Part shown: positions 1 through 48,963 of the stretch, piece after piece
Layout: each line of letters begins with the position of its first letter
Numbering within the stretch: position 1 is the first letter of the stretch
Virus record (IMG/VR): IMGVR_UViG_3300030085_000471
Coordinates: 1-48,963 of that record
DNA from: a virus
Reading direction: 5' to 3' (one strand)
Length of the DNA: 48,963 bases
Program-made: the position numbers and the translations under genes
The notes under the pieces: model-generated
Database searches by the model: none
Seen by the model: only the letters and a program-made list of their open reading frames with translations
Told to the model about the DNA's origin: nothing

Positions 1-99
1 AAGACTGAGTCAGTGTAAGAGGCTTTCCAGATGTTTTCATCCATCTTAACGTCTGGAGAGTCCAGCTTTGAATTATGACACAGATACCAAAAGATTACC
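1..99. repeat. Terminal direct repeat, left copy (circular assembly overlap)
   Basis: Bases 1-98 are identical to 48865-48962; base 99 (C) differs from the last base of the window (T). The repeat carries the last codons of the small gene that precedes terL, the terL leader and the first terL codons. An overlap of this length at contig ends is what an assembler leaves on a circular or circularly permuted genome; it need not be a physical terminal repeat. Confidence 0.9.
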
Positions 100-1850
100 T
101 ACCCAAGAAAAGTCACACTATCCCTTTTGGTTATGAACTTAGTGACATCGAGGGTTATCTCAAACCCATCCCCAAAGAACTCAAAGCTTTACAGAAATAC
201 CTACAAGGTGTTACTGAACAAAAGTATTCTTTACGAGAAGCAGCTAAACTTATTACCCAAGAATCAGGCCGTAGTGTTTCTCACGTTACCCTAAAGAACT
301 ATTTAGACTCTGACCCTTCCTTAGCTGAACAACATAAAAAAAAGATAGCTGCTAAGAAACGTAGACTAGCTCGACAAAAGAAAGCCCTTTATAAAAAAGA
401 ACAAGCAGTAAAAGCTCAAGAGCAAGTTATGAAGAAAGCTACTGAGCAAACTACTTCGCATGTTGTTACTGAGACAGAACTAGCAGAAGTCCCAGTTGAT
501 GTGCAGGAACAACTCAAAGATGCTAAGGTGGTCTTTTCAGCCAATGAAGGACCACAGACTGACTTTTTAGCTGCGGATGAAAAAGATGTGTTATACGGTG
601 GAGCAGCTGGTGGTGGTAAATCTTATGCCATGATTGTTGACCCCTTAAGGTATGCTCATAAAAAAGCCCACAGAGCTTTAATACTTAGAAGGTCTATGCC
701 GGAACTAAGAGAGATGATAGACAAGTCTCGTGAGTTATATCCTCAAGCTTTTCCCGGTGCTAAGTTTAGAGAAGTAGAAAAGTTGTGGAATTTTCCAAGT
801 GGTGCTAAAATAGAATTTGGTTTCTTAGAACGAGATGCTGATGTGTACCGATACCAAGGCCAAGCTTATTCTTGGATTGGCTTTGATGAAATCACACATC
901 TACCTACAGAGTTTAGTTGGAATTACCTTGCATCTCGTTTGAGAACCACCGACCCAGAAATTAAAACTTATTTAAGATGTACAGCTAACCCCGGTGGTGC
1001 TGGTGCTAATTGGGTGAAGAAAAGATATATTGAACCTAATGAGTCTAATAAATCTTTTATTGGTGATGATGGTTTAACCCGTAAGTTTATTCCAGCTAAG
1101 TTACAAGACAACCCTTATCTAGCTAAAGATGGTGTCTATGAACAGATGCTAAAGTCTTTACCGCCTATCCAAAGAAGACAACTACTCGAAGGTAACTGGG
1201 AAGTTGCCGAAGGTGCAGCCTTTGTTGAATTTGATAATACTAAGCATATTGTTACTCCTTTTCAACTACCAGTGCATTGGGAACGAGTTAAAGGCATTGA
1301 CTATGGTTATGCATCTGAATCCTGCTGCCTGTGGGGAGCTATAGACATCAATGATGGTACCCTCATAATATACCGTGAATTATATCAAAAAGGCTTGACA
1401 GGAGAAGAATTAGGAGCTATAATAGGAAATATGGAGCTTGAAGACCCTTTTTCGGTCTCAGGTGTGTTAGATACAGCAGCATGGGCTAGAACTGGTACTA
1501 CTGGACCTACTGTTGGTGAAGCCTTACTTAAAGCTGGTCATAAATTAAGACGAGCAGATAAGAACAGGATTCAAGGTAAGATTCAAATACATGAGTTCCT
1601 AAAGGTTAGAGAAAACGGTAGACCAAAACTGCAAATATTTAATACTTGCCCTAACTTAATAAGAGAGTTACAAAGTATACCATTATCAAAAACCAATCCA
1701 GAGGATGTTGATACCCATGCCTCTGACCACGCATACGATGCTTTGCGTTATATGATAATGAGTCGTCCAAGAGTGGACAGCCCATTAGAAAGAATAAGAG
1801 GTTTAAAAAAAGAAATGCATCAACCCTCTGATTCGACTTTTGGATATTAA
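75..1850 (+). CDS. terL: Terminase large subunit (TerL), packaging ATPase-nuclease
   Basis: 591-residue DNA-packaging motor. A Walker A motif (GGAAGGGKS, residues about 175-183) and a Walker B-like segment (WIGFDEIT) form the ATPase. The nuclease domain is marked by acidic residues in GIDYGY, LDTAAW and DHAYDALRY. The first 170 residues hold a helix-turn-helix-like stretch (LREAAKLI...SHVTLKNYL) and a Lys/Arg-rich coiled coil, longer than in most TerL proteins. The terS candidate lies a few small genes upstream across the contig join (47507-47911), and portal follows after 4 bp. A Shine-Dalgarno-like GGAGAG lies 15 nt upstream of the start inside a small hairpin, and a 15-codon reading frame (31-78) overlaps the ATG by ATGA, so translation may be coupled. 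Confidence 0.95.
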   Translation: MTQIPKDYLPKKSHTIPFGYELSDIEGYLKPIPKELKALQKYLQGVTEQKYSLREAAKLITQESGRSVSHVTLKNYLDSDPSLAEQHKKKIAAKKRRLARQKKALYKKEQAVKAQEQVMKKATEQTTSHVVTETELAEVPVDVQEQLKDAKVVFSANEGPQTDFLAADEKDVLYGGAAGGGKSYAMIVDPLRYAHKKAHRALILRRSMPELREMIDKSRELYPQAFPGAKFREVEKLWNFPSGAKIEFGFLERDADVYRYQGQAYSWIGFDEITHLPTEFSWNYLASRLRTTDPEIKTYLRCTANPGGAGANWVKKRYIEPNESNKSFIGDDGLTRKFIPAKLQDNPYLAKDGVYEQMLKSLPPIQRRQLLEGNWEVAEGAAFVEFDNTKHIVTPFQLPVHWERVKGIDYGYASESCCLWGAIDINDGTLIIYRELYQKGLTGEELGAIIGNMELEDPFSVSGVLDTAAWARTGTTGPTVGEALLKAGHKLRRADKNRIQGKIQIHEFLKVRENGRPKLQIFNTCPNLIRELQSIPLSKTNPEDVDTHASDHAYDALRYMIMSRPRVDSPLERIRGLKKEMHQPSDSTFGY

Positions 1851-1854
1851 ATAA

Positions 1855-4041
1855 ATGGCAGATAACGAAAATACATTTTTAACAGCTAACAATCTATATA
1901 ATGATGTTGAGGGCGAAGCTGGTAAAACTTTAGATTTAGAATTAAATCAAAAACAAAACTTAGTCGGTATCATTCAAAGTCGTTTCTATCAAGCTGAAGA
2001 TGCTCGTAACACCGATGAAAAAAGATGGCTTAAAGCTTATGAAAACTATCGAGGCCTTTATCACAAATCAGTCAAATTTAGAGATTCAGAAAAATCTCGA
2101 ATCTTTGTTAAAATTACTAAAACTAAAGTCCTAGCTGCCTATGGACAATTAGTTGATGTTATTTTTGGCACAGGTAAATTTCCTATTGGTATTCAAGAAA
2201 CTAAAGTACCAGAAGGAGAGCTAGATGCAGCTCATTTAGATATTAATAATCCTTCCGTTGGTCTTGAAACTTCTATCCCTGATGATATTGGGAATAGAAT
2301 AGATAACCCTTATGATGTTGGTTATGAAGGCGATGGGAAAGTTTTAAAAGCTGGAGCTACTTTTGGTAAAGGTATGTTCAGCGAGTCTTTAGAAGACCAA
2401 GTAGAAGATAACTTAGTTGAAGGTTATAAGCCAAACCCACAAGTTTTAGAAATCTCACCAGCTCAAAAAGCTGCGAGAAGAATGGAAAAACTTATCCATG
2501 ACCAAATAGATGAATCTAAAGGTTCATCAGAAATAAGAAGTTCTTTATTAGAATCTGCTTTATTAGGTACCGGTATCATTAAAGGTCCTTTTAACTTTAA
2601 TAAGAAACTCAACAAATGGGACATGTCGGATGAGGGTGAAAGAACTTATAATCCTTTAGAAGTTAGAGTACCAAGAATAGAATTTGTTAGTTGTTGGGAT
2701 TTTTATCCAGACCCTTCAGCTACTAGTATAGAAGAATGTGAATATATTGTTCATAGACATAAAATGAACAAATCACAATTAAGACAACTTCGTAACATGC
2801 CTTACTTTGATAAGGATGCTATTAGAGCCTGTTTAGTCGAAGGGCCTAACTACGAAGAAAAAGATTTTGAAAGTCAATTAAAAGATGATGCTAGACAAGA
2901 TGACTACCAAACTAACTTTGAAGTCATGGAATACTGGGGTATTATGGATGCCGAGTATGCCAGAGAAGTTGGTATTGAGTTAGATGATAGTATAGATGAT
3001 TTAGATGAGGTACAAATTAATGCATGGATTTGTGGTAATCAACTCTTAAGAGCTGTAATAAACCCATTTACACCATATAGAATACCTTATCATGCTTTCC
3101 CTTATGAAAGAAATCCATATAATTTCTTTGGTATTGGAGTAGCAGAAAACATGGATGATTCTCAACAGATTATGAATGGTCATGCTCGAATGGCTGTTGA
3201 TAATCTAGCGATGGCTGGTTCTCTCGTCTTTGATGTCGATGAATCAGCTTTAGTCGGTGGGCAGTCTATGGAAATATATCCGGGTAAAATATTCAGGCGA
3301 CAAGCTGGAATGCCGGGTCAAGCCATTCATGGTTTAAAGTTTCCAAATACTGCTCCAGAGAATATGATGATGTTCGATAAGTTTAGACAACTTGCTGACG
3401 AACAAACCGGCATACCATCATATTCACATGGTCAAACTGGTGTACAAAGTATGACAAGGACTGCCTCTGGTATGTCAATGTTACTAGGTGCTGCTAGTTT
3501 AAATATAAAAACTGTTGTCAAAAATCTTGATGACTTTTTATTAAGACCACTAGGTGAGTCTTTTTTTCAATGGAACATGCAGTTCTTTGAAGGCTCTCTA
3601 GATGTGAAAGGTGATTTAGAAGTTAAAGCAACAGGTACTAATAGCTTGATGCAGAAAGAAGTTAGAAGTCAAAGACTTACTATGTTCTTACAAACTGCAC
3701 AAAGTCCAGCTATTGCTCCTTTTGTTAAGATTTCTAAATTGGTTAGTGAACTTGCCTATAGCTTGGATTTAGACCCAGATGAAATTCTGAACGACCCTGA
3801 AGAAGCAGCTATGATGGCACAAATAATAGGAATGCAAAATGTTGGACAAAACGTTGGCTCGGAAGCTGAACTTACTGGTGAAGGACAAAGCCCTATGGGA
3901 GGCCTTGCTGGAACACCTGCACAACCTCAAGACCTTGGACCTACAGGGACTGGTGGTGGCAACATCGGAATCGGAAATGTGCCGGTTGCAGGGGAAAGTG
4001 AATTCTCTGGTACGGCTAGAGCAATTACCCCTTCAAGTTGA
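1855..4041 (+). CDS. Portal (head-tail connector) protein
   Basis: 728-residue protein immediately after terL and before scaffold and capsid genes, the usual portal position in T7-like and other short-tailed marine phages. The long acidic N-terminal half, a central region with aromatic-rich segments (FYPDPSATSIEECEYIVHRH; YRIPYHAFPYERNPYNFFGIG) and a Gly/Pro-rich disordered C-terminus from about residue 660 resemble podoviral portals. It should form the dodecameric ring at the packaging vertex through which DNA enters and leaves. Assignment rests on size, context and family resemblance rather than on a single diagnostic motif. Confidence 0.85.
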   Translation: MADNENTFLTANNLYNDVEGEAGKTLDLELNQKQNLVGIIQSRFYQAEDARNTDEKRWLKAYENYRGLYHKSVKFRDSEKSRIFVKITKTKVLAAYGQLVDVIFGTGKFPIGIQETKVPEGELDAAHLDINNPSVGLETSIPDDIGNRIDNPYDVGYEGDGKVLKAGATFGKGMFSESLEDQVEDNLVEGYKPNPQVLEISPAQKAARRMEKLIHDQIDESKGSSEIRSSLLESALLGTGIIKGPFNFNKKLNKWDMSDEGERTYNPLEVRVPRIEFVSCWDFYPDPSATSIEECEYIVHRHKMNKSQLRQLRNMPYFDKDAIRACLVEGPNYEEKDFESQLKDDARQDDYQTNFEVMEYWGIMDAEYAREVGIELDDSIDDLDEVQINAWICGNQLLRAVINPFTPYRIPYHAFPYERNPYNFFGIGVAENMDDSQQIMNGHARMAVDNLAMAGSLVFDVDESALVGGQSMEIYPGKIFRRQAGMPGQAIHGLKFPNTAPENMMMFDKFRQLADEQTGIPSYSHGQTGVQSMTRTASGMSMLLGAASLNIKTVVKNLDDFLLRPLGESFFQWNMQFFEGSLDVKGDLEVKATGTNSLMQKEVRSQRLTMFLQTAQSPAIAPFVKISKLVSELAYSLDLDPDEILNDPEEAAMMAQIIGMQNVGQNVGSEAELTGEGQSPMGGLAGTPAQPQDLGPTGTGGGNIGIGNVPVAGESEFSGTARAITPSS

Positions 4042-4075
4042 AGAGGCTTTAAATAGAAAAGAAGAGGAAAATTAA

Positions 4076-4252
4076 ATGTTAGATTTATTAGATACAATAT
4101 TAAAAATAGTAGGAGTAGTACCTTGGATAGTTTCAATCTGTTCAATGATAGCTGCTTTAACACCTACACCACATGATGATAATTTAGTAAGCAAAGCTTA
4201 TAAAATTATTGATTGGTTTGCCCTTAATATAGGAAGAGCAAAGGAGAAATAA
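4076..4252 (+). CDS. Small membrane protein between portal and EF-hand protein
   Basis: 58-residue protein starting MLDLLDTILKIVG, with one hydrophobic segment (about residues 8-30, VVPWIVSICSMIAAL) followed by TPTPHDD and an amphipathic tail. Preceded by GAAGAGGAAAATTA as ribosome-binding site; its stop overlaps the next start (TAATG). Short proteins with the same TPTP-acidic pattern are common in marine phage head modules. Function unknown; holin-like by size only. Confidence 0.75.
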   Translation: MLDLLDTILKIVGVVPWIVSICSMIAALTPTPHDDNLVSKAYKIIDWFALNIGRAKEK

Positions 4253-4917
4253 TGGCTAAAAAATTCCCAGACTTAAATAAAGACGGTAAAATTACTCAAG
4301 CCGATATCTTAAAAGGTCGTGGTGTTTTCCAAGAAGGTGGGGATGTAAATAGTCAAATGGCTATTTTAATGAAACCACAACAAGAACAAACAATGGTCTC
4401 TGACGAGGAAATGGAAGAAGACTATTTAGATTTTATATTAGACGAAGCTTTATCTGAAGAAGAAGAAGATATGCTTCAAGAAAAACTAGAACAAGATGAG
4501 CAATTAGCTTTGTTATTTGACAAAGTTGTAGATGTTGCTCAAGAATTTGCTGGGTCTGGTCCTGTTGAAGGTCCGGGTTCAGGAGTCTCTGACAGTATAC
4601 CTGCAAGGTTATCTGACGGAGAATTTGTCTTCACTGCCAAAGCTGTGGAAGAAATCGGAGCTGACAATTTAATGTCAATGATGAAAGAAGCTGAAGCTAA
4701 GGCAGATGAAAGACAGCAGTTAGTTTATGGGGGCGAAGTACTGGAAGAAGGTGAAACTTTTATGGTTGAACCAACTGAACCAGAGCCTGTCAAACAAGAG
4801 ATTCGTGTACAACGAGAAACTGTTGGTCCTCAAGCTTCACAGCAAGAGGAAGAAGAGTTAGTCGAAGAAATACGAACTCGTAAAATGATGACAGGTAAAC
4901 CTTCACCCGTAAGCTAA
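4252..4917 (+). CDS. Acidic virion-associated protein with EF-hand-like loop
   Basis: 221-residue very acidic protein. Residues about 7-18 (DLNKDGKITQAD) match a canonical EF-hand/dockerin calcium loop. A central segment, GPGSGVSDSIPARLSDGEFV, is a pattern seen in many phage structural proteins, and the N-terminal part carries FQEGGDV (F26), one copy of a short motif shared with other virion proteins here. It lies between portal and scaffold and starts at the overlapping TAATG. Likely a minor head or head-assembly protein; its precise role is unknown. Calcium binding is inferred from the loop alone. Confidence 0.7.
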   Translation: MAKKFPDLNKDGKITQADILKGRGVFQEGGDVNSQMAILMKPQQEQTMVSDEEMEEDYLDFILDEALSEEEEDMLQEKLEQDEQLALLFDKVVDVAQEFAGSGPVEGPGSGVSDSIPARLSDGEFVFTAKAVEEIGADNLMSMMKEAEAKADERQQLVYGGEVLEEGETFMVEPTEPEPVKQEIRVQRETVGPQASQQEEEELVEEIRTRKMMTGKPSPVS

Positions 4918-5052
4918 ATAGGAGATAAGGCTACCTTATTGTCATAAGCACCTTATCATTATATTAACCGAAAGGCTACCTTTACAAGTAAAGCACTGCA
5001 CAGTCGACACACGCAGCTACCTTTAAATGAAGCCCTGAGTAGGAGAAAGAAT
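4918..5052 (+). repeat. Leader upstream of scaffold gene with three spaced GCTACCTT copies
   Basis: This 135-bp gap contains GCTACCTT at 4930, 4975 and 5016 (spacing 45 and 41 bp). The first copy lies in a small hairpin, ATAAGG-CTA-CCTTAT. No reading frame of useful length is present. It ends in the AGGAGAAAG ribosome-binding site of the scaffold gene. It could be a regulatory leader or a processing signal. Confidence 0.5.
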
Positions 5053-5919
5053 ATGACTACTGAAGTAAAAGAGGAAAATGCCAATCCTTATAACGAAAAA
5101 AAATCATGGCATAGTGACGAAGAAGATAAAGCATTTGAAGCTGCTGATGGGATGTTTTTTAATGACCCTGCTAAAGCAAAATCAAATGATGATGTAGAGC
5201 AATCTGTAGAACAAGAAGCTGCTGAGGAAAGTCCTAAAGACCAACCTTATAAGCGACCAAACTACAAAAAGCGATACGATGATTTAAAAAAACATTATGA
5301 TGCTAAACTTAATGAATTTAAGTCAAGAGAACAAGAGCTGTTAGAAGAAGCTACTAAAAATAGACAAACCTATAAGGCTCCTAAATCTCAAGAAGAACTT
5401 GAAGCATTTAAGAAAGAATATCCAGATGTTTATGAAGTTGTTGAAACAGTTTCACATCTTCAAGCTTCAGAGAAATCTAAAGTTTTAGAAGAAAGATTAG
5501 AAGCTCTTCAACAACGAGAAAAAGAACTTGTTCGTAAAGATGCTGAAAAACGATTGAATGACAGACATCCTGATTTTGAAGATATTAGAAACAGTGATGA
5601 CTTTCACGATTGGGCAAAATCTCAGCCTAAGTCTATCCAAGATTGGGTATACAAAAATGCTGATGATGCTGACCTAGCTTCAAGAGCTATTGATTTATTT
5701 AAAAGAGATATTGGTATAGATTCTAAACCAAAGAAGTCAAATTCTAAAAAATCCAAGACTTCTGCTGCTGATATGGTTTCAACTAAAACAACAAGTGTTG
5801 AACCTAAGCAAGAGAAAGTCTGGACTACTAAGGAGATTTCTTCCATGAGCATGGATGAGTTTGACAAATACGAAGACGAAATTAGTCAAGCCATGTTTGA
5901 AGGAAGAGTTCAAAGATAA
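5053..5919 (+). CDS. Capsid assembly scaffolding protein
   Basis: 288-residue, highly charged and almost wholly helical protein directly upstream of the major capsid gene. An acidic N-terminus (1-75) is followed by a long coiled coil (about 75-175, e.g. EERLEALQQREKELVRKDAEKRL) and a Lys-rich C-terminal region ending in an acidic helix. This composition, size and position are those of podoviral scaffold proteins, which template procapsid assembly and leave before maturation. No protease motif is visible. Confidence 0.85.
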   Translation: MTTEVKEENANPYNEKKSWHSDEEDKAFEAADGMFFNDPAKAKSNDDVEQSVEQEAAEESPKDQPYKRPNYKKRYDDLKKHYDAKLNEFKSREQELLEEATKNRQTYKAPKSQEELEAFKKEYPDVYEVVETVSHLQASEKSKVLEERLEALQQREKELVRKDAEKRLNDRHPDFEDIRNSDDFHDWAKSQPKSIQDWVYKNADDADLASRAIDLFKRDIGIDSKPKKSNSKKSKTSAADMVSTKTTSVEPKQEKVWTTKEISSMSMDEFDKYEDEISQAMFEGRVQR

Positions 5920-5947
5920 ATTATTTTTATTTTAAGGAGAAAATAAA

Positions 5948-6910
5948 ATGGCTTTTAACGTAAGCGACCAAAATTTCGCACAAAGTTCTGGTTCTAACTT
6001 TAGTAACAATGCCTTTCTGCCTGAAATTTATTCCAAGAAGGTTTTAAACTTTTTTAGGAAAGCCTCTGTTGTCGAAGCAATAACAAACACAGACTACGCA
6101 GGTGAGATTTCAGGATTTGGAGACACTGTTAAAATAATTAACGAACCAGAAATCACAGTGTATCAATACGAAAGAGGTGCTGATGTAACTAAAACAGCAC
6201 TAACTGATGCAGAAACAACATTAATTGTTGACACTGCTAATGCTTTCAAATTCATCGTAGATGATATTGAGAGTCAAATGTCACATGTAAACTTCAAAGA
6301 AGTAGCAAGTTCATCTGCTGCTTATGCCCTAAGAGATGCATTCGATGCAGGTGTTATGGCTAAGATGTTTTCAGGTGTATCTGCAAGTTCACCAGACCAT
6401 ATTATTGGTTCAGACAGTGCAACTGCAGATTCATCAATGACACACGCAACTAATTCTGTTGACCTATTAGGTTCTGATGGAACTGGTGTAGATGCGATTG
6501 ACTTAATGGCTAGAATGGCAAGATTACTAGACGACCAAAATGTACCTGAAGAAGGTAGATGGTTTGTTGCTCCTCCTTCATTTTATGAAGAGTTAGCACA
6601 GTCTGGTTCAAAATTGCTTTCAGTAGATTTCAACGCAGGACAAGGTTCAATTAGAAATGGACTAGTATCAAGTGGTAAGCTAAGAGGCTTCAATATGTAT
6701 AAATCAAACAATATTGCTGCAACTTCAAATGCTACTGGTAAAGTTCTTGCTGGACACATGTCTTCCGTTTCAACTGCTCAAACAATCACTTCAACTGAAG
6801 TCTTAAGAGACCCAAGTTCATTTGGTGATATTGTTAGAGGGTTACACGTCTACGGAGCAAAAGTTCTAAGACCAAAAGCACTAGTATCAGCTTTCTACGT
6901 TGTAGACTAA
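5948..6910 (+). CDS. Major capsid protein
   Basis: 320-residue HK97-fold-type coat protein, placed straight after scaffold with a strong ribosome-binding site (AAGGAGAAAATAAA). The N-terminus MAFNVSDQNFAQ, the early FLPEIYSKKVLNFFRKASV segment, and the ITVYQYERGADVTKTALTDAETTL region resemble marine podovirus coat proteins (P22/N4-like coat relatives). It is followed by a rho-independent terminator-like hairpin, which would allow higher capsid than tail expression. No cleaved N-terminal delta domain is evident, in keeping with the separate scaffold. Confidence 0.92.
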   Translation: MAFNVSDQNFAQSSGSNFSNNAFLPEIYSKKVLNFFRKASVVEAITNTDYAGEISGFGDTVKIINEPEITVYQYERGADVTKTALTDAETTLIVDTANAFKFIVDDIESQMSHVNFKEVASSSAAYALRDAFDAGVMAKMFSGVSASSPDHIIGSDSATADSSMTHATNSVDLLGSDGTGVDAIDLMARMARLLDDQNVPEEGRWFVAPPSFYEELAQSGSKLLSVDFNAGQGSIRNGLVSSGKLRGFNMYKSNNIAATSNATGKVLAGHMSSVSTAQTITSTEVLRDPSSFGDIVRGLHVYGAKVLRPKALVSAFYVVD

Positions 6911-6918
6911 TGATATTC

Positions 6919-6946
6919 GGGAGGCTCTTCGGAGCCTTCCCTTTTT
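6919..6946 (+). terminator. Rho-independent terminator after capsid gene
   Basis: A 9-bp stem GGGAGGCTC / GAGCCTTCCC with a TTCG loop and one bulged T is followed by five T residues. It sits between the capsid stop and the next gene. Because many late genes lie beyond it with no strong promoter evident, it probably attenuates rather than stops the late transcript. Confidence 0.85.
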
Positions 6947-6961
6947 ATATAAGGAGAAAAA

Positions 6962-7153
6962 ATGTATTACGAAGATAAAAAAAGAGACAAAAAAATGTAC
7001 GGTGGCACGGCTAGAAAAAAGAAAATGGGCGGTGGTCGTCTTAAGTATGCTGAAGGTGGTTCAGTTTCAAATTATTCTGATATTTATGAAAAAGAAAAAA
7101 AATGTATTGAAATGGTAGGCTACAATACCATGAAAATAAAAGGTGAAAAGTAA
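6962..7153 (+). CDS. Small basic glycine-rich protein with YAEGGSV motif
   Basis: 63-residue Lys/Gly-rich protein beginning MYYEDKKRDKK, with AAGGAGAAAAA as ribosome-binding site. Residues 29-35 (YAEGGSV) match the [YF]xxGGx[VI] motif found in three other late proteins. Its stop overlaps the next start. Charge suggests nucleic-acid or virion interior association; function unknown. Confidence 0.65.
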   Translation: MYYEDKKRDKKMYGGTARKKKMGGGRLKYAEGGSVSNYSDIYEKEKKCIEMVGYNTMKIKGEK

Positions 7154-7326
7154 TGAAAGGTGTAAAACATTATAAAAGAGACGGTACTGAATTTAAAGGT
7201 AATACTCATAAAATGCCTAACGGACAATTACATTCAGGTAAAACACATGGTAAAACAAGTGTTAGACTTTTTCATTTTAAAGATTTAAGTAAAACAGCAA
7301 AACTAAAAGCTAGAAGTAAAAAATAA
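7153..7326 (+). CDS. Small basic hypothetical protein (MKGVKHY type)
   Basis: 57-residue basic protein rich in Lys, His and Gly (MKGVKHYKRDGTEFKG ... HSGKTHGKTSVRLFHF ... LSKTAK). Start overlaps the preceding TAA and its own stop overlaps the next ATG (TAATG), so it belongs to a translationally coupled set between capsid and tail genes. Similar short proteins occur at this place in other marine phages. No known function. Confidence 0.65.
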   Translation: MKGVKHYKRDGTEFKGNTHKMPNGQLHSGKTHGKTSVRLFHFKDLSKTAKLKARSKK

Positions 7327-8093
7327 TGGCCACAACATATTTAGATATTACTAATGAAGTATTAAGAGAACTTAATGAAGTTCCTTTAACTTCGTCAAAT
7401 TTTGGCAATGCAAAAGGCTTACAAGCTTTTGTTAAAGATACAGTTAATAAAGCAATCTTTGATATTGCTAACGAAGAACCTCAGCTACCTTTTTTTGCTA
7501 CTGGATTAAGCGGAGCTTCTGACCCTTTTTATGGTAATGTTACAGTAGCAACTACAGCTGGAACTAGATGGTATATTTTAAAATCCGGTAGTTCTAGTAT
7601 TACTACAGACTATGCTTCTATAGATTGGGATGATTTTTATCTCACAACTATTGGAGTAGGCGGTGAATCAGCTCCGTATGTCTCACAAGGTTTAAAGTTT
7701 TTAAATCTAGCAGATTGGAAACGATACTATCGAGATAGTGAAAATGCTGATGATGCAGATACACAAGGCTATGGAGAGCCTCAATATGTTATTAAATCTC
7801 CAGATAATAGAAAATTTGGACTAAGCCCTATACCTGATAAAGTTTATAATGTGCATTTTTATGCTTTTGAAAAACCAACACCTTTATCAGCACATGGCGA
7901 CACAGTAGTCCTCCCAGAACAATATACAAATGTTATTACTTCTAGGGTTAGATATTATGTATGGCAGTTTAAAGAGTCACCTCAACAAGCTGCTTTTGCT
8001 TTAGATGATTATAAGAAAGCAATGAAACGCATGAAATCTAATTTAATCAATCCAACACCTAGAACAATGACAGACGATAGAAAATATTTTTAA
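7326..8093 (+). CDS. Tail tubular protein A-like head-tail adaptor
   Basis: 255 residues, beginning MATTYLDITNEVLRELNEVPL, a start typical of T7 gp11-like adaptor proteins. It contains the expected order of an N-terminal helical part (through IFDIANEEPQLPFFA), a beta-rich middle (RWYILKSGSSSITTDYASIDWDDFYL) and a C-terminal helical arm (QQAAFALDDYKKAMKRMKSNLI). It should form the dodecameric ring that joins portal to nozzle. Position just upstream of the nozzle-like protein agrees. Confidence 0.85.
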   Translation: MATTYLDITNEVLRELNEVPLTSSNFGNAKGLQAFVKDTVNKAIFDIANEEPQLPFFATGLSGASDPFYGNVTVATTAGTRWYILKSGSSSITTDYASIDWDDFYLTTIGVGGESAPYVSQGLKFLNLADWKRYYRDSENADDADTQGYGEPQYVIKSPDNRKFGLSPIPDKVYNVHFYAFEKPTPLSAHGDTVVLPEQYTNVITSRVRYYVWQFKESPQQAAFALDDYKKAMKRMKSNLINPTPRTMTDDRKYF

Positions 8094-8096
8094 TTA

Positions 8097-9701
8097 ATGG
8101 CACGTTCCCAACCTTATACAGTAGCATGTGATGGTGGTTTACTAACCTCATCTAATGCTATTGACTTATTAAAAACTCCCGGAGTAGCAACTAAGTTACA
8201 AAACTTTGAAGTCTCTATTGAAGGTGGTTATCGTAGAGTAAATGGTTATGCTAAATATAAAGTTGGTGATGTAACTGCAACTCAACCAGCTGGAAGTACT
8301 GCTACTATTTTAGGAGTTTTTCCTTATGCTGATGGAGTAATAGCTTGTGTTAGTGACGATATTTATTTTACTAATGATGGAGTTAATTGGTTACAAATAA
8401 ATCGAAGTTCAGTTTCAAACAGTGGTGATAATCATACAGCTTTTACAGGTCGTAGTGTTTTAAACAGAACTAATCAAGGCCAATGTACTTTTGCTATAGC
8501 TGAAGGTGCTACTTTTGATTATGGTGAAGTTTTTATAGCTGATGGAGCTAATAAAATTTATAGCTTTCGTATGGAAGGCACAGGTAACTTAAATACTAGA
8601 ACATTCTTTGCTGCTGAAATAACTGTTGATGGTACTAATGGAGTTAAGTTTATAACTATTCACGACAATCATTTAATAGCAGCAGGAGTAGCAGGTAATT
8701 TAAATACTGTTTACCATAGTCAAGTTAATGATTACGATAACTTTGCAGCTGGTGGTAGTTTTACTTTATCAGACCAAGTAGTAGGTATCAAAGGTTTCCG
8801 TGAAGATTTAATTTTATTTTGTGAAAACAGTATTCATAAACTTATTAATCTTCATAACTCTGATACTGTTAGAATAGACCCAATTACAGATAATGTAGGT
8901 TGTCTAAGTGGCTACAGTATTCAAGAGATTGGTGGTGACTTATTATTTTTAGCAGCTGATGGTTTTAGAACTGTAGCTGGTACTGCAAGAATTGGTGACG
9001 TTGAGTTAGGCACAGTCTCAAAACAAATTCAACCTATTGTTAGTGAACTAGCTAGAAACATAGATGACTTTGTTATTAATAGTTTAGTTATTAGAGAAAA
9101 GTCACAATATAGACTTTACTACACTAATGTAAATTTAGCTAACTCAGCTCAAAAGGGCATAGTAGGTACTTTAAGACCAAACGGTTTTCAATGGTCAGAA
9201 CTATTAGGTTTAGAAGTAACAAGTGTCAACTCAAACTTTGATAACAATGGTGTTGAAGTTTATTACCATGGCGATACTAATGGTTATATTTATACTCACG
9301 ATGTGGGGTATAGCTTTGATGGTTCTAGTATAAATGCTATTTATGAAACACCAGATTATGATTATGGTGACTTTGGTACTCTAAAAACTTTGCATTATAT
9401 TAAGATATCTATAACACCAGAAAGTAGCATACAACCAACACTTAGAGTTAGATATGATTATAGTAGCTCTGATATACCACAACCAGAAGACATACTGTTA
9501 GATTCAGTACCTGCTCCAGCTCTTTTTGGTCAGTCAGTTTTTGGTCAAGCAATATTTGGAGCAGCAGAGCAACCACTAGTTAGAGAATCACTAGTAGGTA
9601 GCGGACACAGTAACAACTTTAGATTCTCAAGTAATGATTCAAATTCACCCTACATTATAAATGGTTTTTATGTAGATTACATACCTTCAGGCAGGAGATA
9701 A
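8097..9701 (+). CDS. Tail tubular protein B-like nozzle protein
   Basis: 534-residue beta-rich protein that follows the adaptor after 3 bp. The opening segment (MARSQPYTVACDGGLLTSSNAIDLLKTPG) and the LQNFEVSIEGGYRRVNGYAKY pattern are characteristic of the short-tail nozzle family in marine podoviruses, with repeated blade-like strands through the middle. It should form the hexameric tail tip that carries the fibres. Identification is by resemblance and gene order. Confidence 0.82.
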   Translation: MARSQPYTVACDGGLLTSSNAIDLLKTPGVATKLQNFEVSIEGGYRRVNGYAKYKVGDVTATQPAGSTATILGVFPYADGVIACVSDDIYFTNDGVNWLQINRSSVSNSGDNHTAFTGRSVLNRTNQGQCTFAIAEGATFDYGEVFIADGANKIYSFRMEGTGNLNTRTFFAAEITVDGTNGVKFITIHDNHLIAAGVAGNLNTVYHSQVNDYDNFAAGGSFTLSDQVVGIKGFREDLILFCENSIHKLINLHNSDTVRIDPITDNVGCLSGYSIQEIGGDLLFLAADGFRTVAGTARIGDVELGTVSKQIQPIVSELARNIDDFVINSLVIREKSQYRLYYTNVNLANSAQKGIVGTLRPNGFQWSELLGLEVTSVNSNFDNNGVEVYYHGDTNGYIYTHDVGYSFDGSSINAIYETPDYDYGDFGTLKTLHYIKISITPESSIQPTLRVRYDYSSSDIPQPEDILLDSVPAPALFGQSVFGQAIFGAAEQPLVRESLVGSGHSNNFRFSSNDSNSPYIINGFYVDYIPSGRR

Positions 9702-9704
9702 GAC

Positions 9705-12700
9705 ATGGCAGGATATACCCGACAAAGTACATTTACTGATGGCGATACCATCACCGCAGCATTATTTAACAATGAGTATGACCATTTATTAGCAGTTTTT
9801 AGTAATGCTACTGGTCACAAACATGATGGTACAGCTAGTGAAGGTCCAGTTATAGGCCTAATAGGTGATGCTGGAGAAACAACACCAAACAATAAAGTCT
9901 TAATAGATAGTGCTAATAATCACATTGAATTCTATATAGAAGTTAGTAGTAATCCTGTCCAACAGCTCTACATAGCCGATGGAGCTATCCTACCAGTTAC
10001 AGACAACGATATTGACCTCGGCTCAAGCTCTTTAGAGTTTAAAGATTTATTTATAGATGGCACAGCTAATATAGATAGCTTAGTAGCTGACACTGCCGAT
10101 ATCAACGGTGGCTCAATAGACGGTGCAGTTATTGGAGCTAACTCAGCAGCAGCTGGTACTTTTACCACAGTAACTACTTCAAGCAACGTTGTCGTTGGTG
10201 GTAATCTAACTGTTTCTGGCACAACAACTACAGTCAACAGTAACGAAGTTAATATCGGTGATAACATTATTGTCCTTAATTCAGATGAAACAGGAACACC
10301 ATCACAGAACTCAGGTATAGAAGTAGAACGAGGCACAAGCACTAACAAGACTTTAATATGGAATGAAACCACAGACAAATGGACAGTAGGTTCAGAAACT
10401 TTTGTAGCTGGTACAGTTGAAGCAGCTCTAACAGGAAACGTGACTGGTAATGTCACAGGTAATGTTACTGGTAATGTTACAGCAACTACACTAGCAGGAA
10501 CTTTATCAACAGCAGCACAACCTAATATTACAAGTCTTGGCACTTTAACTAGTCTTACTGTAGATGACATAACAATAAATGGCTCAACTATTTCTGATAG
10601 TGGTAATTTAACTATAGATGCTACAGAAATAAGACTTGATTCCGATAGTGCTGGTGTAATTAGATTAAAAGATAGTGGAACAGAATATGGCAAGATTTCA
10701 CAAAACTCTAATAACCTAAGAATCTTTAGCAGTATTTCAGATGGCGATATATTGTTGCAGGGCAATGATGGTGGCTCAACCATTACAGCATTACAGCTTG
10801 ATATGTCAGATGCTGGTACAGCAATATTCAACAATAAAGTCGGGATAGGTACTAGTTCGCCAAGCTATGCTCTAGATGTTAAAAATAATGCATATACTTT
10901 ATTTAACCTATACAGACCTAATTCATCTCTTGCAGCAGCTTCTGTCTTAGATTTTAGCTTTAATACAGCTAATGCAACTGAAGCAGTTTATGCAAGAATA
11001 CAAGCAGACGTAGAGACAAATACAGATTCAGGACAAGGTGGTGATTTATCATTCCATACTGCTAATAGTGGTAGTGTTGCTGAGAAAATGCGTATCACTC
11101 AAGAAGGCAACTTAGGCATAGGCACTACTTCGCCAGCTTATAAATTAGATTTGGGCGGTACATCGCCAAGCACAAACAATACTTTAAGATTACACCAAGA
11201 CAATGGGGGTACGGCGATAAGAATTGGTTCAGGAAGTGCTAGTGGTGATGTTGTTCTTTGGCGAGTTGACGGCATGAGTTCTGGACATGGTGGTGCTACA
11301 GATAATGGTGCTTTCGGATTTTCATTAAAGTATTTTGGTACAGGTTCAGGACAAGATAACCTATTAAAATTATTATCAGATAATACAACGTCAGGTACAC
11401 AAAAAGTTGTTTATAGTATTCGTCAAAATGGTGACATTACATTTGCTCAAGATGTTGATATAGCAGGCAATGTCGGTATAGGAACTAGTTCGCCTAGTGA
11501 GAAGTTACACGTTGACGGTAATGCTTTAGTTACAGGCAACTTGACAGTCAACGGTAATCTAACCTTTGGTAACGCAGCAACCGACACAGTTTCTTTCGGA
11601 GCTGATATTGATTCACATATTATTCCAGACGATGATGATACTTATGACCTTGGTAGTTCTTCACAGGAATGGAAAGACTTATACATAGATGGTGTGATAT
11701 ATGCCGACCAAATAGACCTAGGCGATGACGAAAGAATCAGACTAGGTGCTAGTCAAGATTTACAAATTTATCACGATGGTTCTAATTCATATCTTAGAAA
11801 TTTTACAGGTGATTTAACATTACAAACTGATGTTGATAATGGTTCTATTTTCTTTAGGTCTGACGATGGCTCTGGTGGCACAACACCTTATATGAGAGTT
11901 AATGGTAGTGATGAACTAATTAATTTCCACAAAAATTCTAAGCACATGGATAATGTCAAAGCGACATTTGGTGATAGTGGTGATTTACAAATCTACCACG
12001 ATGGTTCTAATAGTTATATTGAGGATGCTAATGGTCTTGGCAATCTTATTTTAAGAGGTAGTGCTAATGTACAAATTGAAGGTGCTAATGGTGAAAATTG
12101 TGCAATATTTAACGAAAACAGTTCAGTCCGTCTTTTTTTCGATAACGCAGAAAAAATTAAAACAACCTCAACAGGGATAGATGTAACAGGTGATATTACT
12201 TTAACAGGTAACGTATTCACAGACGAAGGTTTTTATGGCAATAGAGTGTGGAACGAAGATAATAGTTCTTTACGATTTGCTACCAACAATACTGAAGTTG
12301 CTAGGTTTGACAGTTCAGGTAAATTCGGAATAGGAACTACATCGCCTAGTGCCAAGTTACACGTTAATACAGGTGCAACTGGAACTATCGCAACTTTTAC
12401 AGGTGCAGCATCTAATAGACCATTTACACTTAAAAACTATGATGCAGGTATATCAGGTTCAGGATATATATTTGATGCCGAATCTGGTTTTGGTGTTATC
12501 AAGTTTCAAACTACTTCTACTGATAGACTTGTAATAGACACCTCTGGCAAGATAGGCATAGGAACTGCTTCGCCAGCAGTAAATTTAGATGTTCAAGATT
12601 CATCCCAAGCTGTTATTAGAGCAGGTGATGGCTCAACTGTTGATATGCGTATGGTTGCTGATGTTTCTTCAGGTGTCGGTAGTATTAGAACATCTGGTAA

Positions 12701-14180
12701 TACTTCTGTTATGGGATTTTTTACTGGTGGTAGTGAAAGAGCCAGAATAGATAGTGCTGGCAACGTAGGCATAGGAACGAGTTCACCTAGTGTACCTCTT
12801 CATGTTGAAGGAACAGGTAATGAAATATTAAGGCTAAAAGATACTGATGGAACTTACACAGGTTTTACCATGTATAATGGTGCAACAAATGCCAATAGTC
12901 GTAATTGGGGATTATTTGTAAATGGTTTCAATTACGGAGACTTAAACTTTGTTTCTAGCACAACTAACTCAGGCAATCCTGATATTTCTAATGCAACTCA
13001 TGTAACTATAAACAAAGATGGCAACGTAGGCATAGGAACGACTTCGCCAAGTGCTAAGTTGCATACACAAGTTACTGGTGCTTCACCTGCATTTTTCTAT
13101 GGTAATGACACATGGAATTACCCTGTCAGAATTAGAAACACCACATCTGGTCAAGAACAAAATTTAGACCTAAAACAAGGAACTGGTGGAGCAAGTATTT
13201 TAACAACTAGTGCAGCTTTAAGTTTTCAAACAGCAAGTACAGAAAGAGCTAGATTTACTGCTACAGGTCTAGGTATAGGAACTAGTTCGCCAAGTTATGA
13301 TTTACATATTTCTGATACAAGTGCTTCTGCACTATTAGCACTTACAGCTTCTGCTTCTAGTAATGCTGGTATTTACTTTGGTGATTCAGATGTAATTAAT
13401 ATTGGTAGAATTGTTTATGACAATTCAACTAACTCTTTAGCAACCTTCACTAATGGCACTGAACGCATGAGAATAGATAACTCAGGCAATGTCGGTATAG
13501 GAACTAGTTCGCCTAGTGCTAAATTAGATGTTAATGGAGCTATTGCTTCTACAGGTATTACCGCTACAGGTGCAGGATTAGCACCACAATTACAAGTTAT
13601 TGATAGTGATAATACTACTGGTAGGTTGCAAATAAGTCATAATAGTAGTACAAGCAGTATTACTTCTATTGGTACTTCTGGTCTTGGTACTGTTACAATA
13701 GGAGGGTCTAGTTCAGGGACAGGTTCAACTTATTGTACTTTTAATAACTCAGGAGTAACTGTCGCTGGTGCTTTATCTAAAGGTTCAGGTTCATTTAAGA
13801 TTGACCATCCACTAAAACCAGACACACATCACTTAGTACACTCATTTGTTGAAGGCCCTCAAGCTGATAATCTATACAGGGGTGTTATTAAACTAAACAA
13901 TGGTAAAGCTACCATAGACTTAGATGACTGGTTTGGTATGACAGCTGGAACTTTCTTAGCTCTCAACAGAGACATTCAAGCTTTTGTTAATAATTCAGAA
14001 ACTTGGGATGCAGTTAGAGCAAATGTACAAGGTTCTCAACTAGTTATTGAATGCCAAAACCCAGACTCAAATGCAGAAGTATCTTGGTTGGTTGTAGGTG
14101 AAAGACAAGATAAAGAAATACATGATTCAATTCTAACAGATGATAATGGTAAAATAATTATTGAACCAGAAAAAGTATGA
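9705..14180 (+). CDS. Long tail fibre / receptor-binding protein with nine GIGTxSP repeats
   Basis: 1491-residue fibre. The N-terminal part (MAGYTRQSTFTDGDTITAALFNNEYDHL) is a typical virion-attachment start in marine phage fibres. The shaft contains GNVTGNVTGNVTGNVT (about residues 244-260), two copies of a DLGSSS-x-E-[FW]KDL[FY]IDG block, two LQIYHDGSNSY blocks, and nine copies of [VLFI]GIGT[STA]SP[SA]xxLx[VLI]. The C-terminal 140 residues (from SFKIDHPLKPDTHHLVHSFVEGP) form a conserved fibre-end domain. The stop overlaps the next start (ATGA). It should be trimeric and recognise the host surface; the receptor is unknown. Confidence 0.9.
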   Translation: MAGYTRQSTFTDGDTITAALFNNEYDHLLAVFSNATGHKHDGTASEGPVIGLIGDAGETTPNNKVLIDSANNHIEFYIEVSSNPVQQLYIADGAILPVTDNDIDLGSSSLEFKDLFIDGTANIDSLVADTADINGGSIDGAVIGANSAAAGTFTTVTTSSNVVVGGNLTVSGTTTTVNSNEVNIGDNIIVLNSDETGTPSQNSGIEVERGTSTNKTLIWNETTDKWTVGSETFVAGTVEAALTGNVTGNVTGNVTGNVTATTLAGTLSTAAQPNITSLGTLTSLTVDDITINGSTISDSGNLTIDATEIRLDSDSAGVIRLKDSGTEYGKISQNSNNLRIFSSISDGDILLQGNDGGSTITALQLDMSDAGTAIFNNKVGIGTSSPSYALDVKNNAYTLFNLYRPNSSLAAASVLDFSFNTANATEAVYARIQADVETNTDSGQGGDLSFHTANSGSVAEKMRITQEGNLGIGTTSPAYKLDLGGTSPSTNNTLRLHQDNGGTAIRIGSGSASGDVVLWRVDGMSSGHGGATDNGAFGFSLKYFGTGSGQDNLLKLLSDNTTSGTQKVVYSIRQNGDITFAQDVDIAGNVGIGTSSPSEKLHVDGNALVTGNLTVNGNLTFGNAATDTVSFGADIDSHIIPDDDDTYDLGSSSQEWKDLYIDGVIYADQIDLGDDERIRLGASQDLQIYHDGSNSYLRNFTGDLTLQTDVDNGSIFFRSDDGSGGTTPYMRVNGSDELINFHKNSKHMDNVKATFGDSGDLQIYHDGSNSYIEDANGLGNLILRGSANVQIEGANGENCAIFNENSSVRLFFDNAEKIKTTSTGIDVTGDITLTGNVFTDEGFYGNRVWNEDNSSLRFATNNTEVARFDSSGKFGIGTTSPSAKLHVNTGATGTIATFTGAASNRPFTLKNYDAGISGSGYIFDAESGFGVIKFQTTSTDRLVIDTSGKIGIGTASPAVNLDVQDSSQAVIRAGDGSTVDMRMVADVSSGVGSIRTSGNTSVMGFFTGGSERARIDSAGNVGIGTSSPSVPLHVEGTGNEILRLKDTDGTYTGFTMYNGATNANSRNWGLFVNGFNYGDLNFVSSTTNSGNPDISNATHVTINKDGNVGIGTTSPSAKLHTQVTGASPAFFYGNDTWNYPVRIRNTTSGQEQNLDLKQGTGGASILTTSAALSFQTASTERARFTATGLGIGTSSPSYDLHISDTSASALLALTASASSNAGIYFGDSDVINIGRIVYDNSTNSLATFTNGTERMRIDNSGNVGIGTSSPSAKLDVNGAIASTGITATGAGLAPQLQVIDSDNTTGRLQISHNSSTSSITSIGTSGLGTVTIGGSSSGTGSTYCTFNNSGVTVAGALSKGSGSFKIDHPLKPDTHHLVHSFVEGPQADNLYRGVIKLNNGKATIDLDDWFGMTAGTFLALNRDIQAFVNNSETWDAVRANVQGSQLVIECQNPDSNAEVSWLVVGERQDKEIHDSILTDDNGKIIIEPEKV

Positions 14181-14341
14181 AAGTCGAAGAACAAATAAAA
14201 CAACTTCAAATAGAAGTAACAGAACTTAAGAAACATTCTCATAGCCCGAAAGGTCTTGAGGACATGGAAGGCTACGAGAGATTAATAGAAACTATTGAGG
14301 CTCTTAAGGCTGAATTAAAGCTATTGAAAGGAGGAAACTAA
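14177..14341 (+). CDS. Small coiled-coil protein after tail fibre
   Basis: 54-residue protein, MKVEEQIKQLQIEVTELKKHSHSPKG..., with heptad-like spacing before and after a short HSHSPKG break. Start overlaps the fibre stop (ATGA), so it is translationally coupled. Could be a fibre chaperone or minor tail component; no function is known. Confidence 0.7.
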   Translation: MKVEEQIKQLQIEVTELKKHSHSPKGLEDMEGYERLIETIEALKAELKLLKGGN

Positions 14342-14342
14342 A

Positions 14343-14702
14343 ATGGCTATATCATATACTTGGGATGTATCAAACGTAGATACTTACCCTTCACATACAG
14401 ATAGCAGTTCAAACACTGAGTCTGATGTAATTTATAACGTGCATTGGAGACTAAAAGGGTCTGACGATGCTAACAAGGATGCTGATGGTAACCCACAAAC
14501 TGGAGAAGTTTATGGTAGTCAATCATTAGATGTTTCAGATTTATCAAGCTTCACAGCTTTTGCGAGTGTAAAGTTATCAGATGTTCAGGGCTGGGTCGAA
14601 GCAGCTATTGGGTCCGATGAAGTTACAGCTCTTAAAGCTGGGATTGATGCTCAGATAGCTGAGAAAGTTACCCCAACATCCGTTAATAAAACTATAAGCT
14701 AG
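14343..14702 (+). CDS. DUF7936-like small tail-associated protein
   Basis: 119 residues starting MAISYTWDVSNVDTYP, with a ligand-domain-like beta segment (SDVIYNVHWRLKGSDDANKDADGNP) and a conserved second half (FTAFASVKLSDVQGWVEAAIG ... INAQIAEK-like). Proteins with this build follow fibre genes in many cyanophages and other marine phages. The resemblance to DUF7936 is from memory and by eye. Good ribosome-binding site (AAAGGAGGAAACTAA). Role unknown, possibly a tail or fibre accessory. Confidence 0.65.
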   Translation: MAISYTWDVSNVDTYPSHTDSSSNTESDVIYNVHWRLKGSDDANKDADGNPQTGEVYGSQSLDVSDLSSFTAFASVKLSDVQGWVEAAIGSDEVTALKAGIDAQIAEKVTPTSVNKTIS

Positions 14703-14704
14703 GT

Positions 14705-14944
14705 ATGGAAATATCCAGCTTAATGTTTTGGAATATCTTTATAACTCTGGTCTTAGCTCCAGTGCTGTATAGCATTAGACAGAATGGGTCAGAGTTAAAA
14801 AGATTGGATATATTATTAAATAAAACCAGAGAAGAGGTTGCAACTAATTATGTTTTAAAATCTGATAACAAAGATATTATGAAATCAGTAATGGAAAGGT
14901 TTGACAAATTAGAAGAAAAGATTGACAAATTGATGGAAAAATAG
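14705..14944 (+). CDS. Small membrane protein with cytoplasmic coiled coil
   Basis: 79 residues: one N-terminal transmembrane segment (about 6-24, LMFWNIFITLVLAPVLYSI), then a charged coiled coil (SELKRLDILLNKTREEVATNYVL ... MERFDKLEEKIDKLMEK). This topology is common for small phage membrane proteins of the holin/spanin-like class, but the location inside the tail module and lack of a second partner leave its function open. Confidence 0.7.
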   Translation: MEISSLMFWNIFITLVLAPVLYSIRQNGSELKRLDILLNKTREEVATNYVLKSDNKDIMKSVMERFDKLEEKIDKLMEK

Positions 14945-14954
14945 TAAAATATAG

Positions 14955-15083
14955 ATGAAAAGTAAGAAAACTAAAAAGACTAAGAAACTTCCTGTTTCAA
15001 CCTTAGTCGTTTCTATAGCTACTATACCTTCAAAGATTTTAACAACTCTAAAAAGTAGGAAAAAGAACAATGGCAAAAAGTAA
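14955..15083 (+). CDS. Tiny basic protein overlapping internal virion gene
   Basis: 42-residue Lys/Thr-rich protein (MKSKKTKKTKKLPVSTLVVS...) with a short hydrophobic middle. The 3' end overlaps the next start by 14 bp. Coding status rests on fit to the packed operon rather than on homology. Confidence 0.4.
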   Translation: MKSKKTKKTKKLPVSTLVVSIATIPSKILTTLKSRKKNNGKK

Positions 15084-17361
15084 AAACAAAAGAACAAGAA
15101 CAGTATCTGTACGACAAGATTACAGAAAAGGTGGTAAAGTCGAAAGAGCTAAAAAGTTTACAGGTGGTAGTCCTGTTAGGTCTGGACAACTTAGTAGATT
15201 TAGAAATTTAGCAAGAGAAGGCCAAAAACAAATAGATGAGCTTAATCAACCAGCTCAACCAGAACCTACTTTTGGTGCAGTGCCGAAAGGAGCTAAAACA
15301 GGTAGACCTGATGTTGGCATGGAACCTGCACCTAGTCAACCAGTAGAAGTACCAACAGATGAAGCAGCTCCTGTTGCTAGTCCTGCTCCTATAGCTCAAC
15401 CAGATTTATCAGGCACTCCAAGATTTGGAGACTTCGGAGCCTTTGGCGATTATGATAGAGACCAGCCACCTAGAGATGGTGAGCCTGAGCCTGACCCGGG
15501 TGGAGGAACTCCAACACCAACACCAGCTCCTACACCTGAACCGGAACCAACACCAATACCTGAGCCTACTCCAGCTCCTACTCCTTCTCCTTCAGAAGGT
15601 AGAAAGTTAGCTGAAGATATATTAAGTGGAGACTTTCAAGCTCCACAAATTCCTGCGGTTGAAGAAGTTCCTATCGGTGAAGATATTCCTGCTTACAAAA
15701 TTGAGCAAGACTTTGGTATTCCAATGTCAGAAATAGCTACTCTACCACAACCAAGTCAAGAACAAATACAAGAAATAGAAAACATTCAAAAAGCTGGAGA
15801 ACCTGTTGAAGTTCAAGTTAAAAAAATATTAGATGTAACTACTCTTCCAGAAGATGTTGCTATTAAAGTTGCAACTGGAGAACTAAGTCCAAAAGCTATT
15901 GCTCAACAAATTAATATTGCAAGAGTAGGAGAAATTAAAGCAGCTGAAGTAGAAATAGAAGAGGGTGCTTTAGCTAAAAGAGTTGTTGGAGTTTTAAGTC
16001 CTGAAGCTAAAGCTGAAGCAGCTAAAAATGCTGGATTAACTTTATCAAGACTTACTAGAGCTAAGAAACAATTAAGAAATGCTGGTTTATCTGAAGAAGA
16101 TATTACAGAGCTTGGTAATGAACCAGAAGCTCTTGAAGATAGACTTACAGATTTTACAGAAGCACAAAGAGGTATTATTGAAGGTTTACCTGAAGAAGCC
16201 TTAGTCTCTAATCAACTTAATACTTTATTAGATGGTTTAGAATCAGGTGAGATACCAGTATGGGCTAAACCTGCTGTAGCTAGTGTTGAAAAAATGTTAG
16301 CAGAAAGAGGCATGTCAGCTTCAACAGTTGGTCGAGATACTTTAATTAATACTATTATTCAATCTTCAATACCTTTAGCACAAGCAAATGCTCAAGCTAT
16401 TCAACAATCTGTATCACAACAAAAAAGTATTGAAGCTCAAGCTTTTGAAGCAGATGCTCAAAGAGAACAACAAGCTGCATTACAAAGAGCTAATGTTGTT
16501 TTTCAAATGGATATGGCTCAGTTTAGTGCTGACCAACAAACTGAATTAGCTAATAGTAAATTTTTACAAACTGTAAGTTTAACTGAAGCAAGTAATAGAC
16601 AACAAGCTGTTGTACAAAATGCTGTTCTTATGTCACAAGCAAATATAGCTGAAGCTAATTTATTTCAACAAGCTCAAATATCAAATGCTAAAAACTTTTT
16701 AGCTATGGATATGGCTAACTTAAGTAATACACAACAATCATTTATGCTAGAAGCTCAACAAGAACAACAAAGAATGTTATCTAATCAAGGAGCTTTAAAT
16801 GCAGCTGAGCAATTTAATGCAGCTTCAGAAATGCAAGTAGAACAATTTAATTCTAACTTAGCTTCTAATATAGATAAATTTAATGCTACTCAAATAAATA
16901 GTGCTAAACAATTTAATGCAGCTGCTCAAAACTCTGCTGAAGCTAGAAGAGTCGCTAATGAAATGGAAGTTGCTAAATCTAATGCTATAATAGTAAATGA
17001 TATAAATAAGTATAATTCTCAAGTAGCTTTTGAAAGAGATAGATTTAATGTTGCTAACCAACAAGCTATTACTCAGTCAAACTTTGAATGGCGAAGAAAA
17101 GCTAATTTAGCTAATACAGCTGTGCAAAATCAAATTAATATGCAGAATGCTATGAATGCTTATAATTTAAATACAGCTAGTTTAAGTTTTATTTGGCAAG
17201 AGTTAAGAGATAATGCTGATAGACAGTGGAGACACGAAGAAAATGAATTAAATAGAAAGAATGCTTTAATCCAACAAGCTATTGATAATGCTTCAGCGAT
17301 TGGCAAACACTATAGTTCATACTCAAACATAGTAGATATGATAGGTGATATTTTTGATTAA
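15070..17361 (+). CDS. Large Gln/Asn/Ala-rich coiled-coil virion protein
   Basis: 763 residues in three parts: a basic N-terminus with YRKGGKV (Y18), a Pro/Thr/Glu-rich linker (about residues 75-180, PTPTPAPTPEPEPTPIPEP), and a long helical region unusually rich in Gln, Asn and Ala (from about 400; repeats of the form QFNAAxQxNxA). The C-terminal part (NEMEVAKSNAIIVNDINKYNSQ... WQELRDNADRQWRHEENELNRKNALIQ) resembles structural proteins in other marine podoviruses. It begins the run of four internal-virion-type genes, so ejection with DNA is likely but unproven. Confidence 0.75.
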   Translation: MAKSKNKRTRTVSVRQDYRKGGKVERAKKFTGGSPVRSGQLSRFRNLAREGQKQIDELNQPAQPEPTFGAVPKGAKTGRPDVGMEPAPSQPVEVPTDEAAPVASPAPIAQPDLSGTPRFGDFGAFGDYDRDQPPRDGEPEPDPGGGTPTPTPAPTPEPEPTPIPEPTPAPTPSPSEGRKLAEDILSGDFQAPQIPAVEEVPIGEDIPAYKIEQDFGIPMSEIATLPQPSQEQIQEIENIQKAGEPVEVQVKKILDVTTLPEDVAIKVATGELSPKAIAQQINIARVGEIKAAEVEIEEGALAKRVVGVLSPEAKAEAAKNAGLTLSRLTRAKKQLRNAGLSEEDITELGNEPEALEDRLTDFTEAQRGIIEGLPEEALVSNQLNTLLDGLESGEIPVWAKPAVASVEKMLAERGMSASTVGRDTLINTIIQSSIPLAQANAQAIQQSVSQQKSIEAQAFEADAQREQQAALQRANVVFQMDMAQFSADQQTELANSKFLQTVSLTEASNRQQAVVQNAVLMSQANIAEANLFQQAQISNAKNFLAMDMANLSNTQQSFMLEAQQEQQRMLSNQGALNAAEQFNAASEMQVEQFNSNLASNIDKFNATQINSAKQFNAAAQNSAEARRVANEMEVAKSNAIIVNDINKYNSQVAFERDRFNVANQQAITQSNFEWRRKANLANTAVQNQINMQNAMNAYNLNTASLSFIWQELRDNADRQWRHEENELNRKNALIQQAIDNASAIGKHYSSYSNIVDMIGDIFD

Positions 17362-17374
17362 AGGAGAATAAGTA

Positions 17375-18403
17375 ATGTTTAAAAAATTATTTAAAAAAAT
17401 AGCTAAAGGAATTAAAAAAGTAGCTAAAAAAATTGTTAAAGTCCAAAAAAAAGTTTGGAAAGGAATTAAAAAAGTTGGTGGTAAAGTTATGAAAGCTATC
17501 AATAAAGCAGGAATTGTAGGACAACTTGGTCTTATGTTAGTTATGCCTTATGCCATGTCGGGCTTAGGTAGTTTAGTTGGTAATGCTGCTGGAGGCCTTA
17601 GTGCAACTTGGAATGGCTTTGGTAACTGGGCAGGTAATATGATGGGTAAATCAAATGTTTTTGCAAAAGCTGTAGGAAGTATTGCTAGAGGAGTCTATCA
17701 TGCCGGAGCAACTGCTGGTAAAATAATTAGTGGAGCTTCTAAGTTTATTAATAATGGTTTTAAAGCTATTGCTAATGCTACAGGACTTCCTAATCCTATT
17801 GAAGGTTTTTCAAATGCAGTTCAATCTGGTTATACTAATAGTTTCCAAGCAACTAATGATTTTTTATTTAGTGGTACAAAAATAGGAGCAACCTCAGAAC
17901 AATTAACAGCAGCTGGAGTACAACCCACAACACCTACAGAAATTATACCACGTTCTGAAGTAGGTAAAGTTGTTGAAAAACCTAAATATACTAAAGAACA
18001 AGCTCAAACTTATTTAGATAATTTAACTGAAAGTGACTTAGAAAAATTAAAAGAATATCAACCAGATTTATATCAAAACTTACAAGCCTCAGTTAATGTT
18101 GATATAGCTCCTGTTACTCCAGAAAGTACTCTAGAAAAATGGGGAGAAACAGCTAAAGACTTTGTTGAAAATAAAGCCGGTGAATATGCAAGTAAATGGA
18201 TGTCTAATAGAATTGATGAGTCTATTTATGGCACACAAGAAACTGATACAAGTATTGCTTTTAATGATTGGGAAAGAATTGGTAAAACTATATCAACACA
18301 AAATTTCTTTCAAAGAGGAGATACTTATACTCCAAGCTTAGCAGTTTTTTATGACGAAGCAGAAAATGCTTTTAATCCACCAAGACAAGGAGGTTTTGTA
18401 TGA
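17375..18403 (+). CDS. Internal virion protein with cationic amphipathic N-terminus
   Basis: 342 residues. The first 48 hold repeated K-K-[IV]-x-K-G-[IV] units (FKKIAKGIKKVAKKIVKVQK), a strongly cationic amphipathic helix of the type that binds membranes. A hydrophobic Gly/Ala-rich stretch follows (about 48-140, GQLGLMLVMPYAMSGLGSLVG). The remainder is acidic and helical. The layout suits a protein ejected to help form the DNA channel across the envelope. Ribosome-binding site AAAGGAGAATAAGTA. Its last codons overlap the next gene by ATGA. Confidence 0.65.
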   Translation: MFKKLFKKIAKGIKKVAKKIVKVQKKVWKGIKKVGGKVMKAINKAGIVGQLGLMLVMPYAMSGLGSLVGNAAGGLSATWNGFGNWAGNMMGKSNVFAKAVGSIARGVYHAGATAGKIISGASKFINNGFKAIANATGLPNPIEGFSNAVQSGYTNSFQATNDFLFSGTKIGATSEQLTAAGVQPTTPTEIIPRSEVGKVVEKPKYTKEQAQTYLDNLTESDLEKLKEYQPDLYQNLQASVNVDIAPVTPESTLEKWGETAKDFVENKAGEYASKWMSNRIDESIYGTQETDTSIAFNDWERIGKTISTQNFFQRGDTYTPSLAVFYDEAENAFNPPRQGGFV

Positions 18404-18996
18404 AACCAACATTACAAGAATTTAATCCAGAAGTAATTAGACAGTTTGAAGGAAATCCGGGTGTTTCAATACCGGGACAATCATTAACTAACGACCCGAA
18501 AAGTCCTTATCCTTGGGAGCAACCGCCTAGATTTGTCAAACATCAAGAAGCTTTAGACTATATTGTTGCAGAGTTATTAGAAGAAGATAGAGTTATGGTT
18601 ATTCTTGATAGTATTAGTAAAGGTGTACCTATTAGTGATATTGCTTTTCTTATTTTAAGACAAGGGTTTTCTAAAGGTCTCTTTAATCCTGACTTAATGT
18701 TAATGTTAGCCGAGCCTTTAATGTACGTTATGATGGCTTTAGCTGAAAAATCAGGTATTGAATATATTTTATATGAAGGTGAACATTACGAAGATGATGA
18801 GTTTGATGTTGACCAAGAAGACGAAGAAGACTTACCAGATATAATTAAAAGTAAAATACCAAAAGTTTCAAAAAAACAATTAGAACAAGTTGAATTACCA
18901 GAATCAGTAGAACAACAAATAGAAAAATTTAAACCTTCAGATAGTTTACTAGCTAGGCCAGATGAAGAAAATACAAGTTTATTAGAGAGAGGATAA
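18400..18996 (+). CDS. Virion-module protein with acidic C-terminus
   Basis: 198 residues, starting at the ATGA overlap. A Pro-rich opening (MKPTLQEFNPEVIRQFEGNPGVS ... PYPWEQPPRFVKHQ) leads into a helical domain with two hydrophobic helices (PISDIAFLILRQGFS; LMLMLAEPLMYVMMALAEKSGIEYIL) and a very acidic tail (about 128-150). Proteins of this build sit in the internal-protein modules of marine short- and contractile-tailed phages. No enzymatic motif is visible. Confidence 0.65.
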   Translation: MKPTLQEFNPEVIRQFEGNPGVSIPGQSLTNDPKSPYPWEQPPRFVKHQEALDYIVAELLEEDRVMVILDSISKGVPISDIAFLILRQGFSKGLFNPDLMLMLAEPLMYVMMALAEKSGIEYILYEGEHYEDDEFDVDQEDEEDLPDIIKSKIPKVSKKQLEQVELPESVEQQIEKFKPSDSLLARPDEENTSLLERG

Positions 18997-18997
18997 A

Positions 18998-20737
18998 ATG
19001 GCAGATGATTATAAATCAATGGGTTCAGTAGAGTTTGGTATGTCTTTACTAGGACAAACTAAAAAAGATGTTGAACGTGAAAGAAAGAGAAGAGAAAAGA
19101 TAGATAGAAACTTAGCTCTTGGTAAATTTGTTACTTCAGGTTTAAGTAGTTATGTTACTGAACAATTCAATGCTTTTGAACAAAGTCAGCAATATAAAAA
19201 AGCAAAACTATTAGACATAGCTAACGGTAAAACTGAGTATGATAATGTACAAAATGTTATTGATAATAGCTTTGCTGGTAATTCAATGGACTACTGGACT
19301 AACTTTTATAGAACTCAACTAACTAGAGAGTTTGGTGAAGGTGGTATGTATTCTAATTACGAGTTAACAGCTCCAGCTCAAGCTTTTTTAGTTAAACAAG
19401 CTCAAGAACTAGCAACTAAAAGAAATAGTGAATGGCAAAACTTAGGTAAAAAGTATGCACAAATGCCTACTGATATTTCTCAATTAGAAGAAAGATGGAG
19501 TGATTGGGTTGAAGAAAAAGCACCTTCTAATGTTTTTAATTGGGCTACTAGAGGTCTTAAAAACCTGTTTAATGGTAAGACTCAACAAGATATGCAGAAG
19601 ATAGGCGAGGATGAGTTAGCTATAAGATTTAAAGAGTTCGGTGATGCTGATGTAGCTCAAAGAGCTTATGACAAACTTTCTAATTCTGAAAACTTTTTAG
19701 AAATGTTTGAAGCGGTTGAAAGAGCTTATAAAGAACAAGATAATGAAATAGGCTTTAAAGTTTTAAGAGAGTCTAAACCAGAGTTTGTTAGTTACAAAGT
19801 TCCTGTTCAGGGAGGTACAGCTACTAAACAATTTATGAGAACTACTGTTAAAAGAAATGGTCGTTATGAAGTTAGAAATATTGAGTTAGGTACAACAGAT
19901 TTTAAACCTAAAAAAGAAATAGAATATAGCACTACAGATTATAATAGGATAAGTGATACAGTAAAATCTCTTGTTCAAGGCGATGATGATTTTACAACTA
20001 TAGCTGACGACTTAAGAATTGATGATGGTAAAAATTTAAAATTACCTACTAACATTGCTCAAGAAATATTAGAAGTTAGTGAATCATTTAAATCTTATTT
20101 TGGTAGTAAAACTGCAGCTGAAACCTATGCTACTCAATATGTTTTAACTGAAAGAAATAACAATAATAATCAACCAGTAAATACTCAAGTTGGTAAGTTT
20201 GCTATTTATCCTTATACAAGAAATCTTGAAGGTCTTGATAGTAATCAATTAAATCAAGTTTTCTTAGATATTACAGGTACTGAAGGTGTTGGAGGTTTAT
20301 TAGAAGAAATAGATTATATTAATACAAACTTTGATAGCCAATACAAAGATAATGCTTATCAGTTTTTTACTAATGTTGTTGACCTAGCTAATGTTAATGA
20401 AGATGAAAAAATAGAAGCTATAAATTCCTTAAACAATATTTTTTATCCAAATAAAAATGCACTAGAAATTACAAAAGAAAAAGTTGAATTAGAAAGTATT
20501 TTAGAAAATATTCCAAAAAACTCTGTGCAAGTTTCAGGTTTTAAAAATATTAAAACTTTTAATTTTTTAGAAGATTCTTATTATGTAGTATTTAATCCTT
20601 TAAGAAATAATTACAAAGCTTATGATATTAATGATGGTAGTTATCGAGGTGTAATTACTGATAGTAATGCTCTTAAGCTTATTGAAAAAAATAAAAATAA
20701 AAAACAAAAAGATTTATTAGCATCTTTTAATAAATAA
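18998..20737 (+). CDS. Internal virion protein, 579 aa
   Basis: Starts 1 bp after the previous stop with AGAGAGGATAAA as ribosome-binding site. Opens MADDYKSMGSVEFGMSLLGQTKKDVERERKRREK, then an extended charged helical protein with aromatic patches, no membrane segment and no recognised catalytic motif. It is among the most AT-rich genes of the window. Position between two other internal-type proteins suggests a virion core or ejection protein. Confidence 0.7.
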   Translation: MADDYKSMGSVEFGMSLLGQTKKDVERERKRREKIDRNLALGKFVTSGLSSYVTEQFNAFEQSQQYKKAKLLDIANGKTEYDNVQNVIDNSFAGNSMDYWTNFYRTQLTREFGEGGMYSNYELTAPAQAFLVKQAQELATKRNSEWQNLGKKYAQMPTDISQLEERWSDWVEEKAPSNVFNWATRGLKNLFNGKTQQDMQKIGEDELAIRFKEFGDADVAQRAYDKLSNSENFLEMFEAVERAYKEQDNEIGFKVLRESKPEFVSYKVPVQGGTATKQFMRTTVKRNGRYEVRNIELGTTDFKPKKEIEYSTTDYNRISDTVKSLVQGDDDFTTIADDLRIDDGKNLKLPTNIAQEILEVSESFKSYFGSKTAAETYATQYVLTERNNNNNQPVNTQVGKFAIYPYTRNLEGLDSNQLNQVFLDITGTEGVGGLLEEIDYINTNFDSQYKDNAYQFFTNVVDLANVNEDEKIEAINSLNNIFYPNKNALEITKEKVELESILENIPKNSVQVSGFKNIKTFNFLEDSYYVVFNPLRNNYKAYDINDGSYRGVITDSNALKLIEKNKNKKQKDLLASFNK

Positions 20738-20738
20738 A

Positions 20739-23700
20739 ATGGCAGTAACTAGAAACAGAAGATTGCTTACTGGTAGTTTTGGCCCGTCTGGTAAAGTTAA
20801 TTATAATTTAGACGACCTTGAAAATGATGATAAGTTTCAAGGAGTTGCTGAAAGATTTTTAGAATCAGTTGGTGAAAACTCTGATGATATTTTTGAGTAC
20901 CTAAGAGACTCTGATTTTAATTTAGTATCAGGCATGACAAGAGCTACTCAGTCTGGTAAATTTACTGACCAACAAAAAAAAGATTATGCTTATCTAAGAA
21001 GCATGTTTGATAAAGCTGATATGGGTAGCATGAAACAATATGTTGAACTTATCAAAGACGGTGCAGTCGATATGGTTACTGACCCTTTTACTATTGCTGC
21101 AGCCTTAGCAGCTCCGTTTACTGGAGGCACGTCATTAGCAGCTCGTCAAGCCTTAGCATCAACTGCTCTACAAGGCTCAAAAGCTATTGCTACAAATAAA
21201 ATAAAAGATATAGGTAAAGACCAAATTAAAAAAGCAACACTAGGTTCAGCAGCCATTGCCGGTAGCTGGACAGGTCTTGATAATCATTTTAGACAAAATA
21301 CAGAAATAAATACAGGTCTAAGAAAGCTTTACTCTAATTCTGAAACAGTAGGAGCTACAGCTTTAGGTGCTGTTACTGGTGCTATTTTTGGTAATCTAGC
21401 TCAAAAAAATTCTTTATATAATAGTAGAGTTGGTCGTTTATATTCTAATGATGACTACCGTAGAACAGCTCCAGCTTTTTTTGAAATTAGAAAAGGTATA
21501 GATACAGGACTTGCTAAAATAGGCGGTTCTGCTGCTAGTATTTTAAATACTATGGCTGAAGTATCACCAACTGCTCGGAAACTAGGACAAACTTTTGTTG
21601 ATGATTTTGAAAAAAAATTAACAGGTCCAAGAGCAACTAGAAGAATTGATTATAGTTTTGGTGAAGATTTAGATAATAGAAGGGCTGGTTATATTCAAGG
21701 TTTAGATGCTGCTTTAGAGCCTGTTAGAAAAACAGGAAGTGTATCCCCGACTGATGAATTAAATATTATTAGAATCTTAAGGGGTGCTAAACCTGAAACT
21801 AAAAACAATAAATTATTTTTAAATAATAAAGAAATATCACCAGAGGTTGTAGATACTGCAGCTAGATTAAGAAAAGTATTTGATTCTGTTTACAGACATG
21901 CTGATGAAGCTAATATGGCTCCTGAGTATGTTGAAGACTGGTTTGCTCGTTCTTGGAACAGAGAAGCTATTGAAGCTGACCCTAAAGAATTTCAAAGATT
22001 ACTAACAAAACAAAGAACAAAAGACGGAAAAAAATATAAAATTGTTGAACCAAATCAAGTAGACGATGTTGTTGCTGGTATGCTCAATAAACAAGATGAA
22101 CTATATGCTTCTCATTCCCACTTACTAGGACAGGCAAGAACTTTTAAGGGCTTACCAGATAATGAGTTTGAAAAATTCTTGACTAATGATTTAGTTGAAG
22201 TTTCATCTAACTATCTTTTAAATGCTGCTAGGTCTATTGAAATAAAGAAAAACTTTTTAAGTGCTGGTAAGCCTGTAAAAATATCAGGTAAAACTGCTGA
22301 AGGAAATCTTATATTATATAAACAATCTTTAGAAGACCAATTTAGAGAAAGATATGTTAATAAAATTAAAGATGAAATTAGAGAAGCTGGTGGTAGATTT
22401 ACTGGTAACGATGAAAAAAAGATTGTTGATTTATTTAATTCAGTAACAGGTAATGTCAGCTACTACGGTGATACTGTACAAGCTTTATATGATGGTATGA
22501 AGTTAGCTAACTCAATGGCTTATTTACCTTTAGCAACTTTATCATCTGTAACAGAGGCTATTATTCCTTTAGCTAAAGCCAAACCTTCTAGTGCTGTTAA
22601 AGGAGCATTGCAAGGTGTACAAGGTGGAATGTCTATTTTTGGTAAAGAAATGGGACAGATATTAAAAGACAAATATAAAATGTCTAATAATGAACTTATT
22701 CGTGAAATGAATAGTGTTTGGATTGGTGTTGATGAAGCTATGGGAGATGTTACTAACAGATTAGCTGGTGAAGGTTTACAAAATGAATTTACTAAAAAAA
22801 TGGCAAAAAGATTTTTTAGATTTAACCTTTTAATTCCTTGGACTAAAACAGTACAACTTGCTTCTTTCTCAACAGGTAAAGATTTAATTTATGATAACCT
22901 AACAAAACTTAGAAATCTTGTTGATGATGGTATTAATGTTCTTGATGATGATGCTTTAATAAGAAAAGCCATAGCTAATGCACCCGATAAAAGTAGATTA
23001 AAAGGTATTATGGACAGTATTTCTAAGACAGGAGCTAAAGATAATTTATCTAGAATCAATCATCTAAAGTCAGAATTATTTGAATTAGGTATTGATGTTG
23101 AAGATGGTTTAAGATGGATAGGTCAAGGAGCTAAACAAAACGATAATTTCTATCGTCAGGTTGTAAGAGGTGCTGGTAGATTTACTAACTCTGTCATCTT
23201 ACAAACAGGTAGAGAAAGAGCTAAAGTTCCTACTTATATGTCTAACCCTAAATGGGATATTTTAACTCAATTTTTAAGATATCCTTATGTCTTTAGTAAT
23301 ACTATTCTTAAAAACTTTGCGAGAGATTCTATACAAAACCCGGGAGTTAATGCACCAAGAGTTGCAGCTTTTGGTTTGATGGCAACTAATGTAGCTTTAG
23401 CAACTAACTACTGGAGAAGTCCCGAGTCATATCAAAAACAAATAGATAAAGAAGGTGTTAGTTATAGAGATGTTGTTAAAGCTCTACAAAGAACAGGGAT
23501 GGCTGGTCCTATTGATATAGGTATTAGATGGGGAGAGGCAAGTAGATATGGTAAAAATCCTTTAGTATCAGCTGCTTCATTAGGTGGCCCTGTTATAGGT
23601 GATGTTGTCAATATGGCTATTTATGATAGAGGCTTGTTAGAAACAGGAGCTAGAAAGTTACCTTTATATGGTAGTAAAAACTTAATTAAAAGATACACTG

Positions 23701-25253
23701 GTTTTGACTATGATACTGTTGTCCAAGCAGCTAAAAAAGCAGACGAGCCTATTAAAGAACAAAGAGATAGATTAGTTGAAGTATTATCTTTACCTTCAAG
23801 AAAGACATACTATAAAGGTGGCAATGTTTCTAAAGATGTTACTGATGTGACAGATAACCCAGCAAATAGAATTGACCCCTTGACTGGTTTACCTTATTCA
23901 GCTCAAACAGCTTTATTTACTTCAGAGTTTGAAGAAAGACAACCATTTAATATTGGAGGTTTAGTAGCTCGTACAGTGTCAAAAGTTGCTCAACAATTAA
24001 CTAAAAGTCAAAAGAAAAACTTAGTAGATGGTGATTATGTTTATCACTTTACATCTAAAGCAAATGCTGAAAAGATTAAGAAAGAAGGATTGAATCCATT
24101 AAAAACTTCTAACTTTGTAAAAGCTGGAACAGGAGAAAGGTACCAAGCCTCTCCTGCTGTATATGCTTTTAAAAACCCAGCAGATGCTGTAGCTTTTGCT
24201 AAAAAACATTACTGGAAGATAGATGATAGTAAACTAGCTTTAATTAAAATTAAAAAATCAAATTATAAATGGGAGCCAGACCAAGCTCCTGATATTAAAA
24301 GTTTATTTGGTCCAGAAGGACTTGAAAAATTAAATATTAAATATGATAAAAAAGAAGTAATAGACCTTGCAACAAACAAGATACTTGATACTTATGATGA
24401 CTATTTACCCTCCGTTAAATTTTCAGGAGGAATTATAAAAAGTAAAGATATTATTGGTGTTAAAAGTTTTGCAGATATAGAAAAAGCCTTTAAAGACCCT
24501 ACTGAGTTTAGGGGTTACTCTAGACATAATGAAAACTGGCCTAATGTAGAAGGTAATCCTTATGGTTTTGCTAAAATTATCGCTGATATGTTTAATGAAA
24601 GGAAAGGATTTTTCTTTGGAGGTTTAGTAGGTAACACAGGCTACAAAGAACTTTCAGACAAAGAAGCTGAGCAGTTTAAAATAAAACTTAAAGCTAATGC
24701 TTTTACCCCTGAAGAAAAAGATAAAGCTTTTGAAGATTTAATAAACACTATGTCTGAAAGTTTAAAACCTAGACGGCTAGGTTTTTCTGAGGGTGGTAAA
24801 ATAAATATTTTAGAACTAATCAAAGCTAATATAAGAGAAAAAGAAGGCTTAAAACTTAAAGCTTACAAGCCTATACCAACTGAAAAATATTATACTATTG
24901 GTTATGGTAGATATAACTCAAATATTAAAAAGGGTGATGTTATAACACAAGAACAAGCTGAACAATATTTAAATGAAGATGTTAATAGTAGATTAAAAGA
25001 AGTTAATAGATTAATCCCTAACTTTAATTCATATCCCCCAGAAGTTCAAGTTCCTTTATTTAGTGAATACTATAGAGGCTCAGTAAGGCAAAGCCCTAAA
25101 ACTGTAGAACTTTTAAATCAACAAAAATATGAAGAAGCAGCTTTAGAATTTTTAAATAATAATGAATATAGAAATGCTGTTGAATTAGGTAAAGCTGGAA
25201 TAAAAAAACGTATGGAAGAAACTGCAAATGCTATTAAATTATTAGGACAATAA
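20739..25253 (+). CDS. Giant internal virion protein with ART-like and T4-lysozyme-like domains
   Basis: 1504 residues. N-terminal region: helical with hydrophobic Gly/Ala stretches (about 105-215). Middle: long helical core. From about residue 1095 there is a compact domain beginning YVYHFTSKANAEKIKKEGL (H1103) followed by AVYAF (Y1142), a pattern reminiscent of the H and Y motifs of ADP-ribosyltransferase-like folds; this is tentative. Residues 1352-1504 resemble T4-type lysozyme: E1369 in KEGLKLKAY, YYTIGYGRY with T1386, and EQAEQYLNEDV. The residue aligned with T4 D20 is not Asp, and two residues are inserted. Four motifs, YYKGGNV (Y1024), FNIGGLV (F1070), FFFGGLV (F1291) and FSEGGKI (F1349), mark domain borders. 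Probably ejected to open the cell wall; no other muralytic domain was found. Confidence 0.85.
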   Translation: MAVTRNRRLLTGSFGPSGKVNYNLDDLENDDKFQGVAERFLESVGENSDDIFEYLRDSDFNLVSGMTRATQSGKFTDQQKKDYAYLRSMFDKADMGSMKQYVELIKDGAVDMVTDPFTIAAALAAPFTGGTSLAARQALASTALQGSKAIATNKIKDIGKDQIKKATLGSAAIAGSWTGLDNHFRQNTEINTGLRKLYSNSETVGATALGAVTGAIFGNLAQKNSLYNSRVGRLYSNDDYRRTAPAFFEIRKGIDTGLAKIGGSAASILNTMAEVSPTARKLGQTFVDDFEKKLTGPRATRRIDYSFGEDLDNRRAGYIQGLDAALEPVRKTGSVSPTDELNIIRILRGAKPETKNNKLFLNNKEISPEVVDTAARLRKVFDSVYRHADEANMAPEYVEDWFARSWNREAIEADPKEFQRLLTKQRTKDGKKYKIVEPNQVDDVVAGMLNKQDELYASHSHLLGQARTFKGLPDNEFEKFLTNDLVEVSSNYLLNAARSIEIKKNFLSAGKPVKISGKTAEGNLILYKQSLEDQFRERYVNKIKDEIREAGGRFTGNDEKKIVDLFNSVTGNVSYYGDTVQALYDGMKLANSMAYLPLATLSSVTEAIIPLAKAKPSSAVKGALQGVQGGMSIFGKEMGQILKDKYKMSNNELIREMNSVWIGVDEAMGDVTNRLAGEGLQNEFTKKMAKRFFRFNLLIPWTKTVQLASFSTGKDLIYDNLTKLRNLVDDGINVLDDDALIRKAIANAPDKSRLKGIMDSISKTGAKDNLSRINHLKSELFELGIDVEDGLRWIGQGAKQNDNFYRQVVRGAGRFTNSVILQTGRERAKVPTYMSNPKWDILTQFLRYPYVFSNTILKNFARDSIQNPGVNAPRVAAFGLMATNVALATNYWRSPESYQKQIDKEGVSYRDVVKALQRTGMAGPIDIGIRWGEASRYGKNPLVSAASLGGPVIGDVVNMAIYDRGLLETGARKLPLYGSKNLIKRYTGFDYDTVVQAAKKADEPIKEQRDRLVEVLSLPSRKTYYKGGNVSKDVTDVTDNPANRIDPLTGLPYSAQTALFTSEFEERQPFNIGGLVARTVSKVAQQLTKSQKKNLVDGDYVYHFTSKANAEKIKKEGLNPLKTSNFVKAGTGERYQASPAVYAFKNPADAVAFAKKHYWKIDDSKLALIKIKKSNYKWEPDQAPDIKSLFGPEGLEKLNIKYDKKEVIDLATNKILDTYDDYLPSVKFSGGIIKSKDIIGVKSFADIEKAFKDPTEFRGYSRHNENWPNVEGNPYGFAKIIADMFNERKGFFFGGLVGNTGYKELSDKEAEQFKIKLKANAFTPEEKDKAFEDLINTMSESLKPRRLGFSEGGKINILELIKANIREKEGLKLKAYKPIPTEKYYTIGYGRYNSNIKKGDVITQEQAEQYLNEDVNSRLKEVNRLIPNFNSYPPEVQVPLFSEYYRGSVRQSPKTVELLNQQKYEEAALEFLNNNEYRNAVELGKAGIKKRMEETANAIKLLGQ

Positions 25254-25254
25254 A

Positions 25255-25404
25255 ATGATACTCTACACAGAACAACAACTAGAAGAAGCTTGGCAGGAGA
25301 ATTGTAAGGTTAGAGCAGGTCTTGGTTTACCTTGGTTTACTATTGAAGACTACCGACCTTTATTTGAAGAAGAGATGGAAAAGTTTATGTTAGGAGAATT
25401 TTAA
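25255..25404 (+). CDS. Small hypothetical protein before holin candidate
   Basis: 49 residues (MILYTEQQLEEAWQENCKVRAGLGLPWFTIEDYRPLFEEEMEKFM...). Its start follows the stop of the giant virion gene by one base and its stop overlaps the holin start (TAATG). No membrane segment; function unknown. Coupling implies co-translation with the lysis-position genes. Confidence 0.65.
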   Translation: MILYTEQQLEEAWQENCKVRAGLGLPWFTIEDYRPLFEEEMEKFMLGEF

Positions 25405-25847
25405 TGGGCTTCCCTTTTGAGATAATAACTATGTTGGCCTCGACAATCCTTGGTGGTTTGATGAGTGTCTGGGCTGAAAGTAGAAAAGCTAAAGCAGAAC
25501 AACAAAAGCTCTTAATAACTCGTGGTGAGTTTGGTATGAAAGAAAGACAACAGTCCTTAGACCACGGTTTAAAAGACAAAGGTTTTGCTTGGACTAGACG
25601 AATAATAGCTTTGACTTCAGTCTTTGCTATTGTGTTACTGCCTAAACTAGTAGCAGTCTACTATCCAGATGTTTCTGTAACTGTTGGTTACACTAACTGG
25701 AACCCGGGCTTTTGGTTCTTGAAAGAAGGTAGAGAAATATTTGAATGGGTTACTTTTCAGGGCTTGGTAATAACACAACTAGACACTAACTTAGTCTCAG
25801 CAATTATAGGTATGTACTTTGGTGGTAGCTTGGTTAAGGGTAGATAA
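25404..25847 (+). CDS. Three-TM holin candidate (GTA-holin-like)
   Basis: 147 residues. Hydrophobic segments lie at about 4-22 (FEIITMLASTILGGLMSVW), 65-88 (RRIIALTSVFAIVLLPKLVAVYY) and 120-142 (LVITQLDTNLVSAIIGMYFGG), separated by a Lys/Arg/Gln-rich loop (ESRKAKAEQQKLLITRGEFGMKERQQSLDHGLKDK). This arrangement resembles the 3-TM holins named for gene-transfer-agent release. It would permeabilise the inner membrane at lysis. The single overlapping base with neighbours on both sides places it in one translational unit. Confidence 0.65.
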   Translation: MGFPFEIITMLASTILGGLMSVWAESRKAKAEQQKLLITRGEFGMKERQQSLDHGLKDKGFAWTRRIIALTSVFAIVLLPKLVAVYYPDVSVTVGYTNWNPGFWFLKEGREIFEWVTFQGLVITQLDTNLVSAIIGMYFGGSLVKGR

Positions 25848-26134
25848 TGAATACAAGAACGTGGATGGACATTTTAGAAACTGTTGGAATTCCAGCAGCT
25901 TTTGCTGTAGCTGCAGGTTGGATGGTTTGGAAACTATTTAATCATTTAATAGCAGATGTTCATAAAAAATTAGATACCCAACATGGCATGATAGTAGCTT
26001 TAATAGATAGGATAAGACAAATAGACAACGATATAATAAGAATAGACACAATGTGTCGCACAGCTATGGGTATACCTGTAGATGTAGATAGGTTAGCAAG
26101 GGCAGATGGAAAGAAAGACCAACGAAAAGATTGA
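25847..26134 (+). CDS. Small single-TM protein in lysis position
   Basis: 95 residues: one membrane segment (about 12-32, VGIPAAFAVAAGWMVWKLFNHL) and a charged C-terminal helix (ADVHKKLDTQHGMIVALIDRIRQIDNDIIRIDTMCRTAMG). Overlaps the holin candidate by one base and ends 7 bp before csgF. It could be a second holin, antiholin or inner-membrane spanin; no lipobox or Pro-rich linker typical of spanins is present. Confidence 0.6.
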   Translation: MNTRTWMDILETVGIPAAFAVAAGWMVWKLFNHLIADVHKKLDTQHGMIVALIDRIRQIDNDIIRIDTMCRTAMGIPVDVDRLARADGKKDQRKD

Positions 26135-26141
26135 GGAGATT

Positions 26142-26615
26142 ATGTTAAAAACTATAGAACTAACCCTATTAATTGCAGGGTTTTTAGTTATGACGTTAAG
26201 TGTTAGCGGTAATATCTTTGCCGATGAGTTAGTACATAAATTTAAGTCGCCATCATTTAGTGGCATCAATAGCTCAGCTCATTACCTAACCATAGAGAAT
26301 CAAGAGTTTAATAGAAAGGCAGCGATTGAAGCTGAAATTAAAGCTTATCGAGAAGAGCTAGAAAGAGAAGCAGACAATACAACTCTAGCAAGATTTATCA
26401 GAAACTTAGAATCAAGAATATATGCTCAACTATCCAGACAACTAGTAGATGCTTTGTTTGGTGAAAACCCAAGTACTTTCGGGACTTTAGAGCTAATGGG
26501 TAACACCATAGAATACAGTGTTAGTGCTGATGGCACTATGATTACATTAAAGATTACAGATGCAGAAGGGAATGTTACAGAGATTACTGTTCCTATCGGT
26601 TCTTTTACTTTCTAG
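26142..26615 (+). CDS. csgF: CsgF-like curli secretion-channel partner
   Basis: Start chosen at 26142 (ATG with GAGGAGATT upstream, just after the previous stop), giving 157 residues. A signal peptide (about 1-27, LLIAGFLVMTLSVSGNIFA) leads to mature DELVHKFKSPSFSGINSSAHYLTIENQEFNRK, which follows the CsgF pattern TFxFRNPNFGGNPxNGxxLLNxAxxQN. The C-terminal part (NTIEYSVSADGTMITLKITDAEGNVTEITVP) matches the CsgF beta-domain. A helical insert rich in Glu/Arg lies between them. In E. coli, CsgF plugs into the CsgG pore at the cell surface and couples secretion to fibre nucleation. The last 56 bp also encode the CsgG signal peptide in another frame. Confidence 0.85.
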   Translation: MLKTIELTLLIAGFLVMTLSVSGNIFADELVHKFKSPSFSGINSSAHYLTIENQEFNRKAAIEAEIKAYREELEREADNTTLARFIRNLESRIYAQLSRQLVDALFGENPSTFGTLELMGNTIEYSVSADGTMITLKITDAEGNVTEITVPIGSFTF

Positions 26616-27378
26616 TTGTTCAAGTCTTAGACATAGTTCTCTCTTAGATGAGAATGTTATAGGAGCTTATTCAAAGAAAAGACCAAGTACCGTATTAGAG
26701 TTACAGTCAGAGGAGTTAAAAAACTTAAGACCGGCTAAGCTTAAGCCGACTATTGCTATTTATCCTAATAGCTTCACAGACCTAACAGGGCAAAGAAAGA
26801 GTAACAGTACCTTTGCTTTATTCAGTTCTGCTATTACACAGTCACCTGATGCTTTACTTATCAGGGCTTTTAAACATGCTGCAGATGGTCAGTTTTTTAC
26901 AGTTGTCGAGAGAGTAGGCTTAGATAACCTAACCAAAGAACGACAAATAATTAGAACAACCCGTAAGGACTTTGAAGATAATACAGAGTTAAACCCTCTT
27001 ATCTTTGCAGGTCTACTGGTTCAGGGTGGAGTCATTTCTTATGACACAAACCTAAAAAGTGGCGGTAATGGTGCTAGATATCTAGGTATCGGCATGAGCC
27101 GCCAGTATCGTGAGGACACTGTCACAGTATCTTTACGATTAGTTTCTGTTAATACCGGAGAGATATTAATAGAAGTACTAACATCAAAGACTATCCTATC
27201 TGTAGGAGTCTCTAACGATGTCTTTAGATTCATTGAAGCTGGGACAGAGTTAGTAGAAATAGAATCTGGTGTTACACAAAACGAAAGTGTATCTATTGCT
27301 CTCCAGAAAGCGATAGAGACAAGTGTGCTAGAAATAGTACAACAAGGAATAGAGAGGAGATTTTGGAGTTATGAATAG
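26560..27378 (+). CDS. csgG: CsgG-like outer-membrane curli secretion pore (lipoprotein)
   Basis: 272 residues. A lipoprotein signal ends in LLLSSC (Cys20). The mature protein follows E. coli CsgG closely by eye: DLTGQRKSN, AITQSPDALLIRAFKHAADGQFFTVVERVGLDNLTKERQIIR, GVISYDTNLKSGGNGARYLGIG, YREDTVTVSLRLVSVNTGEIL, TSKTILS, NDVFRFIEAG, and a terminal IERRFW. CsgG forms a nonameric outer-membrane channel for unfolded curlin subunits. The constriction loop differs: the position of E. coli F56 is conserved, whereas Y51 and N55 appear replaced by Ser and Leu. The C-terminus is about 20 residues shorter than in E. coli. The start lies inside csgF; an in-frame ATG at 26572 is an alternative. Confidence 0.93.
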   Translation: MQKGMLQRLLFLSVLLLSSCSSLRHSSLLDENVIGAYSKKRPSTVLELQSEELKNLRPAKLKPTIAIYPNSFTDLTGQRKSNSTFALFSSAITQSPDALLIRAFKHAADGQFFTVVERVGLDNLTKERQIIRTTRKDFEDNTELNPLIFAGLLVQGGVISYDTNLKSGGNGARYLGIGMSRQYREDTVTVSLRLVSVNTGEILIEVLTSKTILSVGVSNDVFRFIEAGTELVEIESGVTQNESVSIALQKAIETSVLEIVQQGIERRFWSYE

Positions 27379-28075
27379 AATAATTATATTGTTAGCTTTC
27401 TTAGGCTTTATGGTTAAAGCCGATAATGAAATATACATCAATCAAGTTGGTGCAACTTTAAACTTAGATGTTGAACAGCTAGGTGGTTCCAACCTTATTG
27501 GTGGTCTTGATGCTGCCTCAGGTCAGATGACTGCTCTAGAATTAGCTGGTAGTTCTATGACTTTAGACATCAATCAACTAGGGGATTCCAACAAATTTAT
27601 CGGGGACATTGTCTTAGATTCACTAGTAGGTTTCTTTGAATTTGACGGTGATAGTAATATATTTGAAATTCAAGTAGACCCAACAGATACTTATAGTGCC
27701 GATGGTGGTAATTATAATGTTGACGTTACAGGGTCAAGCAATGAATTTGAATTAAATATTGCTACCAATGCTTTAGCAGAATACTTAGACCTCGACTGGG
27801 TTATCAATGGTGATTCAAATACCATAGACTACACAATAGATGTCGATGGAGCTACATCCTATCTAGATATAGATGGTGACTCAAACAGCTTAGTCTACAA
27901 CGGTAGTGGCTATGCTGATGGTTACTTCTACCTAGACCAAACAGGGGATAGCCGAGCATTTAATATTACACAGAGTTCAACCTTAGCAAGTGATTGGCTT
28001 AAGATTATTTCTACTGGCAATAGTGGTACTGTCTGCATCATACAAAATGATGGCGGCACCAGCACAAGTTGCTAG
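27371..28075 (+). CDS. Curlin-like repeat protein, candidate CsgG/F substrate
   Basis: 234 residues with a short N-terminal signal peptide (MNRIIILLAFLGFMVKA). The mature part holds seven G[GDS]S[NR] turns at residues 38, 71, 93, 121, 147, 169 and 192, each after a beta-type strand. Two (EQLGGSN, NQLGDSN) fit the curlin core QxGxxN; the others have D, T or N at the Gln position. Acidic, low in Lys, with two Cys near the C-terminus (TVCII, TSTSC). Curlin repeats stack as an amyloid beta-solenoid; whether this divergent protein polymerises is inference. It overlaps csgG by 8 bp and the FecR gene by 86 bp. Confidence 0.75.
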   Translation: MNRIIILLAFLGFMVKADNEIYINQVGATLNLDVEQLGGSNLIGGLDAASGQMTALELAGSSMTLDINQLGDSNKFIGDIVLDSLVGFFEFDGDSNIFEIQVDPTDTYSADGGNYNVDVTGSSNEFELNIATNALAEYLDLDWVINGDSNTIDYTIDVDGATSYLDIDGDSNSLVYNGSGYADGYFYLDQTGDSRAFNITQSSTLASDWLKIISTGNSGTVCIIQNDGGTSTSC

Positions 28076-29105
28076 TATAGGAAGCATAACAGAACTAAAA
28101 GGATTAGGGAGAGTAGTAAGGGAACAAGACCCCTTTACTGCTGCTCTCTCTTTTGCTATTAATAGTTTTGATAATGTCGAAACTTCTAATGGTCGGATAG
28201 GTATTACCTTTCTTGACGAATCTCAAGTCCGTCTCACAGAACATTCACAATTAGTTATAGATGAGTTTATCTATGACCCTGACCCATCTAAATCTAAGAT
28301 GGCTCTACAGTTTGCTAGTGGCACAGCTAGGTTTATTAGTGGCAAACTAGCTACTATCAATAAAGAAAACATATCTATCGAGACTCCTAGTGCCACTATT
28401 GGTATTAGAGGGACAGACTTTACTGTTACTGTCGATGAACTCGGTAGGTCTTTGATAATACTACTACCAGATGAGAACGGTATTGCTTCCGGTGAGATAG
28501 TTGTTTCTACTCTAGTAGGACAAGTAGTTCTCAACAAGCCCTACCAAGCTACTACAGTTGAGTTGTTTGAGTCGGCACCTAGTAGTCCTGTTATCTTAGA
28601 CTTGACTCTAGATATTATTGACAACATGTTGATTGTCAATCCACCAAAGGAAGACCCAAACTTTGTTAGCGAAGAAGAACAAACAGATGGCTCGGACAAT
28701 ATCCTAGACATAGACTACTTAGAGTTTGACGAACTAGAACAAGACTACTTAGCAGAAGATAACCTAGAGTTTACCGAACTTGATATCAACTATTTAGATG
28801 TAAATTTCTTAGAAGACCTTTTAAGTATCATAGAGGAAGTAGATGAGTTAGAACAAAATGTTTTGAACACTGGAGACATTAATGTTCAAGGCACAGCTTT
28901 TGGTTTTGACTCTAACACACAAGTAAATACTTTTGTTACTGACACAGTGCTAACTTTCTTAAGACAGGTAGAAGACACAGTAAGATTAGATTTAGATACG
29001 AACAACAGTTATAAGGTTTTAATTATACAAGATGGCAAAGCAATTACTATTACTCTTAATGGCGGTAGTGACTCTTCCATTACTATCAAGCAGTCTTCCG
29101 GCTAA
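27990..29105 (+). CDS. Secreted FecR-domain protein
   Basis: 371 residues from a GTG start; ATG codons at 28047/28050 are alternatives but would remove the signal peptide (MIGLRLFLLAIVVLSASYKMMAAPA). Residues about 35-180 form a FecR domain: RIGITFLDESQVRLTEHSQLVIDEFIYDP, GTARFISGKLA, IETPSATIGIRGTDFTV. The second half is strongly acidic with repeated short blocks such as DYLEFDEL and DNLEFTEL, then a beta-rich end. No anti-sigma segment precedes the FecR domain and no sigma factor is adjacent. In bacteria such FecR proteins lie next to CHASE2 cyclases, suggesting a periplasmic partner for the CHASE2 sensor two genes downstream. The 5' 86 bp overlap the curlin-like gene. Confidence 0.85.
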   Translation: MIGLRLFLLAIVVLSASYKMMAAPAQVASIGSITELKGLGRVVREQDPFTAALSFAINSFDNVETSNGRIGITFLDESQVRLTEHSQLVIDEFIYDPDPSKSKMALQFASGTARFISGKLATINKENISIETPSATIGIRGTDFTVTVDELGRSLIILLPDENGIASGEIVVSTLVGQVVLNKPYQATTVELFESAPSSPVILDLTLDIIDNMLIVNPPKEDPNFVSEEEQTDGSDNILDIDYLEFDELEQDYLAEDNLEFTELDINYLDVNFLEDLLSIIEEVDELEQNVLNTGDINVQGTAFGFDSNTQVNTFVTDTVLTFLRQVEDTVRLDLDTNNSYKVLIIQDGKAITITLNGGSDSSITIKQSSG

Positions 29106-29475
29106 GCCTGATATATATTGGCGGATTACTAAAGCACCTTACCTCAACAAACCAGAGGCTTATGTAGATTACAGTCTACCTAAAGCTCAACTACATTTTA
29201 AACTACAAGAAAAACCTTACCGAGAATTTATAGCCTTACAACTTTTAGATATCTATACCACACACAGAGCTGTCAATATTAAAGGCTATGCTTTAGAAGC
29301 TAATCCTCTACTACCCAAACAACCTTCCTTAGAGTTGTTACTAGTTCTTAAAGGTGCTAGTAGTTATTTAATTATTAGAGATGCTTCTCAACAACAACTA
29401 ACAAATATCAATACTCTGTATCGCTTAGTACTGCTCAATAATCTTTACGTCATGCACAAAGCAGGTGACTTATGA
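29032..29475 (+). CDS. DUF5658-like membrane protein
   Basis: 147 residues with a hydrophobic N-terminus (MAKQLLLLLMAVVTLPLLSSSLPA) that reads as a signal peptide or anchor. The segment LQLLDIYTTHRAVNIKGYALEANPLLP follows the D-xx-T-T ... G-xx-E-x-NPL pattern of DUF5658 proteins, and a second hydrophobic stretch follows (LELLLVLKGASSYLII). It lies between the FecR and cyclase genes, overlapping by 74 bp and 4 bp respectively. Function unknown; probable inner-membrane or periplasmic component of the same unit. Confidence 0.6.
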   Translation: MAKQLLLLLMAVVTLPLLSSSLPAKPDIYWRITKAPYLNKPEAYVDYSLPKAQLHFKLQEKPYREFIALQLLDIYTTHRAVNIKGYALEANPLLPKQPSLELLLVLKGASSYLIIRDASQQQLTNINTLYRLVLLNNLYVMHKAGDL

Positions 29476-31202
29476 AGTGGGCTAGTTTACTTTTATTTCT
29501 ATTGACACTCCCTCTAGTCTTTAATGCTCCGCCTTTAGAAATACTAAGACTTAAAACCTTTGATGCCCTTGTCAAGACTCCAGAACCTACTGGTTACTTT
29601 ACTATCCTCAACATTGATGAAGAGTTTATAGACCAGCAAGGTGGTTATCCTTTACCTCGGCAGACCTTAGCAGACATACACCTTAAGTTATTACAACAAG
29701 GAGCATTAGGAGTTGGCTGGACAATACTCTTTCCTCATCCTGATAGACTAGGAGGCGATGAAGCTTTTGCTGAGATGCTTGGTCTAGCTCCTAGTGTCAT
29801 AGCAATGCCCGAAGTAAACAATAATAAATATCCACAGACACACGGGACAGTTATCTTAGGACCTGATGTGAGTTTAGTACATGCTTCAGGATTTTTAGAA
29901 AACATCCAAGTCTTAAAAGACTCTGCAGCTCAAGGAGCTGTTTCAGTGCCGGTTGATATAGATAACCTAGTTAGACAGATACCTCTTATCCAACAAACTC
30001 CAGATGGTTGGGTAGCTTCTTTTGGTACAGAAGTTCTCAAGATACTAGGCGGTGGTAATACTTATCAAATCAAAACTAATGAGAATGGTATAGAGATGAT
30101 AAGAGTAAAAGGTATACCACCTATCCCAACAGACTCGACAGGTAAGAAATGGATTAGTTGGGTCGAAACACCAGAAACTAACCTAACTGAAATGAATGTT
30201 CAGGGTAAGTTTGTCTTTGTTGGTTTTACTGCCGCAGGAATACAGAGACAACTAGCAACTCCTGTAGGCCTATTAGAGCCACATAAAATTCAAGCAGCTC
30301 TAGCTGAGTCTATTTTACTAGAGACACCTAACATACCGGACTATCGTTTGTTTGCCGAACTAAGTATCTTAGTAGTAGCTGGTTTACTCGTGGCTATCTT
30401 AACTGGTTTCTTAGGTATTACTACAGGCTTAGTCTCAGCCTCAACTATCTTTGGTGGAGTAGCTTATCTTGGTTGGTTTTTTATACAGCAGAATCTTTTA
30501 ATAGATGTTACATGGACTCTAATAAGTTTGTTTCTGATTGCTGCTCAACAGTTCTATCTAAACTTTAGAACTCAATTTAGACTTAGACAACAAATCAAGA
30601 AACAGTTTTCTACTTACCTTGACCCTCGACAAGTAGCTAGGCTACAAAAGAATCCAGAGTTATTAAGATTAGGTGGTGAAAGAAGAAACTGTACGATAAT
30701 GTTCACAGATGTTAGAGGCTTTACTTCTATGTCAGAGAAACTAGAACCAGAAGAAGTTATTGAGATAATGAACAAAGCTTTAACTATTCAAGCAGATGCG
30801 GTCAAAGCTAACGAAGGAATGGTAGATAAATATATTGGCGATGCTATGATGGCAGTTTGGAATGCTCCAATAGATGTTGAGAACCATGAACAGAAAGCTA
30901 TTGAGACAGCCCTTCAAATACGACACGCAATGCAAGAAGCACAGTTAGATATTGAAATTGGTATTGGAATAAATTCTGGAGAAATTGTTGCAGGAAATAT
31001 GGGCAGTGCCTCTCGTTTTGAATATAGTGTATTAGGCGATGCTTGTAATTTAGCAGCTCGTTTAGAGTCTTCATGTAAAACAGTAGGTAAAAATTTAGTT
31101 ATAGGTGAGGCAACCATCAGCAAATATGAGGGTGAAGTAACAGAGTTAGAGTCTATTCTTGTCAAAGGTAAGGAAAAACCAGTAAAAATCTACACAATAT
31201 AA
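29472..31202 (+). CDS. CHASE2-domain class III adenylate cyclase
   Basis: 576 residues. An N-terminal membrane segment (about 4-18), a periplasmic CHASE2 sensor (about 20-285, with LRLKTFDALVKTPEPTG ... FTILNIDEEFI and WTILFPHPDRLGGDEAFAEML), three further TM segments (about 292-365) and a cytoplasmic class III cyclase (about 400-576). Catalytic features appear intact: metal-binding Asp in FTDVRGFTSMSE (D413), DKYIGDAMMAVW with the second metal Asp and an adenine-type Lys, and EYSVLGDACNLAARLES with the conserved Asn and Arg. It should make cAMP in response to an envelope or periplasmic signal. Last gene of the late plus-strand unit; starts at an ATGA overlap. Confidence 0.92.
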   Translation: MKWASLLLFLLTLPLVFNAPPLEILRLKTFDALVKTPEPTGYFTILNIDEEFIDQQGGYPLPRQTLADIHLKLLQQGALGVGWTILFPHPDRLGGDEAFAEMLGLAPSVIAMPEVNNNKYPQTHGTVILGPDVSLVHASGFLENIQVLKDSAAQGAVSVPVDIDNLVRQIPLIQQTPDGWVASFGTEVLKILGGGNTYQIKTNENGIEMIRVKGIPPIPTDSTGKKWISWVETPETNLTEMNVQGKFVFVGFTAAGIQRQLATPVGLLEPHKIQAALAESILLETPNIPDYRLFAELSILVVAGLLVAILTGFLGITTGLVSASTIFGGVAYLGWFFIQQNLLIDVTWTLISLFLIAAQQFYLNFRTQFRLRQQIKKQFSTYLDPRQVARLQKNPELLRLGGERRNCTIMFTDVRGFTSMSEKLEPEEVIEIMNKALTIQADAVKANEGMVDKYIGDAMMAVWNAPIDVENHEQKAIETALQIRHAMQEAQLDIEIGIGINSGEIVAGNMGSASRFEYSVLGDACNLAARLESSCKTVGKNLVIGEATISKYEGEVTELESILVKGKEKPVKIYTI

Positions 31203-31326
31203 GCTAAATGCTGTGAGAGCTACAGATATCGCTTCTAAGCAATTTTGTTAGATTTTGGACGTATAGTATTACTTGAATATCTTACGTTCGATACAAGCGA
31301 TTCTGTGAGGTCATTTTTTCACAGAT
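31203..31326. terminator. Structured convergent intergenic region, possible bidirectional terminator
   Basis: Two convergent operons meet here. TCTGTGA (31302-31308) and TCACAGA (31319-31325) can pair around a T-rich loop. Another element pairs ATCGCTT (31228) with AAGCGAT (31295) and encloses a hairpin, ACGTA-GTATT-loop-AATAT-TACGT (31259-31287). No classical terminator with a long T-tract is present. Confidence 0.4.
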
Positions 31327-31545
31327 TTAGTTTTTCAGAGCATTAACTTCTTTTTCTAGAAATTTATGTAGTGGTTCGAGTTTAACTCTACCATTCCTAA
31401 CAATACTTTTAATAATTTCTCTTTCATGTAGAGGAAAAATAATATCAATCTTGTTTTCTGGCAACATACTAAACTCTGTTACAATTTTGTTTTCTCTAGT
31501 TAATAAAACTTTAAAGCTAATTAAGTTTGCTTCTTTATTATTCAT
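31327..31545 (-). CDS. Small hypothetical protein downstream of nrdB
   Basis: 72 residues (MNNKEANLISFKVLLTRENKIVTEFSMLPENKIDIIFPLHEREII...). Overlaps the 3' end of nrdB by 8 bp and is the last gene of the leftward operon. A beta-alpha charged protein with no recognised motif. Confidence 0.6.
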   Translation of the reverse strand: MNNKEANLISFKVLLTRENKIVTEFSMLPENKIDIIFPLHEREIIKSIVRNGRVKLEPLHKFLEKEVNALKN

Positions 31546-32521
31546 TTATATTTTCTAAGTTACTAAAGGTAACTTTATCTTGTCTACCTCTCAAACCAGC
31601 TTTCATGTAAGAAGTGGCTCGGCCTTCAAAGAAGTTTTGATGTTCAACACCCATAACTTCATCTAACCAAGTAAGAGGATTTTCTTTTTGATTGTAATTA
31701 GTTTTAAGACCTAATTGTAAAAGTCTTCTATCTGCAATATAACGATTGTACTTGTACATATCTTCTTTAGTTAGCCCTTGAATGTTACCCATCTCAAAAA
31801 CTAAATCTAAGAATTTATCTTCTAACTCAACCATCTGTCTGCAGATATCATATATTTCTTTTTTAAATTCATCAGTCCAGATATCTATGTTCTCTTGAAT
31901 GAATTGTCTAAACAGTTTAGTCATAGCTTCAACATGCATAGATTCATCACGAATAGAATAAGTTACTATCTGTCCCATGCCTTTCATCTTACCGAACCTT
32001 GGAAAGTTTAATAAGATAGCAAAGCTTGAGAACAGTTGTAGTCCTTCAGTAAAGGCTGAGTAGACTGCTAAAGTTTTAGCTATACTTCTTTTATCTTGTC
32101 TAGTAGTTTTAATATCATTGATGTATTCATGTTTGTCGGACATCTCTTCATACTCAGCAAAAGCTTTGTATTCATTGTCAGGCATACCAACAGTATCAAG
32201 TAATAAACTATAGGCATGTTGATGGATAGACTCCATGTTTGCAAATGAACCCATCATCATACGAGCTTCTGGCTTTCTAAATATTCTCATGTATCTATCA
32301 ATATAACCTGCACCAACATCAACATCTGATTGAGTAAACAACCTAAAGATTTGTGTTAGTAAATTCTTTTCCACATCCGAAAGGTCTTGCCAGTCTTTAA
32401 CATCTGTATGTAGTGGCACGGACTCCGGCATCCAGTGCATTTGATTCTGTAGGACGTAGTAATCAAACATCCATGCATCGTCAAACGGTTTATAGTATTC
32501 TCTATTATTTAGTAAACTCAT
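31538..32521 (-). CDS. nrdB: Class I ribonucleotide reductase beta subunit
   Basis: 327-residue radical-generating subunit that works with NrdA to make dNTPs for phage DNA. Di-iron ligands by family comparison are an Asp in the TQSDVDVGAG helix, the Glu and His of MESIHQHAY, the Glu of AFTEGLQLF, and the Glu and His of RDESMHVEAM. The Tyr of MESIHQHAY occupies the radical-tyrosine position. The conserved C-terminal end (ATSYMKAGLRGRQDK) precedes a short tail that should dock on NrdA. Four small genes separate it from nrdA. Size is slightly below the E. coli subunit but looks complete. Confidence 0.95.
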   Translation of the reverse strand: MSLLNNREYYKPFDDAWMFDYYVLQNQMHWMPESVPLHTDVKDWQDLSDVEKNLLTQIFRLFTQSDVDVGAGYIDRYMRIFRKPEARMMMGSFANMESIHQHAYSLLLDTVGMPDNEYKAFAEYEEMSDKHEYINDIKTTRQDKRSIAKTLAVYSAFTEGLQLFSSFAILLNFPRFGKMKGMGQIVTYSIRDESMHVEAMTKLFRQFIQENIDIWTDEFKKEIYDICRQMVELEDKFLDLVFEMGNIQGLTKEDMYKYNRYIADRRLLQLGLKTNYNQKENPLTWLDEVMGVEHQNFFEGRATSYMKAGLRGRQDKVTFSNLENINE

Positions 32522-32717
32522 AATCTAACTCCCTTAATATTTTAATGTACTCTTGTGCTTCCGCATATTCTTTAAATAACTTATCAATAGTCTCAACCAT
32601 ATCAGGATGGTCAGCTACTGCTACTGGATTGCTAAGATATAAACTTAAGTTAGTCTTAGCTATCTTTTGTTGTGCTGAGTATTTTTCATACAAAGCTTCA
32701 AATAATTTATTATTCAT
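32505..32717 (-). CDS. Small helical hypothetical protein
   Basis: 70 residues, all-helical and charged (MNNKLFEALYEKYSAQQKIAKTNLSLYLSNPVAVADHPDMVETIDKLFKEYAEAQEYIKIL). Overlaps nrdB by 17 bp and the preceding gene by 8 bp. Small proteins of this type occur beside RNR genes in many phages; function unknown. Confidence 0.65.
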   Translation of the reverse strand: MNNKLFEALYEKYSAQQKIAKTNLSLYLSNPVAVADHPDMVETIDKLFKEYAEAQEYIKILRELDYEFTK

Positions 32718-32925
32718 TTTCTAATTTCTTAGCTCCTTTTTTCATTTGTTCCCAAACTGTTATGGGTAATTTGATGTTCTTATTAAATAACCTAAGATAA
32801 GCATACTTAGTTTTTTCTGCTACCTCTACTACTTTATAACCAGACTTGACATGAGGATGTTCATAACCAGTAAAATAAACTTGATATTTATTATCACTGA
32901 TTCTTCTTTTATCAAACATAGTCAT
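32710..32925 (-). CDS. Small hypothetical protein in RNR cluster
   Basis: 71 residues (MTMFDKRRISDNKYQVYFTGYEHPHVKSGYKVVEVAEKTKYAYLRLFNKNIKLPITVWEQM...). Beta-rich N-terminal half and a Lys-rich end. Overlaps the genes on both sides by a few bases. Not recognised. Confidence 0.6.
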   Translation of the reverse strand: MTMFDKRRISDNKYQVYFTGYEHPHVKSGYKVVEVAEKTKYAYLRLFNKNIKLPITVWEQMKKGAKKLENE

Positions 32926-33074
32926 CTGCCTTGGCCTCTAGACTTCTTAAAACTTCTTCGTTTGTGTTTGTTCATCGTAGCTGTTGCTAAATTACCTTGA
33001 CCTTGAGAGGTTTTCTTGCCTCTGACACCAGTAACAGGGACATGGTTTTTAGTTGAAGCCCATCTAGTTGCCAT
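32922..33074 (-). CDS. Very small basic protein in RNR cluster
   Basis: 50 residues, strongly basic with Gly/Gln/Arg at the end (MATRWASTKNHVPVTGVRGKK ... MNKHKRRSFKKSRGQGR). Its TGA overlaps the next start. Arg/Lys content suggests nucleic-acid binding. Coding status is supported by the tight overlap on one side and the 1-bp gap on the other. Confidence 0.55.
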   Translation of the reverse strand: MATRWASTKNHVPVTGVRGKKTSQGQGNLATATMNKHKRRSFKKSRGQGR

Positions 33075-33075
33075 T

Positions 33076-33306
33076 TTAATTATCTATTTTTATAGGAGCT
33101 TCAGTCATAATAACTACTCTAGCTCCGCAAGGTAATATAGGTTTTTCATTACCACCATACATTACTTTTGAAGGTCCTAATATTTCCACAGCATGACAAT
33201 AAGTATTACTTCTACCTTCTTTTATAGTGATAACAGGCTCATTAGTACCGTTCTTTTTATTAGCTCTTATTTTGTGTTGATTGACGTGAATATATTTTTT
33301 AGTCAT
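33076..33306 (-). CDS. Conserved small phage protein next to nrdA
   Basis: 76 residues (MTKKYIHVNQHKIRANKKNGTNEPVITIKEGRSNTYCHAVEILGPSKVMYGGNEKPILPCGARVVIMTEAPIKI). The VNQHxIRxNxKNGTNxPxITIK opening and the C-terminal CGARVxI are a pattern I associate with short beta-rich proteins beside phage nucleotide genes. Start overlaps the nrdA stop by one base. No function known. Confidence 0.65.
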   Translation of the reverse strand: MTKKYIHVNQHKIRANKKNGTNEPVITIKEGRSNTYCHAVEILGPSKVMYGGNEKPILPCGARVVIMTEAPIKIDN

Positions 33307-35198
33307 TAACCCTCACAAGCTATACAACCCTCGTCAAGTTTGATACGAGGTATTTTAACATTTACATTCTCTGCATTTCTAGCAGCATTAGACCTAAAGT
33401 AATATAAAGACTTAAGCTTACAAGCTCCATACCAATGCACATCGTTGACATACTGCATATAATCATCATGGACTTCTTGAGGCTCAGTAGCTTTAGGTAA
33501 AATAAAAAATAAGTTTACTGACTGCGACTGACAAATAAAGTCTTGTCTTTTGTAAGCATGTTCTATTATCCAAATCTGATTTATCTCATTGGCGGTTTTA
33601 AATAGTTCTTTCTCTTCAGCTGTCAGAATATCTAAGTGTTGTACTGAGCCATCATAACCAGCTATCTCTTTCCACAACTCAGTTAGTTTCTTACCTTTTA
33701 AGCCTTTAGCTTTTAAAAGCTTTTCTAAGTATTTGTTTTTTACTTGGTAACTACCCGAAAGAGTTTTGTGTGTATAAACATTAGCCCTGTATGGCTCAAT
33801 CGAAGGAGATGTTCCACCACAAATAATACTAGAAGAGGCATTAGGAGCAACAGCGAGAAGATGAGCATTACGAAGCCCACTACCAGAGATATCAGGAGCT
33901 TCTCCCCGTGACTCAGCAAGTCCTTGAGAAGCCTCCACAGCTTTTGTCTTGATATATTTAAATGCTTTGTGATTGAAGCTAGTAGCATACATACTTTCAA
34001 AAGGTATTTCTTTAGATTGAAGGTAAGCATGGAACCCCATTGCTCCCAAACCAATCGACCTTTCTCTGTAAGCTGAGTAAACTGCTTTAGTAAAGCCTTC
34101 TTTCCCTTCTTTAATGTGTTTAATAAATCTTTTGAAGTTGGCATTGTATTCTCCTAATTGTGTAGTATCAACAGCATTATCAATAAAGTGCTGAAGTACA
34201 TTATCTAGCATAGTCACTAAATCATTAATAAAGTTTTTATCCTTAGACCATTTATCAAAGTGTTCTAAATTAACTGAGGACAAACAACAAACTGCTGTTC
34301 TTTCCTCGTTAGTTGGTAAAGTAATTTCAGAACATAAATTGCTTTGTTTAATTTCTAAACCTAAGTCTTTTTGTTTTTGTGGTAAAGCTTTATTGCAAGT
34401 ATCTATATTAACAATATAAGGCTCTCCAGTTTCTGCTCTAGCATTTAATAGTTGCCACCATAAATCTCTAGCATTAATAGTCTTAATAGCCTCGTTAGAT
34501 TTAGGGTCAATTAATCGCCACTCTTCATCATTTTCCACAGCCTGTAAGAATTCATTGTTGAGGTTGACTCCGTTGTGTAAGTTTAAACATTTTCTATTTA
34601 TATCACCACCAGATTCTTTCCTCATGTTAATGAACTCTTCAATCTCTGGATGCCAAATGTTCATGTAAGCAGCATAGCTACCTCGTCTTGTGACACCTTG
34701 ATTAAAGGCTAACATCTGAGAGTCTACGACATGCATAAAGGGTATTGAACCAGTAGACTTACTACCGTGAGCAGTAGATACCCCGTTACTACGCACATCT
34801 CCCCAATATCCACCAATGCCTCCACCCGAACTAGCCAACCATATATTTTCATCATAATGAGATGAGAGACCAGTTCTACTGTCAGGAACATAATTAAGGA
34901 AACAACTAATAGGTAACCCACGACTTGTTCCCCCGTTACTAAGTATAGGAGTGCTAAACATGAACCAGCATAAGGAACTGTAGTTGTACAGTCTCTGAGC
35001 CAGTTCAAAATCTGTAACTCCTTTGAATGTTGCTCCGAAAACGGAGGCTCTTGCGAAGGCTTCTTGGGCATGTGTTTCTTCTCCTGTAAAATATCTATCT
35101 TTTAAAGTATCTAAACTAAATTTATCTAAGAGCTTTTCATTATCATAATTAATCTTGATGCCTAAATATTCTTTTGCTCCTACTTTATCTTCCATCAT
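33306..35198 (-). CDS. nrdA: Class I ribonucleotide reductase alpha subunit
   Basis: 630-residue catalytic subunit that reduces ribonucleotides. Visible catalytic residues: Cys of GLPISCFLNY, NLCSEI (active-site Asn, thiyl Cys and Glu), the partner Cys in AVCCLSSVNLE, the paired tyrosines in LKSLYYFRS that relay the radical from NrdB, and the C-terminal CIAC that re-reduces the active site. It starts almost at the catalytic domain: the N-terminal ATP-cone (allosteric activity site) of cellular enzymes is absent, so dATP inhibition is probably lost. No thioredoxin or glutaredoxin gene was found nearby. Confidence 0.95.
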   Translation of the reverse strand: MMEDKVGAKEYLGIKINYDNEKLLDKFSLDTLKDRYFTGEETHAQEAFARASVFGATFKGVTDFELAQRLYNYSSLCWFMFSTPILSNGGTSRGLPISCFLNYVPDSRTGLSSHYDENIWLASSGGGIGGYWGDVRSNGVSTAHGSKSTGSIPFMHVVDSQMLAFNQGVTRRGSYAAYMNIWHPEIEEFINMRKESGGDINRKCLNLHNGVNLNNEFLQAVENDEEWRLIDPKSNEAIKTINARDLWWQLLNARAETGEPYIVNIDTCNKALPQKQKDLGLEIKQSNLCSEITLPTNEERTAVCCLSSVNLEHFDKWSKDKNFINDLVTMLDNVLQHFIDNAVDTTQLGEYNANFKRFIKHIKEGKEGFTKAVYSAYRERSIGLGAMGFHAYLQSKEIPFESMYATSFNHKAFKYIKTKAVEASQGLAESRGEAPDISGSGLRNAHLLAVAPNASSSIICGGTSPSIEPYRANVYTHKTLSGSYQVKNKYLEKLLKAKGLKGKKLTELWKEIAGYDGSVQHLDILTAEEKELFKTANEINQIWIIEHAYKRQDFICQSQSVNLFFILPKATEPQEVHDDYMQYVNDVHWYGACKLKSLYYFRSNAARNAENVNVKIPRIKLDEGCIACEG

Positions 35199-35503
35199 TC
35201 TCCTGTAGCAAAATATTTCTTTAATCTGTCATGGACATATAACATGATTATACCGTAGTGAATAATCTTTAAAAGGTCTTCTCTGTTTCTACCTTCTTTT
35301 TTACCGTATCTCATAGCATACTTAATTATATTACCAATACCAAAACCCTCACCGTGTCCGGAATCTATAATTATATCTGTTGCTTGGTAATTACCAGCCG
35401 AATAGTGTTGTCTATAAGTAGAATCAACATAATCTTTTATTTCTTTTATTAGGTTATCTTCGTTAAATTTATATGTTATATTTATACTGTTATATTTTTT
35501 CAT
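35195..35503 (-). CDS. DUF3310-like protein
   Basis: 102 residues. The core FGIGNIIKYAMRYGKKEGRNREDLLKIIHYGIIML fits the Gx[IL]IKYxxRxGxKxGxxxEDLxKaxxY pattern of DUF3310 proteins, which accompany phage nucleotide-metabolism and replication genes. Overlaps nrdA by 4 bp. The biochemical role of the family is not established. Confidence 0.75.
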   Translation of the reverse strand: MKKYNSINITYKFNEDNLIKEIKDYVDSTYRQHYSAGNYQATDIIIDSGHGEGFGIGNIIKYAMRYGKKEGRNREDLLKIIHYGIIMLYVHDRLKKYFATGE

Positions 35504-35748
35504 ATTATTATATCTTTTAAGGTTATGTTTGGGTTTCTCTTTACTTTTTTATAAAACCATCTTAAAGAATAAGCACTCAACATCATTTTATTATTAGCAT
35601 AAATATGAGTTTGTTCAGGTAAAAACTTATCTAAGTTCTTGGTTGTTATTTTAGTTAAATCTTCTCCTTCAGGCACCATGGTCTGTAACCATTCTACTAG
35701 AAGTAACTTACTTTTTTTTCTTAATTGTTTAGCTCTCTTGCCTCTCAT
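35500..35748 (-). CDS. Small basic hypothetical protein
   Basis: 82 residues, basic (MRGKRAKQLRKKSKLLLVEWLQTMVPEGEDLTKITTKNLDKFLPEQTHIYANNKMMLSAYSLRWFYKKVKRN). Helical, with Lys/Arg ends that suggest nucleic-acid contact. Overlaps both neighbours by 4 bp. Similar proteins appear in other marine phage replication operons. Confidence 0.6.
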   Translation of the reverse strand: MRGKRAKQLRKKSKLLLVEWLQTMVPEGEDLTKITTKNLDKFLPEQTHIYANNKMMLSAYSLRWFYKKVKRNPNITLKDIII

Positions 35749-36623
35749 AATATCTCTTCTACATTAGGTTCTTTAACTACTTTTGTCAAATAGATTGGAC
35801 CTTTAGCATAAGTAAAAACACGAAGCCCTGCTCCATCATTGGAGTCAGACCTACATTTAAATTTATAAGGACAAAAAGTACACTCTTTAGGTAACTTCAT
35901 ATTACCAGACTTGCCTTCAGGTACTTCGTTAAAACAATAATCAGGTGGAGAATCTGATTTAATAATTTGTTTTACCTTATCTATTTTATCTTTTATATTA
36001 GGTTTGTCAAGGTCTTGAGGCCTAAAAAGAGCTAATTCTCCTGTCTCTTTATTAAAAGCGAGAAAACCACCATTAGATGTTTTCTCTGCTTCCTCGTACC
36101 CAGCAAGTTGAGCTAAGTAACCAAAGCTATCTTGCTCAGCTAAAGTACCTTCTTTAAATTTACGGAAAGCATAACCAGAAGCAGTCTTAATATCTATGAC
36201 TTCACCATCAATCTTACAATCCATGTGACCTTTAATACCCTTGACTGAGACTTCTTTCTGCTCCCCAGTAACTTTATGTCCAGCTAATTTAACAAAGAAG
36301 ATTAGCAAGGCTTCTAAGATATGGCCATACAAAAACTTTATAAAAGTAACTGGCTCCATAGTACTAGAACCATCTTTATCTTCATGCATGTCATACCAAA
36401 GTTGTCTCTGTGGCTTACCAATGTTAGACATTCGTAAAGTTTGTGTTGTAGCTTTATTCCTTTTAACCGGAGTTGCCCACTCTTTAACAGCAGATACAAT
36501 ATCAATACCCAATTCTTCCAGAAGTTTATTTGATATTTTTATTTTTTCACCATCAGCCAGAACTCCGATAGTATTGTAGATATCTTCTACTAAAGTATCT
36601 AATGATTTATTTTTCTTGCTCAT
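35745..36623 (-). CDS. PD-(D/E)XK exonuclease, Cas4/RecB-like
   Basis: 292 residues. The nuclease core shows GHMDCKIDGEVIDIKTAS, giving the D ... D-x-K triad of PD-(D/E)XK nucleases, followed by QLAGYEEA as the QxxxY helix. A Cys at DYCFNE and the cluster CTFCPYKFKC supply four Cys, as in Cas4/AddB-type enzymes that hold a 4Fe-4S cluster. Placed beside polymerase and primase-helicase, it likely acts as the phage replication/recombination 5' exonuclease, like T7 gp6 in role though not in fold. Confidence 0.85.
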   Translation of the reverse strand: MSKKNKSLDTLVEDIYNTIGVLADGEKIKISNKLLEELGIDIVSAVKEWATPVKRNKATTQTLRMSNIGKPQRQLWYDMHEDKDGSSTMEPVTFIKFLYGHILEALLIFFVKLAGHKVTGEQKEVSVKGIKGHMDCKIDGEVIDIKTASGYAFRKFKEGTLAEQDSFGYLAQLAGYEEAEKTSNGGFLAFNKETGELALFRPQDLDKPNIKDKIDKVKQIIKSDSPPDYCFNEVPEGKSGNMKLPKECTFCPYKFKCRSDSNDGAGLRVFTYAKGPIYLTKVVKEPNVEEIL

Positions 36624-37059
36624 CTTCTAGTTCCTTAAAAGCTTTAATAACATCAGATGAAAAAAGTTTTTGTAAGTTTATTAAGTACATTCTACTGGCA
36701 TTATGGTCACCACCAGAAACAGTTTTGAAAGTGTCTAGTTCTTTGACAATAGTTTTAAGAACATCGGTATGAAAAACTAAAGTGCAATACTCTTTATCGC
36801 CCACACAAAGATGATGAAACCAATAATCTGATTCAGTGGCCTCAATACCGGAGGGTTTGCCATAGCTTTGATACTCAATAGCTATGTTACCAGTCTTCAT
36901 CCACATACCTCTTTCAGATTTAACTTCAATCTTTTTGTTGAAGAGCATCTCTGCGACTTTCTCTTCTCTGATACTGCCATATTCTAGGTCAATATCAAAC
37001 TTCTTTCGGTCTTTTTTAGTGGGTTTCACTCCAGTTGTCTCCGACTTTAAATTCGCCAT
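36607..37059 (-). CDS. Endonuclease-like protein (E-x-K core)
   Basis: Start taken at 37059 (MANLKSETTGVKPTKKDRKKFDIDLEYG), 150 residues; a longer frame begins with GTG at 37098. The region FDIDLEYGSIREEKVAEMLFNKKIEVKSERGMWMKTGNIAIEYQ has the E-x10-14-D/E-x-K arrangement of small PD-(D/E)XK endonucleases common in marine phages. Sits between polymerase and exonuclease, overlapping both. Substrate unknown; Holliday-junction or host-DNA cleavage are the obvious candidates. Confidence 0.65.
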   Translation of the reverse strand: MANLKSETTGVKPTKKDRKKFDIDLEYGSIREEKVAEMLFNKKIEVKSERGMWMKTGNIAIEYQSYGKPSGIEATESDYWFHHLCVGDKEYCTLVFHTDVLKTIVKELDTFKTVSGGDHNASRMYLINLQKLFSSDVIKAFKELEDEQEK

Positions 37060-38800
37060 CAAGGGGACAACGCATGTTAAAATACTCTCCGGCATCACGA
37101 ATACTTTGCACAGCTAACTGTCCCGCCTGATTTGCTTGGTTTGCTTTTACTTCTATTTGCCATTCATCATGGATATTAGCAACAAACTTAAAATCAATGT
37201 TACAAGTTTTAAGATTATCATGCAATAGATTTAAAGCTTTCTTCATTACGATTGCTCCACCGCCTTGTAGTAAAGTGTTTAAGGCTGCATGTTTATGCCT
37301 TAAAAATATTTTCCTACCGTCTAATCCTTTGAGGAATCCTTTTTGAGCTGCTGTGTCAACTCTTGTCTTAAGAGCCTTAAGTGTTGGTAAACTAGTAAGA
37401 AACTGTTCTCGCAGTTGTTTACCATCTGCTCGATTTCCTTCAACGATGCTTCCAATTTTTTCATCTCCGGCTCCGTATATAAGTGCATAGATGAAAGTTT
37501 TAGCCTCATCTCTTGATTTAAGTCCAGCAAACTGCTGATTAGTTGTGTGAATGTCTCCATTGATAATTTCATTTATGTATTCCTCATCTGACATGTAGTG
37601 GGCTAACATTCTTAACTCCAACCCTGAAGCATCTATACCCACTAATTTATATCCTTCAGGTACAGTCCAACAAGCTCGACATTCCTTACCATAAGGACTG
37701 TATACTGCTGGAACCTGAGCCATGTTAGGATTTCTATGTGTCATCCTACCAGTAATAGCTCCAGTAGAAATAACAGCACCATGAACTCTATCATCTGTTT
37801 TGATATTATCAATCCATGATTCAATTTGACCAACTCTTTTTTGTATTAATAAATATTCAGCAATGAGTTGAGCCTCTTTGATGTGTGCTATTTTACTAAG
37901 AGTACCTTCATCAACAATAGGTTGTCCAGTTGGAGTAAACCTTTTGGGTTGCCAACCAAAGTCTATTAGATACTCACCAATCTGTTGACGAGAGCCGAGA
38001 TTAAATTCTCTAAGTTCTTTTCGGGTAAAAGGAGTAGTGTCATTAGTTGCAACTCTTTCCTGATACTCAACGGAGGTAAGTCCAGACTTAGATAAGGTGC
38101 CATCTTTTTTTAACTTAGGTGTGACTTCTTTAACAGGAATCCACTTAGGTTTAAAGGTAGCATGAACTTCATCCTCTACTTCTTTTTTACGATGATTTAA
38201 TGAACTCAGTAAATCTATTGCTCTTCTCTCATCAAACAGAAAACCATTTAGTTCTTGTTCGATTAATATTTGTGTGGTCTTGTGTTCTATCTCTACTGAT
38301 TCTTTAGAGAAACCCACACTATCTTTCCTTAGTTTATCTAAAACTTTCTTGTTTAACTTGACATCTTGAATACAATAATCAAGCATGTCTTTACTATACT
38401 CAGTAAACATTGGAGCAGTTGACTTAGGGCAGTTGAGTCTCCATCCCCACTTCTCTAGGCTATGTCCTCCTTCCCTAGTAGGATGTAGTAATCTTGATAA
38501 GGTCAAAGTATCAAGAATATTAGCATGGTTAGATAAATCTATCTGCTTAATCCTGTGTATAGCTGGAATATCAAAGCCTAAGATATTATGCCCAACTAAG
38601 CTGTCAGCGGATTTTAAAAACTCAATGCCCTCGTCAATGCTTTCTGGAGTAAAGGTATACACTTTATCAGTATCATCAATAGCAACAATACACCAAATTT
38701 TAGAAGCCGGTGGTAAGTTTGTGACCTCACCAGTCTCGTGGTCTTTTAATGTAGATTCCCAAAGCAATCCATTTGTTTCTATATCAAATACTAATTCCAT
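37016..38800 (-). CDS. polA: Family A DNA polymerase (T7-like) with 3'-5' exonuclease
   Basis: 594 residues. Exonuclease motifs: FDIETNGL (ExoI), VGHNILGFDIPA (ExoII), YCIQDVKLN (ExoIII). Polymerase motifs: A, GIDASGLELRMLAHY; B, RDEAKTFIYALIYGAGDEKIG; C, ANIHDEWQIEV with the catalytic Asp. Motif B carries Tyr at the position equivalent to T7 Y526/E. coli F762. Shorter than T7 gp5 (704 aa), chiefly in the thumb and inter-domain regions. Follows primase-helicase in the same leftward operon, so the pair forms the replisome core. Confidence 0.97.
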   Translation of the reverse strand: MELVFDIETNGLLWESTLKDHETGEVTNLPPASKIWCIVAIDDTDKVYTFTPESIDEGIEFLKSADSLVGHNILGFDIPAIHRIKQIDLSNHANILDTLTLSRLLHPTREGGHSLEKWGWRLNCPKSTAPMFTEYSKDMLDYCIQDVKLNKKVLDKLRKDSVGFSKESVEIEHKTTQILIEQELNGFLFDERRAIDLLSSLNHRKKEVEDEVHATFKPKWIPVKEVTPKLKKDGTLSKSGLTSVEYQERVATNDTTPFTRKELREFNLGSRQQIGEYLIDFGWQPKRFTPTGQPIVDEGTLSKIAHIKEAQLIAEYLLIQKRVGQIESWIDNIKTDDRVHGAVISTGAITGRMTHRNPNMAQVPAVYSPYGKECRACWTVPEGYKLVGIDASGLELRMLAHYMSDEEYINEIINGDIHTTNQQFAGLKSRDEAKTFIYALIYGAGDEKIGSIVEGNRADGKQLREQFLTSLPTLKALKTRVDTAAQKGFLKGLDGRKIFLRHKHAALNTLLQGGGAIVMKKALNLLHDNLKTCNIDFKFVANIHDEWQIEVKANQANQAGQLAVQSIRDAGEYFNMRCPLDGEFKVGDNWSETH

Positions 38801-40470
38801 TAAAATGCAATAGATGTCTGGTTCTCTGCCATACTAAATTCAGTATCAAGGTGTTCAGACAATCTTCCTGTTTCTTTATCGTAAATTAAAGCAGTTGCCA
38901 TACCGACATCTCCAGTATACCTAGACTTTAAGATTCTAAGTCTAGTTGTCCGAGCCTCTTCAGGGTCATCGGACTGTTGATTTCTTTCTAATGCTATCAC
39001 ACAATCACTTAATTGTCCAATACTATTAGACCCTCTTAAATGCGATAGAGAAACTTCAATACCATTCTCATGGCCTCTATTACCATCTACTCTTCTCAAG
39101 TGGGAAACAAGAATTAAACCAGCTCCAGTTTCCTCTACTAAGCTTCTAAGCCTAGTCATAATATTATCTATGGCTCGTCTTTCGTCACCCTCTTCTAAGG
39201 CACTAACAAGCATGTGGAGGTGGTCAACCACTACCCACTTACAATCACAACCAACAATTAAGTATCTAAGCTTAGCAAAGATATCATCTATCTGATTAGT
39301 CCCAAAGTGAGCATGAATAAAAACCTTGTCATCTTTAAAAACTTTATCAAACATATCGACTAAAGTAGACTCATCAAACTTCTCTCGTTCTTGGTCAACA
39401 TACAATCGAGCATTAGCTTCGATAGATAAAATACCATCTACTGTTCTTCGCCAGTCTTCTTCGAGTGCTATGATACCGACATTGTCGTCTGTCTGTTTGA
39501 CTAACCAATGTTCTAGTTCTCTCGTGATACTAGACTTACCAAGCCCTGTGCCACCAGTTAAAGTTACTAGCTCACCTTGTCTCAGTCCATATAGTTTTTC
39601 ATTTAGTCCTGCCCAAGGATAAGGCACAGACTCTTTCTTTTCTCTATCTAAAAAAGAATCTTTCTTCTCTGATACTCTAATGATACCACTAGGGGTATAG
39701 AGTTTAGCATCCCACCAAGCACTAACAAATTCTTTGTATTTGCCTTTGAGAAGCATATCATTAGCATCTTTATAACCATTAGGTAAGGTGACTATCTTAG
39801 CCTTGCCGGGCTTAAGAATACTAGCAACCTTCTTAGCTGACTCAATGCCTTGTCTATCTTTATCAAAACAAATGACAATATTATCAAAGCTTTCTATGTA
39901 TTCTAGGTTCTCTTTAATATCTTTGACTGCTCCGGAAGCTCCTCTAATGATAGAGGTAACTGCCCACTTACTACCTAGTAATTCATAAGCGGCCATCGCA
40001 TCACACTCACCCTCAGTTATGGTTAAATACTTACCACCTTCTTTAAAGAGTTGTTGACCAAACAAACCAACTCCTTGAGGACTAACATCATAGCTAAACT
40101 TTTTGTCTCGGACATATCTAATCTTGTTAGAGGTTAGTTCGTTGTTGATATACAAAGGATAAATATGTTGTGCTATTTGACCAGCACTATCATAAACAGT
40201 TTTAACTCCATACTTCTCAGCAGTCTCTCTTGAGATATTTCTATCTGCTAACTTAGCGAAGACTCCGCCATGAGCATTTAGTTCTCTAACTGTTTCTGTC
40301 ATATTAGTTTTATTAGATACGATATTATCTTGATTGTCTACTCCTTTCGGAAAGAATTCATCACAACTAAAACATTTAGCTGAACCATTCTCATTAACCG
40401 AAAGAGCATCGCTACTACCACAAGCCGGACAAGGCAAGTGATACTTCTTAAATTTTAAATCTTGTTCCAT
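38800..40470 (-). CDS. T7 gp4-like primase-helicase
   Basis: Start at 40470 (ATG with GAGG upstream), 556 residues; an upstream in-frame TTG is less likely. N-terminal zinc finger CPACGSSDA ... KCFSC, then a TOPRIM primase domain (ITEGECDAMAA; CFDKDRQG). C-terminal RecA/DnaB-type helicase with Walker A GGTGLGKSS, Walker B WVVVDHLHML, and LRGSNSIGQLSD. Acidic-aromatic T7-type tail is reduced to SMAENQTSIAF. It unwinds DNA and lays primers for the adjacent polymerase. Confidence 0.95.
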   Translation of the reverse strand: MEQDLKFKKYHLPCPACGSSDALSVNENGSAKCFSCDEFFPKGVDNQDNIVSNKTNMTETVRELNAHGGVFAKLADRNISRETAEKYGVKTVYDSAGQIAQHIYPLYINNELTSNKIRYVRDKKFSYDVSPQGVGLFGQQLFKEGGKYLTITEGECDAMAAYELLGSKWAVTSIIRGASGAVKDIKENLEYIESFDNIVICFDKDRQGIESAKKVASILKPGKAKIVTLPNGYKDANDMLLKGKYKEFVSAWWDAKLYTPSGIIRVSEKKDSFLDREKKESVPYPWAGLNEKLYGLRQGELVTLTGGTGLGKSSITRELEHWLVKQTDDNVGIIALEEDWRRTVDGILSIEANARLYVDQEREKFDESTLVDMFDKVFKDDKVFIHAHFGTNQIDDIFAKLRYLIVGCDCKWVVVDHLHMLVSALEEGDERRAIDNIMTRLRSLVEETGAGLILVSHLRRVDGNRGHENGIEVSLSHLRGSNSIGQLSDCVIALERNQQSDDPEEARTTRLRILKSRYTGDVGMATALIYDKETGRLSEHLDTEFSMAENQTSIAF

Positions 40471-40480
40471 CTTTGACCTC

Positions 40481-40510
40481 AAAAAAATAGGGCATCCGAA
40501 GACACCCTAT
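40481..40510 (-). terminator. Rho-independent terminator upstream of primase-helicase
   Basis: On the minus strand ATAGGGTGTC-TTCG-GATGCCCTAT forms a 10-bp stem (two G-U pairs) followed by seven or more T. It lies between the SSB-proximal gene and primase-helicase, and would reduce downstream replication genes relative to SSB. Confidence 0.85.
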
Positions 40511-40532
40511 CAGAATATATGAAAAATTGTGG

Positions 40533-40784
40533 TTAGGTTTCCTCAGAATCTTCAGTAGATTCGTCAGTACTTTCTTCCACTTGCGACTCAGGACAGCCTT
40601 TTAATAGCTCTTCTAAGTTTGCTCTATGTGTGCGACTAGCAAAGTCTAAAGCTTCGATAACAACAGATAGATTACCTACCTTGTTGACCATCACAGTAGC
40701 ATCATTCTTTTTCTGTTCATCTGCAATAGCAGTAACATCAAAGTTATTTACTTCACCTTCATCGTTTTTAATACTAATAATCAT
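40533..40784 (-). CDS. Small acidic protein downstream of SSB
   Basis: 83 residues (MIISIKNDEGEVNNFDVTAIADEQKKNDATVMVNKVGNLSVVIEALDFASRTHRANLEELLKGCPESQ) with a Ser/Glu/Asp/Thr-rich acidic end. Its start overlaps the SSB stop by one base and the strong terminator follows. Unknown; pairing with SSB suggests a replication accessory. Confidence 0.65.
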   Translation of the reverse strand: MIISIKNDEGEVNNFDVTAIADEQKKNDATVMVNKVGNLSVVIEALDFASRTHRANLEELLKGCPESQVEESTDESTEDSEET

Positions 40785-41221
40785 TAGAATTCTTCTCCTC
40801 CTTCGATGGCATCGAATTCTGAACCATCACTAGATTTATATTGAACTAAGTCAATAACTTGCATAGCTTGAAAGTCCAAGCCTTTGAAGTCTCCATACTT
40901 ATTAGATGTTTCCCACTCGTTATACTGCACTCTAACTTTAGAGCCGTTACCGACTAGTTCATCCATTGGAACTTTGTTTGCATCTAAAAGCTTAGGCGAC
41001 TGTCTCACCATTCCGTTAGGCCCATTCACCTTTCTTTTAAAAGTTATTGCTTTTCCAACGACTTCATCATTAATTGTGATTTCTTTTGTTTTAAAACCAC
41101 GAGCTTCAAAGTCTTTGGCGACATCATCACTCACTACTAAGTCCACAGTATAAACAGGTTCATACTTGGTATTAGGAGTAGTTACACTAGCCCAGTAGGC
41201 TATTCCTTCTTGTATTGCCAT
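40784..41221 (-). CDS. ssb: Single-stranded DNA-binding protein, T7 gp2.5-like
   Basis: 145 residues from ATG 41221 (CGGAG spaced 7-8 nt). An OB-type beta-rich protein: IAYWASVTTPNTKYEPVYTVDLVV, AITFKRKVNGPNGMVRQSP, GNGSKVRVQYNEWETSNKYGDFKGLDFQAMQVIDLV, then an acidic tail ending EFDAIEGGEEF with terminal Phe, the hallmark of gp2.5 proteins that recruit polymerase and helicase. It is the first gene after a perfect-consensus promoter. A 10-codon longer frame begins near the predicted transcription start but lacks a ribosome-binding site. Confidence 0.85.
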   Translation of the reverse strand: MAIQEGIAYWASVTTPNTKYEPVYTVDLVVSDDVAKDFEARGFKTKEITINDEVVGKAITFKRKVNGPNGMVRQSPKLLDANKVPMDELVGNGSKVRVQYNEWETSNKYGDFKGLDFQAMQVIDLVQYKSSDGSEFDAIEGGEEF

Positions 41222-41256
41222 AAATTTACTCCGTTTTTGGCATAATTGCATAAACT

Positions 41257-41284
41257 ATTATAGTTCTTCACAGAGGTCTGTCAA
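41257..41284 (-). promoter_or_regulatory. Perfect-consensus sigma70 promoter for ssb and replication genes
   Basis: On the minus strand TTGACA (41284-41279) and TATAAT (41262-41257) are separated by 16 bp. The predicted start lies about 30 nt before the ssb ATG. Host RNA polymerase should recognise it strongly. Confidence 0.85.
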
Positions 41285-41287
41285 GAG

Positions 41288-41494
41288 CTATAAGCTAATC
41301 TCTTCAACTATTTTAGCTAAAGAGATTGTTTGGTTATTATAAAGAGTAATTTTAAAGTTATCGTCTGCTAAACATTCAACTTCATAAACTACTCCACCTT
41401 TACTAAAGATATTTTCATAATTAGTAATTACAAAATTATCAAATTTTCTAAATAATTCTTTATTTAATATAATACTTTCTGTTATTTTAGACAT
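41288..41494 (-). CDS. Small hypothetical protein
   Basis: 68 residues (MSKITESIILNKELFRKFDNFVITNYENIFSKGGVVYEVECLADDNFKITLYNNQTISLAKIVEEISL). Overlaps the TonB-C-like gene by 8 bp and ends 4 bp before the -35 of the ssb promoter. No recognised motif. Confidence 0.6.
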   Translation of the reverse strand: MSKITESIILNKELFRKFDNFVITNYENIFSKGGVVYEVECLADDNFKITLYNNQTISLAKIVEEISL

Positions 41495-42203
41495 TTATTT
41501 TAAAAGGTATTGAACAATTTTCAGCAGTAGCCGTGCCAAAGTCTAAGCTACTAAGGTATCGCACACTAGCTCGTCTAATACTACTAGGTGGATTAGACTC
41601 AAATTCAACATTAACAGGCTTACCTTCTGCTAAGTCATACACAATTCTAAAAGCTACTGAGTTCTTTAGAGTTACATTCCTAATATAGTAAGAGAAACTT
41701 CTGTTCTTTACCGGCTTAGGACAAGCCACAGGCTCTGCCACAACTTTTTCTACCTCATTAGAGACAACATAAGGAGCCTCAATTTCCGGCTCTTGTGTGG
41801 CCTCTGAGGGCTTCGTTTGTAACAGCTCTAATTGTGTTGCTAAGTTCAGCACACTAGCAGTTGTAGTGTTTTCTAGCTGAGTTAGTTGAGTTTGTAGCTC
41901 AGCTAAGCTTAAAGCTAAACTCTCTTGCTCAGCTTCACTAAGTTCTGCGAAGTTTACTAAAGTTTTAATAGCTCTTTCGGTTTGTAAAACAGTTTGAAAG
42001 ATACCATCATTTTCTAGTCTTAGTTCTTCATTCTCCACTTCCAAAGCATTTATTCTAGCTAATAAATTTTGCTTAGTCTTTTTAAATTCTACGACATACT
42101 CTTGTGTGTTACCAATGTTTTGTTTGACATGATAGCCAAGTAAAAGATAAGTAGCACTTACAAGCACTAAAGTTATTAAAGTTGATATTACTATATTCTT
42201 CAT
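41487..42203 (-). CDS. Membrane-anchored coiled-coil protein with TonB C-terminal-like domain
   Basis: 238 residues: one N-terminal TM segment (about 4-24, IVISTLITLVLVSATYLLLG), a long coiled coil (about 38-135), a Pro/Glu-rich linker, and a C-terminal domain (about 170-238). That domain reads RIVYDLAEGKPVNVEFESNPPSSI..ASVRYLSSLDF ... CSIPFKINV, matching the TonB_C pattern in which SxPxGxFDxAAxxALxxWxF follows a beta hairpin. TonB links the inner-membrane motor to outer-membrane receptors. No ExbB/ExbD-interaction His is seen in the TM segment. Possible roles are interference with TonB uptake, superinfection exclusion or envelope bridging; none is shown. Confidence 0.65.
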   Translation of the reverse strand: MKNIVISTLITLVLVSATYLLLGYHVKQNIGNTQEYVVEFKKTKQNLLARINALEVENEELRLENDGIFQTVLQTERAIKTLVNFAELSEAEQESLALSLAELQTQLTQLENTTTASVLNLATQLELLQTKPSEATQEPEIEAPYVVSNEVEKVVAEPVACPKPVKNRSFSYYIRNVTLKNSVAFRIVYDLAEGKPVNVEFESNPPSSIRRASVRYLSSLDFGTATAENCSIPFKINV

Positions 42204-42226
42204 TTTATTTCTCCGTTAGTTATTAG

Positions 42227-42424
42227 TTAGTCTCTCCAAGTTCTACCCCCATGCCATCTCGCCCATCTTCTCTGTTTCACATAAAGTTTAATAAGAAAAC
42301 TTTTATTAGCCTCGACATAGTCTTCAAAGCTTTTTTGTTCGGTTATGGTATTGTAATATAATTGTTCATCACAATAATCATTAAACTTGTGCATAAGAAA
42401 AATATCTATCTGTCTAGTTTTCAT
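42227..42424 (-). CDS. Small basic hypothetical protein
   Basis: 65 residues from ATG 42424 (ATGA overlap with the upstream zinc-ribbon-like gene): MKTRQIDIFLMHKFNDYCDEQLYYNTITEQKSFEDYVEANKSFLIKLYVKQRRWARWHGGRTWRD. Ends in a Trp/Arg-rich tail. Not recognised. Confidence 0.6.
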   Translation of the reverse strand: MKTRQIDIFLMHKFNDYCDEQLYYNTITEQKSFEDYVEANKSFLIKLYVKQRRWARWHGGRTWRD

Positions 42425-42561
42425 CTTATCCAACACTTATAACCAGAACACTTATCAACAGGGTCACCGCAATCTTCACAGTATTCTACTTCTTTCTTAG
42501 TAGGTAAGTCTTCTGTTAGTTCTTTGGCAATGTCATTACACACTTGTAAAAATAAATCCAT
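42421..42561 (-). CDS. Small four-cysteine zinc-ribbon-like protein
   Basis: 46 residues (MDLFLQVCNDIAKELTEDLPTKKEVEYCEDCGDPVDKCSGYKCWIR). CEDC plus CSGYKC makes a compact C4 zinc site. Coupled on both sides (TAATG, ATGA). Such tiny zinc proteins often act on host or phage nucleic-acid machinery, but no target is known. Confidence 0.6.
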   Translation of the reverse strand: MDLFLQVCNDIAKELTEDLPTKKEVEYCEDCGDPVDKCSGYKCWIR

Positions 42562-42668
42562 TACTTTCTCCTATTCTTGTCGTCAACCAGCTTAGTTGAC
42601 TCCCATGCAAAAAAGGCTAACACAGAAAAGAAGATAAGAGCAAGTAGTAATTCTATTAAATTACTCAT
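42561..42668 (-). CDS. Tiny single-TM protein
   Basis: 35 residues from ATG 42668 (GAGG 6 nt upstream): MSNLIELLLALIFFSVLAFFAWESTKLVDDKNRRK, one TM helix followed by a charged tail. A longer frame upstream would lie inside the neighbouring gene. Shares its stop region with the next start. Confidence 0.5.
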   Translation of the reverse strand: MSNLIELLLALIFFSVLAFFAWESTKLVDDKNRRK

Positions 42669-42834
42669 CAAAGACCTCTTCAACATGATGATACTGCCAT
42701 GCTCCGTGTTCAAGAAGTTCCCAGTGACTACCATAAGTTGCCTCAGCAAGTTTTAAAGCCTCTTTAATAGACTTAGCTTGTACTTCTAGTTTGTAGTGTG
42801 TTGGTTGTATAGCATAGACTTCATAAGTTTTCAT
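42661..42834 (-). CDS. DpnD/PcfM-like small protein, paralogue 1
   Basis: 57 residues: MKTYEVYAIQPTHYKLEVQAKSIKEALKLAEATYG then SHWELLEHGAWQYHHVEEV. The opening [KN][TY]YxV, the VxAK and the EAxxLA helix recur in two other genes of this operon (44563 and 44244), consistent with a small beta-alpha family resembling DpnD/PcfM proteins. Function unknown. Confidence 0.6.
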   Translation of the reverse strand: MKTYEVYAIQPTHYKLEVQAKSIKEALKLAEATYGSHWELLEHGAWQYHHVEEVFDE

Positions 42835-42982
42835 CATTTACCCACTCCTCATATTCTGTTTCTGCTTCTAAGTCATCTAAATGAGATTCAATTCTTTTTT
42901 CTATATGGTGAGGGATATCTACAATATCTTCCGTAGCTCCGTCTTCATAATAGATTACTAATTTATAGCCAGTAATTTTCAT
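42821..42982 (-). CDS. Small acidic hypothetical protein
   Basis: 53 residues (MKITGYKLVIYYEDGATEDIVDIPHHIEKRIESHLDDLEAETEYEEWVNDENL). Beta hairpin followed by an acidic helix. Overlaps the next gene by about 14 bp. Acidic early proteins can mimic DNA, but nothing specific is seen. Confidence 0.55.
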   Translation of the reverse strand: MKITGYKLVIYYEDGATEDIVDIPHHIEKRIESHLDDLEAETEYEEWVNDENL

Positions 42983-42990
42983 AAGTCACC

Positions 42991-43182
42991 TCAGTTTAAA
43001 ATTCTTTGTACCCAATTCTCTGCCACATCTTCAGCATAGCTTTGGGAGTGGTCAAAGCATTCGACCACCCTAACTAGCATAGTGTCACGATAAAGCTCGA
43101 CAAAAAAGCCCTGTCGATTTTTAAAGATAAAGGCCTCACGACTTTGCGGTCTACCGTATTGCGAAATAAGTTCACCTATCAT
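42991..43182 (-). CDS. Small hypothetical protein
   Basis: 63 residues (MIGELISQYGRPQSREAFIFKNRQGFFVELYRDTMLVRVVECFDHSQSYAEDVAENWVQRIL). A beta-sheet with a C-terminal helix; the FFVELYRD ... SxxYAEDxAENW pattern is familiar from short phage early proteins. Overlaps the upstream gene by 11 bp. Confidence 0.6.
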   Translation of the reverse strand: MIGELISQYGRPQSREAFIFKNRQGFFVELYRDTMLVRVVECFDHSQSYAEDVAENWVQRILN

Positions 43183-43417
43183 AAAGCTTTTGCCTCTCCA
43201 AGTCCTCTAAGATATCTAATACTTCATTATTGATAGTTTCAAGATAATCTAAGTCAATAGCACAACTAGCGATATAAGAATAATCTTCATCACCCTCAGG
43301 TCTTTCTAGCTCTCTATCAATACAATGTCTATTAAAACTTCTAAGCTTCTCAGTTAGTAGTCCTAATGCCCCTTCTCTCAGTTCAGAAAGTCTTTCATAT
43401 ATTTCAGTCTTAGTCAT
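43172..43417 (-). CDS. Small helical hypothetical protein
   Basis: 81 residues, helical and acidic (MTKTEIYERLSELREGALGLLTEKLRSFNRHCIDRELERPEGDEDYSYIASCAIDLDYLETINNEVLDILEDLE). Preceded by CGGAGAAAA as ribosome-binding site; first gene after the structured 400-bp gap. Not recognised. Confidence 0.6.
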   Translation of the reverse strand: MTKTEIYERLSELREGALGLLTEKLRSFNRHCIDRELERPEGDEDYSYIASCAIDLDYLETINNEVLDILEDLERQKLYDR

Positions 43418-43823
43418 AATTTTCTCCGTTTAGTTAAGTGCTAGTTCTGTTTTGTATGTCTAAACTAGCAAGAGACACGCAATGTTGTGTTTTGTTATTT
43501 ATCGACATTGAAACACCCTCGCACGTGAGGAAAAATCAGTCTAGATACTTACACTTTTAAAGTCGTCCAACAGTCAGTATCAATACTGTTGGGGAGACTA
43601 AAAGTGGGCAGTTGGGTTAGTAAAGATACCCCGAATTAAATCTAGGCTTTACACTTTAGGTAGTTCATTAACTGCTAATTTCCCTACCAACCCTCGCACT
43701 TTTGTTAAATTGTGACTAAAACTAACAAGGAGTAATATAAATATTTAACTTTGTTCTCCTATCTCGTCTTAGTCACAAACTAATAAGCAAAAACTATCCT
43801 AGTATCGTGTGAAAATAGTTAAT
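43418..43823. other. Gene-free structured leader inside the early operon
   Basis: No credible gene in 406 bp. It holds a long imperfect hairpin (43553-43605), a 10-bp inverted repeat TTGTGACTAA/TTAGTCACAA (43710-43719 and 43769-43778), two copies of CCCTCGCAC (43516, 43691 region), two TTACACTTT copies, and a near-palindrome CCTCGCACGTGAGG. I see no clear minus-strand promoter. A regulatory RNA or protein-binding region is likely. Confidence 0.55.
43553..43605. repeat. Long imperfect inverted repeat (about 18 paired bases)
   Basis: The left arm (43553-43574) and right arm (43585-43605) pair as ACTTTT/AAAAGT, AGTC/GACT and CCAACAGT/ACTGTTGG, with a two-base bulge and a short internal loop around a 10-nt loop. 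No T-tract follows on either strand at terminator distance, so an RNA element or operator fits better than a terminator. Confidence 0.75.
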
Positions 43824-44081
43824 CTAAAGGACAGTCTTCGCTTGTTCTGCCATCTCCATTAATTGTGCTTCTGACACAGCTCCAGCACATAAAGTCTCCA
43901 TAAATCCTATCACAGATTTTGTAATTCTGTAATCTGTCACAGGCACAGGGTTCTCTAACATCTCTGCTTCAACATGATTAAACAAATCAGTTAGTAAATC
44001 CTCTCGGTCACGGAACACATTCAGTCCTGTTATCACAAAACTAATATGTTCTAGTATTTTAGTATTTTCTTCATCACTCAT
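43824..44081 (-). CDS. Small acidic hypothetical protein
   Basis: 85 residues from the second ATG (44081), which is 6 nt after GGAGA: MSDEENTKILEHISFVITGLNVFRDREDLLTDLFNHVEAEMLENPVPVTDYRITKSVIGFMETLCAGAVSEAQLMEMAEQAK. All-helical, acidic. Starts within the end of the preceding gene. Not recognised. Confidence 0.6.
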   Translation of the reverse strand: MSDEENTKILEHISFVITGLNVFRDREDLLTDLFNHVEAEMLENPVPVTDYRITKSVIGFMETLCAGAVSEAQLMEMAEQAKTVL

Positions 44082-44247
44082 TATCATTCTCCATAGTTAA
44101 GTATAGTTTAGTTACTCGCCATTGAATAGTACCGCCATCATTCCAATCATGGTCATAATCTTCCCACTCTATATCAGTGTTTGGATAATGTTTTTCTATA
44201 ACAGGTTTTAAATCTACCATAAAGGCTTTAAATCTTTCTTCCATCAT
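44074..44247 (-). CDS. Small hypothetical protein
   Basis: 57 residues (MMEERFKAFMVDLKPVIEKHYPNTDIEWEDYDHDWNDGGTIQWRVTKLYLTMENDNE). Rich in Trp, Asp and Tyr. The start follows the duplicated GAGGAGAGTGCATGATG coupling element and lies on the stop of the upstream gene. Confidence 0.6.
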   Translation of the reverse strand: MMEERFKAFMVDLKPVIEKHYPNTDIEWEDYDHDWNDGGTIQWRVTKLYLTMENDNE

Positions 44248-44429
44248 GCACTCTCCTCAATATTACTACATTCCCAATCTTTAGAAGCGTCACGGCCAAT
44301 TTCCATCTTCAATTCTTCATAAGCTAAGTCCCCTGCTTCATCTTCGTCTTTTGCTTCTACAACATAATCGTATTGCAAATCTTCATAAGGTATAAAAGAC
44401 ACCCTGTATTTTTTTGGTTTACTCATCAT
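44244..44429 (-). CDS. DpnD/PcfM-like small protein, paralogue 2
   Basis: 61 residues (MMSKPKKYRVSFIPYEDLQYDYVVEAKDEDEAGDLAYEELKMEIGRDASKDWECSNIEESA). Shares the YxV ... VxAKxxxEAxxLA pattern with the genes at 42661 and 44563. Its ATGATG start follows GAGGAGAGTGC, and it ends in EESA, like the gene upstream. Confidence 0.6.
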   Translation of the reverse strand: MMSKPKKYRVSFIPYEDLQYDYVVEAKDEDEAGDLAYEELKMEIGRDASKDWECSNIEESA

Positions 44430-44575
44430 GCACTCTCCTCAAATTTATCTTCATAAAAATAAACAGTAGCTACCACACCTCTAGTCGCACGGTCTCCTGT
44501 ATGCACACTAAATTCTACATCTGCAAACTCGTTATCAAGTCTTTTTAGTAATTCGTATTCAGTTAGTTTTTCCAT
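44426..44575 (-). CDS. Small hypothetical protein ending in EESA
   Basis: 49 residues (MEKLTEYELLKRLDNEFADVEFSVHTGDRATRGVVATVYFYEDKFEESA). Overlaps the upstream gene by 13 bp. Its last codons contain the ribosome-binding site for the next gene, an element duplicated exactly one gene further on. Not recognised. Confidence 0.55.
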   Translation of the reverse strand: MEKLTEYELLKRLDNEFADVEFSVHTGDRATRGVVATVYFYEDKFEESA

Positions 44576-44751
44576 TTTAGCTCCACTGAAATAATCTCTT
44601 GATTCTCATAAGTTTCTGACACTACTTTAAAAGCAGGGTCTAATACATAGTCACCACTCAAAACAAGTTCTTGAGCTTCCTCAGCAGTTTTAGCTTTGAC
44701 TTCTATAACTTCTATTTGGTCAGTTATACTTTTTACTCTGTAAGTATTCAT
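44563..44751 (-). CDS. DpnD/PcfM-like small protein, paralogue 3
   Basis: 62 residues (MNTYRVKSITDQIEVIEVKAKTAEEAQELVLSGDYVLDPAFKVVSETYENQEIISVELKWKN). The closest in this window to the DpnD/PcfM pattern: MxxYRV, a beta strand, VKAKTAEEAQEL helix, then a final strand pair. Biochemical role of the family is unclear. Confidence 0.6.
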   Translation of the reverse strand: MNTYRVKSITDQIEVIEVKAKTAEEAQELVLSGDYVLDPAFKVVSETYENQEIISVELKWKN

Positions 44752-44762
44752 TTAGTTACTCC

Positions 44763-44903
44763 TTAAAACTGTTCCATCAGTAATTGCTCTACTAAATCAT
44801 CATCTTTTTTAGATAATGCTTCTCTAATATCTTCGTTTTCTAAGGCAATGCCTACATCTATTAAATGCTCACCGCATAATGCCATAAATTGATATCTTGT
44901 CAT
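44763..44903 (-). CDS. Tiny acidic helical protein
   Basis: 46 residues (MTRYQFMALCGEHLIDVGIALENEDIREALSKKDDDLVEQLLMEQF), with GGAGTAAATAAAG before the ATG. Helical, acidic. First gene after the terminator at 44991, so it needs either readthrough or the weak promoter at about 44930-44965. Confidence 0.6.
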   Translation of the reverse strand: MTRYQFMALCGEHLIDVGIALENEDIREALSKKDDDLVEQLLMEQF

Positions 44904-44936
44904 CTTTATTTACTCCTTAAAATAATTAACTCTTAC

Positions 44937-44965
44937 AACTTAAGTCATACTGTCAAGTATGTCAA
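44937..44965 (-). promoter_or_regulatory. Candidate promoter with tandem TTGACA boxes
   Basis: On the minus strand TTGACA occurs twice (44965-44960 and 44956-44951), just downstream of a terminator and upstream of a gene. The -10 options (TAAGTT at 17 bp from the first) are weak, so the call is tentative. Confidence 0.4.
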
Positions 44966-44990
44966 GAAATATTTTCAGTTTTTTTAAGGC

Positions 44991-45016
44991 GAAAAAAAAG
45001 GCTACCGAAGTAGCCC
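44991..45016 (-). terminator. Rho-independent terminator after first leftward gene
   Basis: Minus-strand GGGCTAC-TTCG-GTAGCC followed by eight T. A compact UUCG-capped stem directly after the stop of the 45038-45211 gene, so that gene would be transcribed at a higher level than the rest of the early operon. Confidence 0.9.
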
Positions 45017-45037
45017 TTTAATTTAAGTTGATAATAA

Positions 45038-45211
45038 TTAAGCAGTCAAAGTGTTGTTCTTATTTAAATGAGTAACAACTATTTTCCATGCTTCTTTAGT
45101 ATCGTCATCGTGTCCATCATATTCATAAACTATTGCTTTAACAATGTCAAAAGCACTTGTTAAATCTTTAGGCTCTGGATATTGATTAACCATTTTATTT
45201 TTTATCGTCAT
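45038..45211 (-). CDS. First leftward early gene, small hypothetical protein
   Basis: 57 residues (MTIKNKMVNQYPEPKDLTSAFDIVKAIVYEYDGHDDDTKEAWKIVVTHLNKNNTLTA). Ribosome-binding site CGGAGATATAAA. It lies directly after the operator-bearing promoter and before a strong terminator, the arrangement of an immediate-early host-takeover gene. No motif identifies its action. Confidence 0.65.
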   Translation of the reverse strand: MTIKNKMVNQYPEPKDLTSAFDIVKAIVYEYDGHDDDTKEAWKIVVTHLNKNNTLTA

Positions 45212-45241
45212 TTTATATCTCCGTAAAGTTAATAACTATAT

Positions 45242-45281
45242 AGTCTATGTAGTTTTATAGTCTTGTCAAGTAACTACATAG
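45242..45281 (-). promoter_or_regulatory. Leftward early promoter with 10-bp inverted repeat
   Basis: Minus-strand TTGACA (45269-45264), 16-bp spacer, TAGACT (45247-45242). A perfect 10-bp inverted repeat, CTATGTAGTT (45245-45254) and AACTACATAG (45272-45281), brackets the -35 and spacer. It may be an operator; alternatively, on the plus strand, it is followed by six T and could stop counter-transcription. Confidence 0.65.
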
Positions 45282-45580
45282 TTTTTTATTTTATTATCTT
45301 TATATTCTTTACTATGTTTTACTGTTTAGCTTTATATAACTAGTAGTTATAGTATAATACTTAGACTATAAATATTAGTTATGCAACGGCTCAGATTCAC
45401 ACACAAACAAAGGGAATAATTAAGTGATGTCCTAGTATTAAAAAAGCAAATAAAGCATTTTGTCATATTTCTTGACAGAGTAGTTTTTATTTGTTAGGGA
45501 TTTTTAGCAAATAATTCTTGCAAAGATTAGAAAGTCTGTTTAGACTTTATAGTAATTTAACTATTTAGGAGTAAATAAAA
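45282..45580. other. Divergent control region between leftward and rightward units
   Basis: About 300 bp without a gene. Contains the palindrome ATAACTA-G-TAGTTAT (45336-45350), a TATAAT at 45353-45358 with only a weak -35, an orphan TTGACA (45472), and the promoter at 45518-45546. A 12-codon frame at 45379 is too short to call. Very AT-rich. Confidence 0.55.
45518..45546 (+). promoter_or_regulatory. Rightward promoter with inverted repeat over the -10
   Basis: TTGCAA (45518-45523), 17-bp spacer, TAGACT (45541-45546). AAAGTCT (45531-45537) and AGACTTT (45542-45548) form a 7-bp inverted repeat across the -10. It uses the same -10 hexamer as the leftward promoter. Confidence 0.6.
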
Positions 45581-46315
45581 ATGGGAATAACTAACATTTT
45601 AATTAACGAAACGAAGAAAGAATATATATGCCCAGCTAGTTTAGGTTTGGCTGGTAAGCCAATGGAATTAGCTTGGAATGATACAGGCTCTATCGTGAGT
45701 ATGTCGAAAGCTTGGCAGTTTTTAACTAATGACTTTATCAATGCCCCTTTACCTTATAAAGATAAATATAAACTCGTTCGGAAAGACGCAAAGATATGGG
45801 ATTTGGTTAGCAGATTTGGTTCTTGGTCAGGTGATGAAATTAGATGGGATTATTTGGACAGGTATCACATGAAATACAAGACTGTAATTATGGAAGGTAA
45901 GAAATATCTGACAAGCTCTGACATAGCTTTAGAGCAAATTAGACTACATGATAGCTATCAGCAATTAGTTGAGCCTATCTATAAAAATATAGGTGCAGAA
46001 GTTAGGAATATGTTTGAGTATTGGCACAATACAAATACTATCAGAGAGTATAGAATTGGAAAGCCTTATGCCGAAAATATTGAAGATGAAGAATATTATA
46101 CTTTGAAGTTTTACCCTCATAATTTTGGCAAGACTTATCGAGAAAGACTAAAAGAAGCTAAAGAATTTTATGGAGATAAAGCCCCTTTTTTGTTTATAGG
46201 TTGTAAATTTATTTTAAAGTATACTGATGGTAGAGTAGATTTTTGGGGCGGTATGCTTGACACTTCAGATAAAAAAGCTGTTAAGAATGTTAAAAAGTTA
46301 ATGAAAGAAAAATAA
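45581..46315 (+). CDS. Rightward early protein of unknown function
   Basis: 244 residues beginning MGITNILINETKKEYICPASLGLAGKPMELAWNDTGSI, with TTTAGGAGTAAATAAAA as ribosome-binding site. Aromatic- and Lys-rich, mixed alpha/beta, no TM segment or signal peptide. Trp/Tyr-rich stretches (FGSWSGDEIRWDYLDRYHMKY; FEYWHNTNT) and a beta hairpin near the end (FILKYTDGRVDFWGGMLD). It stands alone between its own promoter and terminator, pointing strand-opposite to the replication operon. I do not recognise a family. Confidence 0.8.
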   Translation: MGITNILINETKKEYICPASLGLAGKPMELAWNDTGSIVSMSKAWQFLTNDFINAPLPYKDKYKLVRKDAKIWDLVSRFGSWSGDEIRWDYLDRYHMKYKTVIMEGKKYLTSSDIALEQIRLHDSYQQLVEPIYKNIGAEVRNMFEYWHNTNTIREYRIGKPYAENIEDEEYYTLKFYPHNFGKTYRERLKEAKEFYGDKAPFLFIGCKFILKYTDGRVDFWGGMLDTSDKKAVKNVKKLMKEK

Positions 46316-46335
46316 ATTTAAAATAGTCCCAAAGT

Positions 46336-46365
46336 AGCCCCTCTTAATTGAGGGGTTTTTTATTT
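46336..46365 (+). terminator. Rho-independent terminator, copy 1 of identical pair
   Basis: CCCCTC-TTAATT-GAGGGG followed by six T, directly after the 244-residue gene. The 30 bases from 46336 are identical to those from 46700. Confidence 0.93.
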
Positions 46366-46367
46366 AT

Positions 46368-46396
46368 TTGACACTAACTAAAAAATAGTTTTAAAT
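46368..46396 (+). promoter_or_regulatory. Promoter for the 81-residue gene
   Basis: TTGACA (46368-46373), 17-bp spacer, TTAAAT (46391-46396), starting 6 bp after the preceding terminator hairpin's T-tract. It makes the next gene an independent one-gene transcript. Confidence 0.75.
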
Positions 46397-46433
46397 ACTT
46401 ACATATTAACTATTACTTAAAAGGAGTAAAAAA

Positions 46434-46679
46434 ATGAATATAAATATTCACACTGTAAAAGAAGTCGAAAAAAGCGAGATAAAAGAAAACATTACAGATA
46501 ATGGCAAAAAGTACTACACAATGACGATAGCTATTACTTATGATGAGCTTGGGACTTGTAGAGAGAGAAGAAGTGCTGACGATAACACTACTTTCGGAGA
46601 CATGGAAGTAGTAACAAACTTTTCACTCTATGCTGATACTAGAGAAGCTTTAGAGTTTAAAGTAAAGGCTTTGACATAA
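46434..46679 (+). CDS. Rightward small protein of unknown function
   Basis: 81 residues (MNINIHTVKEVEKSEIKENITDNGKKYYTMTIAITYDELGTCRERRSADDNTTFGDMEVVTNFSLYADTREALEFKVKAL). Predicted beta-rich, with a possible OB- or sheet-like core. Own promoter, AAAAGGAGTAAAAAA ribosome-binding site, and own terminator. Lies next to the candidate origin. Not recognised. Confidence 0.75.
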   Translation: MNINIHTVKEVEKSEIKENITDNGKKYYTMTIAITYDELGTCRERRSADDNTTFGDMEVVTNFSLYADTREALEFKVKALT

Positions 46680-46699
46680 GTCTTATTAATCCCCTTGAA

Positions 46700-46729
46700 A
46701 GCCCCTCTTAATTGAGGGGTTTTTTATTT
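46700..46729 (+). terminator. Rho-independent terminator, copy 2 of identical pair
   Basis: Same CCCCTC-TTAATT-GAGGGG stem-loop and T-tract as at 46336; 30 of 30 bases match. Isolates the origin-like region from upstream transcription. Confidence 0.93.
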
Positions 46730-46767
46730 CCGAGTTCTAGCAGTTATTTACAAGTCTATTAAATTAG

Positions 46768-46884
46768 TTATCCACAGCTAGGATCGAAAGACTTCAAAAG
46801 ACCTTTAAAGATTTATTCTCAAAGACTTTAAATAAAATTGAGGTCTTTCGAGTTTAGCTAACACTTATCCACAAGTTATCCACA
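46768..46884. promoter_or_regulatory. Three perfect DnaA boxes
   Basis: TTATCCACA occurs at 46768-46776, 46865-46873 and 46876-46884, all on the plus strand; the last two are 2 bp apart. This is the high-affinity E. coli-type DnaA consensus. Confidence 0.85.
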
Positions 46885-46950
46885 GAAGTAAGGTTAACAC
46901 TCTTAAAAGCCTTGATATGTTAAACCTTATTAAGATATGTAGTTCTCTGA

Positions 46951-46980
46951 GGCTCTGAAAGGCTCTGTAAGGCTCTGTAA
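46951..46980. repeat. Tandem 10-bp iterons
   Basis: GGCTCTGAAA, GGCTCTGTAA, GGCTCTGTAA lie head to tail, preceded by a degenerate TTCTCTGA and followed by CTCTTTAAAG. They lie 70 bp from the paired DnaA boxes. Confidence 0.8.
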
Positions 46981-47471
46981 CTCTTTAAAGCTACCCTTAC
47001 CCCTTATTAGTCTTATTAAGTCTGTGAAGTTCTGTTTAGCTCTTTGAGGTTGTTATATATTAATTTACAGTCTTTAAAGTCCCTCTGTAGGCTTGTTAAG
47101 TCTCACTTTATGTTTCTTTATAGCTCTTTAAAGGTCTTTTAAATTTAAAAAGCTTGTAAAGTCTCTATTTATAGACTTTTGAAGTCTTTTAAGACCTACT
47201 AGGCTGGAGCCACCCCCCTATATCCCTATATATATACTAGTGGTTCTACATTTTTACAGGTTTTTCAGTGTTAAGACAGGAGCTTTGTTCGGCTTCAGTG
47301 GAACTCTAACAACTTCATAGACCCTAGAGCTAGTCTCCACAGGCTTTATAGTCCTCTAAAGTCTATAAAGTGTTGTTCTTGGTTCCTTACTATTCAACCC
47401 GGGCGACCTACAATGTCATTATACACCTAGATTCTTACTTTGTCAAGTACTTAAGTATTTTATCACAAAAC

Positions 47472-47499
47472 TTGACAAAACTAAAAGAAGCTTTATAAT
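47472..47499 (+). promoter_or_regulatory. Perfect-consensus late promoter at terS
   Basis: TTGACA (47472-47477), 16-bp spacer, TATAAT (47494-47499). The expected start of transcription, about 7 nt past the -10, falls at or next to the terS ATG (47507). It should drive the packaging, structural, lysis and curli genes. Confidence 0.85.
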
Positions 47500-47506
47500 A
47501 AGATGT

Positions 47507-47911
47507 ATGAGTAATTTACCTGCTAATAAAAGATTAACAGAAAAACAACAATTATTTTTAGATAATATCCTTACTACTCAAGGAGATTTAAAACTATCTG
47601 CTGAACTTGCCGGATACTCAGGAAATCACTACCAAGTTATAAAGAGTTTAAAAGAAGAAATAGTCGAATTAGCCTCGAATGTACTAGCAAGAGAAGCTCC
47701 TAAAGCAGCTTTTAAGCTCGTTGAAGTTATGACTGCTGCTGATGCGATACCACAGGCCAATGTGAAACTACAAGCTGCTCAAACAGTCTTAGATAGAGTT
47801 GGTTTAGGTAAAACAGAACGAGTAGATGTCAACCATAATGTGCAAGGTGGTATTTTTATCCTACCTGAAAAACATACTATAGATGTAGAATATGCCGAAC
47901 AAGAAAACTAA
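47507..47911 (+). CDS. terS: Terminase small subunit candidate (TerS)
   Basis: 134 residues. N-terminal helix-turn-helix (KRLTEKQQLFLDNILTTQGDLKLSAELAGYSG), a central helical oligomerisation part (LKEEIVELASNVLAREAPKAAFKLVEVM ... NVKLQAAQTVLDRVGLGKTERVDV), and a C-terminal GGIFILPEKHTIDVEYAE that should contact TerL. This is the standard small-terminase layout in marine phages, recognising phage DNA for packaging. There is no Shine-Dalgarno sequence before the ATG, in line with a leaderless start. The 3' end overlaps the next gene by 20 bp. Confidence 0.82.
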   Translation: MSNLPANKRLTEKQQLFLDNILTTQGDLKLSAELAGYSGNHYQVIKSLKEEIVELASNVLAREAPKAAFKLVEVMTAADAIPQANVKLQAAQTVLDRVGLGKTERVDVNHNVQGGIFILPEKHTIDVEYAEQEN

Positions 47912-48077
47912 ATCCACAGTCAACAAAGCTGGTAACTATACCAAGCCTACTATGCGTAAGAATTTGTTTAATAAAATTAAAGCCGGAGGTAAGGGTGGTA
48001 GACCCGGCCAATGGTCAGCTCGAAAGGCTCAAATGTTAGCTAAACAGTACAAAGCTAAAGGCGGAGGATATAAATAA
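47892..48077 (+). CDS. Basic GGRPGQWSARKAQ protein (DUF5872 N-terminal-half-like)
   Basis: 61 residues: MPNKKTKSTVNKAGNYTKPTMRKNLFNKIKAGGKGGRPGQWSARKAQMLAKQYKAKGGGYK. KGGxPGQWSARKAQxLAxxYKxxGGGY is a motif I associate with the first half of DUF5872 proteins. Very basic; probable nucleic-acid binding in packaging or in the virion. Overlaps terS by 20 bp and the next start by one base. Confidence 0.7.
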   Translation: MPNKKTKSTVNKAGNYTKPTMRKNLFNKIKAGGKGGRPGQWSARKAQMLAKQYKAKGGGYK

Positions 48078-48217
48078 TGTATTTTGGACTAAAAGAAATG
48101 TTAAACTGGTTAAAAGACTTAGTAGGTTTTCATAAACCTGTCAAAAAACCTGTAAGCAAGAAAAGAAAATATGTCAGAACTAAAAAAGTCGCAAAGAAGT
48201 CTAAGAAGTTGGACTAA
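48077..48217 (+). CDS. Small basic amphipathic protein
   Basis: 46 residues (MYFGLKEMLNWLKDLVGFHKPVKKPVSKKRKYVRTKKVAKKSKKLD): an amphipathic N-terminal helix followed by a Lys-rich tail. Starts on the TAATG of the previous gene and overlaps the following gene by 47 bp. It sits between two proteins that look like halves of one family. Confidence 0.5.
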   Translation: MYFGLKEMLNWLKDLVGFHKPVKKPVSKKRKYVRTKKVAKKSKKLD

Positions 48218-48422
48218 ACAGAAGTGGCGAACTAAATCAGGTAAGAAGTCTAGTGAGACTGGTGAAAGATATTTACCCTCTGCAGCTATTGCAGCTTTAA
48301 CTCCAGCAGAGTATGCTGCTTCTTCCCGTAAGAAAAGAGCAGATACTAAGAAAGGTAAACAACATTCTAAGCAACCTAAGAAGATTGCAAAGAAAACTAG
48401 ACAATATAGAAAAACATCATAA
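48171..48422 (+). CDS. Basic SLRSWTKQKWRTKSGK protein (DUF5872 C-terminal-half-like)
   Basis: 83 residues: LKKSQRSLRSWTKQKWRTKSGKKSS, RYLPSAAIAALTPAEYAASSRKKRA and KKGKQHSKQPKKIAKKTRQYR. The SLxxWTxxxWxTxxGxxxxxxxRYLPxxxxxxLTPxE pattern follows the GQWSARKAQ half in single-chain DUF5872-type proteins, as I recall them. Strongly basic. Its stop overlaps the next start (TAATG). Confidence 0.7.
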   Translation: MSELKKSQRSLRSWTKQKWRTKSGKKSSETGERYLPSAAIAALTPAEYAASSRKKRADTKKGKQHSKQPKKIAKKTRQYRKTS

Positions 48423-48709
48423 TGAGTAAGAAAGATTCAAGATTAGCACGAGCTGGAGTTTCAGGTTTTAACAAGCCTAAAAGAACTCCTAATCATCCTA
48501 AGAAGTCACACATCGTAGTAGCTAAAGAAGGCGATAAAATTAAAACTATTCGTTTTGGTCAACAAGGTGCTAAGACAGCTGGGAAACCTAAAGCTGGTGA
48601 ATCCTCTAAGATGACAGCTAAACGTAAAAGCTTTAAAGCTCGTCATAGAAAGAATATTAATAAAGGTAAAATGTCCGCAGCCTATTGGGCTGACAAAGTT
48701 AAATGGTAA
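48422..48709 (+). CDS. Conserved basic phage protein
   Basis: 95 residues (MSKKDSRLARAGVSGFNKPKRTPNHPKKSHIVVAKEGDKIKTIRFGQQG ... AKRKSFKARHRKNINKGKMSAAYWADKVKW). The FNKPKRTPxHPxKSHxVxAKEGxxxKxIRFGQQG core and the AYWADKVKW end are widely conserved in marine phages near terminase. Arg/Lys-rich with no enzymatic motif; DNA-associated packaging or virion role is possible. Confidence 0.75.
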   Translation: MSKKDSRLARAGVSGFNKPKRTPNHPKKSHIVVAKEGDKIKTIRFGQQGAKTAGKPKAGESSKMTAKRKSFKARHRKNINKGKMSAAYWADKVKW

Positions 48710-48710
48710 A

Positions 48711-48872
48711 ATGCCTCAGTTAGGAAGTAACGAAAAACCAGTACTAATGACCAACAAGAAAAATGGTGGTCGAGTAGGTAAAGGTTCTAGACCTAGACCA
48801 ATTCCAGACAAAGCACAGTTTGCTAAGAATTGGGATGCTATTTTTAATAAAGGCACGAAGTCGGAAGACTGA
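48711..48872 (+). CDS. Small basic protein preceding terL
   Basis: 53 residues (MPQLGSNEKPVLMTNKKNGGRVGKGSRPRPIPDKAQFAKNWDAIFNKGTKSED). Ends at 48872 (equivalent to position 8), 66 bp before the terL start. Gly/Lys/Arg-rich first half, aromatic second half. Frequent in this position in marine phages; function unknown. Confidence 0.65.
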   Translation: MPQLGSNEKPVLMTNKKNGGRVGKGSRPRPIPDKAQFAKNWDAIFNKGTKSED

Positions 48873-48963
48873 GTCAGTGTAAGAGGCTTTCCAGATGTTT
48901 TCATCCATCTTAACGTCTGGAGAGTCCAGCTTTGAATTATGACACAGATACCAAAAGATTACT
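48865..48963. repeat. Terminal direct repeat, right copy
   Basis: Repeats bases 1-98 exactly; the final base (T) differs from base 99 (C). Includes the terL start (48939), so the partial terL here is the same gene as 75-1850. Confidence 0.9.

Follow-up and report, generated by a model that had tools for sequence, protein, structure and literature searches.

How does replication start in podophages that carry T7-like enzymes and lack an RNA polymerase? This is the question addressed by a noncoding locus upstream of the terminase genes in a viral record of 48,963 nucleotides (hereafter, the window). The chances are about even, judging from the sequence, that the intergenic region at 46.7-47.5 kb is an origin or control locus to which host DnaA is recruited in this phage. 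We consider this locus the best origin candidate, given where it lies, the recurring order of its elements, and a phage that has no RNA polymerase of its own.

The phage and the region upstream of its terminase genes

The window derives from a marine podophage of the type of HTVC103P and HMO-2011, as revealed by the TerL and primase-helicase shared with these isolates. Its TerL is 68% identical to those of the pelagiphages HTVC103P, HTVC104P, and HTVC115P and 46% identical to that of HMO-2011, and its primase-helicase is 47% identical to that of HTVC115P. Pelagibacter is the host of the nearest isolates. Since its two 98-bp ends match (positions 1-98 equal 48865-48962, 98 bp exact, one trailing base apart), the record probably represents a closed map of ~48.9 kb. 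The primase-helicase and the family A polymerase are T7-like (phrog_239, 1e-185; phrog_17, 3e-150), and the window further encodes a weak match to a gp2.5-like SSB, a Cas4-type exonuclease, and a ribonucleotide reductase. In the original prediction, the genome appeared to lack a T7-type RNA polymerase, and this was borne out: PF00940 was not found in the window, HTVC103P, HMO-2011, or four near-complete relatives, while the positive control, HTVC019P, was matched at 4e-106. The features used below are the following.

37016..40482, - strand: T7-like replisome genes (family A DNA polymerase, 37016-38800; primase-helicase, 38800-40482)
46700..46729, + strand: intrinsic terminator of the neighbouring + strand gene, a 30-bp exact copy of 46336-46365
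46744..46752, + strand: decayed DnaA box 0, TTATTTACA, an exact TTATCCACA in the relatives L369 and L367
46768..46776, + strand: exact TTATCCACA (DnaA box 1), also present in L369, L367, and L243
46776..46859, no strand: imperfect hairpin between boxes 1 and 2 (DNA fold)
46865..46873, + strand: DnaA box 2, exact, 97 bp from box 1 (96 bp in L243)
46876..46884, + strand: DnaA box 3, exact, at an 11-bp step from box 2 (degenerate, TTATAAACA, in L243)
46895..47195, no strand: degenerate 9-10-nt direct repeats, AGGCTCTGTA- or AAGTCTTTAG-like, present across the lineage
47203..47279, no strand: conserved core with GGCTGGAG, the G/C-run (47210-47226), TATATATATACTAGTG, TTCTACATTTTTACAGG, and GTGTTAAG
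47418..47446, - strand: inward sigma70 promoter, perfect TTGACA-17-TATAAT, firing into the noncoding region
47472..47499, + strand: outward sigma70 promoter, perfect TTGACA-16-TATAAT, of the TerS/late operon
47507..47911, + strand: terminase small subunit (TerS), a weak PHROG hit adjoining TerL

The general layout described at first reading was recovered. No ORF of at least 60 aa lies between 46680 and 47506; a + strand terminator (stem at 46704-46719) closes the region on one side and the perfect sigma70 promoter at 47472-47499 on the other. The tandem 10-bp units are real, with a lag-10 autocorrelation of 0.48 over 46895-47195 against ~0.28 in lineage-averaged shuffles, and the AT-rich run, TATATATATA, is present at ~47227-47238. 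The inward promoter, the decayed fourth box, the hairpin between boxes 1 and 2, and the core at 47203-47279 had been missed.

Relatives were gathered mainly by a TerL search, because many loci retrieved by an earlier search with the small protein encoded at 48422-48709, which fetched very diverse phages, gave no TerS match. This small protein (phrog_7595) occurs at high identity in at least 599 viral stretches, from phages that are otherwise very different.

The repeat array is a property of the lineage. In 53 relatives, the mean autocorrelation was 0.37 at lags 9 and 10, compared with 0.283 after shuffling, with a second rise at 18-19. The sequence of the unit varies between phages (AGGCTCTGTA, AAGTCTTTAG, and, on the other strand in L199, AGAACTACAT). 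A possible candidate for a DNA-binding protein acting on this array is a conserved early protein of 238 aa (41487-42203; 90% in L367), for which family and structure searches gave no family and no convincing structure match.

The core holds the G/C-run followed by TATATA, together with further conserved words. Of 74 relatives in the window lineage, 77% have a G/C-run at the corresponding position. The run is of the C type in 52 of the 64 parsed cases and of the G type or mixed in the other 12, which means that its composition is kept more than its strand. Its conservation is strand-neutral. Even among close relatives, C-runs and G-runs are swapped between conserved flanks (e.g., L245 versus L177). 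Both promoters match the consensus at 11 or more of 12 positions in almost every relative (inward, 74/75; outward, 73/75), the shuffles reaching mostly 8-9. The gene-free spacer upstream of TerS is kept whichever way the neighbouring gene points, and the nearest genes are typically 0.5-0.85 kb off. As predicted elements, the repeat array, the G/C-run-TATATA core, and the divergent near-perfect sigma70 promoters are common to nearly all relatives.

DnaA boxes in the window and in close relatives

The three perfect boxes of the original prediction, two of them 2 bp apart, are found at 46768-46776, 46865-46873, and 46876-46884. No other exact TTATCCACA occurs in the whole 48,963-bp record, and the three copies, all on the + strand, span 117 bp. 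An order-2 Markov model gives 0.41 exact copies in the record, and triples of exact boxes within 120 bp appeared in 0 of 400 simulations (~2e-7 expected by chance). The cluster of high-affinity-type DnaA boxes exceeds chance. The hairpin between boxes 1 and 2 has DNA-fold z values of -3.6 on one strand and -3.1 on the other, and it shows one compensatory change (A:T to G:C) between the window and L369/L367; it was not recovered in L243 (z ~0). None of the four window boxes is flanked by DnaA-trios. An oriC-like 24-mer gave nine matches in bacterial genomes, none of them from marine alphaproteobacteria going by the record titles. The boxes are predicted by sequence, and the site preference of the host's DnaA may differ.

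The nearest relatives bearing the block, L369 (TerS 98%) and L367, have four exact boxes each, at spacings of 24, 97, and 11 bp. Compared directly with L369, the window is 88-98% identical over the block and only 62-88% over the spacer to its right. In the more distant L243/L242 lineage (TerS 68% identical), boxes 1 and 2 are kept 96 bp apart, and a degenerate copy of box 3 follows after the 11-bp step; the sequence of L242 ends before box 1. Among 75 distinct relatives with a TerS-upstream region, the block was found only in the window, L369, and L242/L243, which make two lineages. The stretch that holds it is cleanly absent from the siblings of L243, and L169, with a TerL 96% identical to that of the window, has no block. 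The 57 block-less relatives contain exact boxes at the expected frequency (1 seen, 0.6 expected), also when one mismatch is allowed (8 seen, 10.8 expected). The near-complete relatives and the isolate genomes have scattered single boxes only; among the isolates, there are no exact boxes in HTVC103P and HTVC115P and two scattered ones in HTVC104P.

Since it is absent from most relatives, siblings included, the block is an accessory element, gained or lost. The expected conservation of the boxes in related contigs was therefore seen in L369, L367, and L243/L242 and not in most relatives, including L169; absence from close relatives had been named beforehand as refuting, and absence is what most of them display. 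As a general answer to the missing polymerase, recruitment of host DnaA is not supported, given that the close relatives tested are without the polymerase too, possess the same locus, and carry boxes at chance level only.

DnaA-box arrays in distant podophages and known origins

A scan with the pattern TTATCCACANNTTATCCACA matched at least 120 stretches. We considered contigs that encode a homologue of the portal of the window, lie outside the close lineage, and have a cluster of at least 3 boxes, i.e., 12 contigs among the matches listed. These distant podophages (portal ~25% identical to that of the window) carry phased DnaA-box arrays that reach 8 boxes within 250 bp and, like the locus of the window, directly precede the TerS/portal operon. 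Neither the position of the cluster nor the presence of a G/C-run was a criterion of the scan. Among the matches listed, the cluster was noncoding and 1.9-2.9 kb upstream of the portal gene in 12/12 contigs, and 10/12 have a G/C-run no more than 130 nt away on the side facing TerS, compared with 1/12 on the other side (background, ~3% of windows). A second scan, differently ascertained, required a box followed by GGGGNGGGG and also matched at least 120 stretches, 48 of them with a portal gene among the matches listed. All 48 elements were 1.6-4.4 kb upstream of the portal gene and in its orientation, and 8/8 elements with the box reversed were likewise placed (both among the matches listed). 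The two sets share a few contigs, and the counts are of contigs, not of independent events. Several double-box contigs also carry homologues of the primase-helicase or the polymerase.

The recurring order is site array, G/C-run, AT-rich stretch, promoters, and TerS. This layout, as read from sequence, suggests that these viruses borrow the host starter DnaA despite having their own copying machinery. An element that occupies a fixed place ahead of the terminase genes, and that has the same orientation in 48/48 contigs among the matches listed, is a concrete origin candidate. A search of the literature by terms, within the text that such terms reach, returned no report of a DnaA-box/G-run element. 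The array of the distant phages consists of DnaA boxes; the lineage of the window has the 9-10-nt array in their place. The window's own boxes are further out: these are ~330 bp away from the G/C-run, unlike those of the array phages, which are beside it.

The locus shares features with several known origins. The primary origin of T7 is a promoter followed by an AT-rich stretch and is served by the phage's own single-subunit RNA polymerase. The window has the T7-like primase-helicase and family A polymerase, the weak gp2.5-like SSB, and a promoter followed by an AT-rich stretch; it differs from T7 in having no phage RNA polymerase, host sigma70 promoters, and DnaA boxes. Iteron plasmid origins, such as RK2 oriV and P1 oriR, contain DnaA boxes, short direct repeats, and G+C-rich and AT-rich segments. 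All of these are combined in the window, but without a recognised Rep, with degenerate repeats of 9-10 nt, and in a podophage beside the terminase genes. The closest systems, the pelagiphages HTVC103P, HTVC104P, and HTVC115P, have the divergent promoters and the G/C-run core upstream of TerS but lack the DnaA-box block. The basal unwinding system (BUS) of oriC is defined in PMC8287927 (see also PMC6669920) as a DnaA box, a short GC-rich gap, and DnaA-trios within ~16 bp of the box. The window has tandem DnaA boxes at an 11-bp step, and in the distant array phages the boxes adjoin a GC cluster and an AT-rich stretch. Unlike in oriC, the boxes of the window are ~330 bp from the GC cluster, which is 9-17 nt long rather than ~4, and the phage has its own primase-helicase; set against the definition of PMC8287927, no trios are found next to the boxes.

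It is conceivable, though we would hold it only tentatively, that a large group of podophages without RNA polymerase has a common origin plan upstream of the terminase genes, made of a site array, a strand-neutral G/C-run, an AT-rich stretch, and host promoters. The array would be of DnaA boxes in some lineages and would have been swapped in that of the window for 9-10-nt repeats with another initiator, DnaA boxes being re-added at the far end. The locus also offers a possible case of an exchanged initiator-binding array beside a G/C-run and promoters that stayed in place.

Proposed initiation at the locus and competing explanations

For the window itself, replication with the help of DnaA would most likely proceed as follows. 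The part common to the lineage (the 9-10-nt repeat array, the G/C-run followed by TATATA, and the two divergent host-type promoters) would have received a putative DnaA-binding block at its distal end in this phage and a few relatives. Host DnaA would bind this block, helping to open or mark the locus; the opened locus would let the phage primase-helicase and family A polymerase load, and transcription from the inward promoter would probably aid opening or priming. DnaA binding, strand opening, and the start of replication at this place are the steps that we infer. Boxes beyond chance, spacing kept in two lineages, and distant arrays at the same place favour the locus as an origin; as a rule for phages without an RNA polymerase, DnaA recruitment is not supported, and the original prediction is only partly right. 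Several observations go against this reading: most relatives lack the block and must initiate without it, the boxes are ~330 bp from the G/C-run, there are no DnaA-trios, the hairpin is not recovered in L243, and GC skew is silent. Skew had been proposed as a check, but it follows the gene strand and marks no origin at the locus. The third-position skew of + strand genes is 0.18 to the left of the locus and 0.003 to its right, the opposite of what a bidirectional origin predicts, so skew was rejected as origin evidence. Searched by term, the paper on the HMO-2011 group mentions neither RNA polymerase nor promoters and does not state how replication starts.

A possible, if doubtful, alternative is that host RNA polymerase, starting from the inward promoter (47446..47418), opens or primes the origin without DnaA, by a T7-like logic, or makes a long noncoding RNA. 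The near-perfect inward promoter in 74/75 relatives fits this well, since in many of them the next gene faces the promoter and no adjacent gene is driven, and the gene-free spacer is kept whatever its neighbour. Yet the core has no conserved RNA structure: RNAalifold gave no pair in 26 aligned cores and an Rfam search gave only sub-threshold noise, and we rejected a structured RNA on these grounds. A strand-neutral G/C-run is also not what an RNA-DNA hybrid would favour. Such priming by transcription is compatible with help from DnaA.

It is rather unlikely that the boxes sequester host DnaA or tune transcription in a take-over of the host, without being part of an origin. The block is an optional, self-contained cassette next to a terminator, which fits an accessory role better than an essential origin, and it does not adjoin the G/C-run. 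However, unless it is present in many copies, a genome with three or four boxes offers few sites for titration. The arrays of other phages also keep a set position and orientation relative to the G/C-run upstream of TerS, for which titration has no need.

Similarly improbable is a packaging site, in which TerS would wrap the G/C-run core and the periodic array as a pac or cos site, the boxes being incidental or a separate accessory. The core is ~280 bp upstream of TerS, C-runs and G-runs replace each other freely in its GC-rich segment, as they could in a cohesive overhang, and a periodic array suits a ring-shaped TerS. Against this, the ends of the relatives' contigs do not pile up at the core, which speaks against a cos site at the G/C-run, and some near-complete contigs run through it. 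The 98-bp overlap by which the record closes lies elsewhere, and a similar G/C-run adjoins the DnaA arrays of distant phages.

Chance matches in an AT-rich spacer, which the chance-level boxes of most relatives would suit, were rejected as extremely improbable given one observed cluster against ~2e-7 triples expected, the fourth box in L369 and L367, and the spacing conserved in L369, L367, and L243.

Finally, the identical 30-bp terminators at 46336-46365 and 46700-46729 end consecutive small + strand genes. Such genes look like cassettes that change orientation between relatives, and they are inverted in L175. Elsewhere, at 26560-27378, the window encodes a CsgG-like protein, a curli transport component (PF03783, 2e-50).
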